Shown here piece by piece: positions 1 to 64,000 of a DNA stretch of 64,000 nucleotides. The position numbers and the translations under genes are program-made. This stretch comes from Roseibacillus persicicus (GTDB taxonomy: Bacteria > Verrucomicrobiota > Verrucomicrobiia > Verrucomicrobiales > Akkermansiaceae), in NCBI RefSeq assembly GCF_014651675.1, contig NZ_BMXI01000015.1, positions 62,001 through 126,000 of the forward strand. Direction: 5' to 3'. Each line of letters starts with the position of its first letter. The first letter of the stretch is position 1. The notes beneath the pieces are model-generated. The model saw only the letters and a program-made list of their open reading frames with translations. It was not told the DNA's origin and ran no database searches.

Positions 1-201
1 AGGGTCCGCCATGTCGCGCGATGATTTGGAGATGAGCGCGGGAGCGTTTTGCTTCAGCCCCCCGGAAGCGAGGATGATGAGGTTGGCTCCCTGACTGAGA
101 AGAACCAGTCCGACCACAATGTCGATTTTCGATCCGCCCAAGAGACGGTAGATGCCGGAGGCGATGAGGAGGCCAATTGAGATGGCGATAAGTGTTTCCA
201 T
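1..201 (-). CDS. mrpC: Na+/H+ antiporter subunit MrpC/MnhC (partial, N-terminal part)
   Basis: The 67 visible residues read METLIAISIGLLIASGIYRL and on into a second membrane helix containing a GLVLLSQGANL stretch typical of MnhC/NuoK-like subunits. The protein is a small three-helix membrane subunit of the multi-subunit Mrp cation/proton antiporter, which uses the proton gradient to expel Na+ and help pH homeostasis. The gene runs off the left edge, so its C-terminus and any mrpD-G genes lie outside. It starts 7 bases after the mrpA-B stop on the same strand, so it is surely co-transcribed. The family call is firm; the organism's preferred ion is not visible. Confidence 0.88.
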   Translation of the reverse strand, partial: METLIAISIGLLIASGIYRLLGGSKIDIVVGLVLLSQGANLIILASGGLKQNAPALISKSSRDMADP

Positions 202-208
202 TGATTTG

Positions 209-2869
209 TTAGCTGCGCGAGATGTGAAAGTGACGGAGGTAGTTCATGGTGAAACCAATCACGGTGAGAAAGACTCCCAGGTCGAACAATACGGGAGTCC
301 CCAAATGAAAATCGCCCGAGTGAAACCAGAGTCCGGTGAAGAACGGGAGACCCTGCGAGAGAGGGAGAAGGGCCGAGAGGAGCGCAATCGCGAGACCTCC
401 AATCAGGAGAGCGCGGGAAAGATTTCTCATGCGCCGGGGAGTGAGGGCGGGGCTATTGCCCAAGAGGCCGAGTCCAATCGAGGCGGCGACTAACAGGGCC
501 GCGATGAAGCCTCCGCCCGGGGCATTGTGACCCCGCCAGAAGAACCAGAGGGCGGTCGGAACCAAAAGCGCGATGACCAGTGGTAAACCCGCGGACATCC
601 AGGAACTGGCAGTAAGTCCCGGCAGTGGAGCCCGCGAGCGAGCGGCTCCCAGTGCCGCATTGGCACCAAGAGCCGCAATGGCCAGCACTACGATCTCGCC
701 AAGGGTATCGAGAGCCCGGAAGTCAACGAGGATGACGTTGACGACATTGGCTCCAAAGGCAGAGGGCTTACTTTCCGCAAGATAGAAATCAGATACCGGG
801 TGGTCCCACTCCAAGGCCATGGACTTGAGGATGAGGATGGTCACGAGAAGTCCCGCGGAGGCGGCGAAGGTCGCGCGCCAGATCTTTCCCGTTACCTTCC
901 TGGCCTTGTGACGGGCCTTGAAAAGCACGCCGGCCATCAGGAAAAGAATGAGGGTCTCGGCCAGCAGCTGGGTCAGGGCCAGATCGGGCGCGCTGAACCA
1001 GAGATAGATGAAGGAGATGAGCAAACCCACAATCCCGAGCGACACCAGAATGGTGAGCGGAGTCTGGGCGCGCGCGGCAACGATGGTGGAGATGGCCAGC
1101 GCCGGGGCAAGGGCGAGGAAGATGTTGTATTGGTCGGAAAGGTTGGCGGTGAGATTGGGCCACTCGGTCACCCGCAGGGAGATGGCCGCCACGATTCCGA
1201 TCGCCGCCAGCATGATGGCGAGGTGGGTATTGAGGGTGCCTTTTTCCAAGAGGCGCGAGACGCCTTTAGCGATGAGCAGGAGAGCGCGCACGAGGGTGTC
1301 GTAGACTTCTTCGAAGAATGATTTTTCCACCGTCTTGCTGCGTCTCCGCACGAGCAAGGCCGTGGCCGCAATGGAGAGTGCAAGGGCTCCCAAGCCCAAG
1401 CCGAGGGCAGGATTCCAACCGGCCCAGAAGTAGAAGCCGGAGACGGTTTTCCCGCTCAAAGAAGTCGCGGCCTCCGCCCAGAGGCTCTTGTTGACCCAAG
1501 GGTAGGCGATCAGACTCAGGACTACTGCAAGGGCGGGCAGGGTGGTCGCCAGAGAGAGCGCGGCAGGCACTTTTTTCAAAGGCGGGGCTTGCTCGGGACG
1601 CTTCAGTAGCAGGGGCAGCAGAAGGCGTAGGCCCACACACAGGGCACCAGCCGCAGCCAGCGCAGTGGCGACCGCGAGCCAAGGGGAAGACTCCCACGCG
1701 GCGGCGAGGAGATACTCTTTCCCTAGGAATCCGGGGAAGGGCGGCAGGCCTAACAGGGAGGCAAGAGACACGACGATGATTGCCCCCGTCCACGGCAGGT
1801 GGGCAATGGCTCCGCGCAGGTCGGGAAGCTGGCGGCTGCCAAAGGCTTTTTCCAGATTACCGGCAGAAAGAAAGAGGGGAGCCTTGTAGAGGGCGTGGGC
1901 TGTTAGAAAAATCACGAAGGCCTTCAAGGCGGCGGGAGTGCCGATTCCCGCCAGAAGGGTGAGAAAGCCCAAGGCCGCCAGCGTGGTGCAGGCGAGCAGA
2001 CCCTTCATGTCCTGCTCACGGAGTCCCCGTATCACGGAGACCGCAACGGTGAGCAGACCGATGGTGGCAAGAGTCGGGGTCCAGACGGGATGCGCGCTCA
2101 GGACCGGAGCGAGGCTGGCCAGCAGAAAGACCCCAGCCTTGACCATGGTGGCGGAGTGGAGAAAGGCCGAGACCGGAGTGGGTCCCGCCATGGCATTGGG
2201 CAACCAGAAGTGGAAGGGGAACTGGGCAGACTTGGTGGCGGTCCCCAGAATGATGAGGACAACCGCCGCCGTGGCCAGAGGGCTGTTAGAGAGTTCGACC
2301 GCCTGCAATCCGGAAAGAGCAGTGGCTCCGGTTTCGAGGGTGAGGAGCACGAACCCTACTAACAAAGCCGCGCCACCGAAGAAGGTCACGAGCAAAGCCT
2401 GCGCGGCCTTGGCCCGGGTGTCCTCCTTTTCATGATGGAATCCGACCAGCAAAAAAGAGAGCAGCGAGGTCGCTTCCCAGAAGAGAAAGAGCAGGAGAAA
2501 GTTGTCCGACCAAATCACCCCCAGCATTGCGGAGGTGAAGAGCAGCAGGCAGGGGAGAATGGTCTTCAGGCGGGGATTCTGCGCAAAGTAGGTGGAGGCG
2601 TAGAGGATGATGCCACTGCCAATGGTGAAGATGAGAAAGCCAAACCACGCCGAGAAGGGAGTGATGCGCAGGGCGAAATCCATCCCCAACTGCGGGATCC
2701 AGGCAGTGTCAAAGAAGAGGTCTTCCCCCGCTGCCACGATGGGCAGCAGAAGTCCTCCTGCCGCTAACAGGGCAATGGCCGCAAAGGGACCGAAGGCCTT
2801 GCGGGGAAAGAATGGAACGAACAGGGCGAGGAGCGCTGGCAGGGCCAGCAAGAGAAATGGTGAGGGCAT
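209..2869 (-). CDS. mrpA: Na+/H+ antiporter subunit A-B fusion (MrpA with MrpB domain)
   Basis: This 886-residue polytopic membrane protein begins with a NuoL/MrpA-type proton-channel core (residues about 1-500; the HSATMVKAGVFLLA stretch near 240 is diagnostic). It continues through MbhD/MbhE-like segments (about 600-660, IYLWFSAPDLALTQLLAETL). It ends with an MnhB domain marked by FFWRGHNAPGGGFIAALL near 776. In many bacteria MrpA and MrpB are separate genes; here they are one frame. The gene sits 12 bases after the universal stress protein gene and 7 bases before mrpC, giving an operon read leftwards. The product should sit in the inner membrane as the large subunit of the Mrp antiporter. 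Confidence 0.93.
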   Translation of the reverse strand: MPSPFLLLALPALLALFVPFFPRKAFGPFAAIALLAAGGLLLPIVAAGEDLFFDTAWIPQLGMDFALRITPFSAWFGFLIFTIGSGIILYASTYFAQNPRLKTILPCLLLFTSAMLGVIWSDNFLLLFLFWEATSLLSFLLVGFHHEKEDTRAKAAQALLVTFFGGAALLVGFVLLTLETGATALSGLQAVELSNSPLATAAVVLIILGTATKSAQFPFHFWLPNAMAGPTPVSAFLHSATMVKAGVFLLASLAPVLSAHPVWTPTLATIGLLTVAVSVIRGLREQDMKGLLACTTLAALGFLTLLAGIGTPAALKAFVIFLTAHALYKAPLFLSAGNLEKAFGSRQLPDLRGAIAHLPWTGAIIVVSLASLLGLPPFPGFLGKEYLLAAAWESSPWLAVATALAAAGALCVGLRLLLPLLLKRPEQAPPLKKVPAALSLATTLPALAVVLSLIAYPWVNKSLWAEAATSLSGKTVSGFYFWAGWNPALGLGLGALALSIAATALLVRRRSKTVEKSFFEEVYDTLVRALLLIAKGVSRLLEKGTLNTHLAIMLAAIGIVAAISLRVTEWPNLTANLSDQYNIFLALAPALAISTIVAARAQTPLTILVSLGIVGLLISFIYLWFSAPDLALTQLLAETLILFLMAGVLFKARHKARKVTGKIWRATFAASAGLLVTILILKSMALEWDHPVSDFYLAESKPSAFGANVVNVILVDFRALDTLGEIVVLAIAALGANAALGAARSRAPLPGLTASSWMSAGLPLVIALLVPTALWFFWRGHNAPGGGFIAALLVAASIGLGLLGNSPALTPRRMRNLSRALLIGGLAIALLSALLPLSQGLPFFTGLWFHSGDFHLGTPVLFDLGVFLTVIGFTMNYLRHFHISRS

Positions 2870-2881
2870 CGAGGGGGAAAT

Positions 2882-3778
2882 CTATTTGGAAAGTCCAATG
2901 AGCTGGCGAAGGATTCCGAGGGTCTCGTTCTTCTTTTTGACGACCAGAACCGGGCGGTCGCAGTTGCGAATCACTTCAGCGGTCTGCCCGCCTAACAGCG
3001 TGACCGAGAGCGCTCCCCGACCATGGGAGCCGATGATGACGAGGTCGGCTTCGACCTTAGTTGCGGTTCTCACGATTTCCATGGAGGCCAGCGGATTTTC
3101 CGTGATGGTGAGTTTCCACGACTTGGCATTGTTCACCGTCTTTCTCACCAGCCGGGTGAGCTGGGACAGGGAGGACTGGTGAATTTCCCTTCGCAGGTGA
3201 TCACGGGAGATGGCCATGGTGGCCCGCGAGTCCATGGGGAGCTTCATCACGTGGAGGGCTTCCAGTCTGGTCTCCTGCTGGGCCAGGCTGGAAAAAGCCT
3301 CCGCCCACTCGAGCGCGAGCTCGGAGAGGTCCGACAGGTCGATGGCGGTCAGGATGGAGGTGAAGGCGGGTGGGCAGTCAGCGGGCACGAGCAAAACGCC
3401 CACGGGACTTTTGCGCGCCAGACGCTCTGCAAAGAGACGGCTGTCGAGGTCGCAGACCGGCAGAATCACGAGGTCGTAGGTTCCAGCTGCGAGATGCGCG
3501 AGAACCAGCTTCAGCGGATTGCCGGTTTCGACAAAGACCTCGGTCTCAGTCGCTTCTTCAAACTCGGCAGCCCACTGGGAGAGCTTCTCGTGCTCGCCCT
3601 GCAAAAGGGAGTCTTGCCCTTCGAGGGGAGGGAAATCGGGGAGGTGATTTTCCGTGCAGGAGATGAGGTCCACCTTTCGCGCTCCGGCAGCCCGTGCGAT
3701 CGTCTTGGCCCAAGCGATTGCGTTGGAACCATCGGTGTGAGAGGGGAGGAGGGTAAGGACGTGCTGGAATCTCTTCAT
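2882..3778 (-). CDS. Universal stress protein, tandem UspA domains
   Basis: The protein has 298 residues, about twice a single UspA domain. The N-terminal half (MKRFQHVLTLLPSHTDGSNA) is the more diverged repeat. The C-terminal half ends in the ATP-binding signature GSHGRGALSVTLLGGQTAEV followed by DRPVLVV, so the second domain probably binds ATP. UspA proteins are cytoplasmic stress or nucleotide-binding proteins; the exact role cannot be read from sequence. The gene is the first of a leftward operon with mrpA-B and mrpC, 12 bases upstream of mrpA-B, which suggests a link to ion or pH stress. About 180 AT-leaning bases upstream probably hold the promoter. Confidence 0.88.
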   Translation of the reverse strand: MKRFQHVLTLLPSHTDGSNAIAWAKTIARAAGARKVDLISCTENHLPDFPPLEGQDSLLQGEHEKLSQWAAEFEEATETEVFVETGNPLKLVLAHLAAGTYDLVILPVCDLDSRLFAERLARKSPVGVLLVPADCPPAFTSILTAIDLSDLSELALEWAEAFSSLAQQETRLEALHVMKLPMDSRATMAISRDHLRREIHQSSLSQLTRLVRKTVNNAKSWKLTITENPLASMEIVRTATKVEADLVIIGSHGRGALSVTLLGGQTAEVIRNCDRPVLVVKKKNETLGILRQLIGLSK

Positions 3779-3959
3779 GAAAATTGTTTCATGAACAACA
3801 AAGCACGAAAAATAATGCGTGCAACTAAAAGCGCATTTTTTCGTCTTTTAATTTTGGGGAAAGAGTTTTGCTGCTCACTCCGCGCCTTTGTGAGGTCGGC
3901 GTGCAGGTCACGACCTGAGCGTCTGATGCTCCTCGTTGGCAGCCCGGGCCTGTTACGCT

Positions 3960-6900
3960 CTAGGCCGCCTGATACTTCTTGAAGTTCTCCGCCTGCTCGA
4001 AGATTTCCTGATAGACCTCGTCGCGGTCCACCGGCGGATAGCCATTTTCAGCAAGGAGGATGATGAGGTCGACCTTCAGTTCCGCTTTGATGTCGGCCCT
4101 CTGACTCCAGTCGGTGTATTTCGCTTTGTCGTCCACGACCGTTTTTACCTTCTTGGCGAGGGTGATGAGTTTCTCTTCGGGATACTCGAAATCATACTTG
4201 TGGGCGAGAGTCTTGAGGATGTCGTAGAAGGACTTTTCTTCCAAATCGATTCCCATCTCACCGAAGGATTGTTTCTCCTTCTGGAGGGCGTGGATCAACT
4301 CGATCATTTCTTCAGGAATGGTGTCTAGAAAGCTACTGTCTAAAACGTCCTTCTCGTCTCGCTCGTTGTATTTGTTCACCAGCGCCTGGAACTGCTTGCT
4401 AAAGTCTACGCCCTTGACCTTGTTGACCTTTTTAAAGTCCTCGATAGCTTTCTTGAGCAATTGCTGGAGCAACTTAATCTTGGTGTTGGGCAGCTTAATT
4501 TTTTCGATTTTGGCCAGATAATCGTCGCCGAAAATATCAATCTCGGCGGCGCCATCTTCGCCCAATTTAAAGATTTCCTCGATGCCATCGCTCTGGAGCG
4601 CTTCGGAAATCATTTCACGCACCTTGGCATTCATCTGGGCACTGTCGGGGGCATCGCCTTTGGTCAGCTTGGCCACGATGGAGCGCACGGCGAGGTAGAA
4701 GTGGATCAGGTCGCGTTCCTCTTGCGTAAAGGCGTCGCTTCCGCAGCAGATGTCATAGGCGGCTTTCAGACGCTTGACCAAGGCCATGATCCGCTTCTCG
4801 ATCTTGTCGGTCAGTTGGACGAACTCAGCAGCCCGGTTCAGGCAGTGCAGTTGTTCGGTCGGGGTGCCGGTGAAGTAGGGGGCGGTGTCGAATTGGTGGA
4901 AGACTCGTCCTAACAGGTCCAGGTGGTCGCGCACCACGATGAGGGAGGCCTCGATTTCTTCGATGTTGCTGCTGTCTGCCTTGGAGTAATGCGCCAGCGC
5001 GAGATTCATCTGCTTCTTGATGCCGATGTAGTCGACGACAAGGCCCTTTTTCTTGTTCGCAAACTTCCGGTTCACGCGAGAGATGGTCTGGATCAGGTTG
5101 TGGCGTTGGACCGGCTTGTCTATGTAGATGGTATCGAGGAAGGGCACGTCAAATCCCGTCAGCCACATGTCCACCACGATGGCGATTTTGAAATTGGATT
5201 CCGCTTTCTTGAACTGGGTATCGAACTTCTTGCGCTCGTCCTTGTTGCCGAGCAGATCGTAGAGCGCCTTCTCGTCGTCCTTGCCGCGCGTCATCACCAT
5301 CTTGACGCGTTCCATCGGTAGGATTTCCTTTTTCTGTTGGTCGCTTAGTTCCACGCCCTCGGCAGCGACCCTTACCTCGCCCCACTCCGGGCGCAGGGCG
5401 ATGACTTCTTGGTAAAAGGCATAGGCAATTTGGCGACTGCTACTCACAAAGATGGCCTTGCCTGCCACCGTCGAGCCTTCCTCAATTCGCTTCTCATAAT
5501 GGGCCACAAAGTCCGCCGCCAGCGCTGCGATGCGTTTCGGGTCGCCGAGGATCGCGCCCATATTGGCCATTGTCTTCTTGCTGTCTTCGATGGCGTAGTC
5601 ACTCGCTCCGGCTTCGGCGCATTGGTCGTAATACTTCTCGATCTCCTCCAGCTTGCTGTTGTCGAGGATCACCTTGGCGGCCCGGCCCTCGTAGACGATG
5701 GGCACCGTGATCTCGTCGGCCACCGATTCGGTCATGGTGTAGCTGTCCACCACCTCACCAAAGACATCCAGCGTGGCATCGATGGGCGTGCCGGTGAAAC
5801 CCACGTAGGTCGCATTCGGGAGCGAGTCGTGCAGATACTTGGCAAAGCCAAAAGTCCGTTTCACTCCGTCTTCGGTGACCTTGATCTTCTGATCCAAGTT
5901 CACCTGACTGCGATGCGCTTCATCCGAGATGCAGATCACATTGGTGCGATCAGTTAGGAGCTCGGTGTCTTCGGTGAATTTGTGAATCGTGGTCAGAAAG
6001 ACCCCGCCGCTATTTCGCCCCTTCAGGAGACTTCGCAAGTGTTCGCGACTCTCCACACTGACCACGGACGCATCGCCGAGGTAGCCCTTGCCACTGGTGA
6101 ATAGCTCTGAGAGTTGCCCGTCCAGATCGGTGCGGTCGGTGATGAGGACGATGGTGGGGCTAGAGAGCGCCACGCTCTTCATCAGCAGCCGCGCCAGGAA
6201 CAGCATGGTGTAGCTCTTCCCGCAACCGGTCGCTCCAAAGTAGGTGCCGCCCTTGCCATCGCCTTCCGGCTTCTGATGGGCGAGAATGTTTCGATACAGT
6301 TTGGTCGCAGCGTAGTATTGGGGATAGCGGCAAAGAATCTTCTCCTCCTTGCGCGAGGTGTCGGGCAGGTAGACGAAGTTGCGGATGACATCGATTAGGC
6401 GCAGGGGGTTGAAGAGCCCCTGCATCATTGTGTAGAGCGAATTGATACCGTCCTTCTCGACCAGTTCACTGCCATCTGTCTTGCGCCAAGCGTAGTAGAA
6501 CTCGTAGGGGGCGAAGAAGGAGCCGACCCGATTGTTCGAGCCGTCGCTCATCACGCAAAAGGCATTATATTTGAAAAGCTCGGGGATGTCGCGCTGGTAG
6601 CGGGTGGTGAGCTGCACGTAGGCCTCGTGAAGCTTCACTTCCTCGCGAATCGCACTCTTGAACTCAAAGACCACCAGAGGCAGCCCGTTGACGTAAAGAA
6701 TACCATCCGGGATGCGCTTCTCGGACCCAAGGATTTCCAGCTGAGTGACGAGCTTGAAAATGTTTCCGCTGCCTCCATAGACCACCTCATTTTCCGCCAC
6801 GATGTTCGGCACCTCACCGGACTTCGGCTGGCGAAAGTCCACTAAGTCCGAGTAATCCATCAGTTGGATATAGAGGTCCTTCTGATTGCGGTCTTCGCGC

Positions 6901-7178
6901 TTCAACAAAAAGCCATCCGAGACCAGCTTCATGATGGCCTTGTTGCTCTCGTAGAGGTCGGCGGCGGAGTAGGCTTCCAGCAGCTTGATAACGGCCTTGA
7001 TTTCCTGCGGCGTGATGTGGTCGGCCGCATACTGCCTGGCCAGAAAGGCTCGCAAGTCGGCCTTGATGAGCACCTCTTGCGGTTGGCGCTCAATCGCTTC
7101 GCCCAAGACATGCGGATAGCCCTCGACTCCGAGGAGTTCGATGATGGCGGTTTCGAGTTGGGCTTCGGTGAATTTCAT
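3960..7178 (-). CDS. hsdR: Type I restriction enzyme endonuclease/translocase subunit HsdR
   Basis: A full-length 1072-residue HsdR. The N-terminal PD-(D/E)xK nuclease motif is visible as D158, E172 and K174 (IPDGILY then VFEFKS). The superfamily 2 motor has Walker A FGATGCGKS around 314-322, a DEAH box (SDEAH, about 418-422) and VGFTGTP. The C-terminal helical region follows. With HsdM and HsdS it would cut unmodified DNA after ATP-driven translocation. The start ATG overlaps the TGA of the upstream AlbA_2 gene (ATGA), so translation is probably coupled. Its first 53 codons are partly repeated at 9012-9182 in a decayed second copy, about 87% identical in protein. Confidence 0.96.
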   Translation of the reverse strand: MKFTEAQLETAIIELLGVEGYPHVLGEAIERQPQEVLIKADLRAFLARQYAADHITPQEIKAVIKLLEAYSAADLYESNKAIMKLVSDGFLLKREDRNQKDLYIQLMDYSDLVDFRQPKSGEVPNIVAENEVVYGGSGNIFKLVTQLEILGSEKRIPDGILYVNGLPLVVFEFKSAIREEVKLHEAYVQLTTRYQRDIPELFKYNAFCVMSDGSNNRVGSFFAPYEFYYAWRKTDGSELVEKDGINSLYTMMQGLFNPLRLIDVIRNFVYLPDTSRKEEKILCRYPQYYAATKLYRNILAHQKPEGDGKGGTYFGATGCGKSYTMLFLARLLMKSVALSSPTIVLITDRTDLDGQLSELFTSGKGYLGDASVVSVESREHLRSLLKGRNSGGVFLTTIHKFTEDTELLTDRTNVICISDEAHRSQVNLDQKIKVTEDGVKRTFGFAKYLHDSLPNATYVGFTGTPIDATLDVFGEVVDSYTMTESVADEITVPIVYEGRAAKVILDNSKLEEIEKYYDQCAEAGASDYAIEDSKKTMANMGAILGDPKRIAALAADFVAHYEKRIEEGSTVAGKAIFVSSSRQIAYAFYQEVIALRPEWGEVRVAAEGVELSDQQKKEILPMERVKMVMTRGKDDEKALYDLLGNKDERKKFDTQFKKAESNFKIAIVVDMWLTGFDVPFLDTIYIDKPVQRHNLIQTISRVNRKFANKKKGLVVDYIGIKKQMNLALAHYSKADSSNIEEIEASLIVVRDHLDLLGRVFHQFDTAPYFTGTPTEQLHCLNRAAEFVQLTDKIEKRIMALVKRLKAAYDICCGSDAFTQEERDLIHFYLAVRSIVAKLTKGDAPDSAQMNAKVREMISEALQSDGIEEIFKLGEDGAAEIDIFGDDYLAKIEKIKLPNTKIKLLQQLLKKAIEDFKKVNKVKGVDFSKQFQALVNKYNERDEKDVLDSSFLDTIPEEMIELIHALQKEKQSFGEMGIDLEEKSFYDILKTLAHKYDFEYPEEKLITLAKKVKTVVDDKAKYTDWSQRADIKAELKVDLIILLAENGYPPVDRDEVYQEIFEQAENFKKYQAA

Positions 7179-8617
7179 GAGTCGATGACCTCCCAGTGGC
7201 CGCCTTTGTCTGCGCCGATGCGCTTCAACCGACCTTCGTTTTGTAACGCTTTGAGATTGCGTTCGATGCTTCGAGTCGTCACCCCCGATTTCTCCGACAT
7301 TTCAGAGATAGTGATTCCCTTGTTCTCAGAAACTAGGCGTATGATTTTCTCCGACGTTTTCTCCGACGTTTTCTCCGACGTTTTCTCCGACGTTTTCTCC
7401 GACGTTTTCTCCGACGTTTTCTCCGACGTTTTCTCCGACGTTTTCTCCGACGTTTTCTCCGAACTTTTCTCCGAACTTTTCTCCGAACTTTTCTCCGAAC
7501 TTTTCTCCGACGCCCGCAGCAGCTCCACCAAAACGCCGCCGGAGCGTTCTTGGAACACCGGTTCCGCGAGTCCTGCCGCCTTGCAAGCCTCGCTGATCTT
7601 TTCCACCCCGCGCCCCCAGGAGTCGATGTAGCCGGCTTTGTAGCAGACCTCGGCAATCAGGGGATTGCGTGGGATCGATTCATGGGGCTGGAAGAGTTGC
7701 TCGATGCTGAGTTCTTCGGGCAGGTTCCCGGCGTTCCATAGCGTAAGACGGTCGTCGTAGACCTTCATCTGGGTCATGCTGCCGAGGTAGTTGCGGTGGA
7801 CGAGGGCGTTGAGCAGCATCTCACGCAGGGCTTCGACCGGGTATTCCAGTTCTTCGATGCGCTGGATGCCTTCAAAGCGCACCGGCTTGGTGAGGAACTT
7901 TCGCTCCAATTGTTCGACAATGTCGGGCAGCATGGCAAGGAGGTTGCCCTCGCTGACTTCCTGGAATCTGAGCTCGGTCTCGCTGGCACCAAAGCGGCCG
8001 ATCTTGACAAAGAGGTTGGGGTAAAATTCTCCTGGGTCCTTGCCAAAAAGCACCAGTGCAGCCCGGGTGATCCCCTCGCGGGTCGTGAGGCGCAGCTTTT
8101 TCAGAATCTCCGTATCAGATAAATCGGACAAGTCCGGCAAGCGTCCGGCCTTGGCGGCGTCGCGCTTGAAGCGCTCAATCGCTGCGGGGTCGATGTCCTC
8201 CAGCGTCGCCTTGGGTTCGATGACCCGGTCCCAGGTGAGCCCCATTTTCTTGAGCAGAAAGTCATTGAGCGCGGCACCTTTGAGCTCCTGTTTGACGCTG
8301 CCGGAACGCCAGTAATACACTCCGCGCAGCGAGATCGGAACCGATGAGGGGGCCACCGTGATTTCAAGGTGGGCCTTGCCGTTCTCTTCATGCAGATCCA
8401 CCTTCGGCATCAGGCCCAATTTGTCCCTGATTTTGTTTGGAAGGTCTTCCAGCAACTTCTCCGCCTTGGTCAAGCCGACCACCTGGCCCGAATCATCCAT
8501 ACCGACGAAAATCCGCCCCCCCTCGGCATTGGCAAAGCCACAAATCCACTTCAGGTAGTCGTCATGCCATGACTCCTTCCATTCGGTGTTTTGGGATTCT
8601 TTGCGGGATGGTTTCAT
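7175..8617 (-). CDS. AlbA_2 (Schlafen-like) domain putative ATP-binding regulator with SEK-repeat linker
   Basis: The 480-residue protein has an N-terminal AlbA_2 domain (NTEWKESWHDDYLKWICGFA, then AEGGRIFVGMDDSG). A RecG-homolog/HATPase_c_4-like region follows (EALREMLLNALVHRNY near 265-280, ending near 360). Next come fourteen SEKS/SEKT units (residues about 369-424) and a C-terminal winged helix-turn-helix (ITISEMSEKSGVTTRSIERN). Proteins of this build are putative transcriptional regulators often found beside restriction and other defence genes; their biochemical activity is poorly defined. It overlaps hsdR by 4 bases and lies downstream of a rhuM remnant, so it probably arrived together with this hsdR. 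Confidence 0.85.
   Translation of the reverse strand: MKPSRKESQNTEWKESWHDDYLKWICGFANAEGGRIFVGMDDSGQVVGLTKAEKLLEDLPNKIRDKLGLMPKVDLHEENGKAHLEITVAPSSVPISLRGVYYWRSGSVKQELKGAALNDFLLKKMGLTWDRVIEPKATLEDIDPAAIERFKRDAAKAGRLPDLSDLSDTEILKKLRLTTREGITRAALVLFGKDPGEFYPNLFVKIGRFGASETELRFQEVSEGNLLAMLPDIVEQLERKFLTKPVRFEGIQRIEELEYPVEALREMLLNALVHRNYLGSMTQMKVYDDRLTLWNAGNLPEELSIEQLFQPHESIPRNPLIAEVCYKAGYIDSWGRGVEKISEACKAAGLAEPVFQERSGGVLVELLRASEKSSEKSSEKSSEKSSEKTSEKTSEKTSEKTSEKTSEKTSEKTSEKTSEKTSEKIIRLVSENKGITISEMSEKSGVTTRSIERNLKALQNEGRLKRIGADKGGHWEVIDS
7346..7513 (-). repeat. 12-bp tandem repeat, 14 units, coding SEKT/SEKS
   Basis: Fourteen head-to-tail 12-base units (plus-strand form TTTTCTCCGACG or TTTTCTCCGAAC) encode SEK-T or SEK-S in the AlbA_2 protein. 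Four SEKS units come first in the protein, then nine SEKT units and a last SEK before the winged helix. The units are nearly identical within each sub-block, which suggests recent slippage. The unit length keeps frame, so copy number can change without breaking the gene. All three minus-strand frames stay open through the tract. Confidence 0.95.
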
Positions 8618-8635
8618 TGGTTGGTGGTTTGTTGC

Positions 8636-9001
8636 TTAGGAGCTTAACATGGGGGCAAAAGTTTTGAAATCTGCGGAACTGGGTGCAAGGGGCGATTTTA
8701 CCCGAAATCCCACTGCCAAAATGGCTTCCAGATTGTAGTACTGCACATCGTAGGATTTCCCGTCGGCGGCAGTTGTCCGGAAACTCCGGAAAACTGAATC
8801 GGCCTCCAACTCGCCTTCTTCGAACAGGTTTTTCAGGTGCTCGCTGATGGTCTTTTTCGAGCGTTCGTAAAGCTCGCCCATCAAGGCCTGTGAGAGCCAG
8901 ATCGTTTCGTTTTCGAACCGGCACTCGACCCGCGATTTTCCTTCCTCGGTGGTGTAGAGGAGGAATTCGCCAGTCGGGGACATCTCTGGTTCTTCAGGCA
9001 T
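8636..9001 (-). pseudogene. RhuM-family protein remnant, truncated
   Basis: The 121-residue frame matches the N-terminal third of RhuM-type proteins: a short strand, then FENETIWLSQALMGELYERS, KTISEHLKNLFEEGEL, and YYNLEAILAVGFRVKS. Intact RhuM proteins are roughly 330-350 residues and continue with a GTQFRxWAT-like segment. Here that segment appears in a neighbouring frame just after FRVKS (CTQFRRFQNF, near 8690), so a frameshift followed by loss of the remaining C-terminal two thirds is likely. It starts 10 bases after the hsdR 5' fragment. RhuM genes are common passengers in type I R-M operons. The function is probably lost. Confidence 0.72.
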
Positions 9002-9011
9002 AATCTGTTTT

Positions 9012-9182
9012 TTAGACGTTTACTTCGGCGGCGTATTGCTTGGCGAGGAAGGCGCGGAGATCGGCCTTGATAAGGACTTCCTGCGGCTGGCGCTCAGTCG
9101 CCTCGCCCAACACGTGCGGGTAGCCCTCGGCTTCGAGAAGCTCGATGATCGCTGATTCGAGTTGGGCTTTGGTGAATTTCAT
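9012..9182 (-). pseudogene. hsdR 5' fragment (second, decayed copy of HsdR N-terminus)
   Basis: A 56-residue frame starting MKFTKAQLESAIIELLEAEG runs to LRAFLAKQYAAE, then VNV and a stop. Over the first 53 residues it matches the intact HsdR at 46 positions (about 87%), while many third-codon positions differ, so it is a diverged relative and not a fresh duplication. Its ATG overlaps the TGA of the AAA ATPase gene (ATGA), the same coupling seen between the AlbA_2 gene and the intact hsdR. I read it as the stump of the operon's original hsdR, cut off when the rhuM/AlbA_2/hsdR block came in. Confidence 0.85.
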
Positions 9183-11143
9183 GTCGCAGCTTTCAGTGAA
9201 GACAGTGTGTCAATGAGGCAGGACGGGAGAAGTTCGAGATACTTGCTCGTCTGATAGTCGATACTTTTGCTTGCTCCCTTGGATACAACGTTGCTGGTGA
9301 ATGCTCCCTTGAAGGGCGGAGTGTTGTTGAATACAGCCAAGATCAGCGTCTCAAGGTCGTGACCCCGCTTCTTGATCCACTCAGTCGAAATCTGGACACT
9401 CTTGTGTTGGTAGTAATCAACAGTTTCTACATTGCTTTGATCTATACCAAGACTGGTTTCCAAATTACTGATCAAGCCTGAGATTTCGGCAGCGGTCATT
9501 CCGAGGAGGCAAGTTGCATTGTCATCTGAGCCGGACCAACTTGGCAGTAATGCTGAACCACCATTGTCGATCATTAGGGCGAGAAGGGTTAAAGGGTCGT
9601 AGAGGTAGTTCTCCAATGCGCTGCGCTTGATCACCTTAACACAGTCAGTCTCAGTGTTACTGTTTCCTTCGGGATCCCAGTCTACTAGCCCTTTGAATTT
9701 TGACAGACCCAAGTCTGACAGCTTTTCGGCCCATTGGGTTGTTTGGTCACAGCCTCCACCGATGCCTGAGTCGCTCGTCGAGGATGCGGGGATGAACCTC
9801 AAGCTAGGTGTGGAATCGACAATTCCTTTTGAAACGAGGCGGTCGTGAATCTTCTGGTAGTAGTCAGCATCGTCGTTTGCCTCCGTGATTATGATTCGAT
9901 CGTCAGGAAGAACCGCAAGGAATCCTGAGGTAAGGATAGATGACGCTTGGGATGTGGTGATCTTCTCCAGAGTTTTATCACTCCGTTTTAGTTCATAAAC
10001 CTCTGCTCCATTAGCTTCTCCTAGAGCGACCGTGCTCGGGGAGTGTGTTGCAAGGATCACTGAGATGCCCTGATCAACGAAATACTTCTTGAGTGTTTGA
10101 AGAACAATGTCGGTGAATGAAGGGTGAAGGTGGGCGTCGATTTCGTCTAACAATAAAACCTCCGGTAGCGCTTTAATTCCATCGTGCGCCTGCGACTGAT
10201 ACCTGAGAGCGATCAGCGCTAAGAGGTTCTTTTCTCCTGAAGAGAGATCTCCAATGGTTACTGTCTCGCCATTTTGCTGGTCAATTAAACGCAATTGGTA
10301 AGCTCCTTGTAGGTCGTAAATCGTCCCCTCAGGCTTATTGAATCGATATGGAAGTTGGCCGATTTCAAGGATGTCATTTGCAGCTATCCACGGCTCTACC
10401 CCATAGATTTCGAAAAACTCTTCATCCTCTAGGTATTCGTAGTCTTTACCTTCATTTTTGGCATAGTAGCGATTAATCTTATTGTATTCGTAAGATCCGA
10501 GCCATGCGGAAAACTGCGAAGCGAGTTTAAGTTGAATAGCATTGTCGCTAACAATTCCTATGGGAACCTTTCTCAAATCCTCTTCAGCAAGACTGGCAAT
10601 ATGGCAGCCACTTTCTTTGGCTGCATGGTCTGCCAGGTAGATTGAGCCGCCCACAGAGGTGGTTAGCTGCTCGCTGATCTTTGAGAGTTGTCGCTTGATC
10701 GGTTCCTTGTAATTCAGAGCGGATTGAGAGTTGTCCGTCGAGAGTGGTGCGGCCTGTAAAGCTGCTTCCAACTCTTCGTCGGTTAGCGAGAAAAGCTCCA
10801 TTGCATCGATTTCGGGCCCTATTCCCCAACCATCCAGCTGTCTTCGAAGACCCCGAAGAAGTTGGTCTCTTTGTGAGAGGAACTGATCTATTGCAGCCTT
10901 TCGATCATTGTAGGCCTGTGCAGGCGTAGACGACTCCTCGATCGAGGCCTGAAAGCTGGTCGAGTTGTAGTATTTTAGCTTCTGTCTTGCGATGCCGCTG
11001 ATCGTCAGATTGCCTCCTGCCAGAGCCTCTAAAAGATGGGTTTTGCCGGATCCATTAACGCCTGTGATAATCGAAAAATCGCTTAGCTCTTGAGGGCTAA
11101 AAGCTTTGATTGATTTGTGGGGTGTCTTGAATCGGATTTCCAT
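9179..11143 (-). CDS. AAA-family ATPase with TOPRIM-like C-terminal region (OLD-like)
   Basis: The 654-residue protein shows a Walker A GVNGSGKT at residues 28-35, an ABC-type signature region (DLSSGEKNLLAL near 295-310), and Walker B with extended motif EVLLLDEIDAHLHPS near 325-340 followed by ILATHSPST. The C-terminal third has IIITEANDDADYY near 420 and VDWDPEGN near 487, which resemble the acidic motifs of TOPRIM nuclease domains in OLD-family proteins. It lies 29 bases after hsdS and overlaps the old hsdR start by 4 bases, so it is a standing member of this R-M operon. GC content looks lower than in hsdM or hsdR. Its role is probably anti-phage but unproven. Confidence 0.78.
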   Translation of the reverse strand: MEIRFKTPHKSIKAFSPQELSDFSIITGVNGSGKTHLLEALAGGNLTISGIARQKLKYYNSTSFQASIEESSTPAQAYNDRKAAIDQFLSQRDQLLRGLRRQLDGWGIGPEIDAMELFSLTDEELEAALQAAPLSTDNSQSALNYKEPIKRQLSKISEQLTTSVGGSIYLADHAAKESGCHIASLAEEDLRKVPIGIVSDNAIQLKLASQFSAWLGSYEYNKINRYYAKNEGKDYEYLEDEEFFEIYGVEPWIAANDILEIGQLPYRFNKPEGTIYDLQGAYQLRLIDQQNGETVTIGDLSSGEKNLLALIALRYQSQAHDGIKALPEVLLLDEIDAHLHPSFTDIVLQTLKKYFVDQGISVILATHSPSTVALGEANGAEVYELKRSDKTLEKITTSQASSILTSGFLAVLPDDRIIITEANDDADYYQKIHDRLVSKGIVDSTPSLRFIPASSTSDSGIGGGCDQTTQWAEKLSDLGLSKFKGLVDWDPEGNSNTETDCVKVIKRSALENYLYDPLTLLALMIDNGGSALLPSWSGSDDNATCLLGMTAAEISGLISNLETSLGIDQSNVETVDYYQHKSVQISTEWIKKRGHDLETLILAVFNNTPPFKGAFTSNVVSKGASKSIDYQTSKYLELLPSCLIDTLSSLKAAT

Positions 11144-11172
11144 TTTGCTTCGTGATTAATTTCGCAGTCACC

Positions 11173-12606
11173 TTAACTCCTATTTGCATGCGCGGACAAT
11201 TCGCCGGAGATGAGTTTCGGGAGGAGGGTGTCGCGGAGTTTTGTGAGCGTAGCGGATTGTTGCAGTCGGTGATATTGCGCCGTGTTCTGAGAGTCGACCA
11301 CCGTAGAAAACGCCTCTTGAATCTTCAATGAAGGCACTAACATAATCATCTTCTTCAAATGGGTCGGGCCAAAATGGTTCAGAACACTTCCGGCTCCGAC
11401 CATCAACACCTGATTCTGGAAATGGAACGATGTGAGGTAGTGGCGGATGTATCGTTGAGTTGTCTTCGTTAGGATCGGCCTAAAGCCAATGATGCCGGTG
11501 TAGGGGATTGTGCCTACAGCTTCATTATCCACTTCTGCGACTCTGCCTAACGATGCGCTCGAACTGAGCAAAATATCTCCTTTAGCGAGGCGGAACTGAG
11601 ACCACTTAGAATCGACTTTGTCTGGATCCAAGTAGTTGCAGCCATCCAACAATGAGACGCCGCTTTTGAGTCCGGCTAGCCGAATGAGGGGAACCCCCTC
11701 TTCATGAAAGTCTCTTGCAAGAATACCTGGTCCTTCGCGAAACGTGCTGGCTTCGGGCATGGGCAGAACCTCCCAACCTTCTGGAATCCAGCCCAGTTCA
11801 TCGTTGAATTCAAACGCGGTGGGGAAGAGGGATTTGGGAACAGAAAGGGTTGGGTGGTGAATTGAACCCTGTTGGGTGGTGCCGTTGGCGAGGGCTTGGC
11901 GGCGGACTTCGGCGCGGGGGGCGAGTTCGTCGGGGATAGGATTGCCGGCGGCGAGGGCATTGTCGATCACCGGGTCAAAGTCCACAAACCAGCTTTTGAA
12001 GAGCGCCTGCGCCATCCCTTCCAGCGTCGCATTCATCCGCCGATTCAACTCAATCTTGTCATCCAAGGTGCCCAAGATGTGAGCGATCGCTTTTTGCTCG
12101 GGGAGGGGTGGGATAGGGATCGGCAGAGTCCGAACGGTGGACATGTTCAGCCGCTCGGCGACTGTGCCATCACGAAACGCGAGTAGGTAGTTTTGGAGCG
12201 TGGCTGAGTTAATCCAAATACGTAGGAAGCTCGGGTTGATAACCTCGGATTTGGGCCTGATTAGAACCATTCGTTGACCGAGGCACACTTTGGTCCCCGG
12301 AGGGATTTCTGCCGCATCACCAAAGTAGGTGCCCTCACGACTAAACAAGATGTCTCCGGGTGACGGTTCGGCGCGCTTGATTCTCTCCTCGTAGGTTTCC
12401 TGTGAGACGAATACAGCATTTGAAGTATCAAAATACCCTTTCCGGATATCCTGAGTCCTAACCATGAAGATTCCCTCGTCGACGAGCTTGGGTGTGGAGT
12501 GCGGACAATCGAAAACTCCATCGCAAATCGATTCGAGCGAGTGAATCTTCCAAGAGCTATCGACACCGATTAGCGGCGGCCCAACATATTCTTGCTCAGC
12601 GACCAT
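11173..12606 (-). CDS. hsdS: Type I restriction-modification specificity subunit HsdS
   Basis: The 477-residue protein has two target-recognition domains separated by conserved helices. The first conserved region reads IPPLPEQKAIAHILGTLDDK then LNRRMNATLEGMAQALFKSW and VDFDP, a textbook HsdS spacer. The second recognition domain runs from about 260 to 440 and ends with a shorter helix (TLTKLRDTLLPKLISGELSA). HsdS sets the DNA sequence that the complex methylates or cuts. It overlaps the tiny ORF upstream by 11 bases and is followed by the AAA ATPase gene. The recognition domains are AT-richer than the spacers, as is common for exchangeable HsdS modules. Confidence 0.95.
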   Translation of the reverse strand: MVAEQEYVGPPLIGVDSSWKIHSLESICDGVFDCPHSTPKLVDEGIFMVRTQDIRKGYFDTSNAVFVSQETYEERIKRAEPSPGDILFSREGTYFGDAAEIPPGTKVCLGQRMVLIRPKSEVINPSFLRIWINSATLQNYLLAFRDGTVAERLNMSTVRTLPIPIPPLPEQKAIAHILGTLDDKIELNRRMNATLEGMAQALFKSWFVDFDPVIDNALAAGNPIPDELAPRAEVRRQALANGTTQQGSIHHPTLSVPKSLFPTAFEFNDELGWIPEGWEVLPMPEASTFREGPGILARDFHEEGVPLIRLAGLKSGVSLLDGCNYLDPDKVDSKWSQFRLAKGDILLSSSASLGRVAEVDNEAVGTIPYTGIIGFRPILTKTTQRYIRHYLTSFHFQNQVLMVGAGSVLNHFGPTHLKKMIMLVPSLKIQEAFSTVVDSQNTAQYHRLQQSATLTKLRDTLLPKLISGELSAHANRS

Positions 12607-12718
12607 AATCCAAACCCTCCTTTCCGCCTATGGCTAGTGATGCATTTTGAAGCTCCTTCGCCAAGGCTTCGGCGCTCGAGATGATGAGAGGTGAGTTGAT
12701 GCGTTTACTTTTCATCAT
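12596..12718 (-). CDS. Candidate small protein (40 aa) overlapping both neighbours
   Basis: A 40-residue frame begins MMKSKRINSPLIISSAEALA and ends GGKEGLDYGR. Its start overlaps the last codons of the DUF1016 gene (12705-12718) and its end overlaps the first 11 bases of hsdS (12596-12606). It fills the only gap between those genes and has a plausible helix (SSAEALAKELQNASLAI). Tight overlap at both ends suggests translational coupling. I do not recognise a family, and it could also be a chance frame or the tail of a lost gene. Confidence 0.4.
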   Translation of the reverse strand: MMKSKRINSPLIISSAEALAKELQNASLAIGGKEGLDYGR

Positions 12719-13871
12719 CGAAGTCCTGTTGCAGTTCGGCTTCCCATTCTTCGATGGAAGGGAGGCTGGGCTTGAGATTGTCGGGGAGAGATTTGGTGAG
12801 TTGGTATTCGGAGACGCCGATGGGTTTGGAGATGTCGCTGAGGGCATAGTCGGCGATGAGTTTGTCTTTGGTTTTGCAGAGAAGGATGCCGATGGTGGGC
12901 TCGTCGCGCTCGCTGCGGAGGGTTTCGTCGACGGCTTTGAGGTAGAAGTTGAGCTTGCCCGCGAACTCTGGCTCGAAGTCGCCGGTCTTGAGCTCGATGA
13001 CGACGTAGCAGTGGAGCCGGGTGTGGTAGAAGAGAAGGTCGAGGTAGAAGTCGCGCTCGCTGACTTGCAGGGGGACTTGGCGGCCGAGGTAGGCAAAGCC
13101 TGCCCCGAGCTCGATGAGGAACTTGGAGATGTGGTCGGTGAGCTGGTTCTCGAGGTCGCGCTCGTTGTGTGCCTGGGCGAGGGTGAGGAAGTCGAAGATG
13201 TAGGGGTCCTTCAAAACCTGTTGCGCGAGGTCTGATTGCACGGGCGGCAGGGTGGTGGCGAAGTTGGAAGTGGCGGAGCCTTCGCGGGAGAAGAGGTCGC
13301 TCTCGATCTGATGAACGAGGACGGCCCGGCTCCAGCCGTGGGTGAGGGTCTGGCGCACGTAGTGGAGGGCTTCCTCGATGGAGGAACACTTGGAGATGAT
13401 CGCGATATTGTGGCCCCAAGGGATGGAGGTGATCGACTCGAGAATGGACTCAGGCAATTTGGCAACAGCTTGTTGCCCAAATTGGCCACAGGCTGTGGCC
13501 AATTCAGTGAGCGTCTCATTTTCAACAGGTTGTGAGTTTTCTTTAATTTGGCAACAGCTTGTTGCCAAATTGGGAGAGTGCTCGAGGTAAAAGTGACACC
13601 ACTGCCGAACAAGACGAATATTTCGATAGGAAAAGCCTTTGAGGGAAGGAAAGGCGTTGCTCAAATCGATGCTCAGTTGCTTCAAAAATCCGCTCCCCCA
13701 AGTGGCCGACTTCTGCTTCTCGATAATCTCACACCCTAGCTCCCAATAGAAAGTGAGCAGCTCGCGGTTGACTGAGATGGCAGCTTTCGTCTGGACCTGC
13801 TGGACGCGGTCTTTGAGTTCACCCAGCCATTGGGCGTAGGAGGGAGAGGAGAGGTCGTTACTTTCTGCCAT
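12705..13871 (-). CDS. DUF1016 (YhcG-type) PD-(D/E)xK nuclease-like protein
   Basis: The 388-residue protein (ATG chosen; a TTG two codons upstream is less likely) has the DUF1016 N-terminal helical domain (LTFYWELGCEIIEKQ, NIRLVRQWCHFY). Then comes an unusual linker (about residues 101-148), the IPWGHN motif, and the C-terminal nuclease domain with D278, E293 and K295 (FYLDLLFYH then VVIELKTGDFEPEF). The family often sits inside type I R-M operons and is thought to be a nuclease-type accessory; its role here is not proven. It lies 74 bases after hsdM. The linker is built from hairpin repeats (see 13458-13571). Confidence 0.9.
   Translation of the reverse strand: MAESNDLSSPSYAQWLGELKDRVQQVQTKAAISVNRELLTFYWELGCEIIEKQKSATWGSGFLKQLSIDLSNAFPSLKGFSYRNIRLVRQWCHFYLEHSPNLATSCCQIKENSQPVENETLTELATACGQFGQQAVAKLPESILESITSIPWGHNIAIISKCSSIEEALHYVRQTLTHGWSRAVLVHQIESDLFSREGSATSNFATTLPPVQSDLAQQVLKDPYIFDFLTLAQAHNERDLENQLTDHISKFLIELGAGFAYLGRQVPLQVSERDFYLDLLFYHTRLHCYVVIELKTGDFEPEFAGKLNFYLKAVDETLRSERDEPTIGILLCKTKDKLIADYALSDISKPIGVSEYQLTKSLPDNLKPSLPSIEEWEAELQQDFDDEK
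13458..13571. repeat. Three palindromic hairpin units inside the DUF1016 gene
   Basis: Three near-perfect inverted repeats lie in the linker-coding part of the gene. Unit 1 (13458-13481) has arms TTTGGCAACA/TGTTGCCCAAA around GCT. Unit 2 (13481-13503) has perfect 11-base arms ATTGGCCACAG/CTGTGGCCAAT around one base. Unit 3 (13545-13571) has perfect 12-base arms around GCT. Units 1 and 3 share an exact 22-base stretch (13456-13477 and 13545-13566). All are read through in frame. Confidence 0.85.
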
Positions 13872-13914
13872 AACCAAGGGATTGAAGGTTTTCAGCGATG
13901 GTGGCGCCTGCGGC

Positions 13915-13950
13915 GAATGATGAATAATGAGTTATGAATGATGAATTATT
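13915..13950. repeat. AT-rich short-motif repeat at the hsdM 3' end
   Basis: A run of GAATGATGAATAATGAG-like heptamers spans the short gap after hsdM and includes its stop codon (13946-13948). It resembles the short tandem STRR-type repeats known from cyanobacteria and some other environmental genomes. The similarity of type is my inference. Confidence 0.5.
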
Positions 13951-15550
13951 CCTCATAGCCTAGTCCTTTCAGGTTTTGGCGGATGATTTCGTCCAGTTTC
14001 GCGGACTCCTTCATTTGGCTGAATAATGTTGCAGACAGCTCGGTCATCTTGGTCTCAAAGGGAATTCCATCATCCTCCAAGGCCGCCGCGCCGACATAAC
14101 GACCGGGTGTGAGCACGTAGTCGTGCTTGCGGATGTCTTCGAGGGTGGCGGATTTGCAGTAACCAGCCACATCCTCATAGGATGTGGAGTTGGGAGTGGT
14201 GAGTGTGGAGTGGTGAGTTTTAGGATCGCTGCGCCATGTGTGATATGTGGATGCGATTTTGGCGATGTCGTCGACGCCAAATTCCTTTTGGGTGCGGCTG
14301 ATCATGGAGCCGATCTTGCGGGCATCGATGAAGAGGGTCTCGCCTTTGCGATTGCGGTAGCCGCGTTCGCTGTCGGCTTTTTTGTTCTTGGTCAGGAACC
14401 AGAGGCAGACGGGGATCTGGGTGGTGTAGAAGAGTTGGCCGGGCAGGGCGATCATACAATCGACGAGGTCGTTCTCGACGAGCTTTTGGCGGATCTCGCC
14501 CTCGCCCTTGGTATTGGTGGACATGGAGCCGTTGGCAAGGACGAAGCCAGCGACGCCGTTTTCGGAGAGTTTGCTCACCATGTGGAGAATCCAGGCGTAG
14601 TTGGCATTGCCGGTGGGCGGTGTCTCGTAGCCGTTCCAACGTCCGTCATGGGTGAGTTCGTCCGGGCCGCGCCAGTCCTTCAGGTTGAAAGGGGGATTGG
14701 CCATGATGTAGTCGGCCTTGAGGTCGGGGTGTTGATCCTTGAAAAAGGTATCGGCAGGGACTTCGCCAAGGTTGGCGGAGAGTCCGCGCACGGCGAGGTT
14801 CATCTTGGCCAGCTTGTAGGTGGTGGCGGTGAACTCTTGCCCGTAGACGGAGATGTCTTTGGTGTTGCCGTGGTGGCTTTCGACGAACTTGAGCGACTGC
14901 ACGAACATGCCGCCGGAGCCGCAGCAGGGGTCGTAGATTTTGCCTTTGTAGGGCTCAATCATTTCGGCGATGAGATTGACCACGCATTTTGGGGTGTAGA
15001 ACTCGCCCCCCAGCTTGCCCTCGGAGGCGGCGAACTTGCCGAGGAAGTATTCATAGACCCGGCCGACGGTGTCTTCTTCTTTGTCACCGACAGTGTCGAT
15101 GTTGTTGATGGCATCGATGAGGGCCGAGAGCTTGCTGCCATCCAGCCCGAGGCGGGAGAAGTAGTTGTCCGGCAAGGCACCCTTGAGCGAGGCATTGCTC
15201 TTTTCCACCGCGGTGAGGGCTGAGTCGATCTTGATCGAGATGTCGCCTTGCTTGGCATGCTGCTGGATGTAGGACCAGCGGGAGGTCTCCGGCAGGTAGA
15301 AAATGTTCTGCATGGTGTAGAACGCCACCTCGTCGAGGTATTTCTCCTTGCCCTCTGCGATGAGCTCGGCGCGCCGTTCCTCGAACTTATCAGAGACGAA
15401 CTTGAGGAAGATCAGCGAGAGGACGACGTGCTTGTATTCCGAGGACTCGACGCTGCCGCGCAGCTTGGTCGCGGTTTCCCAGAGGGATTCCTCGAAGGAC
15501 TTGGGAGGTTTGGAGGGGGGCTTTTTCCTGGCGGATTTCTGAGGAGGCAC
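13946..15550 (-). CDS. hsdM: Type I restriction-modification methyltransferase subunit HsdM
   Basis: The 534-residue protein carries the HsdM N-terminal helical domain (SSEYKHVVLSLIFLKFVSDK), the SAM-binding motif DPCCGSGGMFVQSL at about 207-220, and the catalytic NPPF at 285-288 typical of N6-adenine methylases. It ends in a normal C-terminal region (EDIRKHDYVLTPGRYVG). It is the first gene of the leftward island, with about 350 non-coding bases upstream that should hold the promoter. Odd point: residues 445-457 (THHSTLTTPNSTS) form a low-complexity insert encoded by a short repeat, in a stretch that is normally brief in HsdM. Confidence 0.96.
   Translation of the reverse strand: MPPQKSARKKPPSKPPKSFEESLWETATKLRGSVESSEYKHVVLSLIFLKFVSDKFEERRAELIAEGKEKYLDEVAFYTMQNIFYLPETSRWSYIQQHAKQGDISIKIDSALTAVEKSNASLKGALPDNYFSRLGLDGSKLSALIDAINNIDTVGDKEEDTVGRVYEYFLGKFAASEGKLGGEFYTPKCVVNLIAEMIEPYKGKIYDPCCGSGGMFVQSLKFVESHHGNTKDISVYGQEFTATTYKLAKMNLAVRGLSANLGEVPADTFFKDQHPDLKADYIMANPPFNLKDWRGPDELTHDGRWNGYETPPTGNANYAWILHMVSKLSENGVAGFVLANGSMSTNTKGEGEIRQKLVENDLVDCMIALPGQLFYTTQIPVCLWFLTKNKKADSERGYRNRKGETLFIDARKIGSMISRTQKEFGVDDIAKIASTYHTWRSDPKTHHSTLTTPNSTSYEDVAGYCKSATLEDIRKHDYVLTPGRYVGAAALEDDGIPFETKMTELSATLFSQMKESAKLDEIIRQNLKGLGYEE
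14186..14220. repeat. GGAGTGGTGAG-type short repeat within hsdM
   Basis: The plus strand shows GGAGT-TGGGAGT-GGTGAGT-GTGGAGT-GGTGAGT, a degenerate heptamer array of about 35 bases. It encodes the THHSTLTTPNSTS insert of HsdM in frame. Similar motif families are known as STRR repeats in cyanobacteria; the link is by appearance only. Confidence 0.55.
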
Positions 15551-15896
15551 GGGGTAAGAATAGGGGACTTTCTAACAAATTGAATCTGAAAAGTCATGCA
15601 TTCTGCCATCTTTGACAGAGGGTGAAGTTAGAGGTTGGATTGAGTCTTTTTTATCGATTCCCTCTGACTGTTTTGAGCGTTGGGTTGTTTTTGGCCGCAA
15701 AGAAGCGCGAAAAGTGCACAAAAATTCAGGAAGCCGAGAACTCTGATAGCTCTCTGTGATTCAATTGCTTTCTACTGTTCCGTCTTTGCGGTTTTTGAGC
15801 CTTTTTGCGGCTAGAAAGGAGGGTTAGAGGCGCACTGATTCTACGATCAGAATGAGGATGTTCTGTTCGCTGGAACGGCCTGCTCAGGAGGGGAGG
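15551..15896. repeat. Intergenic region with an inverted pair of dispersed-type repeats
   Basis: No gene is seen in these 346 bases upstream of hsdM. Two related stretches face each other: GCCGCAAAGAAGCGCGAAAA (about 15693-15712) and, on the other strand, GCCGCAAAAAGGCTCAAAAA (about 15793-15812). GCCGCAAAG-type elements are common scattered repeats in environmental bacterial genomes. The hsdM promoter should also lie here, and a TGTTAG hexamer is at 15572-15577 on the hsdM strand. Confidence 0.45.
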
Positions 15897-16058
15897 CTAG
15901 CTGGTGCTTTTGGCGGGCTCGACCTCGGGGTCGGTGGCGTCGTGGGTTTTGCCGAGGATGATGCCGACGATTCCCCAGACGACGGCGACTCCGGCGCCGA
16001 TGCAGTGGGTGGGGGTGACTCCGAGTTTGAGCCAGGCGTCGCCGAGGAGGGCGCGGGC
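15897..16058 (-). pseudogene. C-terminal remnant of an NTT/MFS-type nucleotide transporter
   Basis: The reading frame ALLGDAWLKLGVTPTHCIGA through VVWGIVGIILGKTHDATDPE matches the last 50 or so residues of the intact transporter at 25832-27118 (FLGDAWLKLGVTPTLCIGAA, VLWGIVGIFLGKTHDAADAE). DNA identity by eye is near 75%, so this is an old paralogue and not a recent copy. Upstream of it in the same frame the residues no longer match. It lies just downstream of a sulfatase on the same strand, while the intact copy sits beside another sulfatase. Confidence 0.75.
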
Positions 16059-16149
16059 TTTGGCTTGGAGCACGTTTCTTTTCCGAAGGCCTATCGCTGC
16101 AATCGAGGGTTTGGGCTGGAAGCGGGTGGCGAAAGCTGGGGGCAAGCTG

Positions 16150-17712
16150 TTAGTTTTTGCCCTTTTTCTTCAGAGGGGTGGGGATGGTTTTCTGGAGGGT
16201 GGCGGCCATCTCCTTCACAAGCTCGGGGTGAGTCAGGTAGAGGTTTTTGGTTTGGTTGACGTCGGCTTCGAGGTCGTAGAGCTGGGCCGGGGGCGCTCCG
16301 GGTTTGATTTTTCCGTTGGCGATATCGCTATTGGGGGTGTCCACCAGGGTGGTGACTGCGGGGCCGCCCCAAGCGTGCTGGTGGGGTTTCGAGCCCGTGA
16401 ATCCGCCGTCGTTCCTGGCGGGGATGAACATCCATTTGCCCTTGCGGTAGGAGAGGTGGGATGGCTTGCGAGGGGTCATGAACATCTCGGTTCGCAAGGC
16501 GTCTGCAGGCTTTTCGAGGAGAGCGGGGAGCATGTTGATGCTGTCCTTCGCGTTGTCGAGCTGCTGGCCCGTGAGGGCGGCGGCGGTGGCGAGAAAGTCG
16601 ATGCTGCAGAGCAATTGGTCGGAGCTGCTGCCGGCCTCGATCTTGCCCGGCCACCAGGCGATGAAGGGGACCCGGTGTCCGCCTTCCCATACTCCGAATT
16701 TGGAGCCTAGAAGTTCTCCGTTGATCTTGTGGCCCTTGGCTGCGGCGGCGCGGCCTCCGGCATTGAACATGCCCCCGTTGTCGCTGGTGAAAAGAACGAG
16801 GGTGTTGTCAGCCGCTCCGGAGGTTTCGAGGCTTTCCATCACTTCGCCCACAATCCAATCGAGTTCCTGGATGAAGTCGCCGTAAGGGCCGCATTCGCTT
16901 GTGCCCTGGAATCGTTTGGCGGGGGTGAAGGGGTGGTGGACATTGGTGGTGGAAAAGTAGACGAAGAAGGGCTTCTCCTTGCGCCCCTCGATCCACTCGG
17001 TGGCCTTTTCGGTCAACTTGGTGCCGACCTCGTAGTCGTTGAATAATTCGTGCGCCTTGAGAGCTCCCGAGAATTGATTGGCGCTCCGTTGCGCGGCCTC
17101 GGGAGGGATGGGCGTGATGGGGGTGGCTTTCACCTTGGAGCCTTTCTTGAGGTGAACCAAGGGGTCGGCCGGGTCACCGCCCACGATGCGGTCGTTCTCC
17201 ACATAAACGTAGGGCGGAGCGCTGTTGACCACCGGCATCCCAAAGTAGTAGTCGAATCCGAGGTCCTGGGGGCCGGGGCGGAGGGGTTCCTGCCAATCAT
17301 TGCTGCCGGTCTTGAAGCCCAGGTGCCACTTGCCGAATGCCGCCGTTTCGTAGCCGCTAGCCTTGAAGACGTCGGCCAAGGTCAGGGTGTCGGGGTCGAT
17401 GAGGAGGGGCGAGGTGATGGGCGCGGGGCCCCAGATGCCCTCGCCATTGTTGGCCCGGAACGGGTATTCCCCGGTGAGGAGTCCGAAGCGCGAAGGGGTG
17501 CAAACCGCCGAGGCGGAATGCGCGTCGGTGAACTTTCTCCCCCCGGCCGCCAGTTTGTCTATGTTGGGGGTCTGAACCTTTGTGGCTCCGTAACAGCCGA
17601 GATCGCCATACCCGAGGTCATCGGCAAAGATGAGGACGACATTGGGAAGTGATTCTGCGGTGAGCGCGGAGTGGGAAAGAAAGAGGCTGGTGAGGAGAAA
17701 GGAAAGTTTCAT
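16150..17712 (-). CDS. Secreted sulfatase (arylsulfatase family)
   Basis: The 520-residue protein starts at the ATG that gives a clear Sec signal peptide (MKLSFLLTSLFLSHSALTA); an upstream in-frame extension would overlap the Dabb gene. Metal-ligand DD occurs in IFADDLGYGDLGCYGA. The formylglycine motif is CTPSR with Cys71, and the KWHLG and TSDNGG motifs follow. It should hydrolyse sulfate esters, probably from a polysaccharide, in the periplasm or outside the cell; the substrate cannot be read from sequence. It needs a formylglycine-generating enzyme, not seen in this window. It follows the Dabb gene by 25 bases in a leftward gene string. Confidence 0.92.
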   Translation of the reverse strand: MKLSFLLTSLFLSHSALTAESLPNVVLIFADDLGYGDLGCYGATKVQTPNIDKLAAGGRKFTDAHSASAVCTPSRFGLLTGEYPFRANNGEGIWGPAPITSPLLIDPDTLTLADVFKASGYETAAFGKWHLGFKTGSNDWQEPLRPGPQDLGFDYYFGMPVVNSAPPYVYVENDRIVGGDPADPLVHLKKGSKVKATPITPIPPEAAQRSANQFSGALKAHELFNDYEVGTKLTEKATEWIEGRKEKPFFVYFSTTNVHHPFTPAKRFQGTSECGPYGDFIQELDWIVGEVMESLETSGAADNTLVLFTSDNGGMFNAGGRAAAAKGHKINGELLGSKFGVWEGGHRVPFIAWWPGKIEAGSSSDQLLCSIDFLATAAALTGQQLDNAKDSINMLPALLEKPADALRTEMFMTPRKPSHLSYRKGKWMFIPARNDGGFTGSKPHQHAWGGPAVTTLVDTPNSDIANGKIKPGAPPAQLYDLEADVNQTKNLYLTHPELVKEMAATLQKTIPTPLKKKGKN

Positions 17713-17737
17713 CAGGATGAAAGTGGGGCGAAAAGAG

Positions 17738-18034
17738 TTAGACCTCGAAGTCAAAGACCAACACGCGCTTGAGGCGGGGGACGACGATCTCCTTCACTCG
17801 CTCGTGCTCCGGGTGGGGGAGGTAGAGGTCGCGGCTCTCGGGGGTGTCGAAGGTCATGATGAATCCGTGGGTGAATTCCTCGTTCAGGCCTTCGTCGCTC
17901 TCGTAGGGGCCGTGCTCCATTTCCAGAAGGCCGGGGATCGTTCCGATCATGGACTTCATTTCGCGAAAGCATTCTTCGATTTGCTCTTCAGTGACCTCTT
18001 CGTGGAACTGAAACATGCCGTAGTGTCTGACCAT
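17738..18034 (-). CDS. Dabb-family stress-responsive A/B-barrel protein
   Basis: A 98-residue protein with the Dabb pattern: first strand with histidine (VRHYGMFQFHEEVTEEQIEE), helix, LLEMEHGPYESDEG, then FIMTFDTPESRDLYLPHPEH and a C-terminal strand VLVFDF. Family members are small dimeric alpha/beta-barrel proteins, some of them enzymes of polyketide or sugar metabolism and many of unknown role. It follows the Tm-1-like gene by 5 bases, so it belongs to the same leftward operon. Confidence 0.85.
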   Translation of the reverse strand: MVRHYGMFQFHEEVTEEQIEECFREMKSMIGTIPGLLEMEHGPYESDEGLNEEFTHGFIMTFDTPESRDLYLPHPEHERVKEIVVPRLKRVLVFDFEV

Positions 18035-18039
18035 TTTGT

Positions 18040-19257
18040 TTAGGAGTTTTGGTTGTTACCGCTTTGTGCGGATTTGATGAGTTCGAGTAGTTTGTCCGCG
18101 CAGGCTTTGGCGAAGACCGCGCTATTGATTTCCTCTTTCAATTCGCAGACCTCCACCCTGGCGTGTTCGCGAATGGCCGAGAAGAGTGCTTCATCTGCGG
18201 CGGGGTCGTAGAAAGGCTGGCCCTCGGCGCTGATGATGCTGATGGCCTTTGTTGGAATGAGAATGGAGACCGGGGCTTCGTTCGCGTTCGACTTTTCAGC
18301 GATGATTTTTCCCAATTGGGCACACTCCTCCGCATTGGTGCGCATCAGGGTGACCTGGGGATTGTGAATGTAGAAGTTGCGACCTGCCAGCTCCTGCGGA
18401 ACGGTCTCGCGCTCGCCGTAGTTGGCCATATCGAGACATCCCGGAGCGACCACGGTGGGGACCTTGGCTTTGGACATGGCGTCCATGCGGTCCGGACCGG
18501 CGGAGAGAGTTGCGCCAACAAGCTCGTCGGCCCACTCGGTCGTGGTGAGGTCCAGAATGCCGGTGACCATGCCGCTCTCGATCAGGCTCTCCATGGTCTT
18601 GCCGCCAGTGCCGGTGGCGTGAAAGACGAGGACCTCGTAGCCTTCTTCTTCCAAATGAGCCTTGGCCATGTTCACGAGGTCGGTGGTGTTTCCGAACATG
18701 CTCGCGACGATGAGAGGTTTGGTCTCGCTCAGGTCGAGCCGGGTTTCCACCATTCCGCAGATCGCGCCAGCCGCGCGGGCGAAGATCATGCGCGAAATGC
18801 GATTGAGTCCGGCGACGTCCACGATGCTGGGCATCATCACGATGTCCTTCGTTCCCACATAGTGGGCGGTGTTTCCGCTGGCGAGGGTCGAGACCATCAC
18901 TTTGGGGAAGCCAATCGGAAGAGCCCGCATGCCGGCTGTGGCAATGGCGGTGCCGCCGCCACCTCCGAGCGAAATGACGCCGTCGATCTCACCCCGCTCG
19001 GCCAACTGTTGCAGGTAGACGGGGAGGGCCGCGGCCATCACTCCCACCCGCTGGCCCCGGTCCTCGGCCTCGGGAAATGCGAGTGAGGCTGCGGCAAGGA
19101 CCTGGTCCCGGGTGCGATCGGGGTGAACCTGGGGGGTGCCCAAGGTGCCGGTGTCGATGAGAAGGGGCTGGTGTCCCAGGCGGCGAATCTCTTCAGCCAC
19201 GAAGGCGTGCTCGTGCCCTTTGGAATCGAGGGTGCCAATGACTGCAATGGTTGCCAT
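18040..19257 (-). CDS. Tm-1-like ATP-binding domain protein (UPF0261)
   Basis: The 405-residue protein begins MATIAVIGTLDSKGHEHAFV and contains GVISLGGGGGTAIATAGMRA, both hallmarks of the UPF0261/Tm-1 family. It includes the ATP-binding N-terminal half similar to the tomato Tm-1 virus-resistance protein. Bacterial members have no settled function. It is followed by the Dabb gene and preceded, 24 bases upstream, by the PEP-hydrolase-family gene. In fungi and plants these two halves occur fused, so the pair very likely works together on one small-molecule reaction. Confidence 0.9.
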   Translation of the reverse strand: MATIAVIGTLDSKGHEHAFVAEEIRRLGHQPLLIDTGTLGTPQVHPDRTRDQVLAAASLAFPEAEDRGQRVGVMAAALPVYLQQLAERGEIDGVISLGGGGGTAIATAGMRALPIGFPKVMVSTLASGNTAHYVGTKDIVMMPSIVDVAGLNRISRMIFARAAGAICGMVETRLDLSETKPLIVASMFGNTTDLVNMAKAHLEEEGYEVLVFHATGTGGKTMESLIESGMVTGILDLTTTEWADELVGATLSAGPDRMDAMSKAKVPTVVAPGCLDMANYGERETVPQELAGRNFYIHNPQVTLMRTNAEECAQLGKIIAEKSNANEAPVSILIPTKAISIISAEGQPFYDPAADEALFSAIREHARVEVCELKEEINSAVFAKACADKLLELIKSAQSGNNQNS

Positions 19258-19281
19258 TTTCTTTTGTCGGTCTTTGGGTTG

Positions 19282-20181
19282 TTAGTTTCCGCTTCCTCCG
19301 GCGGAGACCGCAGAGCCCTTTCGCTCCAGGGGAATGGCTTTGAACTGTCGGGTCAAGTCGGTGAGGGATTCCTCGACGGCCATGCGCTCCAGGCTGGAAG
19401 CACCCACGAAGCCGACCGCGTCGGTCTTCTCATTGATGAAGGCGGCGTCAGCAGGGGTGGCAATGGGGCCTCCGTGAGAAAGGTAGATCACGTCTTTGCG
19501 AACGGACTTTCCGGCATCAATGATTTGCTGGGTGGCGATTGCGGCGTCTTCCAGGGACATGGCGGCATCGGTTACGCCGATGGAGCCACCAGTGGTGCAG
19601 CCCACGTGGGCGATGATGACATCCGCTCCGGCTTCGGCCATGGCCTTCGCTTCCTCCGGAGAGGCCACATAGACGATGGAAAAGAGGTCCATCTTGCGCG
19701 AGAGCGCGACCGTCTCGATCTCCTTGTAGGTTCCCATTCCGGTCTCCTCCAACTGCTTGCGGAAGTCGCCATCAATGATGGAGTGGGTGGGAAAGTTGTT
19801 CATTCCGGAAAAGCCCATGTCCTTCACCTGCTGGAGCCAGTGCCACATGCGACGGCGAGGGTCCGTGCAGTGAACGCCGCAGATGACGGGAATCTCCTGC
19901 ACTACGGGAAGCACCTCGTACTCGCCGATCTCCATCGCGACGGCATTGGCATCCCCGTATCCCATGATGCCTGCAATCGAACCGTGACCCATCATGCGAT
20001 AGCGACCTGAATTATAGATAATGATGAGGTCCGCGCCCCCTTTTTCGATGAACTTGGCGCTGATACCCGTTCCTGCCCCAGCGGCAATAATGGGTTCACC
20101 CTTCGCCAAGGTGTCTTGCAAGCGTGCGATAACTTCCTCTCTAGTGTAGGGATTTCCTACTCCGGTCCATGGATTTGGCAT
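19282..20181 (-). CDS. Phosphoenolpyruvate hydrolase-family TIM-barrel protein
   Basis: The 299-residue protein shows AAGAGTGISAKFIEKGGADL, IIYNSGRYRMMGHGSIAGIM, and VYVASPEEAKAMAEAGADVI, typical of the TIM-barrel partner of UPF0261 proteins, a relative of the PEP mutase/isocitrate lyase superfamily. HVGCTTGGSIG is likely part of the active-site region. The reaction is unknown; the family name rests on distant similarity. It is the first gene of the leftward string PEP hydrolase-like, Tm-1-like, Dabb, sulfatase. Confidence 0.88.
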   Translation of the reverse strand: MPNPWTGVGNPYTREEVIARLQDTLAKGEPIIAAGAGTGISAKFIEKGGADLIIIYNSGRYRMMGHGSIAGIMGYGDANAVAMEIGEYEVLPVVQEIPVICGVHCTDPRRRMWHWLQQVKDMGFSGMNNFPTHSIIDGDFRKQLEETGMGTYKEIETVALSRKMDLFSIVYVASPEEAKAMAEAGADVIIAHVGCTTGGSIGVTDAAMSLEDAAIATQQIIDAGKSVRKDVIYLSHGGPIATPADAAFINEKTDAVGFVGASSLERMAVEESLTDLTRQFKAIPLERKGSAVSAGGSGN

Positions 20182-20484
20182 ACCTTGATTTAAAGGGGTG
20201 GCAGACTCTGCTTCAACTTCAACTTTTGCATAAAGGCCACTAACTCCTATCGAAAATCCTCGTTCCCATCGTCTCGATCCACTTTCGGCTTTTTGAGAGT
20301 GGGGTGGCGGGAATGCCTCCTAATGAGAATGGTTATTGGTTTCGGTGTAGTTGTTAGGAATAAAAGCGATCTCGCTGAAAACCACCTGAGAAGCCCCCGT
20401 CTGTGGGAGGCTCAACGGAGCGTGAGTAAACAAGCCGATGGAGTTGAATTTCCGAGGTAACAGGGGGTGAGGCTGCGGCGGGCT
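20182..20484. other. Intergenic region upstream of the PEP-hydrolase-family gene
   Basis: These 303 bases hold no supported gene. They should contain the promoter of the leftward Tm-1 operon and the 3' end of the heme-protein transcript. A 13-base string TCCTATCGAAAAT (20245-20257) recurs exactly at 24753-24765 in another intergenic region. A TGTTAG hexamer lies at 20352-20357. No strong terminator was found. Confidence 0.5.
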
Positions 20485-23400
20485 CTACTCCAAAGTCTGG
20501 ATGTAGTTGATCAAATCGATTACATTCTGCTCGGGGAGTGAATCGAGGAGCGAGGGCATGAAGGATTTGCCGGGCACGCTGCTCTCGGCTTGAACATCGT
20601 TGCGGGGGATAAAGGTTTGCACGTTGCCTTGGGTCGCGATGGTGACTCCGGTTGGGTTGCTGGAGTAGAGGTAGCCCTCCACCATGGTGCCATCCTTGCG
20701 GGTCACGCGGGTGAGTCCGTAGCCACCCTCCACCGCGACATCGGGACGAAGCAAAGCCGTCAGGAGGGCATGGGTCTCGCGACTGGCGGAACCATCGAGA
20801 GCGGGCGCGATGGAGTATCCCTGGTCGCCCACGGCGTGGCAGGCGAGGCACATCTGGAAGAGGGCCTGTCCTGTTTCAACATTTCCTTCGAGCTTCTTCG
20901 CGATTTCCGTCAGGTGATCGACCTTTTTGATTTGAAGGGTATCCTGTTGTTTCTTCTCCTTCGTCCAATGATTCATCAGCTCGCGCGCCACGGGGCTTTT
21001 CTTGGCGGTAGCAGAGAGGCGGGTGGCAGAAAGGTAGGTGAAGTCTTCCGCAGTGAGGACCTTGTCGGCCAGAAGCCTGAGGAGGGCGCGGGCTCCGTGG
21101 GTGGAGAGAGAAAGACGGTCGACCGCTGCCTGCTGCACATCTTTCTCGAGGCCCGGCAACCATGATGCCAGAATGGGAAAGCCCGCCTTGGGGTCGGCGC
21201 GCAGGAAGGCGGCGATGGTCTCCAGGCGAGTCGTGGTGGGCAGGGAGCCGTCTTTGGCAAGGGTCTCGAGAGCCTTCATGTTCTTTTTGGGATTGAGCAT
21301 GAGAATCGGCAGGGCGGCGTTGATGGTAGCCGCATCTTTGTTCTTTGCGATTGAGTCGAGGGCATGGCTGGAGAGTTGCCCTGCCTTGAGAATGAGGCCG
21401 ACCTGATAGAGTTTGTTAGAGTCCTCCCCGGGCTGGCCGGCAAGCGACGAGACGATGGGGGAGAAGAGCTTGCTCAGTTTGGAACTCTGGACCCTTCCCT
21501 GAGTGGCGAGGAGGAGATCGACGAGGTGATCGTGGTTCTTTTCATCCGCAAAGAGAGGCGCGACCAGCTTCTCGATCTTGGGGTTTTGCACTACGGTCGA
21601 AAGAGAAACGAACATTTCCTCATCCATCTTTTTGGCATCGTCGGTGGGCCAGAATTCAGGGAAGAGCTCGACGAATGAAGCCTCGTCCAGACTCTGAAGC
21701 GCCCAGATGATGTGGGTCTTGGGATGCTCTTTGGCTTGGGGCGATTTGAGGTAGGCCTTGAGCTCGTCCTGATAGTTTTCCATCGCCACTCGGGCGAGGT
21801 AGCGTTCGAATTGGCGTTCGTAGGTGCCACCCATGGCCATCTTGCCGGGCAGGGGGGGCTTGGAAGACTTGATGAGCAGGGCGATTGTGGACTGATTGGC
21901 TTTCCCGACCTCAGCCAGAGTGCGGAGTGCCTGCGAGCGAAGGGTGGCGCGGGGGCCTTCAAGCGATGGGGCGAGGAGTTGGGCCACCAGATCGGCGGAG
22001 AGGTCGAAGGAGGCGAGAGAGCGAATGACCTCGCGGCGGACATTGGGGTCTTCATCCTGTAGGAGAAATTCTGTGAACTCGCGGTCGAATTCGCCGAGGC
22101 TTTCATAGGACCAAATCGCGCTGACGCGGGAGCCGATGGAGAGTTCGGGATTGGCTGCGAGTTTCTTGATGTCAGGAAGGAGAGAGATGGCTTGGCGGTC
22201 TGCGATTTGATGCCAGGCGGCGCGCTTTTCCCAGCGGGTTGGTCCCGTCAGGTGTTTGAGAAGGTCGGCGTCGGCCGCTTGGAGAACGTTGGGAACCGGA
22301 ACGGGTTTCTGGTTCACATGACGGATTCTCCAGATGCGGCCGTGGGTCTTGTCGCGGGAGGGATCGCTGCGGGGGACTTCGTTGTGGGAGACGATCTTGT
22401 TATACCAGTCGGCGATGTAGAGACAGCCATCGGGGCCGAACTCCATATTCACGGGGCGGAACCAGTCGTCATCGCATTTCAGGAGGTCCTCGAGATGTTC
22501 GGCATCGATCGCACCGTCGGCTTCGCGATTGATGCGAACGGTATTGATGGTGTTGGTGATGGGGTTGGCGAGGAGCGCCCGGTCTTTCCATTCTGCCGGA
22601 AAGCCGCCTTGGTCGTCCTCCACGAAGACCAAGCTGGAGAGACCGGTCCCGCCGAGGCGGAACTTGTGAAGTTGGGGCACCATGGGTTGATAGGGGCGGA
22701 GCTTGTCGTTGCCGATACCCAGATAGCCGGACATGGGCTCCAAGGGGACCACGGACATTCCCAGGTCGTTGGCCTCGGAGCCATACCATTGACCGTTGGC
22801 CCGGAGCTGATAGCCCCAGATATTGTTCAAGCCGCTGGTCACCAATTCAAGTCGCTTGCCGTCGAGCGAGAAGCGCGCGGTCTTGCAGTAGTTGATTTGT
22901 TCTTTGGCTCCGGAAGCCAGAGCGGTGACCTCTCCCAAGTTCATCGCGCCGTGGGAGAAGTTGATCCAACCTCCCGGCGCGCGGGTGAGGAGGTGGGACA
23001 TGGTGTGGCAGTCGATGTAGCTAAATCCGGTCAGAACCGATTGCGACTTTTCAAAGATGCCATCGTTGTCCGCGTCCTCCATGAAGAGAATTTCCGAGCC
23101 ATGGGCGACGTAGACCCCATTCTTGTAAGGGAGAATGCTCTGCGGCATGGTGAGGCCCTCGGCAACCCGGCGGACTGGACCCGTGACGGGCTTGGTCGGA
23201 TCGTCGATGACCACGATGCGATCCGTGCCTTTGTCCTTGAGCTGATAAAGGCGCTTCAGCCGAACCATTTCGGGGTGGGAGTGGATGGGCGAGTTGGGGT
23301 CCTGGAGTTGCCCCCGGATGGACCGGTTGGGCTTGTCGCCCATGGGATCGAGGGGATACATCTCGGCGGTTTGGGTCCAGAGCCGTCCCGCATCGTCGAA

Positions 23401-23625
23401 GGTGAGGTCAATGGGGTTGATGATGCCATTTCTCTCCGAGGCCACGAGTTCAATCACAAAGCCCTCCGCGAGGGTGAATTGAGCCAGTTGTTCTTCGGGC
23501 GTGCGAGCCTCTGTGCGTTCAGATTTCGTAATCTTGATGATGTCCGAATTCCGCTTGTAGGCAGCAAAGGCAGGGGTGAGGCAAGAGAGCGCGAGAGCGG
23601 ATAGGATGACTGATTTGAAGGACAT
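20485..23625 (-). CDS. PVC-type heme-binding CxxCH protein with dehydrogenase-like and HEAT-like domains
   Basis: With the ATG that gives a Sec signal (MSFKSVILSALALSCLTPAF) the protein has 1046 residues. The N-terminal half is a beta-propeller of the membrane-bound dehydrogenase type (INPIDLTFDDAGRLWTQTAE; DGCLYIADWYNKIVSHNEVP). The middle has HEAT-like helices. The C-terminal domain has the heme motif CLACH followed by a typical PVC tail (ALLRPDVAVEGGYGLTRVTR; LIDLINYIQTLE type ending). Such proteins are periplasmic c-type cytochromes, common and multi-copy in Planctomycetes and Verrucomicrobia, presumably oxidising sugars. It starts 51 bases after the SDR stop, so the two genes are probably co-transcribed. 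Confidence 0.92.
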   Translation of the reverse strand: MSFKSVILSALALSCLTPAFAAYKRNSDIIKITKSERTEARTPEEQLAQFTLAEGFVIELVASERNGIINPIDLTFDDAGRLWTQTAEMYPLDPMGDKPNRSIRGQLQDPNSPIHSHPEMVRLKRLYQLKDKGTDRIVVIDDPTKPVTGPVRRVAEGLTMPQSILPYKNGVYVAHGSEILFMEDADNDGIFEKSQSVLTGFSYIDCHTMSHLLTRAPGGWINFSHGAMNLGEVTALASGAKEQINYCKTARFSLDGKRLELVTSGLNNIWGYQLRANGQWYGSEANDLGMSVVPLEPMSGYLGIGNDKLRPYQPMVPQLHKFRLGGTGLSSLVFVEDDQGGFPAEWKDRALLANPITNTINTVRINREADGAIDAEHLEDLLKCDDDWFRPVNMEFGPDGCLYIADWYNKIVSHNEVPRSDPSRDKTHGRIWRIRHVNQKPVPVPNVLQAADADLLKHLTGPTRWEKRAAWHQIADRQAISLLPDIKKLAANPELSIGSRVSAIWSYESLGEFDREFTEFLLQDEDPNVRREVIRSLASFDLSADLVAQLLAPSLEGPRATLRSQALRTLAEVGKANQSTIALLIKSSKPPLPGKMAMGGTYERQFERYLARVAMENYQDELKAYLKSPQAKEHPKTHIIWALQSLDEASFVELFPEFWPTDDAKKMDEEMFVSLSTVVQNPKIEKLVAPLFADEKNHDHLVDLLLATQGRVQSSKLSKLFSPIVSSLAGQPGEDSNKLYQVGLILKAGQLSSHALDSIAKNKDAATINAALPILMLNPKKNMKALETLAKDGSLPTTTRLETIAAFLRADPKAGFPILASWLPGLEKDVQQAAVDRLSLSTHGARALLRLLADKVLTAEDFTYLSATRLSATAKKSPVARELMNHWTKEKKQQDTLQIKKVDHLTEIAKKLEGNVETGQALFQMCLACHAVGDQGYSIAPALDGSASRETHALLTALLRPDVAVEGGYGLTRVTRKDGTMVEGYLYSSNPTGVTIATQGNVQTFIPRNDVQAESSVPGKSFMPSLLDSLPEQNVIDLINYIQTLE

Positions 23626-23675
23626 AGGAAACTTGGGTTTTGAAGTGTCTTTGAGAAGAAAAGGGGAAGGGATGA

Positions 23676-24479
23676 TTACCATGGGAGTTCAGTACCGTCG
23701 TAATACCAGAAGCGCCCGTTGTGTTGATGGGTCAGCTCCTCGATACGGGTTTTGACCATGGCCATGCTTTCGTCAGGGTCTAACAGATTGGGGCGGTTTC
23801 CACCCATATCGGTCTGATTGTGTCCGGGGGCAATGGAGACAAAGATGCATTTGGCGAGAGACTTGTCGCTGGCCATAATCTTCATGGCCCGGTTGATGGC
23901 GGTCTTGCTGATGCGATAGCCGTAGGCCCCGGATGCGCTGTCTTTGTTGATGATTCCAGATCGGCTGGAAATCATCACGACCTTGGGGTGTTCGGACTGG
24001 AGGAGGTTGGGAAGAAGTCCTTGGGTCACGAAGATGGGGCCGGCCGAATTGACCGCAAAGCAGTCGAGGACTTCTGCGCGGGTGAGGCTCTTGAGCTGTG
24101 CGCTCTTTTCCCTCCCGGGGCCAAGGCCTTTGGTGGGGCCAAAGTAGCCCGCGTTGTTGACCAGGATATCGACCGTCCTGCCCTTGAGAGCTTCGGCAAG
24201 TGCCTGAATGCTCTCGTCGGAGGTGACATCGAGGGGCAAGACTTCGTCGGCCATCTCCTTCAGTTCGGTAGCCTTTCCGGGGGAGCGGGCTGTGCCGATG
24301 ACGTGGTAGTCGCCGGCTGCAAATTGCTTGCTGAGAGCGAGACCTAAACCGCGATTGGCTCCGGTGATGAGGACGGTGGTTTTGGCCTTTTCCGCCTCTT
24401 CACTTCCCAGGGCGAAGGAAGCAAGCGCGAGGAGAGAGAGCAAGACTCCGGCAAGAGGGGAAGATGGCGAACTTTTCAT
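23676..24479 (-). CDS. Short-chain dehydrogenase/reductase with N-terminal signal peptide
   Basis: The 267-residue protein has the SDR nucleotide motif TGANRGLG, the NNAG motif (VDILVNNAGYFG), the catalytic Ser in MISSRSG and YGYRISK (YxxxK). A hydrophobic leader (SPLAGVLLSLLALASFALGS) precedes the Rossmann fold and looks like a Sec signal peptide. SDR enzymes need NAD(P), so export is unexpected. It sits directly upstream of the periplasmic heme protein gene. It may be an anchored or exported oxidoreductase, or the leader may not be cleaved. Confidence 0.87.
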   Translation of the reverse strand: MKSSPSSPLAGVLLSLLALASFALGSEEAEKAKTTVLITGANRGLGLALSKQFAAGDYHVIGTARSPGKATELKEMADEVLPLDVTSDESIQALAEALKGRTVDILVNNAGYFGPTKGLGPGREKSAQLKSLTRAEVLDCFAVNSAGPIFVTQGLLPNLLQSEHPKVVMISSRSGIINKDSASGAYGYRISKTAINRAMKIMASDKSLAKCIFVSIAPGHNQTDMGGNRPNLLDPDESMAMVKTRIEELTHQHNGRFWYYDGTELPW

Positions 24480-24780
24480 GATGGGTAGGAGAATAGGATG
24501 GGGTGGTGAAGGCTGGAGAATTGTATTGGATTATAAGGGGCTTCGAGTTGTTAGCCAACGAAAGGAGGCGGAGCGAGTGAGCAAAGTCATCGCGGTGTTC
24601 CTTGCTGCAATCCACCTGCTGGCCGATGGCGCGCGGTGGAAGTCCCGCGTGCTGTTGGCCGGAGGATTGCCCGCTTGAGGACCATTTACGTGCGACACGG
24701 TGGGGTTTTATCGCGTTGTCTGATAAACGTCTATTCTGGGTAGTGCACCACTTCCTATCGAAAATGCACAAAGACCCGGT
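24480..24780. other. Intergenic region between SDR and AraC-type regulator genes
   Basis: These 301 bases contain no supported gene. They lie upstream of the leftward SDR/heme-protein pair and directly after the 3' end of the AraC-family gene, so they should hold the SDR promoter. They contain TGTTAG (24549-24554) and TCCTATCGAAAAT (24753-24765), the latter shared with 20245-20257. Confidence 0.5.
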
Positions 24781-25659
24781 CTAGGATCCACCTGATAGCC
24801 GCCGGTGTTTCGAGGGACGCCAACCGACCCATCGCTTGAAGGTGGTGGAGAAGGTGAAGGGATTTTGATAGCCGACCTCGCTGGCAATGCTTTCGATCTT
24901 CGCGTCGGTGGTCGAGAGAAGGTGGCACGCCTTCTGGATGCGCAGGAAGGTCACGTGTTGCATGGGGCTGCGGCCGAGTTCTTTCTTACACAGTCTGCGG
25001 AGATGTTCTTCGCTGACTGAGGCGAGGATGGCGAGTTCGGTCAGGGTCCAGGGTTTGCCCGGTTCCTGCTCAACCGCGTTCCAGACCCGGTAGAGGCGGC
25101 TGTCGCTTTGATAGGGTTGTGCGAAACGGGCCACGTAGGATTGCACGAGGTCAACCCAGAGCTGCATCGAAGCGGGGTTCCCGGTCGTGGAAGCTTCGGC
25201 TCGCAGGCCTTGAATGGCGCGCCGCATGGGGTCGGCGGGGAACTTGGCCGAGATGGGAGAATGCGCCGACACGATGGGGTTGACTTCGCGGGACTCGAGA
25301 TAGCGGACCCAAGAGAAGTGCCAGGGAGTGCCCTCTTCGCAACGAAGGGAATTCATCACGAACGGGGGGAGGAGGCAGGCTTCTCCGGCTCGGATTCGAT
25401 GCCAGGAACCGTCGACGAGCACGAGACCGGAGCCCTTGAAGCAGGCCAACATGAAAGTGCCTGATTGGTTGTAGCGGGTGACTTGGAAAGGGGCTTGAGC
25501 CCGCATCACGCCAAGATGTTCGAGGTCGTGTTGAGCGAGCAAAGGACAGAAGGGGTGATCGCGGAGCCACTCCCGCTCGTCGTCGCGACTCCCTCGAACC
25601 GCTTCGTAGTGCGTTCGCTCTCCAAGAATTTGTAAGTCTTTTGCTGAAGGGGCTCCCAT
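24781..25659 (-). CDS. AraC-family transcriptional regulator
   Basis: The 292-residue protein has an N-terminal cupin-like sensing domain (GTFMLACFKGSGLVLVDGSW, RIRAGEACLLPPFVMNSLRC). The C-terminal double helix-turn-helix of the AraC/XylS type follows (LTELAILASVSEEHLRRLCK, GRSPMQHVTFLRIQKACHLL, IASEVGYQNPFTFSTTFKRW). It probably responds to a sugar or polysaccharide product and may control the neighbouring SDR/heme-protein or sulfatase genes; the target is inferred from position only. Confidence 0.93.
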   Translation of the reverse strand: MGAPSAKDLQILGERTHYEAVRGSRDDEREWLRDHPFCPLLAQHDLEHLGVMRAQAPFQVTRYNQSGTFMLACFKGSGLVLVDGSWHRIRAGEACLLPPFVMNSLRCEEGTPWHFSWVRYLESREVNPIVSAHSPISAKFPADPMRRAIQGLRAEASTTGNPASMQLWVDLVQSYVARFAQPYQSDSRLYRVWNAVEQEPGKPWTLTELAILASVSEEHLRRLCKKELGRSPMQHVTFLRIQKACHLLSTTDAKIESIASEVGYQNPFTFSTTFKRWVGWRPSKHRRLSGGS

Positions 25660-25831
25660 CGGTAACCCCCAGTCTAGCCCACGACCTTTTGAAGAGAAGA
25701 AAAATCTACGAGCTCGGCGGGAGGATTGGGTGGATTATGAATAGGAGAGGGTCGGCCTGAGTTCGGGTGGTTTAGAGGTCTTGGGCGAATCAGGTGCGAA
25801 CGCGGTATTTCGTGTTCTCCCCCGGGAGCCG

Positions 25832-27118
25832 CTACGACGGTTGCTTGCTTGGCCCTTCTTCAGCGTCGGCTGCGTCATGAGTCTTTCCAAGGAAAATGCC
25901 AACGATGCCCCAGAGGACAGCAACGGCAGCACCGATACAGAGGGTGGGGGTGACTCCGAGCTTGAGCCAGGCATCTCCGAGAAAAGCGAGGACCCAGATC
26001 CAGACCACGTCGCCGCCCCGGTAGACCATCACGTCGATGATGGGCTTGGTCTTGAAGCGGGCTTCGCGGTCGACAGCGGTGAAGAGGATTTCGCGGGCGG
26101 GGCGGGTGATGGCGTAGTTGCCGGCGCGACGCACGACCTGCAGCGCGAGCACGAAGACCACGGCGGGGTTGGCGCTGAGTAAAAGAAGAAGCAGGGCGAC
26201 GAGGAAGGGGATGAGGGAGAGGGTGGTGGCCATCCCGAACCTGCGCGCGAGACGGTTGGTGGCGAAGATGCCGAGCAGGATGGTCAGGGTGTTGGTCGCG
26301 AGTTCGACCGAGCCGAGAAGCTCTTTGCGCTCTGCGCGCGAGTAGTCCCGGAGGAGGTCGGTCTGGGCAACATAGAGGAAGGCGCTGATGCCAGTGAAGA
26401 GGAAGATGAAGGCCGCGATGCCGAGGAGACGCCGGTGGGTGATGAACTCCATGAAGCCCGAGAAGGGGTTGGGGCTCAACTTGGGTGGGGTCTGCTTGTT
26501 CTGCTCCTTTCGATCAAAGATGCGATTGAGAAGGTGAATCAGCGGAAGGGTGAGCAGGAGAACGATGCCGGTGATGAGCAGGATGTTGGCGGCGTTGATG
26601 TGTTCCGCCAGCTGGAGAATGAGGAGAGGGCCGGCGATGGCTCCCGCACTGGCGCCGGTGTTAATGAAGCCGAAGACTCGCTTGCTCTCGCTCTTGTTGT
26701 AATGTTGCGAGATGAAGCTCCAGAAGACTGAGATCTGGAAGAGGTTGAAGACGCTGGTCCAGACGTAGAAGATTTTTCCTAACAGAGTCACTTCCACTTG
26801 GCCGGTCTTGTAGGCCAGATAGATGGCGATGAAGGAGGTGGCGAAAAAGGCGAAGACCCCGGGAACAAGGCGACGGAGCGAAACGAGGGAGGCGCAGAGG
26901 TTGTAGATGACCACCGCAATGGTCGAGAAGATGAAGGTGTAGGTCCACTGCATCGCCAGGCTGACGTCACCCCAATCACTGGGCAGGGCATCGCGCACGG
27001 GCTTCATGATGGTGTAAGAGGCCATCAGCATGAAGACGAAGACGAAGGAGATGAGTGCGCCCTTCGCTTCGGAAGGTTCCACTTGGGTGAGCCGGGTGAA
27101 GAGAGGCTTGTCGGTCAT
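25832..27118 (-). CDS. NTT/TLC-type nucleotide transporter-like membrane protein (Npt1/Npt2 family)
   Basis: The 428-residue protein has about twelve membrane helices and opens with SEAKGALISFVFVFMLMASY then TIMKPVRDALPSDWG, the pattern of ATP/ADP translocase-like NTT proteins found in chlamydiae, plastids and also free-living PVC bacteria. In free-living species the substrate is unknown and need not be ATP. The C-terminus (FLGDAWLKLGVTP, IVGIFLGKTHDA) is shared with the remnant at 15897-16058. It is divergently placed to the sulfatase at 27441 with about 320 bases between. Confidence 0.82.
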   Translation of the reverse strand: MTDKPLFTRLTQVEPSEAKGALISFVFVFMLMASYTIMKPVRDALPSDWGDVSLAMQWTYTFIFSTIAVVIYNLCASLVSLRRLVPGVFAFFATSFIAIYLAYKTGQVEVTLLGKIFYVWTSVFNLFQISVFWSFISQHYNKSESKRVFGFINTGASAGAIAGPLLILQLAEHINAANILLITGIVLLLTLPLIHLLNRIFDRKEQNKQTPPKLSPNPFSGFMEFITHRRLLGIAAFIFLFTGISAFLYVAQTDLLRDYSRAERKELLGSVELATNTLTILLGIFATNRLARRFGMATTLSLIPFLVALLLLLLSANPAVVFVLALQVVRRAGNYAITRPAREILFTAVDREARFKTKPIIDVMVYRGGDVVWIWVLAFLGDAWLKLGVTPTLCIGAAVAVLWGIVGIFLGKTHDAADAEEGPSKQPS

Positions 27119-27440
27119 AGAGGTGTTCTGGGATGATGGTGAGGTGCGTCTGGGCTATGTTTTGAAGGGAAAGGCGAGCAAAGTCAGGACCTTAACGCTG
27201 TCAGCATAGGGAAGGAAAGGGGAGTTATCGTAGCTTGGCAGGGCGACCTTTCACTGGATCTCAGGAATGGTGGAGATCATGCGAGAGGCTGAGGTTTGGT
27301 TTTCGCGGAAAACGTGTCGAGCGAGGCTTCTTTGTGTCGAAATTGTTGCGTGCGGAGCGGCGAATTGGCTTCAATCGTCAGAAGATTTCCCCATCGAGTC
27401 TTCTTGTATAGGTCTTTGAGCAAAAAGCGTATAAAGAATC
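27119..27440. other. Divergent promoter region between transporter and sulfatase genes
   Basis: These 322 bases separate two divergent genes and hold no supported coding frame. An AT-rich stretch (TATAGG near 27409 and GTATAAAGAATC just before the sulfatase ATG) is the likely promoter/leader for the rightward gene. No clear operator symmetry was found. Confidence 0.45.
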
Positions 27441-28856
27441 ATGACCCTTCGAACGATACTTCTTTCCGCTCTGGTGGTGTTCTCGGTGCCGCACCTGACG
27501 GCCGAGGACCGTCTGCCAAACATCGTCGTGATTCTGGCGGATGACCTTGGTTACGGGGATTTGAGTTGTTACGGGGCTTCCCGGATCTCGACTCCCAATA
27601 TCGACCTGCTGGCGAAAGAGGGGATGAAGATGAGCGATGCGCACTCGGCGGCGTCGTTGTGTTCGCCCTCGCGTTACGGGGTGTTGACGGGGAAGGCTCC
27701 CTGGCGCCTGCATAAGAAGGGGAATGGTTACCGGATCGCCTCGGGTCAGCCCACGATGGCATCTTTCTTGAAAGAGCATGGCTACGTCTCGGCCGCGATT
27801 GGGAAGTGGCACTTGGGCTACAGCAAGGATTGGAACCAGTTGCCGATTACCGGACCTTTGGAGGTCGGGTTCGACTATCACTTTGGCGTTCCTCAGAATC
27901 ACAACGATTCCACCCGGGCCTTCATCGAGAATCACGACCTCGTGGGTCGCAAGCCGGGGGAGGAGTTCCGCATCGTGGAAGGGCAGGATTTTCCCGATGG
28001 ATTGGCCGAGCCCCGCGTGGATGACCAAGTCGACACTACCCTGACGAACAAGGCGGTGGACTTTATCCGTAAAAATGCCGGGGGGCCGTTCTTTCTCTAC
28101 TTCACCCCCTGCGCCCCGCACACCCACGTGACTCCTGCAGAGGACTTCCGGGGCACGAGTAAGGCCGGGCTCTACGGTGACCATATTCAAGAACTGGACG
28201 CGCATGTGGGGACCTTGCTGCGCACGCTGGAGGACTTGGAATTGACTGAGGAGACGATTGTCATTTTCACCAGCGACAATGGCTCCACGCCCAAGGACTT
28301 CAAGGGGACACATGGGGTGAATCTGAACCTCGCAAGCGAAGCCGGCGAGGTGCGTAAGAAGTTTCGCACCGCCAAGGAGGACGCCAAGAAGATGGGGCAC
28401 GTCACCAATGGAATCTGGAAAGATGGCAAGGGTCATCCCTACGAGGGTGGTCACCGCGTGCCCTTCGTGGTGCGTTGGCCTGGAAAGATCGCGGCGGGGA
28501 GCGAGTCCGATGCGCTCTTGACCCTCACCGACTTGTTCGCCACTGCGGCGGATGTGATTGATGAGGAGCTGCCCGAGAACGGAGCCGAGGATTCCTTCTC
28601 GGTCCTGCCCGTCTTTTTGGGAGAAGGGCAGCCCGAGCGTTCCGCGATTTTCATCCAAGGCGATGGCAAGGATGAGGCGATCTCGGTCTGTGCTGGCCAG
28701 TGGAAGCTGATTGCGCGGGCGGAGGGCAGCGAGCTCTATGACCTGAGCCAAGACCCGGGCGAGTCGAACAACCTTTTGGAAGAAAAACCGGAAGTTGCTG
28801 CGCGTTTGCGGGCTGCTCTCAACGAGGCAGAGAGCAAGGGACGGACCCGGCCTTAG
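27441..28856 (+). CDS. Secreted sulfatase (arylsulfatase A-like)
   Basis: The 471-residue protein has a Sec signal (MTLRTILLSALVVFSVPHLT), metal-binding ADDLGYGDLSCYGA, the formylglycine motif CSPSR with Cys74, then KWHLGYSKDW and FTSDNGSTPKD. It belongs to the alkaline-phosphatase-like arylsulfatase family and should remove sulfate from glycans outside the cytoplasm. It is followed by another sulfatase 127 bases downstream on the same strand. The two could be co-regulated for one sulfated polysaccharide. Confidence 0.92.
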   Translation: MTLRTILLSALVVFSVPHLTAEDRLPNIVVILADDLGYGDLSCYGASRISTPNIDLLAKEGMKMSDAHSAASLCSPSRYGVLTGKAPWRLHKKGNGYRIASGQPTMASFLKEHGYVSAAIGKWHLGYSKDWNQLPITGPLEVGFDYHFGVPQNHNDSTRAFIENHDLVGRKPGEEFRIVEGQDFPDGLAEPRVDDQVDTTLTNKAVDFIRKNAGGPFFLYFTPCAPHTHVTPAEDFRGTSKAGLYGDHIQELDAHVGTLLRTLEDLELTEETIVIFTSDNGSTPKDFKGTHGVNLNLASEAGEVRKKFRTAKEDAKKMGHVTNGIWKDGKGHPYEGGHRVPFVVRWPGKIAAGSESDALLTLTDLFATAADVIDEELPENGAEDSFSVLPVFLGEGQPERSAIFIQGDGKDEAISVCAGQWKLIARAEGSELYDLSQDPGESNNLLEEKPEVAARLRAALNEAESKGRTRP

Positions 28857-28983
28857 GTTGACTATCGTTTCTTGTCGCAGGTGAACGTGGATAAACGCAG
28901 TTTTTCCGAGACTTGGCTTGGAAAGTGGTGTGATTGGGTGCGGTTCGTTGGGATTCGCATATCTGGTAAAGAGTTTGAATTTC

Positions 28984-30738
28984 ATGAACGCACCCACTCG
29001 TCTTTTTTCCCTGTTAGGCTTCGCACTCTTTTCAGGCTTCGGCATTTCGCAAGCGGCGGAGCGCCCGAATGTCCTCTTCATCGCAGTGGACGATTTGCGT
29101 CCGGCGATTGGCTGCTATGGCGATGCGATTGCGGTCACTCCAAACCTTGACCGGCTGGCAAAGAGGGGGGTGCAGTTCAACAACGCCTACTGCCAGGTCG
29201 CGGTGTGCAATCCTTCGCGGGCCAGTTTGATGACGGGCTTGCGTCCCGATAATCTAGGGGTCTGGACTTTGCCGGTGCACTTTCGCGAGGCCAAGCCTGA
29301 CGCGGTCACCATCCCGCAGTGGTTTCGGAAGTTCGGCTACACCGCGGTGAGCCATGGCAAGATTTTCCACAATCCCACCCCCGACCCGCAGTCCTGGAGC
29401 GAGCCCATCCGCCCGCTGCCGTCTTTGCCCTTTCCCTATCCCAAAGGCACGCGCGAGCTCATCAAGGAAGCGGCGGCCAAGCTGCCGGCGCGGGATTGGC
29501 GCAAGAAGAGTCTCCGTCCGCCCAGCACTGGCGCGCCCGAGCTGCCGGATGACAAGCTGCTCGACGGAGCCCGCACCCTGATGGCGATTGATGACCTCCG
29601 GCGCTTGGGACAGGCACCCGAGCCCTTCTTTTTGGCGATGGGCTACATTCGCCCGCACCTGGCCTGGGTCGCGCCCAAGAAGTATTGGGACCTTTATGAG
29701 CCTGCCACTCTTCCGGTTCTAACAGACGAAACTATCACCCCCGATACGCCCGCCTACGCGCTGCACAACAATAGCGAGCTGACCCACTATGTGGACCTGA
29801 TTGACTTGCCGCGTCCTTGGCAGGAGGAGACCGTCGCGGAGGACAAGGCGCGCCAACTGGCGCATGCCTATTACGCCTGTGTCAGCTATGTCGATGCCCA
29901 GATTGGGCTGCTGTTAGATGCGCTCGATGAGGAAGGGCTGGCTGACAACACCATCATCGTGCTGTGGAGTGACCACGGCTGGAAGCTGGGGGAATATCGT
30001 GGATGGGGGAAGATGACCAACTACGAGATCGATGCCCGCGTGCCCCTGTTCATCGCTGCTCCGGGCCTGCAGACCGCCGGGCAGCAGAGTGACCAGCTGG
30101 TGGAGCTGCTCGATCTTTATCCCACCCTTTGCGACTTGGCGGGAATCGACAAGCCGGACTTCGTGGATGGGCGCAGCTTGCTGCCGGTGCTGGAAAATGT
30201 GGAGCAGGCGGTTCGCGAGGGCGCGGTGAATCAATACTATCGGCGTTGGGAGGGGCGGGAATACATGGGCTATTCCATCCGCAGCCAAGAGTATCGCCTC
30301 GTCGAGTGGCGGGACTTTACCACGGGCGAAGTGACCGCCCGCGAGCTCTACGACCATCGCAGTGAGCATTCCGAGAAAGAGAATATCGCCGAATCCGCCG
30401 AGCCTCAGGTGGTGGAGGGGCTGACCGCCGAGTTGCTCAAGACCCATCCGCGGAAGGGGTTCAGCCTCGTGCCCACCGTTCATTCCAATCCCGCCCCCGG
30501 GCGACTGGAGGCCAAGTTGACGATTGCGAATCACAGCGAGAGCGAGCTTTTTATCTATCCCATTACGCCTCTCGGCTACCGATCCCGTCCTCAGACGAGA
30601 AAGCTCAAGCCTACTGAAACCCTCACCCTGGATTCCAGCATCGGCTCCGTCTACGTCATCGAGAGCGCCGATGGAAAAGTCCACCAAATCCACTCCCCGG
30701 CTTTTCCCGAAGCGGTGGTGGAGGTGAAGGGGCATTAG
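28984..30738 (+). CDS. Secreted sulfatase, iduronate-2-sulfatase-like
   Basis: The ATG at 28984 gives a clean signal peptide (MNAPTRLFSLLGFALFSGFG) and a 584-residue protein; an upstream in-frame start would add 22 residues without function. The AVDDLRPAIGCYGD and TPNLDRLAKRG motifs are the classic iduronate-2-sulfatase pattern, with formylglycine motif CNPSR at Cys75 and WSDHGWKLGE. The C-terminal 110 residues, after the usual sulfatase end, form an extra beta-rich stretch (LEAKLTIANHSESELFIYPI). The true glycan is unknown; many marine relatives act on algal sulfated polysaccharides. Confidence 0.92.
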   Translation: MNAPTRLFSLLGFALFSGFGISQAAERPNVLFIAVDDLRPAIGCYGDAIAVTPNLDRLAKRGVQFNNAYCQVAVCNPSRASLMTGLRPDNLGVWTLPVHFREAKPDAVTIPQWFRKFGYTAVSHGKIFHNPTPDPQSWSEPIRPLPSLPFPYPKGTRELIKEAAAKLPARDWRKKSLRPPSTGAPELPDDKLLDGARTLMAIDDLRRLGQAPEPFFLAMGYIRPHLAWVAPKKYWDLYEPATLPVLTDETITPDTPAYALHNNSELTHYVDLIDLPRPWQEETVAEDKARQLAHAYYACVSYVDAQIGLLLDALDEEGLADNTIIVLWSDHGWKLGEYRGWGKMTNYEIDARVPLFIAAPGLQTAGQQSDQLVELLDLYPTLCDLAGIDKPDFVDGRSLLPVLENVEQAVREGAVNQYYRRWEGREYMGYSIRSQEYRLVEWRDFTTGEVTARELYDHRSEHSEKENIAESAEPQVVEGLTAELLKTHPRKGFSLVPTVHSNPAPGRLEAKLTIANHSESELFIYPITPLGYRSRPQTRKLKPTETLTLDSSIGSVYVIESADGKVHQIHSPAFPEAVVEVKGH

Positions 30739-30905
30739 GGAAGAGACCGCGAAACTGGCAAAAATCGCGAAACCGGAACGGGATAAACAACTTCGCTCCT
30801 TTAGCCATTCTAGTGGACTCTAAATCACCACGGACCGGCCTCGTTCCGAGTGGAATTGTCAGAAGTCCCGAAGTTGCTGTTGCTCACAGTTGGAGATTTG
30901 GCCAC

Positions 30906-31919
30906 TTATTGCTCTTCGTCCAGTTGACTCAGTTCTAGGAATTCGTGGAGCTTTGCTTGCAAGAGTTTTTTGTCGGGCAGTTTGGTTTCGTAGTGGGCAA
31001 TGAGGGCCGGAGAAAGCGAGCGACTCAAGGCATACTCCACGACTTCGTCATCTTTGCTGGCGCAAAGGAGGAGACCGATGCTGGGGTTTTCGTGCTCTTT
31101 CCTGATGTCGCGGTCGAGCGCCTCCAGGTAGAAATTCAGCTTCCCCAGGTGCTCGGGTTCGAAACGTCCGACTTTGAGTTCGATGGCAACCAGACAGTTC
31201 AGCTCGCGGTGGAAGAAGAGAAGATCGAGGGCGAAGTCCTGATTGCCCACTTGGATGGGGTGCTCCGAACCGATGAAGCAAAAATCCCGCCCGAGTTCGG
31301 TTAGGAACTCGCGGATTTTTTGGATGAGTCCTTGGTGAAGATCGTTTTCGGAGTGGGCAGCGGGTAGATCGAGGAATTCTACGAGATAAGAGTCTTTGAA
31401 AATCGATTCCGCAGAGGGGTGCAACTGGTTCACCACTGGTGAGATATCTGGGGAGCTGAGAGCAACTCTCTCAAAAAGTGCGCCCTTGAGTTGTCGCTCC
31501 AGCTCGCGGCTGGACCACTCTTCCTTTTCTACCATGTTGAGGTAAAAGTTCCGTTCTTCCGGGCTTTTGCATTGGCTGATGATCAAAAGATGATGAGTCC
31601 AACTCAATTGTCTCGGCAGTGCTGAGACAATTTCCAGGTCCGGGTAAACCTCAAAGAATTGGCGCATTCGATAGAGATTTGGCCGAGTGAAACCTCTCAA
31701 CCCTGGTTGGCTCACTTTCAGGTAGGCGGCCAATTGTTCGATCGTTTTCTTTCCCCATCCATTTGTTTCAATCTTCCTGCTTAAGATTCTGCCCACCTCC
31801 CAGTAAAGGGACACAAGCTCGTGGTTGACGGCTTGGAGGGCGCGCCTCCTGCGTTCACTCACCAAGGTCGCAATCTTTGAAAAATCGCTTTGTTCAGAAG
31901 GTGTCAGTTCGTGGCTCAT
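30906..31919 (-). CDS. DUF1016 (YhcG-type) PD-(D/E)xK nuclease-like protein, solitary
   Basis: The 337-residue protein has the DUF1016 N-terminal helices (LVSLYWEVGRILSRKI, NLYRMRQFFEVYP), the LSWTHH motif at about 105-110, and the nuclease core D232, E247, K249 (FALDLLFFHRELNC, VAIELKVGRFEPEHLGKLNF). It is related to the copy inside the R-M island but lacks the long hairpin linker. It has no R-M genes beside it and lies next to the decayed integron, so it may be a mobile defence orphan. A single hairpin lies at 31606-31632, at the same protein position as the linker hairpins of the other copy. Confidence 0.9.
   Translation of the reverse strand: MSHELTPSEQSDFSKIATLVSERRRRALQAVNHELVSLYWEVGRILSRKIETNGWGKKTIEQLAAYLKVSQPGLRGFTRPNLYRMRQFFEVYPDLEIVSALPRQLSWTHHLLIISQCKSPEERNFYLNMVEKEEWSSRELERQLKGALFERVALSSPDISPVVNQLHPSAESIFKDSYLVEFLDLPAAHSENDLHQGLIQKIREFLTELGRDFCFIGSEHPIQVGNQDFALDLLFFHRELNCLVAIELKVGRFEPEHLGKLNFYLEALDRDIRKEHENPSIGLLLCASKDDEVVEYALSRSLSPALIAHYETKLPDKKLLQAKLHEFLELSQLDEEQ
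31606..31632. repeat. Palindrome in the second DUF1016 gene
   Basis: Nine-base arms AATTGTCTC (31606-31614) and GAGACAATT (31624-31632) flank GGCAGTGCT, within which GCA and TGC can also pair. It encodes residues just before the LSWTHH motif, the position where the other DUF1016 gene carries its hairpins. Confidence 0.7.
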
Positions 31920-32036
31920 CCTGATTTTGTTCTTTTGAACATTATTAGAGGATCAGCCAAAGAAGCAAGCATGTTTGTCGCGGTGGAACTCCGCCAGTGC
32001 GCTCGGCAGAGATGGGGTTGTCGAAGCCCGGCTCGG

Positions 32037-32516
32037 TCATCTCGTCGGCGGACTGAGAAACCGAGTCGAAGGCGAACCGGAGAGCAACGGAGATGGCCGC
32101 AGGCAAACAGGTAACCCGCAGGGTTGAGCGTCAGCCCAAGAATGCCCAATTGGAGCAGAGCCAGCCTCTTTGGCTAACTCCTCCCTGCGAGCACCCTTTC
32201 TCTTTTCCGCGATCTTTGCAGGCCCTAATTGAGATTGCGAAACCATCCCCTCCTTTCCCTCATCACTGGCCGTTTCAACCCCTTTACCAAATTGAAGCAA
32301 AAGCTCTTGGAGGATTTGAGCCACCGTCCGAGCCTGCTGCTGCAGATTCGGACCCTGCCCCTTCGACGCAATCTTCTTCAAGAAAAGCGGAATCGAATCC
32401 GGTTCCCGAGGAGAATTTCCTGACTTTAGGCAAAAATCGATAAAGAATCGGCACCATTTCAAAGGATAACCCACCTCTGATCGACTGAACTGACGGCGGG
32501 TCAACTCCTGTCTCAA
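32037..32516 (-). pseudogene. Integron-type integrase fragment (N-terminal core-binding domain)
   Basis: The first 75 or so residues (RRQFSRSEVGYPLKWCRFFI, DFCLKSGNSPREPDSIPLFL, KKIASKGQGPNLQQQARTVA) resemble the SAM-like N-terminal domain of integron integrases from environmental bacteria. The catalytic tyrosine-recombinase domain is absent; after about residue 80 the frame becomes low-quality sequence and ends. The start codon would be TTG near 32516. Its leftward orientation, opposite to the lysozyme-like gene with an intervening non-coding stretch, is the standard intI-attI-cassette layout. Without the R-H-R-Y residues it cannot recombine. Confidence 0.6.
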
Positions 32517-32725
32517 AACAGCTTCAATCTAAAGTGGAATCGGTCGCATGGAATGATATCAAGGGGCTGAATATCATCCACTTGCAGAATGATATCCAGA
32601 CAAGAAATAAAGAGAAACCTTGATTCCTGCCATGTTTCTCAACATTTTTCACAAAGATTTCTGGAGATATCTAGGGGTCTGGGTAATAAATTGTTCTGCT
32701 AAAATAACCCAACCAACTAAAAAAT
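32517..32725. other. Candidate attI/promoter region of the decayed integron
   Basis: This AT-rich gap lies between the integrase fragment (leftwards) and the cassette gene (rightwards), where attI and the integrase promoter would be. It contains the direct repeat GAATGATATC at 32551-32560 and 32587-32596 with an inverted half (ATATCAT, 32571-32577) between. A possible G/TT crossover point is at 32693 (GTTCTGC). Assignment is by position and weak motif only. Confidence 0.35.
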
Positions 32726-33664
32726 ATGACATATACGAAATACATCGTTCTAGCAGCCTTATCGTTAGGCGCTGCATGCACATCTACTCCACAGTCTCAA
32801 CCAGAAAGAGTCAATCTAATTGCAAACGTTTCGGAGTATGACCCCAAAAAAGACGTTAAAGATAAAGAATCTCCTATAAATACAAATGGTGAATTTTCGG
32901 ACTTTGATGCTAAATACATAAAATCACAAGGTGTAGACGCCCTAATAGCTAGAGCAACTACTGTTTCTGGAGATAATTTATACAAGAACTATAAAGGCTT
33001 GAAAATTCTTGATAACGATAGACGTTTTTCTGATTTCATGAAAGCTGCTGATCAGGCTGGATTACGATTAGGAGCCTATCATCTTTTAAGACCAAATGAA
33101 GATCCAGTAAAGCAAGCTGATTACTATCTTGAAACAATCAAAGATTGCTATGAAAATAGAAAACTTAAAAACGCTAAGTTTTTAATGGTTCTTGATGCAG
33201 GATTCTCATCTGTGCCTGGTAAAGTCGCAAAAAGAGACGGTATAGATCCAAAAACTATTAGGCAACGTGTTACTGAGAAAGAGGTCATAACATTCATTAA
33301 ACGTATTTATGAAAAAACGGGGAAATATCCATTCTATTATCCAGAAGGAGGAGCTTCTTATGGCGAGATCGCCAGTTGGTCTCAACCATCAAAAAAACTT
33401 CTACTGAAATGTCCATTATGGATTCCTAGATTTACAGAAATTGATCCGTTTAAAGGAAGAAGCGTAACGCCTTGGAAAAACTGGACGATGCATCAATATG
33501 CAAGTGCTCTTAGTAGAATGGACAATAAATACTATTATTACTATCATGATAGTCTAACAGTCATTAAAAGGAATAATAATATCATACCCCTGGAGCTTAG
33601 TCGATGGAATAAAAGCATCCCATCGGAGTTATGGGATGATCATTCTTACGATGCTTCAAAATAA
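32726..33664 (+). CDS. GH25-like (lysozyme fold) lipoprotein, integron cassette gene
   Basis: The 312-residue protein has a lipoprotein-type leader (LAALSLGAAC). A GH25-like body includes VDALIARATTVSGDN, AADQAGLRLGAYHLLRPNED, and VKQADYYLETI. GH25 muramidases normally have an Asp-x-Glu catalytic motif after the third strand; here the site reads LMVLDAGF, keeping the Asp but with Gly where Glu is expected, so activity is doubtful. The gene is strikingly AT-rich and uses AAA, ATA and TTA codons far more than its neighbours. Flanked by an integrase fragment and an attC-like site, it is best explained as a captured cassette. Confidence 0.72.
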   Translation: MTYTKYIVLAALSLGAACTSTPQSQPERVNLIANVSEYDPKKDVKDKESPINTNGEFSDFDAKYIKSQGVDALIARATTVSGDNLYKNYKGLKILDNDRRFSDFMKAADQAGLRLGAYHLLRPNEDPVKQADYYLETIKDCYENRKLKNAKFLMVLDAGFSSVPGKVAKRDGIDPKTIRQRVTEKEVITFIKRIYEKTGKYPFYYPEGGASYGEIASWSQPSKKLLLKCPLWIPRFTEIDPFKGRSVTPWKNWTMHQYASALSRMDNKYYYYYHDSLTVIKRNNNIIPLELSRWNKSIPSELWDDHSYDASK

Positions 33665-33679
33665 AAACTAAACAAAAAG

Positions 33680-33803
33680 GCAGAACAAGGCGCTGCACCT
33701 AATCCCTGACCCGCCCCGATGTTACGTTTTATGACCATTCAACCATCAACCAAAAGTCTACGCTCGCCCTCTGGTCAGGGATAGGTGAGCTATGACGTTC
33801 TTG
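33680..33803 (+). other. attC-like integron recombination site
   Basis: The stretch starts R'' GCAGAAC (33680-33686), spacer AAGGC, L'' GCTGCACC, and ends L' GGTGAGC, spacer TATGAC, R' GTTCTTG with crossover G at 33797. L'' pairs with L' except for one extra G, the classical extrahelical base. The inner arms CACCTAATCCCTGACC (33696-33711) and GGTCAGGGATAGGTG (33773-33787) pair over 15 bases with one bulged A. About 60 bases of variable loop lie between. It begins 16 bases after the cassette gene stop, as expected for attC. Confidence 0.7.
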
Positions 33804-34057
33804 CGGATCGCGGCTACGATTCGGATATGTTGAGAAAGCAGGTTCTCGACGATGGAGGAGTTGCTCTTATCCCTCCAAAGAAGAATCGACGCAAACCGGT
33901 TCTCTACTTCCCTCACATTGGGAAGTAGAGGCATGTCGTTGAAAATTACTTCTGTCGTATCAAACGATACCGTCGAGTTCCTACGCGCTACGACCGTCTC
34001 AGCGAGACCTACATAGCGTTCGTATCTCTCGCGTCCTTAATGAATTGGCTCAAATAA
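33798..34057 (+). pseudogene. IS5-family transposase C-terminal fragment
   Basis: The frame LADRGYDSDMLRKQVLDDGG, ALIPPKKNRRKPVL, then after an in-frame TAG (33926-33928) RHVVENYFCRIKRYRRVPTR and YDRLSETYIAFVSLASLMNW matches the DDE C-terminal part of IS5-group transposases. The N-terminal part is missing: homology begins right at the attC crossover point. The last stop is at 34055-34057, and AATTTGTCCATCCGGCC just after may be the IS end. Confidence 0.78.
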
Positions 34058-34075
34058 TCAATTTGTCCATCCGGC

Positions 34076-34663
34076 CTAAACAGTTCGAAAACGTCGAGAC
34101 CCGAGACCAAGGGCTCCAAATGACACAAGAAAAATATGAGAAGGTTCGGGCACAGAAAAAGTCTGAATAATTGCGCTATCACCAGCCCATGTAACAAATA
34201 CGGTTTCTTCTTCAACCATTCCTAGGCTCGACAGAGTAGCCCCATGAAAAACAGCAGTTTCATTAACGCTTCCTATTAAAGGAGCCGTATCGACCATTTG
34301 AAGATAATAAGTTCTTTGAAAATTAAAAGTTGAATAGAAAAAAAATGGGGAACTGGTTGAAACACTTGATGCTGAGAAGAGCGATCCGGTTCCAGTCAAA
34401 CCTTTCGAGAATTCTACCCTAAATGAATTGGCTGCAGTAGTTGTCTCCCATCCAAAGACCCCCCCTAGTATACCCGGTGAAGCAGAAGCATTCGCCCCAA
34501 GCTGAATACTTGCAACTGAGGGGGTCAGGGCAGAAAAATCATAGGCTCCAATTGCTGTCATGGTCAAGTCCGTGCCATCGTCATAGATAGACATTGTGAA
34601 AGCGGCATCTAGATATCCTGCGAGGGAACCTAAAGTAATTAGAGAGAAATAATTTCGGCGCAC
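34076..34663 (-). CDS. PEP-CTERM sorting-signal exported protein
   Basis: The 195-residue protein (GTG start) has a weak N-terminal leader, a Ser/Thr-rich body with many small residues, and ends VPEPSHIFLVSFGALGLGSR plus a basic tail: the PEP motif, a hydrophobic stretch and arginines that define PEP-CTERM sorting signals. It should be exported and processed by an exosortase, which is not in this window. The body has no family I recognise. Base composition is lower in GC than the flanking chromosome, so it may belong to the acquired island. Confidence 0.82.
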   Translation of the reverse strand: MRRNYFSLITLGSLAGYLDAAFTMSIYDDGTDLTMTAIGAYDFSALTPSVASIQLGANASASPGILGGVFGWETTTAANSFRVEFSKGLTGTGSLFSASSVSTSSPFFFYSTFNFQRTYYLQMVDTAPLIGSVNETAVFHGATLSSLGMVEEETVFVTWAGDSAIIQTFSVPEPSHIFLVSFGALGLGSRRFRTV

Positions 34664-34953
34664 TTAGCGAGTAGGTAATCTGTAAAATGACAGCAGTAAA
34701 GAATAAAATAACGAGAACAACGGCACAAAAAATGTCAGACGCTGTAACTATTAGTTCAGGTGATCTTAAAAAGTGACCACTGCTATTCTCGCAGGTGATT
34801 CGGTTTTTTTCCGTTGCTGGTATCTCTCCATCTCGATGGCGGCCTTCCGAAAGTGTCGCGAGAATATCTCTATCTTGCCGACGAATTACTAAAAGATGTT
34901 CAGATTAGGTATCACCTTCCAGCAAGCTCCTGGCTCCGTTTCCCGGGACCACT
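34664..34953. other. Low-GC gap with a possible degraded mobile-element frame
   Basis: No intact gene. On the minus strand (about 34890-34770) a short frame reads FSRHFRKAAIEMERYQQRKK and ends at a stop, which looks like the decayed tail of a mobile-element or HTH protein that I cannot name. It abuts the truncated 3' end of the HsdR_N-type gene. Confidence 0.3.
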
Positions 34954-35892
34954 TCATTCTTCCGGGGTCTGGGCGATGTAGCGTCGCTTTCGCCCGGAAC
35001 AATAGGGGTGTTGAGAGCAACGTTGCAGAAAAGAGGGGTCTGATTTGGAGAGTTCCGTGAGGGCCGTCACCATGGCTTCTTTCGCATTGGCGTAGGGGAA
35101 GGCTTTGCCCGAAATGATGAGATGCCCGTGACGATTGGAAGACGAGGAGGGCTTCGGTTCTGCCTGAGGGGTTTGAGGAGGCCGAACCGAGTTTGTCGGT
35201 TTGGTGGGAGGAGTTTGAGAAACCACTGGTCGCCTCAAATTTGTGAGGAAGTCGGTGACGTCATCATCATCGGGACGAAAACCTGCTTTTGATTCGACCG
35301 CGTCGGCTAGCAGCTCAACGAGCGTTTCATCTCCGTTTTCAATCAGTTCGTGCCAGGCCTCAGGAATGGCGGAGCGGGCGACGGAACGGCGATTCCGGCT
35401 GCGGTATTCTCTCCGGGCGTTTTCCAAGGCTTCGCCTGATTTCACGCGATCGTTTTCCAGGTATCTTGTGAGGACGGCAGCCCCTTGTTCTGCTTCTCGC
35501 TCAAAGAGATCCAGCTTGTAAACTCTCCGATCCTCGTAGGAACCCTGTTCAGCAGGAAGGTAGAAGGACCAGGTTTTTCCGTCGGTGAGCACGATGAAGG
35601 GGACGCCGGTGTGGAAGGCATACTCGAGAGCTTGCCTGACCCCGTTCTCAGCCTTGCCGGGCTGTTTGACCTCGATGAAAATTGAGGGTTTGGAGGGTGG
35701 GTAGCACAGGGCAAAGTCCGCGCGACCCTCGCCGGTCTGAAACTCGGGCCATACGACATTTGTATCGTAAACATCCCAGCCGAGTTCTTGCAGCAGCCTC
35801 AGCACAATGCCTTGCGAGATCGCTTGTTCGTTTGGGAAACGGCCTTGGCGCAGCTTTGAGGTGACATCGGAGAGGACTTCAATGAGTGACAT
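34954..35892 (-). CDS. HsdR_N-type restriction endonuclease-like protein, C-terminally shortened
   Basis: The 312-residue protein has a PD-(D/E)xK core with D59, E74 and K76 (GEGRADFALCYPP, IFIEVKQPGKAENGVRQALE) and then TDGKTWSFYLPAEQG, as in stand-alone HsdR_N proteins. A Pro-rich linker follows, then a C-terminal HLIISGKAFPYANAKEAMVT module ending RRYIAQTPEE. Related proteins usually continue for roughly 50 residues with a GGWxxGTN-like motif, so this copy is probably truncated at its end. It is a putative standalone restriction or repair nuclease. A CTAACA hexamer lies 4 bases before the ATG. Confidence 0.8.
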   Translation of the reverse strand: MSLIEVLSDVTSKLRQGRFPNEQAISQGIVLRLLQELGWDVYDTNVVWPEFQTGEGRADFALCYPPSKPSIFIEVKQPGKAENGVRQALEYAFHTGVPFIVLTDGKTWSFYLPAEQGSYEDRRVYKLDLFEREAEQGAAVLTRYLENDRVKSGEALENARREYRSRNRRSVARSAIPEAWHELIENGDETLVELLADAVESKAGFRPDDDDVTDFLTNLRRPVVSQTPPTKPTNSVRPPQTPQAEPKPSSSSNRHGHLIISGKAFPYANAKEAMVTALTELSKSDPSFLQRCSQHPYCSGRKRRYIAQTPEE

Positions 35893-36329
35893 TTCTGTTA
35901 GGCGATTCGGAGTTGGTTGAAATTTGAGGGCGTGGCTCGGTGCTTTCGGGGCAATTTGCCGGGCGGTGGATGCGGGGAGAGAAGTTTGATGTTTAGTAGT
36001 CTTCTAACAGATAATGAAAACTAAAAAAGAATTATGAATGTCCCGAGATAGGGACTCAATTGCGGGTTTCGGGAAAATGGGGGGCGGCGAATAGGGAATG
36101 CGCCTTGGATTCTTGCTTCTTTCGCCTCTTTTTAGCAGGGGAGCGACCCGCACGGGTTTTTGTCTCGTGACCGTGTATCCTTCCTCCACTTTCTTCGAAA
36201 GTGGTTGGGGAGGTAGAGCTGGATTCGGGGAGGGGCCGCGAAACGGGCGAAAGTTCCGGAACCGGGACGAAACTGATTCCGAGATTTTGGGGCTACCGGC
36301 CTGTTTTGTGAGACGCTTCTTGGCGCATT
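35893..36329. other. Intergenic region between HsdR_N-type and VOC genes
   Basis: These 437 bases have no supported gene. They include a perfect 8-base stem CCACTTTC/GAAAGTGG around TTC (36186-36204) without a T-tract, a small GTCCC/GGGAC stem near 36040-36055, and the TGTTAG hexamer on the minus strand at 35896 (plus orientation) and 36004. The stretch CCGCGAAACGGGCGAAAGTT near 36238 resembles CCGCGAAACTGGC near 30748, a possible scattered repeat. Confidence 0.4.
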
Positions 36330-36749
36330 TTACTTTTCTGATGGGGCAGTGGGGCGGGCGGTCATTTCCCAGAGGACTCCGCGGGTCTGAGAGGGCTCGA
36401 TGAAGGCTGCTTCACCGTTCTGCGGCGCAGGATGGGGTTCGTTGGGTTTGGGCGCGAGTTGATAGTCGGCTAGCTTGGCCATTGCGGCACGGGTGTCGTC
36501 GACGCCCCAGCAAAGGTGGTGGATGTGCTCTCCTTTTTCTGCCAACTGGCTTTGCAAAGGATGGTCTTCGCTGAGGGGCTGCACGAGTTGGAGTTTGACG
36601 TTTCCGGCATTGAGATGGGTCAGGCGGACTCCGACTTCAGGGAGCTCTTCACTGAGGAGCAGCTCTAGTTTGAGAGTGTCGCGGTAGAAGGTGAGGGCTT
36701 CCTCGGTGTCTTTGACGAGAATGGCGACATGATCGAGATGATTGAACAT
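36330..36749 (-). CDS. VOC-family protein, methylmalonyl-CoA epimerase-like
   Basis: The 139-residue protein reads MFNHLDHVAILVKDTEEALT, FYRDTLKLELLLSEELPEVG, RLTHLNAGNVKLQLVQPLSE and HIHHLCWGVDD, closely following methylmalonyl-CoA epimerases, with His at positions 4/7 and in HHLCWGV as likely metal ligands. Epimerases convert S- to R-methylmalonyl-CoA in propionate metabolism; other VOC functions are possible. No mutase gene is nearby. It diverges from the acid-sugar operon across 86 bases. Confidence 0.8.
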   Translation of the reverse strand: MFNHLDHVAILVKDTEEALTFYRDTLKLELLLSEELPEVGVRLTHLNAGNVKLQLVQPLSEDHPLQSQLAEKGEHIHHLCWGVDDTRAAMAKLADYQLAPKPNEPHPAPQNGEAAFIEPSQTRGVLWEMTARPTAPSEK

Positions 36750-36835
36750 ATCTCCAGCCTGCCCGAGCCAAATTTCGAAGCAATCTCTTTTGGCGCAAGA
36801 TTCTCGCTAGGCGTGAGGCAAAAATTCTGAACATA

Positions 36836-37894
36836 ATGATCCTTGTGAGTCAGCCGAACTATAACATAGCTGTTCTTCCCGGAGACGGGATTGGTCCCGA
36901 AGTGACGTCTGCTGCGGTGGCGGTCCTGGATGCCCTACAGGCCAGCGGACCGGGTTTTTCCTTGAGCTATAGCGAGCATTCCGTGGGGGCCGGGGAGTTT
37001 TTGAAGTCGGGAAATCCCTTGCCGGATGAGGCCTTCGAAGCCTGCCGGGCGTCGCATGCGGTTCTTTTGGGGGCCATGGGCTTGCCTGGAGTGCGTTGGC
37101 CGGACGGACGTGAGATGACGCCGCAGATTGATTTGCGCGAGCGTCTCGATCTGTATGCCGGCCCCCGTCCGATCTATCTGTATTCGGCGGATGATTCGCC
37201 ATTGCGGGGCTATCAGCCCGGCGAAATCGATTTCGTCATTGTGCGGGAAAATACCGAAGGGCTCTTTTCGGCGAGAGGATCGGTTCAGCCCGAGGATCGC
37301 TTGTCGGCCAGTGATGTGCTGCATCTTACGCGGAAGGGCTGCGAGCGGATCTGCCGCTATGCCTTTGAAGAAGCGATGCGCAGGCGCAAGAAATGCAGTT
37401 TGGTGGATAAGGCGAATGTCTTGCCCACGATGGTGTTTTTCCGGGAGATTTTCGATGAGGTCGCGAAAGACTTTCCGGAAGTTGCTACGGAGCATATTTA
37501 TGTCGATGCGGCGGCCTTGTTTCTCGTGCAGCGGCCGCAGAGTTTCGACGTGCTGGTGACCGAGAATATGTTCGGGGATATTCTGTCGGACCTCGCCGCC
37601 GGCTTGGTGGGGGGAATGGGGATGGCCCCATCGGGAGACATCGGCACGGATTGCGCGGTCTTTCAGCCATCCCATGGCACGGCGCCGGATATCGCCGGGC
37701 AAGGGAAGGCCAATCCGGTGGGGACGATTCTGTCGGCGGCGCTCATGTTGGATTGGCTGGGCGAAAAGGAGGCCGCGATTCGGATCCAGAAAGCGGTGAA
37801 GATGGCTTTGAGCAATCCCGCGCACCGCACCCCCGATATGGGAGGGAAGGAGTCGACTGGGTCTCTCACCGAAAAAATCATTGCGAACCTTTAA
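36836..37894 (+). CDS. Isocitrate/isopropylmalate/tartrate-type decarboxylating dehydrogenase
   Basis: The 352-residue protein has the family signature start IAVLPGDGIGPEV, RENTEGLFSARGS, catalytic Lys in VDKANVLPT, Asp ligands in YVDAAALFLV and TENMFGDILSDLAAGLVGGM, and the NAD site PSHGTAPDIAGQGKANPVGT. Members oxidise and decarboxylate beta-substituted malates. It lacks the RxxTGG loop of true LeuB and is closer to tartrate/malate dehydrogenases. It leads an operon with a four-carbon acid sugar kinase; I infer it takes the place of PdxA2 and decarboxylates a 4-phospho acid sugar to a triose phosphate. The substrate is not proven. Confidence 0.85.
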   Translation: MILVSQPNYNIAVLPGDGIGPEVTSAAVAVLDALQASGPGFSLSYSEHSVGAGEFLKSGNPLPDEAFEACRASHAVLLGAMGLPGVRWPDGREMTPQIDLRERLDLYAGPRPIYLYSADDSPLRGYQPGEIDFVIVRENTEGLFSARGSVQPEDRLSASDVLHLTRKGCERICRYAFEEAMRRRKKCSLVDKANVLPTMVFFREIFDEVAKDFPEVATEHIYVDAAALFLVQRPQSFDVLVTENMFGDILSDLAAGLVGGMGMAPSGDIGTDCAVFQPSHGTAPDIAGQGKANPVGTILSAALMLDWLGEKEAAIRIQKAVKMALSNPAHRTPDMGGKESTGSLTEKIIANL

Positions 37895-38032
37895 TGGTCT
37901 AACAATCCGATGAACGAAAAAATTTTAATCAGTAGCAGGAAAGGAAAGTGTTGCTCTTTTGCGCATCACACTTGGCAAGCTTCTCTGATGCTTTGCGAAA
38001 TTCAGTCCGGGAAGAACACGTAGTCATTCTTT

Positions 38033-38677
38033 ATGCTGATTGATCTGACTGCCACTCTGACTCCCGAAACGCCCGGCGTTTCGTGGGAAAGTGCGAAGGA
38101 TTTGGAGCGCGACGGGTGGAATGCGCGCCTTTTGCATCTCTATTCCCACAGTGGAACGCACATGGATGCACCACGTCACTTTGGATGCAGCCATGAGATT
38201 GGGACCACGATTGACGAGCTCCCACTTGAGACTTTTCTGGGACCAGCGAGGGTTATTCATTTGGATGTTAGCGCGGGGGAACTGCTGCAGCCCGTGCACT
38301 TGGGAGAGTTGGCTGCTGACTTTGTCCCGGGGCAAGCGTTGTTGCTCCATACCGGATGGGCGGCGCATCGGGGGAATCTCGAAGTGTTTCGCAACCAGCT
38401 GCCGAGAGTCTCGGTGGAATTGGCCAGGTGGTGTGTGGAAAAGAAGGTGCGGGTTCTCGGGGTGGAGCCTCCCTCGGTGGCCGATGTAAACGATCTCGCG
38501 GAGGTTACCAAAATCCACGAGATCCTTTTGTCGGGAGGGGTGACCATTGTGGAAGGTCTGATCAATCTGGACCAGCTACCCGGTGAGGTAGAATTCACCT
38601 TGGGTGCTTTTCCTCTGAAAATTGAAGGGGGAGATGGTTCTCCCTGCCGCGCATTCGCTCATCTGAATTCCTATTGA
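38033..38677 (+). CDS. Cyclase-family (KynB/isatin-hydrolase-like) metal-dependent hydrolase
   Basis: The 214-residue protein has the family motif SHSGTHMDAPRHF (HxGTHxDxPxH), which binds divalent metal, and later LLLHTGWAAHRG and VLGVEPPSVADV. Relatives open amide or lactone-like bonds (kynurenine formamidase, isatin hydrolase). Here, beside an oxidoreductase and a sugar-acid kinase, it may hydrolyse a lactone intermediate. It follows the dehydrogenase by 138 bases and its TGA lies 2 bases before the kinase ATG. Confidence 0.85.
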   Translation: MLIDLTATLTPETPGVSWESAKDLERDGWNARLLHLYSHSGTHMDAPRHFGCSHEIGTTIDELPLETFLGPARVIHLDVSAGELLQPVHLGELAADFVPGQALLLHTGWAAHRGNLEVFRNQLPRVSVELARWCVEKKVRVLGVEPPSVADVNDLAEVTKIHEILLSGGVTIVEGLINLDQLPGEVEFTLGAFPLKIEGGDGSPCRAFAHLNSY

Positions 38678-38679
38678 TC

Positions 38680-40086
38680 ATGACCTTGGCAGAACTCACC
38701 AAAGACTTGGCGGCTCCCTGGCCGGAGGAGCTTGGCGCCGCTAATCGGGAGAAGTTACTTGCTTCGGGAAAGACCCTGGTTGTCTTGGACGATGACCCGA
38801 CCGGAACCCAGACGGTTTCGGACCTTCCTGTTCTAACAAGTTGGAGCGTGGAGGAGTTGCGGGAAGAGTTTACGCGGGGGACTCCGGTCTTTTACCTTCT
38901 GACCAATTCGCGCGCTTTGACGGAGGGACAAACGGAATCTTTGCATCGCGAAATTGGAGGAAATCTCTTGCGGGCAGGGCGGGAAGCCGGGCGCGAGTTT
39001 CTGGTGATCAGTCGGAGCGATTCTACTCTGCGGGGACACTATCCACTGGAGGTTGATACCTTGAGCGAGTCCTTGCAGTTGGAGAAACCGCTGGTGTTTT
39101 TTCTCCCTTTTTTCGAGGCGGGTGGGCGATTGACGCTCAACGGGACGCATTACGTGGTGGAAAAGGGGGAGGCGGTTCCCGCTCATGAAACTCCTTTTGC
39201 GCAAGACAATGCCTTCCCGTTTTCGTCCTCGTATTTGCCGGATTATCTCGTGGAAAAGTCCGGAGGAACAGTCGCCCTCGAGCAGGTGGTGCACCTTCCG
39301 CTCGCGTTGCTGCGGGAAGGCGGACCGGGAGAGGTCCAACGGGTGCTGGAGGCGGCTGATGCTGGGGCCGTTTGTATCGTGGATGCGCTCGAGTTGCGGG
39401 ACTTGGAGGTTCTGGTGAGTGTTTTACCAGCGGTCGAGGCCGCACGCCCTGTTCTCTACCGATCGGCTGCTTCCTTTGTGCAAGCTCGCGCAGGGCTGGC
39501 GACCCGAGACCTGCTGGCACCCCTCGAATTGGCCGATCCCGAGGAGAACGATCATGGCGGACTGATTGTGGTGGGCTCGCATGTGCCCAAGACCACCGCT
39601 CAGCTGGAGTCCCTTTTGCAAGGGGCGGAGGTGGAAGCTTTGGAGCTATCGGTCCCGAAGTTGTTAGAGAATCCGGATGAAGTGCTCTTTCCGCTCTCGC
39701 AAGCGATGAACCAATCGATTCAGGCTGGCAAAACGGTCGTCCTATCGACCAGCCGCGAGCGTATCGATGCGGAGAGCGCGGAGAGAAACCTCTTTTTGTC
39801 GCAGACCATCTCACGCGCGTTGGTCTCTCTAGTGCAGTCCTTGGTGGTCCGCCCGCGTTTCCTGGTGGCCAAGGGGGGAATCACTTCATCGGACTTGGCG
39901 ACTGATGCGATGGGGGTGAAACGGGCGCTCGTCTTGGGACAGATTTTACCCGGGGTTCCGGTTTGGCAGTTGGGCTCCGAGACTCGTTTTCCGGGGCTAC
40001 CGTATATCATTTTTCCAGGCAACGTGGGGGGAGAGGACGCCCTCCTGAAGGCCTTTCAAAAGTTAGAACCTAAAAATCAATCATGA
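38680..40086 (+). CDS. Four-carbon acid sugar kinase (DUF1537 family, OtnK/DtnK-like)
   Basis: The 468-residue protein (ATG at 38680 preferred over an overlapping TTG) starts with the SBD motif VVLDDDPTGTQTVSDLPVLT and FYLLTNSRALTEGQ, and ends with the nucleotide-binding domain VAKGGITSSDLATDAMGVKR and IIFPGNVGGEDALL. Characterised members phosphorylate D/L-threonate or D/L-erythronate at O4. It overlaps the next gene by 4 bases. It is the best evidence that this operon breaks down a four-carbon acid sugar. Confidence 0.92.
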   Translation: MTLAELTKDLAAPWPEELGAANREKLLASGKTLVVLDDDPTGTQTVSDLPVLTSWSVEELREEFTRGTPVFYLLTNSRALTEGQTESLHREIGGNLLRAGREAGREFLVISRSDSTLRGHYPLEVDTLSESLQLEKPLVFFLPFFEAGGRLTLNGTHYVVEKGEAVPAHETPFAQDNAFPFSSSYLPDYLVEKSGGTVALEQVVHLPLALLREGGPGEVQRVLEAADAGAVCIVDALELRDLEVLVSVLPAVEAARPVLYRSAASFVQARAGLATRDLLAPLELADPEENDHGGLIVVGSHVPKTTAQLESLLQGAEVEALELSVPKLLENPDEVLFPLSQAMNQSIQAGKTVVLSTSRERIDAESAERNLFLSQTISRALVSLVQSLVVRPRFLVAKGGITSSDLATDAMGVKRALVLGQILPGVPVWQLGSETRFPGLPYIIFPGNVGGEDALLKAFQKLEPKNQS

Positions 40087-41129
40087 GTCGATCCCTCAAA
40101 GGCTGTATCGTGGGAGCGGGCTATTTTGCGCGCTTCCAATATCAATCCTGGCAGTCGATCCCCGAAGTGGAGATCGTGGCGAATTGCAATCGAACCCTGG
40201 AAAAAGCGGAGGCGATGGCGGCGGACTACGGGATCCCTAGTAGTTATGCCGGAGCCGATTTCGAAGAGATGTTAGTGAGGGAGAAACCGGACTTTGTGGA
40301 TATCATCACTCCCCCGGAGACCCATCTCGAGTTCTGTCGAATCGCTTTCAAGCATGGGGTCCACATGATTTGTCAGAAGCCGTTGGCTCCGACTTGGGAC
40401 GAGACCCTGGAGCTTCTGGAGTTGGTCAAAGCCCATCCTGAAGTGCGCTTCATGGTGCATGAGAATTGGCGTTGGCAGCCCTGGTATCGGGAGATCAAAG
40501 CGATTCTCGACTCGGGTGTTCTGGGGGATTTTCACCATCTCAATTTTCTCTGTCGTTTGGGGGATGGTTGGGGTGAGGATGCCTATCTCGCGCGACAGCC
40601 GTTCTTTCGCGACTACAAGCGACTCTTTATTTTCGAGACCGGGGTTCACTTTCTCGACACATTCCGATTTCTTTTCGGAGAAGTTTCTTCTCTCTATGCC
40701 TCGACCTCCCGCCGTAATCCCGTGATTGCGGGAGAGGATTCCGCGCTGATTGTTTGTCACTTTCGAGAAGGCGGTTCGGCGGTTCTTGATGCCAATCGCT
40801 ATGGCGAACCGGATGCCTCGATCGAGAATCCCCGCTACACCTTCGGGCGGTTGCGTCTGGATTGTTCGAAAGGGAATCTCACCCTATCCGAGGAGGGAAG
40901 CATTCGGATCCAGTTGCTCGGGGAGGAGGCTACGGTGCATCCCTACAGTCCCTCACAAGAGGGCTTTGCCGGTAATTGCGTGCACGCGACCCAGCAGCAC
41001 TTTGTGAAACAGTTTCTCGCCGAAGAGCCGTTCGAATCTGAAGCCCACGACTACCTGAAGTCGATTGAGCTGGTCGAACTGGCCTATCAATCAGCTGCCA
41101 ACAATCAGGTTCAAAAACTGCCATCATGA
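40083..41129 (+). CDS. Gfo/Idh/MocA-family sugar oxidoreductase
   Basis: The 348-residue protein has a Rossmann start (GCIVGAGYFARFQYQSWQSI), EKAEAMAADYGIPSSY, and the conserved EKP equivalent CQKPLAPTWDE, with HENWRWQPW and ETGVHFLDTFRFLFGE in the C-terminal domain. Such enzymes use NAD(P) to oxidise sugars or their derivatives. In this operon it could make the lactone that the cyclase-family hydrolase opens. It is coupled by 4-base overlaps to the kinase and to the MFS gene. Confidence 0.9.
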   Translation: MSRSLKGCIVGAGYFARFQYQSWQSIPEVEIVANCNRTLEKAEAMAADYGIPSSYAGADFEEMLVREKPDFVDIITPPETHLEFCRIAFKHGVHMICQKPLAPTWDETLELLELVKAHPEVRFMVHENWRWQPWYREIKAILDSGVLGDFHHLNFLCRLGDGWGEDAYLARQPFFRDYKRLFIFETGVHFLDTFRFLFGEVSSLYASTSRRNPVIAGEDSALIVCHFREGGSAVLDANRYGEPDASIENPRYTFGRLRLDCSKGNLTLSEEGSIRIQLLGEEATVHPYSPSQEGFAGNCVHATQQHFVKQFLAEEPFESEAHDYLKSIELVELAYQSAANNQVQKLPS

Positions 41130-42373
41130 AAACTCGTCACCTTCTCGTCTGCCTCACCTTTGTCCTCTCGCTTCTACTCTATATCGATCGGGCCTGCATT
41201 AGCGTGGCAAAGGACAATATTGTGGGAGAGTTCAACCTCTCCGATAAGCAATTCGGGTGGATTCTTTCAATTTTCACCTTGGGATACGCGTTGGCGCAGA
41301 CGCCGTCGGGGGCGATGGCGGACAAGTATGGGCCTCGTCGGGTGTTGACGATCATCGTGGCACTTTGGTCTGCGCTCACTGCCATTACGGGAGCAGCTTT
41401 CAACTATGTTTTTCTACTCGTCACTCGTTTTGTTTTCGGCGCGGCGGAAGCGGGGGCCTTTCCTTCCTTCGCGCGCGCAACTTTCTCATGGTTTCCGGTG
41501 AAGGAGCGTGGGCTTGTGACCGGAATCAATTTCTCGGCATCCCGACTGGGAGCAGCCTTGGCTCTTCCACTGATGGTCGGATTGATCGAGGCGGCGGGAT
41601 GGCGTGGCTCCTTCTATATTTTGGGTGCCATTGGAGTGGTGATTGCCGTGATTTGGTGGTTCTGGTTTCGCGATGAACCGGCGGATCACAAGTTGATGTC
41701 GGATCGCGAACGGGACTACATTCTGGAGAACCGGCAAAAGGTAGTCGCCAGCGCATCGGTTAAGCTGAAGGTGTCCGAGTTGCTTTCTTCCGGTCCTTTA
41801 AAGCTGGCAATGGTGCAGTATTTCTGCAGCAACTTCACGTTCTTCTTCTGCTTGGGGTGGCTTTTTCCTTACGTCAAAGAGACCTACAATCTGACTGCAG
41901 CCAATGCGGGTCTGGTTGCAGCCGTTCCCTTGCTGGGGGGAGCGGTTGGCAATTGTTTTTCAGGTTGGCTGGTGGACAGGATCTACAGTGGAAAGCGGCC
42001 GGAGCTTTCTCGCCGAGTTCCGGCGGTAGTTGGCTTTTTATTAGCTGCTTTGGGGTTGTTAGTGAGTGTTCACATGGAGACGGTGGGGCCAGCTATCTTC
42101 TTTTTGACCATTGCGGTGTTCGGGGCTGATATGACCTTGAGCCCCTCTTGGTCCTACTGCGTGGATATTGGGGGACGGCATGCGGGGGCCTATTCCGGCA
42201 CAATGAATATGGCCGGGAATATCGGTAGCTTCGCGACGGCCTTGGCTTTTCCCTATCTCAAGGATGCCTTTGGAGTGGAGGCCTTTTTCTACGTCGCTGC
42301 AGTTCTCAATGTGGTGGCGATTGTCACTTGGACGCGGATGAAGTCTCCGCAATTGAAAGATGCAACCGCCTAG
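41126..42373 (+). CDS. MFS transporter, anion:cation symporter (ACS) type
   Basis: The 415-residue, 12-helix protein reads LLLYIDRACISVAKDNIVGE, WILSIFTLGYALAQTPSGAM, and RFVFGAAEAGAFPSFARATF, which is the pattern of the ACS family (hexuronate, galactonate, phthalate carriers). It probably imports the acid sugar used by the preceding four genes. Last gene of the operon; the next gene (PEP-CTERM) converges on it with a 26-base gap. Confidence 0.93.
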   Translation: MKTRHLLVCLTFVLSLLLYIDRACISVAKDNIVGEFNLSDKQFGWILSIFTLGYALAQTPSGAMADKYGPRRVLTIIVALWSALTAITGAAFNYVFLLVTRFVFGAAEAGAFPSFARATFSWFPVKERGLVTGINFSASRLGAALALPLMVGLIEAAGWRGSFYILGAIGVVIAVIWWFWFRDEPADHKLMSDRERDYILENRQKVVASASVKLKVSELLSSGPLKLAMVQYFCSNFTFFFCLGWLFPYVKETYNLTAANAGLVAAVPLLGGAVGNCFSGWLVDRIYSGKRPELSRRVPAVVGFLLAALGLLVSVHMETVGPAIFFLTIAVFGADMTLSPSWSYCVDIGGRHAGAYSGTMNMAGNIGSFATALAFPYLKDAFGVEAFFYVAAVLNVVAIVTWTRMKSPQLKDATA

Positions 42374-42399
42374 TTCGTTGCCGTAAGGGCTCTCGGCTT

Positions 42400-43215
42400 C
42401 TAGCGACGACGACGGAGTGTGGCAGCGGAAAAGAAGAGGAGCAGGGCGGCGGTTGAGGGTTCTGGCACGATCTGGGAGGCGGCGATGGAAAGAGTCGAGT
42501 TGAGGCTGGGAGTGTTCGCGAAAGTGACGACCGAGAGATTGCTCTCCGCGCTGTAGGCGCTGGCGTAGACCCATTCGTCCCCGCCGTTGTGGCCATCAGT
42601 CAAAGTGACCTGTAGAAAGATGTAGTCCGCGGAGCTTGCGCCAGACGGAAATACTGAAAAGGGAATCGAGAGAGCGACATCAGCGCCGTTGCCCAAGGGC
42701 TTGGCGGTTGGGGTGTAGCCTGCCGGGTTAGTTGCGTCGTTGATGTGGATCTGGTCTGCGCCATCCAGTGACCAGATGCCCAGACGCTGGGTTGCATCGT
42801 CGATGGCGTCCGCTTGCTGGTCTGCGGTGAGGTAGAACAGCGAGATTTGGGTAATTATATTTCGCTCCCGGTTGCTGTTTGCGCCGCTGCCGGAATTGTT
42901 GACCTCTTGCGCATCAAAGAAGAATTGAAACGATGCGTTTCCTCCAAATGCAGAAATCGGAACGGAGGAAAGGGCCTGCGCGGAACTCGTTGCTTGCTCA
43001 TTGCCTTGATTGAGAAAGTTCGAGCTGAATGCACTCGGTCGGTTAGGATCGGACTCGGTGAATCCGGAGAAGAACGCCCCGTCGTTGACGGAAACGTAGG
43101 GAGTGCTGCCGTCAACATATACGACGGCTGCGCTGCCTGAAATCATGCTGCCGATGAGGCAGCCGCTTCCTAACAGGATCGTTAGTGTTTCTTGTGGATG
43201 TGGGTTGTTGTTCAC
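42400..43215 (-). CDS. PEP-CTERM exported protein
   Basis: The 271-residue protein (GTG start) has an N-terminal hydrophobic leader (ILLGSGCLIGSMISGSAAVV), a Ser/Asn-rich body, and ends IVPEPSTAALLLFFSAATLR plus arginines, a clear PEP-CTERM signal. The body has no recognised enzyme motif. Like the 34076 protein it needs an exosortase encoded elsewhere. An AT-rich run just upstream of its start is the likely promoter. Confidence 0.88.
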   Translation of the reverse strand: MNNNPHPQETLTILLGSGCLIGSMISGSAAVVYVDGSTPYVSVNDGAFFSGFTESDPNRPSAFSSNFLNQGNEQATSSAQALSSVPISAFGGNASFQFFFDAQEVNNSGSGANSNRERNIITQISLFYLTADQQADAIDDATQRLGIWSLDGADQIHINDATNPAGYTPTAKPLGNGADVALSIPFSVFPSGASSADYIFLQVTLTDGHNGGDEWVYASAYSAESNLSVVTFANTPSLNSTLSIAASQIVPEPSTAALLLFFSAATLRRRR

Positions 43216-43496
43216 GTTTGAAAGTTTATTATATTGAAAGGTTAAGTAAAACTAATACGGATTTAGCTGGCTTTTGCTTCAGGGTCTTTGTCTGGGCTTG
43301 AGCGCGGTTCGTGAAAATTTTGAGGTGCTTTGTGGACTGGGAGGCGAGAACAGCCCTCGTGGTATTCGCTTTCACGGCTTGGTTATTCTCCTTTTTCCAG
43401 AAGTCGCCCGCCGTTGTGTTGGTGGGAGAAGAGGGCGAAAGTTGAAAGGCGCCTTGTGATTGAGCCTTATTGGAGGGAAGCCGTGATTGGCGTCGA

Positions 43497-44708
43497 ATGG
43501 AGATGAAGTTTCAAGAACAGGGTTGGTTGAGAATGGTGATAGCGAGCCTATTGGCTGCAGCTGTAGGCGCGGCGCAGGGGGAAGGATTCGTGGTTCGTGA
43601 CGATAGTCCTTTTGCCGGGAAGGCGTATTTGCCCGAGTTCAGTTGGGAAGTGACGCCGCAGTATTTCATGTTCGGCGATGGGACCAAGGTGTTGGAGCCG
43701 GAGCAGGTCCAATCCATCGCGGAGCGAACGGATTTCATCTGTATCGAGAAGTCGCATGCTTACCGCGAATTGGGGGCGGCGGAGTTGGGAGCAAAGCATG
43801 AGGTCGCAGCCTTCAAGGCGATAAAGCCGGAAATGAAGGTGCTCTTCTATTTCAACGCGGCCTATGCTTGGCCCTTTACCTCATACAATCAGGGAATCAC
43901 TCCGCAGAAAATTGACCAGCATCCCGAACTGAAAAAGTTTCTCATTGTGGATCCGAAGACCGGTGAGCTAGCCCACCGGAGAAATATCTACTGCTTCGAT
44001 GTCTTAAACCCGGAATTCCGCGAGTGGTGGTCCGACACGGTGGCCCGCGGAGTCAGGGAGACGGGAGCGGACGGGGCTTTTATCGACCAGATGCACGGCT
44101 TTTCCTGGTTGCGAAAGGATAGAGCCCGGGAGGTGCAGCTGGCGATGGGTGAGATGATGGGGGCATTGAAGGAAAAGCTGGGACCCGAGAAGATTCTTTT
44201 GGCTAACAATGTAACGGACTCAAATGCGAAGCACGTCTATCCGGTGGTCGATGCGCACATGTTCGAGCACTACAACGCGAAGCTTTTGACGAAAGAAAAG
44301 TTGCTGCAGGATTGGGGGCAGATGGCTCGCTTGGCTAAAGACGGAAAGGTTTCCGTTTTTCGAATTGGGGTCGAGGCTGAGCATGAAACGACTGATGAGA
44401 ATCTGGCAACGCGAGGGGAGACCATTCAGATGGAGGCGCTTGCGAGAGAGCGGCTGGAGTTCTACCAGGCCTGCTACTTGATTGGGGCTCAGCCTTATTC
44501 CTACTTTCAGTATGGCTGGGGGTGGAACTTGTCCTCGGGGTCTTTGGAGGTCTTTCCTGAGCTGCACAAACCCCTGGGGGCTCCGAAAGGCGACTTCAAG
44601 CGAACCGAACCCGCGGGTTGGGAGTTTACGCGGGAGTTCGAGCACGCGAGGGTGTGGGTGGATACCGAGGCGCGGGAGGGGCGGATTACTTGGCTGGATG
44701 AGAGCTGA
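43497..44708 (+). CDS. Secreted putative glycoside hydrolase (GHL15-like TIM barrel)
   Basis: With the ATG at 43497 the 403-residue protein has a signal peptide (VIASLLAAAVGAAQGEG). It reads SIAERTDFICIEKSHAYREL, EMKVLFYFNAAYAWPFTSYN, NPEFREWWSDTVARGVRETG, ADGAFIDQMHGF, and HMFEHYN. This pattern of (beta/alpha) repeats with acidic residues at strand ends (Asp in FIDQ, Glu in FEHYN) resembles hypothetical glycosidase families such as GHL15. No substrate can be given. Its last 23 bases overlap the 3' end of ispD on the opposite strand. Confidence 0.7.
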   Translation: MEMKFQEQGWLRMVIASLLAAAVGAAQGEGFVVRDDSPFAGKAYLPEFSWEVTPQYFMFGDGTKVLEPEQVQSIAERTDFICIEKSHAYRELGAAELGAKHEVAAFKAIKPEMKVLFYFNAAYAWPFTSYNQGITPQKIDQHPELKKFLIVDPKTGELAHRRNIYCFDVLNPEFREWWSDTVARGVRETGADGAFIDQMHGFSWLRKDRAREVQLAMGEMMGALKEKLGPEKILLANNVTDSNAKHVYPVVDAHMFEHYNAKLLTKEKLLQDWGQMARLAKDGKVSVFRIGVEAEHETTDENLATRGETIQMEALARERLEFYQACYLIGAQPYSYFQYGWGWNLSSGSLEVFPELHKPLGAPKGDFKRTEPAGWEFTREFEHARVWVDTEAREGRITWLDES

Positions 44709-45372
44709 GCGCGGCAGCGGCTAAAAGTTGCTCTGCAAGAATGAGGTCGCTGGGGAAGGTGACCTTGGGATTGGGGGAGGGATTGGACACCAGCTTGATG
44801 GCATGGCCGAGATGCTGGAGGGCCGAGACCTCGTCGGTAACGTGGAGACCGTCCTTGGCGACCTCCAGATAGGCCGCCTGAAGGAGTCGCACGCGAAAGC
44901 ACTGGGGAGTCTCCATCGCCCAGAGATCCTCCCGGCTGACGGAGTCCTTGACGAAGTCGTCGCCATCGGCGCGCTTGAGGGTCTCGGTAATCGGGTGCGC
45001 CAGGGCTGACGAGCCGTGCACTGCGGCGGCATCGAGCGCGAGAAGGATAGACTCGGTGGAGATGAGGGGCCGGGCTCCGTCGTGGATGGCCACAATATCG
45101 CAATCGGGCGAAAGAGCGGCCAAACCGTTGGCGACCGAATCCTGCCGCTCCTTGCCTCCATCGACGTGCAGGACATGATTACGAAGTCCTGACAAGTCGA
45201 GGGAGTTAAAGCGAGCTTCGTCGGTGACGACGATGATTTGTCCCACTTCCTGACAACGATCGAAGGCGGCGAGGGAGTGGGCGAGAACGGGCTTTCCCGC
45301 CAAGGGAGCCATCAATTTGTCAAAGCCCATGCGTCGGGACGAGCCCGAGGCGACGATGATGGCAGTGGTCAT
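44686..45372 (-). CDS. ispD: 2-C-methyl-D-erythritol 4-phosphate cytidylyltransferase
   Basis: The 228-residue protein has the IspD nucleotide motif IIVASGSSRRMGFDKLMAPL, AIHDGARPL, VSREDLWAMETPQCFR and VTDEVSALQHLG. It transfers CMP to methylerythritol phosphate in the non-mevalonate isoprenoid pathway, in the cytoplasm. The first motif has S-SRRMG where many enzymes have AGxGxRMG, a common variant. It is 17 bases downstream of the yqeY-like gene, both read leftwards. Confidence 0.95.
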   Translation of the reverse strand: MTTAIIVASGSSRRMGFDKLMAPLAGKPVLAHSLAAFDRCQEVGQIIVVTDEARFNSLDLSGLRNHVLHVDGGKERQDSVANGLAALSPDCDIVAIHDGARPLISTESILLALDAAAVHGSSALAHPITETLKRADGDDFVKDSVSREDLWAMETPQCFRVRLLQAAYLEVAKDGLHVTDEVSALQHLGHAIKLVSNPSPNPKVTFPSDLILAEQLLAAAALSSHPAK

Positions 45373-45389
45373 GGCGGAAAGGAATTTGG

Positions 45390-45845
45390 CTATGCGAGCT
45401 TGTTCTGGACTGCTTGGGAAAGAGTCTTTCCGTCGGCTCGTCCTCCGGTTTTCTCTTGGAGCACTTTCATGACCTTGCCCATGTCAGCACGGGTAGTTGC
45501 TCCGGTCTCGGCGATGGATTCGGCAACGGCCTGGTCGATCTCGTCCTGAGTGAGGGCGGCGGGAAGATACTTTTCGAGGACTGCGATTTCGGATTTTTCT
45601 TTTTCCGAGAGCTCGGTGCGGCCGGCTTGCTCGAACTGGGCGATGGAATCCTGGCGTTGCTTGATCTGCTTCCGGATGACGGCGGTGGCCTCGGTGTCGT
45701 CCAGCTCGGCGTCGGCGCCTCCCTTTTCGATTGCGGAGTTCTTAATCGCGGACTTCAGGGCGCGAAGGGTGCCAAGGGCGACGGTGTCCTTGGCGCGCAT
45801 TGCGTTCTTGATGTCTTCGGTGATTTGTTCGGTCAGTGTTGCCAT
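45390..45845 (-). CDS. GatB/YqeY domain protein
   Basis: The 151-residue protein reads LTEQITEDIKNAMRAKDTVA, LGTLRALKSAIKNSAIEKGG, EKSEIAVLEKYLPAALTQDE and TRADMGKVMKVLQEKTGGRA, the full YqeY domain of about 150 residues. It is related to the C-terminal part of the GatB amidotransferase subunit and is thought to bind tRNA; the function of the stand-alone protein is uncertain. It lies just upstream of ispD on the same strand. Confidence 0.94.
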   Translation of the reverse strand: MATLTEQITEDIKNAMRAKDTVALGTLRALKSAIKNSAIEKGGADAELDDTEATAVIRKQIKQRQDSIAQFEQAGRTELSEKEKSEIAVLEKYLPAALTQDEIDQAVAESIAETGATTRADMGKVMKVLQEKTGGRADGKTLSQAVQNKLA

Positions 45846-45894
45846 GGGCGGGAGTGTGCAGGGATGGCGGGGGAGGAAAAGCCTTTTTGCAGGA

Positions 45895-45927
45895 CAAAAA
45901 AAGAAGGGACGCGATGAGCGTCCCTTC
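45895..45927 (-). terminator. Rho-independent terminator after pilT
   Basis: Read on the minus strand: perfect 10-base stem GAAGGGACGC / GCGTCCCTTC around TCATC, followed by seven T residues. It lies 35 bases past the pilT stop and before the yqeY-like gene. Confidence 0.92.
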
Positions 45928-45962
45928 GATGATTGAATCTGCTGTTAGAGAGGACCGTCCTG

Positions 45963-47072
45963 CTAGTGCTCGAGGGGGCTCTCTCCCGAGGCGGCACCGA
46001 GAGCCGCCATTTCAGCCGGAAGGAAACGCTTGAAGCGGGTTTTATCGATGGCCTTCATGTAGGCTTCTTCAGGGGCAATCATGCCGGCCTGGAGCTTTTG
46101 CCAAATGGCTTCATCCATAAACTGCATGCCCTCGGCCTTACCCTGGGTGATGACGTCGTAGAGCTTTTGGGTGGCACCTTCCCGAATAATGGCGGCGACC
46201 GCCGAGTTGGTGAACATGATTTCGTTCACGGCGGTTCGGCCGGGCTTGTCCACGCGTTTGCAGAGCAACTGGGCCACAATGCCCTTCAGGGAAGCGGCGA
46301 GCATGGTCCGGACTTGTGACTGCTGGTCGGCTGGGAAAACGTCAACCACCCGGTCAATGGTCTTTCGGGCGTTGTTGGTGTGCAGGGTTCCGAAGACGAG
46401 GAGACCGGTTTCCGCGGCGGTGAGGGCGAGGGAGATGGTCTCCAGGTCCCGCATCTCGCCCACCAGAACGATGTCCGCGTCCTGCCGCAGGGAGGCGCGG
46501 AGGCCGTCGGCGAAGGAGGGTGTCTGGATGGGCACCTCCCGCTGGGTGATGATGGACTTCTTGTTGCGGTGAACGAACTCGATGGGCTCTTCCACCGTGA
46601 TGATGTGACGGCTGAAGTTGGTATTGATGTAGTCGAGGAGGGCCGCGAGGGTGGTGGACTTACCTGAACCCGTGGGACCGGTGACGAGCACGAGGCCGGA
46701 GCGCATGTGACCGAACTCCTTGATGACGGGTGGCAGGTTGAGGTCTTCCAGTGAGGCAATCTCGGTTGGAATCAGTCGAAAAACGGCGGCGAGACCGTGC
46801 TGCTGCTGGAGGTAGTTGCAGCGGAAACGGGAGACGTCGTCCATCTCGTATGCAAAGTCGAGGTCACCGTTTTCGAGGTAATCCGCGAAGGCATTGGGTT
46901 CGCAAATCTCGGCGAGCATCTTCTTGAAGCTTTCGCCCTCGAGAACGGGTTCGTCCGGGATAGCGGAGACTCCACCGTGGACGCGAACCTTGGGAGGTTG
47001 TCCTTGGGTGAGGTGCAGATCGGAGCCCTTGTTTTCGACAAGATATTTAAAAAGGCGGTCAATTTCGGCCAT
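45963..47072 (-). CDS. pilT: Type IV pilus retraction ATPase PilT
   Basis: The 369-residue protein shows the PilT N-terminal domain (RLFKYLVENKGSDLHLTQGQ), Walker A GPTGSGKST at 132-140, the Asp box and HIITVEEPIEFVH, ITQREV, Walker B (VGEMRDLETI) and the HTNNA region. PilT is the cytoplasmic hexamer that depolymerises type IV pili for twitching motility. A second PilT-family gene lies 38 bases upstream on the same strand, so a dual-motor operon is likely. A strong terminator follows. Confidence 0.96.
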   Translation of the reverse strand: MAEIDRLFKYLVENKGSDLHLTQGQPPKVRVHGGVSAIPDEPVLEGESFKKMLAEICEPNAFADYLENGDLDFAYEMDDVSRFRCNYLQQQHGLAAVFRLIPTEIASLEDLNLPPVIKEFGHMRSGLVLVTGPTGSGKSTTLAALLDYINTNFSRHIITVEEPIEFVHRNKKSIITQREVPIQTPSFADGLRASLRQDADIVLVGEMRDLETISLALTAAETGLLVFGTLHTNNARKTIDRVVDVFPADQQSQVRTMLAASLKGIVAQLLCKRVDKPGRTAVNEIMFTNSAVAAIIREGATQKLYDVITQGKAEGMQFMDEAIWQKLQAGMIAPEEAYMKAIDKTRFKRFLPAEMAALGAASGESPLEH

Positions 47073-47110
47073 GGGAAAATCAGTTAGAGTGTGAGCAGAT
47101 GGGAACTGGA

Positions 47111-48193
47111 TTAGGATTGGAAGAAGGCGCGCATCTGCGGCTTGTCCTCACTGCGATAGAGGGTTTCTTCCTGAGTAATGAGCCCTTGCATGTAGAGATT
47201 GCGCAGGGACTCGTCCATTGTGATCATGCCGACGTTCTTACCGGTCTGCATGATGCCGGGCAGCATGAAGGTCTTACCATCGCGGATGGTCGCACCTACT
47301 GCGGCGGTATTGACGAGGAGCTCCAGAGCGAGCACACGTCCCTGACCGTCGGCCCTGGGGACGAGCTGCTGGGAGATGATGCCTCGGAGAGACTCGGAGA
47401 CCATCACGCGGATTTGATCGCGCTGGTCGGTGGGGAAAACGTCGAGAACCCGGTCGAGGGTTCGGGGAGCGTTTCCAGTGTGGAGGGTGGCGAGAACCAA
47501 GTGACCGGTTTCCGCCGCGGTGAGTGCGAGCTGAATGGTCTCCAGGTTCCGCATTTCTCCCACCATGATGACGTCGGGGTCTTCCCGCAGGGCGCCACGG
47601 AGAGCGCGTCCGAAGGACTCGGTGTGGGAGTGGACCTCGCGCTGGTTGACGTGGCAACCGGCGGACTCGAAGACATACTCGATGGGGTCCTCCAGAGTGA
47701 GAATGTGGTCTTCGCGGTCCTGGTTGATGAAGTTTACCAGTGCCGCAAGAGAAGTGGACTTCCCTGAACCAACTGCTCCGGTCACGAGGATGAGACCGTT
47801 CTGGTAGCGGGTGAGAGGGATGAGGTCCTTCTCGGGAAGGCCGCACTCGGCAATGGTGCGGATGGTGGTGGAAATGAGACGGAAGACGAGCTCCAAGCCC
47901 AGGCGCTGCCTCACCACGGAGGCCCGGAATCGTCCGAAGTCGTTGGCGTAAGCAAAGTCGACGTCGCCGGTCTCCGCCAGACGCGCTTTTTCCTTCTCTC
48001 CAAGAAAGGACATGGCGAGTCGTTCCGTATCTTCCGCAGTGAGAGGAGGATGGTCATCCCAAATCGGCGAAAGGGTGCCAAAGCGGCGCCAAGTCGGAGG
48101 ATAAGCGGTTGGAAGATGGACATCGGAGCAATCATACTCCATGCCGATTTTGAGGTATTCGTCTACGTGGGCCAGAACCTGGTGTTCGGACAT
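47111..48193 (-). CDS. PilT/PilU-family pilus retraction ATPase
   Basis: The ATG at 48193 gives a 360-residue protein; an in-frame start 45 bases upstream is less convincing. It has GMEYDCSDVHLPTAYPPTWR, Walker A TGAVGSGKSTS, ILTLEDPIEYVFE, the Walker B VGEMRNLETIQLA and the HTGNAPRTLDR region. It is a paralogue of the downstream PilT with a longer N-terminus and could be a PilU-like accessory motor. The region upstream is AT-rich with a T-run near 48271-48278. Confidence 0.92.
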   Translation of the reverse strand: MSEHQVLAHVDEYLKIGMEYDCSDVHLPTAYPPTWRRFGTLSPIWDDHPPLTAEDTERLAMSFLGEKEKARLAETGDVDFAYANDFGRFRASVVRQRLGLELVFRLISTTIRTIAECGLPEKDLIPLTRYQNGLILVTGAVGSGKSTSLAALVNFINQDREDHILTLEDPIEYVFESAGCHVNQREVHSHTESFGRALRGALREDPDVIMVGEMRNLETIQLALTAAETGHLVLATLHTGNAPRTLDRVLDVFPTDQRDQIRVMVSESLRGIISQQLVPRADGQGRVLALELLVNTAAVGATIRDGKTFMLPGIMQTGKNVGMITMDESLRNLYMQGLITQEETLYRSEDKPQMRAFFQS

Positions 48194-48286
48194 AAGTTTT
48201 TTAATTAAGGGTTGGCGTGTGCTACTAACATTGGACAACGGCGGGGCTGGTCAGGGCAAGTATCTTTACCCTTTTTTTACATGTGA

Positions 48287-48649
48287 TTACTTTCGCAACC
48301 ACCGCCGTGCTTGTTCGGTTAACCAAACCCTCATGAGAGGTTGGGTTATGGAGAGGGTGAAGGCGAAAAGTTGGCCCGGTAAAGTGGATTGCTTTTCGAT
48401 GACGGTCTTGTTTTTTTTACGCTTCCGCTTGGGTTTGAGCAGGAGCACCAGGAGGCAGGCGGCACCGGCGGTGATCATGACCGTGCGGGCGGGACGCGCG
48501 TTCATAGTAGCGGGCAATTTGCCTGCCACATTCAGCAAGTTCTTGGACTGGCTGAGGAGATGGCGGGTGTCGGGCACCTTCAGGGTGCTGCGGTAGCCAG
48601 CCAGCTGCCGGACTAATTCTTGCTTGTGGGATTGTGTTCTTGAATCCAT
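48287..48649 (-). CDS. YqjK-like small membrane-associated protein
   Basis: The 120-residue protein starts at the ATG inside the end of the upstream holin-like gene (MDSRTQSHKQELVRQLAGYR). It has one membrane segment (TVMITAGAACLLVLLL) followed by a strongly basic patch (KPKRKRKKNK). In enterobacteria the yqjD-yqjE-yqjK order encodes small inner-membrane proteins of stationary phase/osmotic stress; position and build fit the third member, though sequence similarity is not clear by eye. Confidence 0.6.
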   Translation of the reverse strand: MDSRTQSHKQELVRQLAGYRSTLKVPDTRHLLSQSKNLLNVAGKLPATMNARPARTVMITAGAACLLVLLLKPKRKRKKNKTVIEKQSTLPGQLFAFTLSITQPLMRVWLTEQARRWLRK

Positions 48650-49023
48650 TCGCGGTCGCGTTCGAGTTCGGCTCGGGTGTATTCGAAAAGTGGGGCCGGG
48701 GGCTTGCGGGTCAGAGCCTTCTTCATCGCGAATATAATTACGATGTGAAGACCTGCCAGGAGCAGGGCGGCGACTTCCCAACCGAGGAGAGGGTGATCTC
48801 CAAGGAGTCCCAGCAGTTTCCCGAGGAGGGAAACGAGGGCTGCGAGGACGAGAAAGTAGATGCTGATGGCGCTGATGCCGGCAACTAGGACGGGGCCGAG
48901 CTTGCCCTGTAGATGGGCAAGGGCTTCCTGGGTCTCGAGGGAGACCAGTTGCAGGCGTGTGCGGAGATAAGCCGCCAAGCCCTTGGGAAACGAGAGATCG
49001 GTCTCGTCACCGGATTCATTCAT
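48613..49023 (-). CDS. YqjE/phage holin-like membrane protein
   Basis: The 136-residue protein has an amphipathic N-terminus (LRTRLQLVSLETQEALAHLQ), two hydrophobic helices (VLVAGISAISIYFLVLAALV, WEVAALLLAGLHIVIIFAMK) and a charged tail, the pattern of the YqjE/holin-X family. It lies 15 bases after the DUF883 gene and overlaps the next gene. Probably an inner-membrane protein of general stress; no lysis function is implied. Confidence 0.82.
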   Translation of the reverse strand: MNESGDETDLSFPKGLAAYLRTRLQLVSLETQEALAHLQGKLGPVLVAGISAISIYFLVLAALVSLLGKLLGLLGDHPLLGWEVAALLLAGLHIVIIFAMKKALTRKPPAPLFEYTRAELERDREWIQEHNPTSKN

Positions 49024-49038
49024 GCGCGGCGGAGGCTA

Positions 49039-49419
49039 CTAGCGGCGAATGACGAGGCCCAGAAGCAGGCCGACGGCGGCGGCTGCGAGGACGGACTGGG
49101 TGGGGTGCTGGCGGATGAGGTCCTCGGAATCGGCGTGGAACTCGCGCAACTTCAGGCGGGTGTCCTGCCACTGCTCGCCGGCGGCGCTGCGAAGGTGCTG
49201 CACGTTTTCGCCCGCGTTCTCGCGAATCTGGACTGTTTTCTCAGCCGCGACCTCGCGTAGTTCCTTGGCTTTTTCTGCCGCGGACTCTTTGAGGAGGCGT
49301 GCTTTTTCTTCGGCGGTTTGGACGATGTCGTGGGTCTTCTCGCCAGCGGCAGCACGGAGCTCGTTGGCGGCCTTTTGATTGGCTGCGGTAGTGGGGGATT
49401 CGGCAAATGGTTCGCTCAT
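49039..49419 (-). CDS. DUF883/YqjD-ElaB-like membrane-anchored protein
   Basis: The ATG at 49419 gives 126 residues: a long charged coiled coil rich in Ala, Glu and Lys (EKARLLKESAAEKAKELREV) and one C-terminal membrane helix (HPTQSVLAAAAVGLLLGLVI RR). YqjD/ElaB proteins are inner-membrane, ribosome-associated proteins of stationary phase in E. coli; the role here is by analogy. First gene of the three-gene stress set read leftwards. Confidence 0.82.
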   Translation of the reverse strand: MSEPFAESPTTAANQKAANELRAAAGEKTHDIVQTAEEKARLLKESAAEKAKELREVAAEKTVQIRENAGENVQHLRSAAGEQWQDTRLKLREFHADSEDLIRQHPTQSVLAAAAVGLLLGLVIRR

Positions 49420-49580
49420 GATTGATTCTAGTTTTCGCCGCAAAGGTGGCAGTGGGTTTGGGGCTGCGCAAGTCCAGAGTCGGGCTCAGGGGAAGGGGAT
49501 TTTCGCGAGGGGGGAGTCCCAAGCGGGATCTGGCGGGAAAATAGTTTCTCAGCCTTTCGATTTTAGTTTTTCCTCTCCTA

Positions 49581-50699
49581 ATGATGAAAGCAGTTAGAGA
49601 GATCGATTCGCTCAATAGTCTTCTCCGCCAGCGTGGTCAGTTGAGGGGGGCGGTGGTGCAGGGGCTGGACCTGTCGCAGGCTGGAGTTCCCTGGCATGAA
49701 GTCGACTGTGATGGGGCGGTCTTTCTCGGCTGTGATTTTCCCGAAGGGGTCGGGGTGGAGGAATTGGTTTTGAAAGGGGCGACGGTGTTTCCTCCCTTCC
49801 GCCATCTTCCCTATGACCCTTATCGACCACGGCTCTATACGCGTCAGGAATTGATGGAGGGCTGGTCCTTGGAGAATGACCGCAGTCTGGATTTGCGAAT
49901 CTATGAGCACTTTGCGGCGCATGGTCGCAAGCATCCCCATGTGTTGGAGGCGCTTGCGATGCGATTGCATGATCATGCGGTGGACGATGCGCTGGCTGAT
50001 CTCTTGGAGGGGCGGGTCGAGGGGGATGGGGTCAAACGCGTGGTGGGAATCATGGGCGGGCATTCCATGGGGCGTGATGAAGAGGACTTCAAGCGGGTGG
50101 CCAGGGTGGCGTGGCACTTGGCTCGCGAGGGCTACTTCGTAGCGACGGGCGGAGGTCCCGGGGTGATGGAGGCGGGGAACTTGGGGGCGTATTTTGCCGG
50201 AGAAGATGCGGAGGCGCTCGAATGGGCGCTCTCTCATATGGAGGCCGCGCCGGGTTATCAGCACGAGGATTACAGCCGCCTCGCCTTGGAAGTGATTGAG
50301 CGCTACCCGCATGGAACGTCCTCCCTTGCGGTGCCGACCTGGTTCTATGGGCACGAGCCGACCAATTGGTTTTCCCGCCATGTGGCCAAATATTTTTCCA
50401 ATAGTTTGCGGGAAGACGGGTTGCTGGCGATTGCGACCCATGGGGTGATCTATGCGCGGGGGAGTGCGGGGACCACGCAGGAGGTCTTTATGGATGCGTG
50501 CCAGAATCACTATCGGACTTTTCAAGTCGTCAGTCCGATGGTCTTTCTCGGGCGGGACTGGTTCGGAGAGCGCACTGGAATCCATGAGGCCGTGGTCCGG
50601 CAAGCGGGAGAGCAGAAGTATGGGGAGTATATTGCTCTGGTGGATGGGGTGGAGGAGTGCGTGGATTTTGTCCGGAATCATCCGCCGGCGGTCGTGTAG
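49581..50699 (+). CDS. LOG-family protein (nucleotide 5'-monophosphate phosphoribohydrolase-like)
   Basis: The 372-residue protein has GIMGGHSMGRDEE, FVATGGGPGVMEAGNLGAYF and the loop RGSAGTTQEVFMDACQNHY, which matches the LOG active-site pattern PGGxGTxxE with Gly-Ser in place of the first glycines. LOG enzymes release a base from nucleoside monophosphates (cytokinin activation or pyrimidine nucleotide hydrolysis). The N-terminal 150 residues are a family-specific extension. The DUF1802 gene follows after 72 bases. Confidence 0.82.
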   Translation: MMKAVREIDSLNSLLRQRGQLRGAVVQGLDLSQAGVPWHEVDCDGAVFLGCDFPEGVGVEELVLKGATVFPPFRHLPYDPYRPRLYTRQELMEGWSLENDRSLDLRIYEHFAAHGRKHPHVLEALAMRLHDHAVDDALADLLEGRVEGDGVKRVVGIMGGHSMGRDEEDFKRVARVAWHLAREGYFVATGGGPGVMEAGNLGAYFAGEDAEALEWALSHMEAAPGYQHEDYSRLALEVIERYPHGTSSLAVPTWFYGHEPTNWFSRHVAKYFSNSLREDGLLAIATHGVIYARGSAGTTQEVFMDACQNHYRTFQVVSPMVFLGRDWFGERTGIHEAVVRQAGEQKYGEYIALVDGVEECVDFVRNHPPAVV

Positions 50700-50771
50700 G
50701 GCGGACGGGGAGGGGAAGGCTGGAGAATTTCGGTTTTGATTTCCGTCCTTTGAGAGGGCAAGCAAGAGGGC

Positions 50772-51260
50772 GTGATCGCATTTAAAGAATGGCAGGTGGT
50801 GTGCAAGGCGCTGGCGGAAGGGCGTCAGACCGTGATTTTGCGCAAAGGGGGGATCCATGAAGGGCGGGAGGGCTTTGCTTGGAAGCACGAGTCTTTCGCG
50901 CTCTTTCCCACCCGTTTCCACGCCCAGCGCGAAGGGGTGAAGCCTGAGGATTGGGCTGCTTTTGGAGAGGAGGAGCTGTCCGAGTGGCAGGAAGGGGAGG
51001 TGGTGCCTATCCAATGGGAGTGTGAGGTGGAGCGGGCGGTTACGCTCAGTACTAGGGAAGAGGTGGAGGCCTTGCGCGACCTGCATATCTGGACGGATGA
51101 GGTGATTCGGGAGCGGTTTGACTGGGAGATGAAGGGGATGAAAGGGCAAAGTCTCCATGCTGCCTTCGTGAAAGTGCGCGAAATCCACCCGACCTTAGAT
51201 GTTGTCTATCAAAAAAGATGTCATGGCGGGTGCCGTAGCTGGTTGGAGCTGGAGAATTAG
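50772..51260 (+). CDS. DUF1802 family protein
   Basis: The 162-residue protein (GTG start) reads AFKEWQVVCKALAEGRQTVI, LRKGGIHEGREGFAWKHESF and ALFPTRFHAQREGVKPEDW, the standard DUF1802 pattern. No function is established. It follows the LOG-family gene on the same strand and is probably its operon partner. Confidence 0.85.
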   Translation: MIAFKEWQVVCKALAEGRQTVILRKGGIHEGREGFAWKHESFALFPTRFHAQREGVKPEDWAAFGEEELSEWQEGEVVPIQWECEVERAVTLSTREEVEALRDLHIWTDEVIRERFDWEMKGMKGQSLHAAFVKVREIHPTLDVVYQKRCHGGCRSWLELEN

Positions 51261-51429
51261 TGACTTTTTGGGGGTGTTTCACAGGGTGGAGTTCGTTGTA
51301 ATCCCTGATTTGAGGGCGTTTTCAGGTGAATAGTAAACTTTCCTAAAAAATAATTGAACGTTTGAATTTTTCATGTCATAAAGGGCTCGTTGCTGGGATT
51401 GCTACTCCCGACGGCACCACTTGTTCCTT

Positions 51430-52161
51430 ATGAAAATGACCCCTAAAAGACTGTTCGCCCCCCTCTTCTGTGCTCTCGGCTTGATGGCACAGGCGGCTGA
51501 AAATCCAGTTGGTGAGATTTCGGCAGACGCGGCTCTGGTTCGCGCCGGTGCCTATCCCAAGCTGGATTGGAATATTGTTTATCCAACTTCCGTTCTCGAG
51601 TGGATTTCGATCACTCCCGGTGGCGTCATTGTCCCCAAGTCCGACCTCACAATGCAGGTTCGCGTGCTCGCAGCCGACGTGCAGTCCCGCAAAGAGCGCT
51701 GGAATGGTTGGCGTTGGACTGTGACATATACTTATATCAGTGTGACTGGTTATGGGCGTATCAATAACAAAAGCTGGCGTCAGCTTTTCAACAATACACA
51801 GCCCTACGTGAATCCAAGCGCGATCGTTTGGCAGGATGAATTGGAGGAGGGTGATGAAGTGATCTTCGCCGCCAAGGCCAACTATGATGGTGGCAGCTGG
51901 TACTACAGTGGAGAAGGTAGTGACAACGTCATTGTTCTGAAGAAAGGTGACTATCCGCCTTCTTATGCGACTTGGGATACCCAGTCGACTTTGGGCACGC
52001 ACATTGCGCCCTATCTGGATGAAAGCGGAGCCGTCGACATTGGTCCCCGTGATGTGATTGTGGCCTTCGAGCTGACTCACCAAATGAGGGCGAGCGGCAA
52101 TTCCGAAGGAGATATGCAGGACATGATCGTGCTGCTGACGTTCCAGACCGAAGAAGGTTAG
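51430..52161 (+). CDS. Secreted protein of unknown function, first of a three-gene set
   Basis: With the ATG at 51430 the protein has 243 residues and a signal peptide (LFAPLFCALGLMAQAAE). The body is beta-rich with many aromatics (KLDWNIVYPTSVLEWISITP, WRWTVTYTYISVTGYGRI, ANYDGGSWYYSGEGSDNVIV). The W-x-x-YPTS motif also occurs in the third protein of the set. No family is recognised. It probably sits in the periplasm or outer envelope. The next gene follows after 29 bases. Confidence 0.78.
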   Translation: MKMTPKRLFAPLFCALGLMAQAAENPVGEISADAALVRAGAYPKLDWNIVYPTSVLEWISITPGGVIVPKSDLTMQVRVLAADVQSRKERWNGWRWTVTYTYISVTGYGRINNKSWRQLFNNTQPYVNPSAIVWQDELEEGDEVIFAAKANYDGGSWYYSGEGSDNVIVLKKGDYPPSYATWDTQSTLGTHIAPYLDESGAVDIGPRDVIVAFELTHQMRASGNSEGDMQDMIVLLTFQTEEG

Positions 52162-52190
52162 CTCGACCCCCAACTCGCTAACACATCGTT

Positions 52191-52724
52191 ATGAACCAAA
52201 TTCAGTTATTGCTGAAGGGGGGAGCCGCGTGCCTTATTCTGGCGAGCGCGGGAGTCTTGGAGGCGCAGCCAGGATCGCGCTTGTCGCGTGAGGAGTTGAT
52301 TGCCAAGCGTGATAGCGCCAAGGAGCGTGCCACCACCAAACTGGCCCCCAAGGAAGAGGCCGAAGCAGCGAAGCACCCTTCGCAGTCCAGTATCCTCGAC
52401 AGCTCGGTTTTGCTCTCCGACGGGCGCAACTGGACCTTTATTCCCAAAGGCGCTCTGCTCTACATCCCCGACCGTTTGAAGGACCGGGTGAATCTCACTG
52501 AAAGCAAGGGCAAGTATGTTCCCTTCGACCAGTTTGCGCAAAGGAACCGGGGGTGGTTGTCCACCCACAGTGTCACTCTGGAGCAGGCCCGGGGCAATGA
52601 GCCCATCAAGGACTCGGTCCGAAAGGTCTTGGTCAATAGCGGTCGGGTGATTGTGACCGTTTGCAAAGGGGGACCTATCACGACTCGTCCTCCCAAAGTG
52701 GCTGTTGCATCAGCCGGTGCCTAA
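52191..52724 (+). CDS. Secreted protein of unknown function, second of the set
   Basis: The 177-residue protein has a signal peptide (CLILASAGVLEAQ), a charged helical stretch (LSREELIAKRDSAKERATTK) and a C-terminal beta region (GRNWTFIPKGALLYIPDRLK, KVLVNSGRVIVTVCKGGPIT). No known family is seen. A CTAACA hexamer ends 7 bases before the ATG. It lies between two other exported proteins with short gaps, so an operon is likely. Confidence 0.75.
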   Translation: MNQIQLLLKGGAACLILASAGVLEAQPGSRLSREELIAKRDSAKERATTKLAPKEEAEAAKHPSQSSILDSSVLLSDGRNWTFIPKGALLYIPDRLKDRVNLTESKGKYVPFDQFAQRNRGWLSTHSVTLEQARGNEPIKDSVRKVLVNSGRVIVTVCKGGPITTRPPKVAVASAGA

Positions 52725-52761
52725 GGTGCCTAAATCTCTACTTTTTTCCCTTATCTTTGAA

Positions 52762-53970
52762 ATGAAGAATCAAACTTTCCTTTTGGCCTCACTCATCGCC
52801 TCTCAAGCGGCTTTCGCAGAGGATGGATATACGAATGTGATCCAAATGATCGAAATGGGCTCCGGCTCGGATGCTCCCTTGCTCTGGAATATGCCGGGCA
52901 ATATCGGAGCTTCGGGTGACGATGTCCTCGTCGGTGAACCTGTGCCGGAGAACGGTGCCATTTTCATCCTCCGGACAGTGCAGAGTAGCCCCTTCCAGGA
53001 CTGGTATTTGGACCAGGCTGCGGTTGGTGCCTACTTGCCGAGTGCGGAGATCGAGATCATTACCCACGATGACGAAGCCACCTTTCCCCGCACTCGAGCG
53101 GATCAGCCGTTTCAAGTGAACGTGAGTGTGGAGGGCTTGTATGACGGCGCGCTCGGTCTGCCGCTGGATGTGATCCAGAATGCGGCGACGGAAGTGCGTT
53201 TGCAGATGTTCGCGCAGGAGTATGCCGACGGGCAGAGCAGTTTGCCGGGCGGGGAAGTGACTGCTCCATCTCATGGAGAATTGGCCTTGGTTGGTAATGG
53301 TGACTTTCCCAAAAGTGCGGGTGATCTCACTTTCTACACGAGCTTGAATCCCAGTTCGCCTGATCGGGCGCAGGGCGAGGAGCACTTCGTAGTGCGTTCG
53401 CTGGATGATGGTGCCACGCAGGGAGGAACTCTCGCGCAGGAGCACGTGCAGGTTTGGCCCGTTTGGTCTGGTGAGATGAGCGGATTGAATAATCCGACCC
53501 TCCTTCCCTATAGTTATAGTGGGGAGATTCCCGACGTGATTGCGCTCTCTGATGGCGAGCTCGCTCCCGACCCGAACTTTAAAAAAGCGCAGGGTGAGAT
53601 TGCTTACGAGGCTGAGCCGCCCGAGTTGACCTTCACTTGGCACGACCTCTATCCAACCTCGACGGTGGGGGTGATTGTCAATGACGCCTCCATTCCCTAT
53701 CCTTGGGGTGGACGCTGGGTGGGAGGAACACAGCGCGTTTTCAACGAGGACGCTTCCGTCAATTGGCAGGATACGGTGGAAAGGTGGGATGGAATCTTTG
53801 GAGGAAAAGGTCGCTATGCGATCTGGATGGTGACCTTCACCCCCGGTATTGGCTGGGAGGTGGGAGGAAACTATGCTGCCGACGGTTCCTTTGTGCCCGG
53901 TGGTTGGATCGTTCCCATTCAGCGCGAGGGTATCAAGGTGCGCGGTTCCATCCACAGTTTGTCTGAGTAG
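52762..53970 (+). CDS. Secreted protein of unknown function, third of the set
   Basis: The ATG at 52762 gives a signal peptide (MKNQTFLLASLIASQAAFAE) and 402 residues; an upstream in-frame start would overlap the previous gene. It is acidic and beta-rich (FILRTVQSSPFQDWYLDQAA, EVRLQMFAQEYADGQSSLPG), with FTWHDLYPTSTVGVIVNDAS sharing the W-x-x-YPTS motif of the first protein. No family is recognised. A terminator hairpin lies 30 bases after its stop. Confidence 0.78.
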   Translation: MKNQTFLLASLIASQAAFAEDGYTNVIQMIEMGSGSDAPLLWNMPGNIGASGDDVLVGEPVPENGAIFILRTVQSSPFQDWYLDQAAVGAYLPSAEIEIITHDDEATFPRTRADQPFQVNVSVEGLYDGALGLPLDVIQNAATEVRLQMFAQEYADGQSSLPGGEVTAPSHGELALVGNGDFPKSAGDLTFYTSLNPSSPDRAQGEEHFVVRSLDDGATQGGTLAQEHVQVWPVWSGEMSGLNNPTLLPYSYSGEIPDVIALSDGELAPDPNFKKAQGEIAYEAEPPELTFTWHDLYPTSTVGVIVNDASIPYPWGGRWVGGTQRVFNEDASVNWQDTVERWDGIFGGKGRYAIWMVTFTPGIGWEVGGNYAADGSFVPGGWIVPIQREGIKVRGSIHSLSE

Positions 53971-54000
53971 ACGGTTGTCGAACTCGGGTGAAAGCTTCAT

Positions 54001-54031
54001 AAGCAAGGCGTGTTTCAGCGCCTTGCTTTTT
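54001..54031 (+). terminator. Intrinsic terminator overlapping the ribF start
   Basis: Perfect 10-base stem AAGCAAGGCG (54001-54010) / CGCCTTGCTT (54019-54028) around TGTTTCAG, with the last stem bases and following TTT making a T-tract of five. The GTG start of ribF (54010) begins at the last base of the 5' arm, so its first codons form the loop and 3' arm. Confidence 0.82.
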
Positions 54032-54936
54032 CTGATCTAGCGACCATCCGACAGCCGCTCTCGTTGGCTCTCGGGGTTTTCGATGGCGTCCACCTGGGGC
54101 ACCAGGCGGTGATGGCGCGAGCTGTCGAGCGGGCCCGGGAGGCGGGGGGCTTGGCGGGAGTTCTCACTTTCGAGCCTCACCCGATTCAGGTTCTAGCGCC
54201 TGAGCGTGCTCCCCGAAGGCTTCTCGCGAGCTTGGAGCACAAGGAGCGTCTCTTGGAGGATCTCGGATTGGATCTGCTGGTGGTGGTGGAGTTCACCCGT
54301 GAATTTGCATCGTGGAGTGCCGGGGATTTTCTTGCGGAATTGAGGCGGGCGGAACGGCTTCACTCACTGGCAATGGGTCGCGATTGGTGCTTTGGAAAAA
54401 ATCGGGGCGGCAATGTTGAGTTGTTAGAGAAATTTGGCCAAGAGCACGGCGTGGCTATCGATGCGGTATCCGCGGTGATGGTCGCGGGAGAGCGGATCAG
54501 CAGCACGCGGATTCGTCAGGCTCTGCGCGACGGGAACCTCGCGGCGGCAGAAGAGATGTTGGGCCGGTTGTATTCCGTGATGGGAACGGTGAGTGAAGGG
54601 AAGAAGCTGGGGCGTGAATTGGGCTTTCCCACCGCGAACCTCGTGCCCCAATCCGAGCAGTTGCCTCCGGACGGGGTTTGGGCGGTGGAGGCGCGATGGG
54701 ATGGGGCCTGGCATCCGGCGGTAGCCAATTTGGGACGTCGTCCGACCGTGGGAGGGGACGAGGACAGGATGCTCGAAGTTCACCTCCTGTCCTGGCAGGG
54801 AGATCTCTATGGAAAGGAGTTGGAGGTGAGGTTTCGTCAGTTCTTGCGGGGCGAGAAGAAGTTCGATGGCCTGGAGGCTCTGAAGGAACAAATCGGGAGG
54901 GACGTGGAGTCGGCGCGCAAGCTGTTAGTGGGATGA
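54010..54936 (+). CDS. ribF: Bifunctional riboflavin kinase/FAD synthetase
   Basis: The 308-residue protein has the FAD-synthetase motif LGVFDGVHLGHQAVMARAVE near 21-40, ISSTRIRQALRDG, and the riboflavin-kinase motif GRELGFPTANL near 200 with AVANLGRRPTVGG and EVHLLSWQGDLYGK. It makes FMN and FAD in the cytoplasm. The GTG at 54010 gives the family-typical 20-residue lead before the first motif; the only plausible later start is a TTG near 54064, which would trim the first strand. Its start lies inside a terminator hairpin, which may matter for expression. It overlaps the next gene by 4 bases. Confidence 0.92.
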   Translation: MFQRLAFSDLATIRQPLSLALGVFDGVHLGHQAVMARAVERAREAGGLAGVLTFEPHPIQVLAPERAPRRLLASLEHKERLLEDLGLDLLVVVEFTREFASWSAGDFLAELRRAERLHSLAMGRDWCFGKNRGGNVELLEKFGQEHGVAIDAVSAVMVAGERISSTRIRQALRDGNLAAAEEMLGRLYSVMGTVSEGKKLGRELGFPTANLVPQSEQLPPDGVWAVEARWDGAWHPAVANLGRRPTVGGDEDRMLEVHLLSWQGDLYGKELEVRFRQFLRGEKKFDGLEALKEQIGRDVESARKLLVG

Positions 54937-55358
54937 GGTGGTTGTGGAGGCAGTCCGGGCGTTGGGTCTTGATCAGTGCTCTCCTGCGGGAAAGGGCGGT
55001 CACTTGGATTCTGTTAGGATTTGCCTTCCTCTATCTTCTCTTCGCCTTTTTCAATATCCCCATCTGGCGCTGCGTGTGGCGAATGTTCACCGGATGGCGC
55101 TGCCCGGGATGCGGTCTCACGACCGGTTGCAAGGCCTTTCTCCGCGGTGATTTTGTCGAGGGATTGGCGTGGAACTGGCTCACCCCGTTTGTGCTAATCG
55201 CATTGATCCTTTTTCCGGTGGTGATGGCTATTCCCAAGCGGGTTCGGGAACCCTTTTTGGATCGGCTGGAGCGAGTGGAGCGAAAGTTTCGCCTCACCCT
55301 CGTCCTCTTGGTTCTGGTGGTCGTGCAGACCATCGCCCGACTGCAGGGATGGGCTTGA
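54933..55358 (+). CDS. DUF2752 membrane protein
   Basis: The ATG overlapping the ribF stop (ATGA) gives 141 residues. The diagnostic DUF2752 motif is WRCPGCGLTTGCKAFLRGDF followed by AWNWLTPFVLIALILFP, with three hydrophobic helices. The function is unknown; the family is common in Bacteroidetes and Verrucomicrobia as a small inner-membrane protein with a CPxCG motif. Confidence 0.85.
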   Translation: MRWLWRQSGRWVLISALLRERAVTWILLGFAFLYLLFAFFNIPIWRCVWRMFTGWRCPGCGLTTGCKAFLRGDFVEGLAWNWLTPFVLIALILFPVVMAIPKRVREPFLDRLERVERKFRLTLVLLVLVVVQTIARLQGWA

Positions 55359-55431
55359 AGTCTCTCGGAGCTTGAAGAGTAGAACGCTTCTAACGCTCGG
55401 ATTTCTGGCAGGAGTGGTTTAGAGAAATCCC

Positions 55432-56127
55432 ATGGGTCCGTTTTTTGCCTTGGTAGTCATTGTTCTTTTGGCGCTGTTGGTGGTGCGAATCGGAGCCAAT
55501 GCGCTCGTGCTTACGGGGATGTCGTTGCCGGTGTCGCGATTCCAAGCCGCTTCAGCTTTTTTCGGGGTCGGCTTTACTACCGAGGAGTCGGAGATGGTGG
55601 TGAACCATCCGGTGCGCCGGCGAATCATTCTGCACCTCATCGTGGCAGGGAATGTTGGCCTCACCTCGGCGGCGGCGACTCTGGTGCTCAGTTTCGTGCA
55701 GAACTCAGACGAAGGGGTGGGGCATGTCTTTGGGTGGATTCTCATTCTTTCCCTTGGGGTTGCTACGGTGGGTTGGGTTTTTCATCTGCCCATCATCAGT
55801 GAACACGTCGACCGCTTGATGAAGGCCTCATTGGAAAAGGCAGGGCTGAAGCGTGCAATCGACTTTGATGTCCTTCTCAAGCTAAGGGATGGCTATGCGG
55901 TCTATGACTTTGTTCTCGAGGAGGGTCATCCCTGGGCGAACAAGCGGCTGCACCAAAGTCGCCCTGCCGATAGTGGATTGGTGGTTCTCAATTTCATGAG
56001 AGGAGACAAAACCTTTGTGGGGGCTCCTGACAAAGATGCTCTTCTGCAGGCGGGCGATACCGTTACGGTCTATGGTGCCGAGTCGGCGGTGAAGTCGGTT
56101 TCGGAAGGCGCAAACCGGCTATGCTGA
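55432..56127 (+). CDS. Membrane protein with TrkA_C (RCK_C) domain
   Basis: The 231-residue protein has three N-terminal hydrophobic helices (LVVIVLLALLVVRIGANALV, FFGVGFTTEESEMVV, GWILILSLGVATVGWVFHLP) and a C-terminal RCK_C/TrkA_C fold (DYAV-type YAVYDFVLEEGHPWANKRLH, LVVLNFMRGDKTFVGAPDKD, LLQAGDTVTVYG). RCK_C domains bind ligands that gate K+ channels or transporters. There is no RCK_N Rossmann part, so this may be a simple ligand-sensing membrane protein; the transported ion is unknown. Confidence 0.78.
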   Translation: MGPFFALVVIVLLALLVVRIGANALVLTGMSLPVSRFQAASAFFGVGFTTEESEMVVNHPVRRRIILHLIVAGNVGLTSAAATLVLSFVQNSDEGVGHVFGWILILSLGVATVGWVFHLPIISEHVDRLMKASLEKAGLKRAIDFDVLLKLRDGYAVYDFVLEEGHPWANKRLHQSRPADSGLVVLNFMRGDKTFVGAPDKDALLQAGDTVTVYGAESAVKSVSEGANRLC

Positions 56128-56169
56128 CTTTGAGCTTTGCATTCAGGTGTATCCCGCTTGAGTGGGTGA

Positions 56170-57498
56170 ATGAAAGGGAAAGAGCATTGGTTTATTCTCG
56201 GGGCCCTGTTGGCGGCGGTCCTCCTTGCGCTGATTTTGCGGGCGGTACCACCGGGTGCTTTCCCCGCCACTATCGTGGAGGGGTGCCGGTTCGTGGGGGA
56301 TATTTTCAAGCTCGCTCTCAAGATGCTAATCGTGCCCCTCATCGTGACCTCGGTGATTGCTGGCATTGCTGGGCTTGGGGGGATGGAAGGCTTCGGGCGT
56401 TTGGGGGGAAAGACCATTGGGTTCTACGCGCTGTCGAGCTTGCTCGCCATTTTGGTGGGCTTGGTCCTGGTGAATCTGATTCGCCCTGGTTTAGAGGATG
56501 GGAAGCCGAGCAAGGTTCTGCAGACTGCCTTTCGGGAGACGCAGGAAACTGCAGGCGAAGCTGAAAAAAACAGGGTGAGCCAAGCGATGGGGAACTCGGA
56601 CCGAAAGGCGAGTGATCTACGCGACCTCTTCAAGAAGATGTTTCCGGAGAACATCTTTGCGGCAGCGACTGACAACGGACAGTTGCTGGGGGTCATTACC
56701 TTCTCTCTCTTGTTCGGTATCGCGATCACCAAGCTACCTGGCGCGCAAAGCCAATCTCTCGTTGATTTCTTCCAAGCCTCCAATGAGGTAATGGTCATCA
56801 TCACGCGATGGGTGATGGCGACTGCACCGGTGGGAATTTTTGCCCTCATTGTCCCGGTCATCTTCGATACCGGGTTGGAGCTCTTTGCGAAGATGGCGAC
56901 CTACTTCATGACCGTCCTGGCATCGCTGGGCTTTCACTTTTTCATTACGCTTCCGGCCCTTCTTTTCGTTCTGGGGCGGGTCAATCCGTTCAAGCATTTC
57001 GGCGCGATGAAGACGGCGTTGCTAATGGCCTTTTCCACCTCCAGTTCCTCCGCCACCTTGCCGGTGACGCTGCGGAGTGTGCAGGATAATTCGGGGGTCT
57101 CCAAGCGCACTGCGAGCTTCACACTTCCGCTTGGGGCGACGGTCAATATGGATGGCACCGCGCTGTATGAGTGCGTGGCGGTCATCTTCGTGGCCCAGGT
57201 GATGGGGATCTCGCTGGGCTTTGGCGAGCAGTTCGTAGTGGTGGTCTCCGCTCTATTGACAAGTGTCGGCGTGGCTGGAATTCCATCCGCCAGTCTCGTC
57301 GCGATTCTCTTGATTCTGAAAAGCTCTAACATCCCGAATGCCGAGGCGGCGGCGTTCGCGATCCTGGCGGTCGATCGTCCGCTCGACATGTGCCGAACGG
57401 CGGTCAACGTTTTCGGTGACTCCTGTGCCGCAGTGGTGGTGGCGCGGTCGGAAGGGGAAGAATTGCCGCAGTTGGCGTTGAAAAAGAATGCGGCCTAG
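56170..57498 (+). CDS. Dicarboxylate/amino acid:cation symporter (DAACS family)
   Basis: The 442-residue protein has the reentrant-loop motif AFSTSSSSATLPVTLR, the NMDGTALYE motif in helix 7, and PSASLVAILLILKSS with DRPLDMCRTAVNVFGDSCAA, the full glutamate/dicarboxylate transporter pattern. A charged cytoplasmic or periplasmic loop of about 60 residues (RETQETAGEAEKNRVSQAMG) is inserted after helix 3-4, longer than in GltP. It imports a dicarboxylate or acidic amino acid with Na+ or H+. It follows the TrkA_C gene by 42 bases. Confidence 0.92.
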   Translation: MKGKEHWFILGALLAAVLLALILRAVPPGAFPATIVEGCRFVGDIFKLALKMLIVPLIVTSVIAGIAGLGGMEGFGRLGGKTIGFYALSSLLAILVGLVLVNLIRPGLEDGKPSKVLQTAFRETQETAGEAEKNRVSQAMGNSDRKASDLRDLFKKMFPENIFAAATDNGQLLGVITFSLLFGIAITKLPGAQSQSLVDFFQASNEVMVIITRWVMATAPVGIFALIVPVIFDTGLELFAKMATYFMTVLASLGFHFFITLPALLFVLGRVNPFKHFGAMKTALLMAFSTSSSSATLPVTLRSVQDNSGVSKRTASFTLPLGATVNMDGTALYECVAVIFVAQVMGISLGFGEQFVVVVSALLTSVGVAGIPSASLVAILLILKSSNIPNAEAAAFAILAVDRPLDMCRTAVNVFGDSCAAVVVARSEGEELPQLALKKNAA

Positions 57499-57501
57499 GC
57501 T

Positions 57502-58275
57502 CTAGAGCAGGCCGGTGGTTTCACCCCAGACCTTGGCCATCAGCATGTGGCCGGCCATTGAAGGGTGGACGCCATCGGCCGCCCAGTAGTCGGGCTTGGT
57601 TCCTTTTTCGACTTCGGCAGTGAAGGCTTCCTGGAAGGGAACCCAGGTGCAGCCAGTGGCTTCGGCGACGCGCTTGGCCGCCGCGATGCGTTCTGTCATT
57701 TCGGGAAACCAATTGTCCTTCACCGCTCCGCATTTCAGCACGAAGGGTTCACAAATCACGATGTGGGTCTCGGGCAAGGCCTTCCGGGTCCGTTCGATGA
57801 GCGCGGTGAAACCAGTTTCGTAAGTTTCCACCGTGCCATCGTATTGTCCATTGAGCTTGTGCCAGATGTCATTGACTCCCACGAGGATGCTGAGCACGTC
57901 GGGCTTGAGGTCGATACAGTCGGCCTGCCAGCGGGAGTCGAGGTGGGGAACGCGATTGCCGCTCACCCCGCGGTTGTAGAAGGTCAGGTCAAGGTCCGGA
58001 TGGCGCATCAATAGATTTGAAGCGATGTGGAACGGGTAGCCGCGTCCAAAAGCCTTGGCGTCATTGGCCTTTTTGTTTTTGCGGTCGCGGTTGGCGTCGG
58101 TGATGGAGTCACCCTGAAAGACGATCACTGCGCCTTTTTTGAGGGAAAGGGGTTTGGGCGCCTTTGCGGCGGAAGCAGTGCCGGTCAATCCGGAGGCCAA
58201 GAGACCTGCTCCGGCGAGGCCGGTCTTGAGTGCGTTGCGGCGGTTGATTGCAGCGGGGTGGCTTGGTGAATTCAT
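57502..58275 (-). CDS. SGNH/GDSL-type hydrolase with TAT signal
   Basis: The 257-residue protein has a twin-arginine leader (RRNALKTGLAGAGLLASGLT), the block I motif VFQGDSITDANRD, Gly in NRGVSGNRV (block II), GVNDIWHK (block III) and ADGVHPSMAGH (block V with catalytic Asp and His). It should be an esterase or acetylhydrolase acting on a carbohydrate in the periplasm. TAT export suggests folding before secretion. It converges with the symporter gene (3-base gap). Confidence 0.93.
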   Translation of the reverse strand: MNSPSHPAAINRRNALKTGLAGAGLLASGLTGTASAAKAPKPLSLKKGAVIVFQGDSITDANRDRKNKKANDAKAFGRGYPFHIASNLLMRHPDLDLTFYNRGVSGNRVPHLDSRWQADCIDLKPDVLSILVGVNDIWHKLNGQYDGTVETYETGFTALIERTRKALPETHIVICEPFVLKCGAVKDNWFPEMTERIAAAKRVAEATGCTWVPFQEAFTAEVEKGTKPDYWAADGVHPSMAGHMLMAKVWGETTGLL

Positions 58276-58411
58276 TGCGCGGACTTTCTTCGGGCGACAG
58301 GGAGATGGCGAGAGTGAAGTTTTTGATTTTTCATTCCGTCGAGTGGAAGGGGCTGCTCATTTTTCTCCGCTGGCGGTTGCGTAGGTTGGAAAAAGCCGCT
58401 AAGTCACGGCG

Positions 58412-59812
58412 GTGCGTTTGTTTGATTCCATGACCCGCGAAGTGCGGGAGTTGCGGCCGGTTGAGGGAGATACTTTTCGTTTCTATTGCTGTGGTCCCAC
58501 CGTCTATGGGCCGGCTCACATTGGGAATTTCCGCACCTTTGTGATGAATGATGTCCTCCGGCGGGTGTTGGAGGTGGGGGGCACCAAGACCTACCACGTG
58601 CGAAACATCACTGATGTGGACGACAAGACCATTCGGGATTCCGAGGCGGCGGGGGAGACCCTGAAGGCTTTTACCGGTCGATGGTTGGCGCAGTTTCATG
58701 ACGATTGTGAAAAGTTGAATTGTCTGCCGCCCCATCTGGAGCCCAGTGCGGTGGAACACATCCCCCAGCAGATCCAGATGATCGAAGAGCTGGTGGCAAA
58801 GGGGCATGCCTACGCGCCCGGCGATGGCTCGGTCTATTTCAAGATTTCTTCCTTTCCCGAGTATGGCAAGCTTTCGCGGCTCGATACCCGCGAGCTGGAC
58901 CTTGGCAAAACCCAATCCGAGCGAGCGGGAGAGTTGGCGGACGAGTATGAGAAAGACAGCATCTCCGACTTCGTGTTGTGGAAGGGAAAGCGCGATGGCG
59001 ATGGTGACAACTTTTGGGACAGTTCCTGGGGTCCCGGCCGGCCGGGGTGGCACCTGGAGTGTTCCGCGATGATTCGTGAATACCTGGGCGATACCTTTGA
59101 TCTCCATAGTGGCGGGGAAGATCTCGCCTTTCCCCATCACGAGAATGAAATCGCGCAGAGTCAGTGCTGCTGTGGAGGGCAGTTTGCCCTTCATTGGTTC
59201 CATGGCGCCCACCTTCTGGTCAATGGTAAGAAAATGTCCAAGAGCGCCGGCACGGTCTTCACAATAGCGGATCTGGAGGCCAAAGGTTTCACTGCGGGAG
59301 AGGTTCGTTACGAGCTATTGAGCGCCTACTATCGCAAGCAGGCCAATTTCACCCTCGAGTCCCTCCACGCCAAGCGCGAGGCTCTCGGCAAGTTGGCGAA
59401 GGTGGAAGCCGAGCTGCGGGCGAAAGTGGGAGAGAGCGAAGTGCCTGCTTATCAAGATTTGCTGGGGCTTGCCTCTTTCGGGGTCTTCGCCGAGGCCTGG
59501 TCGAAGTTGGAGAACGATCTGAACACGGCCGCCGCTATTGGCGCGCTCTTTACGGGAATCAAAACGGCGGCCACCAAGGAGGATTGGTTGGGCTTGCATG
59601 GCATTCTTGCTGCTTTGGGCCTGGTGCTCCCGGTGCTCGAAGAAGATGGCGAACTCGATATTCCTGAAAACGTGCGTGCGCTGGCGGAAGCGCGTTGGGC
59701 AGCCCGATCCGCGAAGGATTGGGCGAAATCCGACGAGCTGCGCGACGCGCTCAAGGATTTGGGCTGGGTGGCCAAAGACGGGCGGGAAGGTTATGAGCTG
59801 GAGCGTCTCTAG
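58412..59812 (+). CDS. cysS: Cysteinyl-tRNA synthetase
   Basis: The 466-residue protein (GTG start) has FYCCGPTVYGPAHIGNFRTF with the HIGH-type motif HIGN and the zinc Cys, HVRNITDVDDKTI, GWHLECSAM, FPHHENEIAQS and the KMSKS loop GKKMSKSAGTVF. It charges tRNA-Cys in the cytoplasm. Length matches the family. It stands between the SGNH gene (divergent) and the peptide ABC operon. Confidence 0.97.
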   Translation: MRLFDSMTREVRELRPVEGDTFRFYCCGPTVYGPAHIGNFRTFVMNDVLRRVLEVGGTKTYHVRNITDVDDKTIRDSEAAGETLKAFTGRWLAQFHDDCEKLNCLPPHLEPSAVEHIPQQIQMIEELVAKGHAYAPGDGSVYFKISSFPEYGKLSRLDTRELDLGKTQSERAGELADEYEKDSISDFVLWKGKRDGDGDNFWDSSWGPGRPGWHLECSAMIREYLGDTFDLHSGGEDLAFPHHENEIAQSQCCCGGQFALHWFHGAHLLVNGKKMSKSAGTVFTIADLEAKGFTAGEVRYELLSAYYRKQANFTLESLHAKREALGKLAKVEAELRAKVGESEVPAYQDLLGLASFGVFAEAWSKLENDLNTAAAIGALFTGIKTAATKEDWLGLHGILAALGLVLPVLEEDGELDIPENVRALAEARWAARSAKDWAKSDELRDALKDLGWVAKDGREGYELERL

Positions 59813-59954
59813 TCCCGGGCTTGGACAGGTCTCTTTTAGTTCAAAACGAAAGTATTTTGACTCGTTCGCGTCAAAAACAGTAACTCTTTGACAGAAGGGC
59901 GTGATGGCTGCTTGATCCCTGAGCGCAGCCCGATAGATCAACAGCACCTCCATC

Positions 59955-61316
59955 ATGAAAGATTACTTCATTCGCCGCTTACTCTTGGTCCCTGTGACCA
60001 TGCTTGGAGTGACCTTTCTGGTCTTTCTCATTACTCGGGCTGCTCCTGGTGGTCCCTTGGAAAAGGCGATGATGGAAGCGCAGATGGCGTCTGATGGCGG
60101 CGGCAGCGGAGGCGGTCGCCAGCAAGCCGGGGGATTGGACGAGGAGACTATCGAGGCCAATGAGGAGGAGTTTGGTTACGACAAGCCGGTCGGCATCGCA
60201 TACCTGCAATGGCTCGGTCTGTGGCAACGCGAGCGGGCGATCTCCAAGAGCGAATTCTATGAACGAGGCGAAGACAGTCTCGGCTCCGACCTGATCAAGG
60301 ATCCTGAGAATGAGACCCTGGTTGTTCTCAAGGGAGGAGTGGGGAGGGAAGTCTTTGTTAGAAAAGACGGGAATACTGCGACCAAGGCCTTTTACGTTGA
60401 TGCACCCAAGGAATCTCTCTCGGGAAACGGATGGAAGGTGCGCATCGAAAGTCCTCGCGATCGCAAGCTCCGCTGGGTTCGTCGGGAAGGAAAGAAGATT
60501 GATAAAGCGCCTGACTACAAGCCACGGGCAGTGATCTATCAGGCCAAGCTTTCGGGTGTTCTGCAAGGGGACTTTGGGCAGTCCAAGCAATTCGGAGATC
60601 CTGTTCTCAGTCTGATTGGCGACCGCATCCCGATCGCTCTTTATTTTGGAATTCTTACAACCATCATCACCTACTCGGTGTGCCTTCCGCTTGGAATTCT
60701 CAAGGCGATCAAGCACCGGACCTTTCTAGATAATGCGACTTCAATTCTCATTTTCGTCGGCTACTCCGTGCCGGGTTTTGCCTTGGGCGCACTTATGGTA
60801 GTCTACCTGGCTGCGCGGGCGGGATGGTTTCCGATGTTCGGTCTGGACTCGCCGGAGCTGGCTGACATGGACTGGTGGTCTTGGGAGCGGATTGTGGATC
60901 GCGCCCATCACACCGTGCTGCCCCTGATCTGCTATGTGGTTGGGAGCTTCGCTTTTTTAACCATGATGATGAAGAACAGTCTGATGGACAACCTGGCGTC
61001 CGACTATGTGCGGACCGCTGTGGCCAAGGGCGTCAATTACCGCCGGGCGGTCTTCAAGCACGCCTTCCGCAACTCGATCATTCCGGTGGCCTCAACCTTG
61101 GGCCAACTCATTACCGTCCTGGTGGGGGGCAGCATCCTGATTGAGAGCGTCTTCGATATTCAGGGCTTTGGCCTGTTGCAGTATCAGGCGCTGTTAGGTC
61201 GGGATACTCCGGTCATTATGGGCACCCTGACCATCGCGGCCTTTCTGCTGGTGGTCGGCAATATCTTATCGGACTTCATCGTGGCGATGATTGATCCCCG
61301 CGTGAAATTCAACTGA
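59955..61316 (+). CDS. Peptide-type ABC transporter permease (DppB/YejB-like) with large insert
   Basis: The 453-residue protein starts with the DppB membrane segment (RRLLLVPVTMLGVTFLVFLI TRAAPG) and ends with the permease core (GILTTIITYSVCLPLGILKA, EAA loop DYVRTAVAKGVNYRRAVFKH). Between them are about 170 polar residues (WLGLWQRERAISKSEFYERG, FVRKDGNTATKAFYVDAPKE), where typical DppB/YejB have a short periplasmic loop, so the protein is about 100-130 residues longer than usual. It forms one half of the inner-membrane channel for peptides. First gene of a three-gene operon. Confidence 0.9.
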   Translation: MKDYFIRRLLLVPVTMLGVTFLVFLITRAAPGGPLEKAMMEAQMASDGGGSGGGRQQAGGLDEETIEANEEEFGYDKPVGIAYLQWLGLWQRERAISKSEFYERGEDSLGSDLIKDPENETLVVLKGGVGREVFVRKDGNTATKAFYVDAPKESLSGNGWKVRIESPRDRKLRWVRREGKKIDKAPDYKPRAVIYQAKLSGVLQGDFGQSKQFGDPVLSLIGDRIPIALYFGILTTIITYSVCLPLGILKAIKHRTFLDNATSILIFVGYSVPGFALGALMVVYLAARAGWFPMFGLDSPELADMDWWSWERIVDRAHHTVLPLICYVVGSFAFLTMMMKNSLMDNLASDYVRTAVAKGVNYRRAVFKHAFRNSIIPVASTLGQLITVLVGGSILIESVFDIQGFGLLQYQALLGRDTPVIMGTLTIAAFLLVVGNILSDFIVAMIDPRVKFN

Positions 61317-61326
61317 GGCAAAGACG

Positions 61327-62916
61327 ATGGCAAAACTGATAGGTTGGATTTTAATGATAGGTGCGATCCTCGCTGGGATTGCCGACTGGAACCAGTTCCG
61401 GCTACCCGGGGTGGGGCTGGCCTTCGAGATGACTCGAGACATGGAGTTGTTCATGGACGCTCCTTGGTATTCCGGAGGGCAACTTCCCTGGTTGGGATGG
61501 GCGGTGAATATTCTGGTGTGGATCATTGGTGCTTGGCTGGTGGCCAGCTTTTCGGGGGTGACGAAGTTCCGTCCGCTCACTCTCCGACGGATGCAACGCT
61601 TTCGCGAAATCAAGCGTGGTTACTGGTCCTTGATCACCCTGCTGGTTTTGGGCTTCCTGGCGGCGCTGGACTTTATCGTGGTGGGCTCGGAAGCACTCGC
61701 TGTGCGGCATGAGGGGAAGTGGTCTTTTCCCGCCTTTTCATATGATATTGAAAAGGGTGAGTTCTATGGGATGGAAGGCGAAGGAGCGGCCGGACCGCCC
61801 GATTACCGTCAGTTGAGCAAGTCTTGGAAAGAAGCCGAGTTGGACTCGTTGGTGATCTTTCCGCTTTGGCGATACGCCCCAACCGGTGACGCTATTACCG
61901 CTCTGGCGACTCCTTTGAAGGTGGATGGAGATGTGCTCTATGAAGGACGCAAGCCCTTTAATGGCTATGCATCCAAGGTCTATGATTTGGAGCGCCCCGA
62001 GTTGCGCCACATCAGCTATCGCTTCCGCGACGGTCTGCGCGATGGCCGGGCGGAAGGATGGAATGAGGAGCAAGAACGCGTCTATGGCGCCACGTATCGC
62101 AAGGGCAAGCTGGTCATTGGCTCGGAAAGTTATTCTGGCAAAGGGTCGGTGGAAGAATTTTTGGGAAAGGACACCAGCGAGATTGTCCACGTTCACTTTC
62201 AACCCGCTCCTCCTTCGCGTGATCACTGGCTGGGAACTACCTCCCAAGGGTATGATGTGATCTCGTATCTCTATGGTGGCCTCCAGGCCAACTTCCAGGC
62301 CGCCTTGGTCTACATCCCTTTGGTGTATGGTATCGGAGTCACCATTGGCCTGTTGATGGGGTATTTCGGCGGAACCTTCGATTTGATCGTGCAGCGTTTC
62401 ATCGAGATTCTGTCAAACGTTCCCAGCCTCTTCGTAATTATGATCGTGAGCCTCTCGGTGCCCGCGGCAGTGAAGGAGGACTATGGTCTGTGGATTATTG
62501 TGGGCATCTCGGTGGTCTTTGGATGGATGGGGATGACCTATCTGATGCGGACCTCGGCCTTGAAAGAGAAGTCACGGGACTACATCGCGGCAGCGCGGGT
62601 GATGGGGGCGACCACTCCGCGAATCCTGAGCAAGCATTTGTTACCAAACTCCGTGTCGATTGTGGTGACCTTGATTCCGTTCTCGATCTCCGGGTTGGTC
62701 ATGTCGTTGGCCGCTCTCGATTACCTTGGTTTTGGTGTTCCGGTTCGTTATGCGACCTGGGGCAAGTTGCTTCGCGAAGGTCTTGAGAATCTGTCTTCTC
62801 CCTGGTTGGCAGCGACCGCCTTTTTTGCGCTCGTGAGCCTTCTCGTCCTGGTCACCTTTGTCGGAGAGGCTGTTCGGGAGGCCTTTGATCCGAAAAAATT
62901 CAGCTTCTACAAATGA
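61327..62916 (+). CDS. Peptide-type ABC transporter permease (DppC/YejE-like) with large periplasmic insert
   Basis: The 529-residue protein has three N-terminal hydrophobic segments, the second half being a regular DppC core (YIPLVYGIGVTIGLLMGYFG, EAA loop SRDYIAAARVMGATTPRILS KH, GLVMSLAALDYLGFGVPVR). Residues about 120-310 form a soluble insert with a MORN-like stretch SYRFRDGLRDGRAEGWNEEQ then RVYGATYRKGKLV. Normal DppC/YejE is about 300-370 residues. It is 10 bases after the other permease and overlaps the binding-protein gene by 4. Confidence 0.9.
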   Translation: MAKLIGWILMIGAILAGIADWNQFRLPGVGLAFEMTRDMELFMDAPWYSGGQLPWLGWAVNILVWIIGAWLVASFSGVTKFRPLTLRRMQRFREIKRGYWSLITLLVLGFLAALDFIVVGSEALAVRHEGKWSFPAFSYDIEKGEFYGMEGEGAAGPPDYRQLSKSWKEAELDSLVIFPLWRYAPTGDAITALATPLKVDGDVLYEGRKPFNGYASKVYDLERPELRHISYRFRDGLRDGRAEGWNEEQERVYGATYRKGKLVIGSESYSGKGSVEEFLGKDTSEIVHVHFQPAPPSRDHWLGTTSQGYDVISYLYGGLQANFQAALVYIPLVYGIGVTIGLLMGYFGGTFDLIVQRFIEILSNVPSLFVIMIVSLSVPAAVKEDYGLWIIVGISVVFGWMGMTYLMRTSALKEKSRDYIAAARVMGATTPRILSKHLLPNSVSIVVTLIPFSISGLVMSLAALDYLGFGVPVRYATWGKLLREGLENLSSPWLAATAFFALVSLLVLVTFVGEAVREAFDPKKFSFYK

Positions 62917-64000
62917 GTCTTCTTCGCACCGTTTCATTTTCGTTTCTTGGCCTTGTCCTCTTGCTGCAACTTTGCGGCTGCAAGGACAATGATGAGGTGG
63001 GCAAGATGGGGCTCAATTCCGAGGCCTTCTATGCTCGATACAATCGCTACATCGCCGACTGGTTGGAAGGGGAGAAGCAGCGGGCCAGCGAGGAAATTGC
63101 CAAGATTGAGAAGTCGTTGGCGGAAGCTGCTGATGAGGAGGAACAGAAGCGCCTCCAGAGCTCCCTTGCTGAGTTTCAGCGGCAAGTGGACCGGGCAGAG
63201 TTCCGGCAAGGCCTGGGTGACTTTTTCGCCTTCAAAGACCCCGTCGAACTTCCTGAAAATCTCGTCTGGGAAGATGGAATGGACGCGCCGGATATCGGAG
63301 ACCCAGCGGCCAAGAAGGGTGGTGTTTTCAACTACTTCTGGACGACTTTTCCTCCTACTGTTCGCCAAATTGGTTCCAATTCGAACAACGGGGCCAGAGG
63401 CGACTTGTATGATTTGATCGAGGTCTACCTCGTGCACTTTCATCCGGTGACGCAGCAGATCATTCCCGGGATAGCCAAGGAGTGGGCTCTCTCAGAGGAT
63501 GGCCGCACGGTTTACTTCCGCCTTCATCCCGAGGCGAAATTTAATGACGGGCATCCTATCGAGGCGGAGGATTTTCTCACTTGGGCCCGACTCCGACTCG
63601 CCGATCAAGTGGATTCCATTTACTTCAAGCAGGCTATCCGCGAGCAATTCGCACAGTTCTCGGTCTATGGTCCGCATCTGCTGGGGATTACCTTACCAGA
63701 GGCCAAGTCCAAGGACTTCATGCCCTATGAGTGTGGCTCGATTGGGCCGGGCGCGACTCATTTTTTCAAAGACTTCGGCCCTGACTTTGAGGAGCGTTAT
63801 CAGTGGGTGGTGCCGCCGACGTCCGCACCCTATCGCATGGACCCTGAGGATTTAGTGAAGGGTGAGTCCCTCACTCTCACCCGGGTGGATGACTGGTGGT
63901 TGCGCGATCGCAAGTTCTACCGCAACCGCTTCAATGCCGACAAGATTGTCTATCGGGTGATCAACAACCCGACCAAGGCTTGGGAACTTTTTCGCGCCGG
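62913..64000 (+). CDS. Peptide ABC transporter substrate-binding lipoprotein (partial)
   Basis: The first 362 residues are visible; the gene runs off the right edge. It starts MSLLRTVSFSFLGLVLLLQL then CGC, a lipoprotein signal. A helical, charged N-terminal stretch follows (EGEKQRASEEIAKIEKSLAE, about 40-90). The SBP_bac_5 domain then begins (GVFNYFWTTFPPTVRQIGSN, IIPGIAKEWALSEDGRTVYF, FRLHPEAKFNDGHPIEAEDF). It should deliver oligopeptides, possibly murein peptides, to the two permeases. ATPase genes are presumably beyond the window. Confidence 0.9.
   Translation, partial: MSLLRTVSFSFLGLVLLLQLCGCKDNDEVGKMGLNSEAFYARYNRYIADWLEGEKQRASEEIAKIEKSLAEAADEEEQKRLQSSLAEFQRQVDRAEFRQGLGDFFAFKDPVELPENLVWEDGMDAPDIGDPAAKKGGVFNYFWTTFPPTVRQIGSNSNNGARGDLYDLIEVYLVHFHPVTQQIIPGIAKEWALSEDGRTVYFRLHPEAKFNDGHPIEAEDFLTWARLRLADQVDSIYFKQAIREQFAQFSVYGPHLLGITLPEAKSKDFMPYECGSIGPGATHFFKDFGPDFEERYQWVVPPTSAPYRMDPEDLVKGESLTLTRVDDWWLRDRKFYRNRFNADKIVYRVINNPTKAWELFRA

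Follow-up and report, generated by a model that had tools for sequence, protein, structure and literature searches.

Verrucomicrobiota are among the phyla for which integrons have been published (PMC8618304), and about one third of the intI genes in the survey of Nemergut et al. 2008 are pseudogenes, some of them arising by intragenomic duplication (PMC2426708). In Deltaproteobacterial clade 15 a fusion was described in 2008 by which IntI gains ~120 aa (PMC2426708). Sites of the attC type that have no integrase are known as SALIN when single and as CALIN when clustered (PMC12690207, PMC12444791). The integrase cuts attC sites at the G of GTT (PMC12901181), IntI has been documented to recombine off target at GNT triplets (PMC10127599), and for recombination at attG sites PMC12901181 cites Loot et al. 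2024. As integrons of Verrucomicrobiota are on record and intI pseudogenes are common (PMC8618304, PMC2426708), the pseudo-integron described here is of an already known kind, it adds a new example, and its interest lies in a junction and in the architecture of the integrase. A sequence-only reading of this DNA had taken the chromosomal integrons of Verrucomicrobia to be little studied, which overlooked both the published record and how common they are in the host order, where an IntI above the cut-off was found in 40 of 98 relatives.

The locus lies in a 64-kb stretch of DNA, here called the window, that spans C15:62001-126000 of a 5.28-Mb genome in 92 contigs. It is, with little room for doubt, a decayed integron that is paralogous to the one on contig C2, has kept ~138 codons of intI, attI, a cassette and an attC, and ends on the right in what is probably an off-target junction. 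Besides this broken copy of an integron, the third, the genome has two intact genes for integron integrases. Mostly the locus is an ordinary genomic fossil, what is noteworthy is a break at the exact cutting point of the recombinase and an extra DNA-binding-like domain.

The identity of the integrase fragment comes from the genome itself. When the genome was searched with its own DNA, window 32135-32704 aligned with C2:1282-1851 at 84% identity over 570 bp, the C2 segment being the 5' end of an intact gene for a 459-aa IntI plus its attI. The C2 IntI (C2:1437-2816) scores 336 bits against TIGR02249 (E=1.7e-100, cut-off 265), with Phage_int_SAM_4 at residues 145-222 and Phage_integrase at 250-439. 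A second intact IntI of 462 aa is encoded at C19:100624-102012 (403 bits, TIGR02249), next to which come a cassette and an attC, so that intact intI genes sought elsewhere in the genome are present twice. The fragment in the window (32135..32549, minus strand) comprises the N-terminal ~138 codons of an extended integron integrase, at 84% identity to the C2 intI. Its C2-homologous start codon is at 32549 with an in-frame TAG at codon 7 (32529-32531), the alignment runs from the spacer to about codon 138, and homology ends at 32135, before the canonical core-binding and catalytic domains, both of which are missing. Because of the TAG at codon 7 and the loss of homology at 32135 the gene is a pseudogene. 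An integrase frame had earlier been drawn at 32037-32516, which is right from 32135 onward and wrong for 32037-32134, bases in which integrase homology is absent, and its TTG start at 32516 skipped the codon-7 TAG. Just left of the truncation is a short repeat (32009-32054) that is 85-87% identical to C10 203679-203724 and 201849-201887, and directly left of the decayed integron is a gene for a YhcG/DUF1016-type PD-(D/E)XK nuclease (30906-31919, minus strand).

Between the pseudogene and the cassette is a spacer that carries attI (32550..32693, plus strand, crossover G at 32693) and is collinear with C2:1282-1436, which precedes the first cassette of the C2 integron. It had been described as a gap between integrase and gene, and is not empty. 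The two sequences run together to ...AATAAMTTG|TTCKGC and diverge after this point, the pattern to be expected if one attI is occupied by different first cassettes. The cassette of 1104 bp (32694..33797, plus strand) extends from the TT of the attI core site to the G of the attC R' site, with G|TT on both sides, and its ATG lies 32 bases in from the start. Its 5' end, TTCTGC, restores the 7-base complement of the R'' motif GCAGAAC; a circular cassette would join G to TTCTGC and so give GTTCTGC, the exact complement of R''. As it now stands, R' has the sequence GTTCTTG, since foreign DNA follows the crossover. Judged from these boundaries, the cassette would have entered by normal attC x attI recombination. 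That it is instead a lone off-target insertion, a SALIN, with an integrase fragment beside it by chance, is very improbable: single displaced cassettes do occur in this genome, as the lone attC with an acetyltransferase-like gene at C3:309439-309566 indicates, but here the cassette starts at the exact attI crossover of a spacer that is collinear with the C2 integron.

The attC site itself (33680..33803, plus strand) consists of R'' GCAGAAC (33680-33686), L'' GCTGCACC (33692-33699) with an extra G at 33695, L' GGTGAGC (33784-33790) and R' (33797-33803) with its GTT from 33797. The motifs, the extra G, the coordinates and the length of 124 bases are exactly as first read from the letters. A covariance model (R1) was made from six aligned attC sites, from C2, C27 (three), C19 and C3, with the window site left out. 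It matches the window at 33679-33804 with 56.4 bits (E=2.2e-15 in 64 kb), which answers the covariance-model check proposed for 33680-33803, and the next-best match in the window has an E-value of 5.9. Covariation among the six training sites supports their hairpin: 84.7% of cells are paired and 11 pairs have changed on both sides, none of 500 shuffles was as good, and slid versions drop to 29-41%. The window site folds as the expected hairpin, folding alone being modestly better than in shuffles (z about -2.2), and it is of a minority type common to C27:9945-10072 and C3. Rfam gave no match for the site, since attC sites are not RNA families.

Similar sites had been proposed as something to look for elsewhere, and over the whole genome R1 gives 55 matches, 49 of them at E<1e-6, counting the six training sites and the window site, mostly on the small contigs C27-C34. 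C27 at its right end and C2 at its left end share an identical stretch of 107 bp, thus C27 at least continues the C2 array. It appears that a large fragmented cassette array, with about 40 attC on C27-C34, is attached to the intact C2 integron, its cassettes by eye including a relE-like toxin-antitoxin pair and several lipoprotein-like genes. The lone attC on C3 lies with its acetyltransferase-like cassette outside any integron, and there too the crossover ends at GTTCT. The locus also draws attention to its genome, in which a large array occurs alongside two intact integrases.

These results bear on the most sceptical reading, that of a chance hairpin next to an unrelated recombinase fragment with no integron at all. 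Phage_integrase has no match in the window fragment, Pfam and NCBIfam find nothing with the fragment alone, so that only the C2 paralogue identifies it, and Rfam matches no family. Such a reading is nevertheless scarcely credible, as it is contradicted by the C2 paralogue, the held-out attC model, the genome-wide attC matches and the collinearity with C2. The concern that the fragment might better match another recombinase family also falls away, its best match being an intact integron integrase encoded in this genome, which itself reaches E=1.7e-100 with TIGR02249.

The cassette gene (32726..33664, plus strand), recognised from the start as rightward and AT-rich, has a GC content of 36% against 56% for the window. 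It encodes a divergent GH25-like protein of 312 aa with a lipoprotein-like signal, which passes the cut-off of PF01183 (E=1e-13), and its best solved relative is the cortical-lytic enzyme 5jip (E=1e-5). No relatives of the gene were found in the contigs of its own genome; homologues in related genomes are distant (30-35% identical) and frequent in the order as ordinary genes, and share NVSxYDPK near the N-terminus. GH25 muramidases have a catalytic D-x-E on the fourth strand. At the expected position, judged from the alignment, the cassette protein has LDAG and the homologues of the order have D-x-D, and it is possible that the muramidase activity of the cassette protein has been lost.

To the right of the cassette the sequence changes character. 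Translation from 33797 gives YDVLADRGYDSD..., a C-terminal piece of an IS5-type transposase, and the remnant (33797..34075, plus strand) comprises the 3' third of the transposase gene plus the right end of the IS, with one internal TAG, rather than a full transposase with two terminal repeats. The 5' part is absent, and was not found adjacent to the locus. An intact relative in a same-genus genome (G003) is 71% identical over 33797-34074, a local alignment given extra upstream sequence still begins at 33797, and around this position 44/60 bases are identical downstream versus 9/60 upstream. The last R' bases, earlier taken as attC, therefore belong to the IS remnant. As the IS homology begins at 33797, the boundary is the G of GTT, the point at which IntI cuts attC. 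The IS fragment was also considered as the start of a second cassette and this was dropped, there being no further attC in the window. Following the remnant is a gene for a PEP-CTERM-like protein (34076-34663, minus strand; E=0.0066, below the curated cut-off), and at 34954-35892 (minus strand) there is a gene encoding an HSDR_N-like nuclease domain of the type I restriction kind.

Judged from its position, the junction is rather probably the product of off-target recombination by IntI between attC and a GTT. The most likely route would be that IntI from this or other loci recombined the attC with a GTT inside an IS, deleting what lay between, with the GTT acting as an off-target or attG-like site. 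A less likely, though by no means negligible, explanation requires no integrase: after an IS had inserted into the array, a deletion with its end points in short GTTC repeats joined attC to the IS remnant. The junction lies inside a shared stretch of 3-4 bases, GTT(C), so microhomology-mediated deletion would give the same sequence, and IS activity near arrays is real, as related IS copies end contigs C27, C18 and C6, one of them adjoining the C27 cassette array. Yet the breakpoint is the exact IntI crossover triplet of attC, where a random deletion would strike rarely. The three contig ends (C27:1-103, C18:114562-114654, C6:269762-269854) all break off within one and the same IS, which has 77% identity to the remnant in the window, thus a multi-copy IS broke the assembly.

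The part of the integrase that is left is of interest in its own right. It includes an extra N-terminal SAM-like domain of four helices (32265..32528, minus strand), modelled with AlphaFold from the window's own fragment aligned with seven relatives (pLDDT 87.9). Its structural neighbours are the core-binding domains of Xer recombinases (XerA), V. cholerae IntI (VchIntIA) and Cre. With V. cholerae IntI (2a3v) the comparison gives a Z of 8.7 and 2.9 A over 78 residues, and the VIA Z of the domain comparison, 8.7-8.9, is of a size that chance matches between helical bundles can reach. In Foldseek the recombinases fill the first 22 rows with E-values that are not significant (best 0.2). The helices are 13-20-13-20 residues long versus 14-21-13-18 in the canonical domain, and these nearly equal lengths support the fold match, as does the run of recombinases at the top of the Foldseek rows. 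When the N-terminal extension was compared by sequence profile with the canonical core-binding domain, the match was weak (probability 15%), hence the claim of a core-binding-like domain is one of fold comparison and not of sequence profiles. A full-length IntI model was poor (pLDDT 62) and served for helix positions only. It is likely, not proven, that the extra domain of the window fragment folds like a recombinase core-binding domain, because lone helical folds at times give such Z values by chance. The sequence-only reading had named a core-binding domain here, and the predicted fold is indeed the same, but the domain is an additional N-terminal one and the canonical one is missing.

An N-terminal extension of 100-140 aa is the rule among integron integrases of the host order. 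The 98 relatives gave 58 IntI matches, 43 of them in open frames of 400 aa or more, these frames being counted from stop to stop and thus an upper bound on protein length. Among 80 loci found with the C2 IntI, matches from other phyla start near residue 141 or later, with a few at 121-138, and those that extend over the N-terminal part are from bins of Verrucomicrobiota or Opitutales, as are, by name, the closest IntI relatives. On IntI with an N-terminal extension the literature search brought up the remark about clade 15 in PMC2426708 and nothing else. It can tentatively be proposed, at somewhat less than an even chance, that IntI of the Opitutales-type Verrucomicrobiota carry a functional, clade-typical duplicated N-terminal core-binding domain, with the window holding a fossil of one together with an attC-to-IS junction made by its off-target recombination. 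Integrases with apparently two core-binding domains are a variant whose DNA recognition is directly testable.

The order, orientation and spacing of the parts, which had first suggested an integron, equal those of the intact C2 integron, and the suggestion of a decayed integron is borne out by the C2 paralogue and the held-out attC model. The intI remnant is inactivated and 84% identical to an intact intI above the TIGR02249 cut-off, and the cassette is bounded by the crossover points of attI and attC (G|TT at 32693/32694, and 33797). Of a complete integron the locus has a putative attI adjoining the intI remnant, in a spacer whose collinearity with C2 extends to the G|TT junction, and at least one attC (E=2.2e-15 with the held-out model), and lacks an intact intI with a catalytic domain. 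After entry of the cassette, intI would have gained a stop and lost everything downstream of 32135, with the array beyond the first attC being replaced by the fragment of an IS5-type transposase. The locus can no longer make its own integrase, its attC is intact in plan, and the genome's two intact IntI might in principle use this attC in trans. A synteny search of the genus with the leuB-like flank turned up no usable orthologous locus, either empty or intact. With a single attC and no catalytic intI, the locus would probably escape finder programs. It is an example of integron decay in a little-studied phylum, with intI truncated, the array cut at the crossover triplet and one cassette left.

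Compared with described systems, the locus is most like the pseudo-integrons of Nemergut et al. 2008 (PMC2426708) in that intI has a stop and a truncation whilst attI and a cassette are kept. However, those were defined mainly by stops and frameshifts, whereas the present locus has lost most of intI, and an IS fragment interrupts its array. With SALIN and CALIN (PMC12690207, PMC12444791) it shares an attC-bounded cassette with no working integrase adjoining, but unlike these it retains an intI remnant and attI, and the single attC in the window is below the default CALIN threshold of two attC without intI. The position of the junction at a GTT triplet resembles off-target IntI recombination at GNT and attG sites (PMC10127599, and Loot et al. 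2024, cited in PMC12901181), although in contrast to the documented events the present case is a fossil junction between attC and an IS, known from sequence. Finally, the long integrases of clade 15 (PMC2426708) are similar in that a fusion lengthens IntI by about 120 aa, but those are Deltaproteobacterial, whereas the host here belongs to Opitutales-related Verrucomicrobiota and the extension has a predicted core-binding-like fold.
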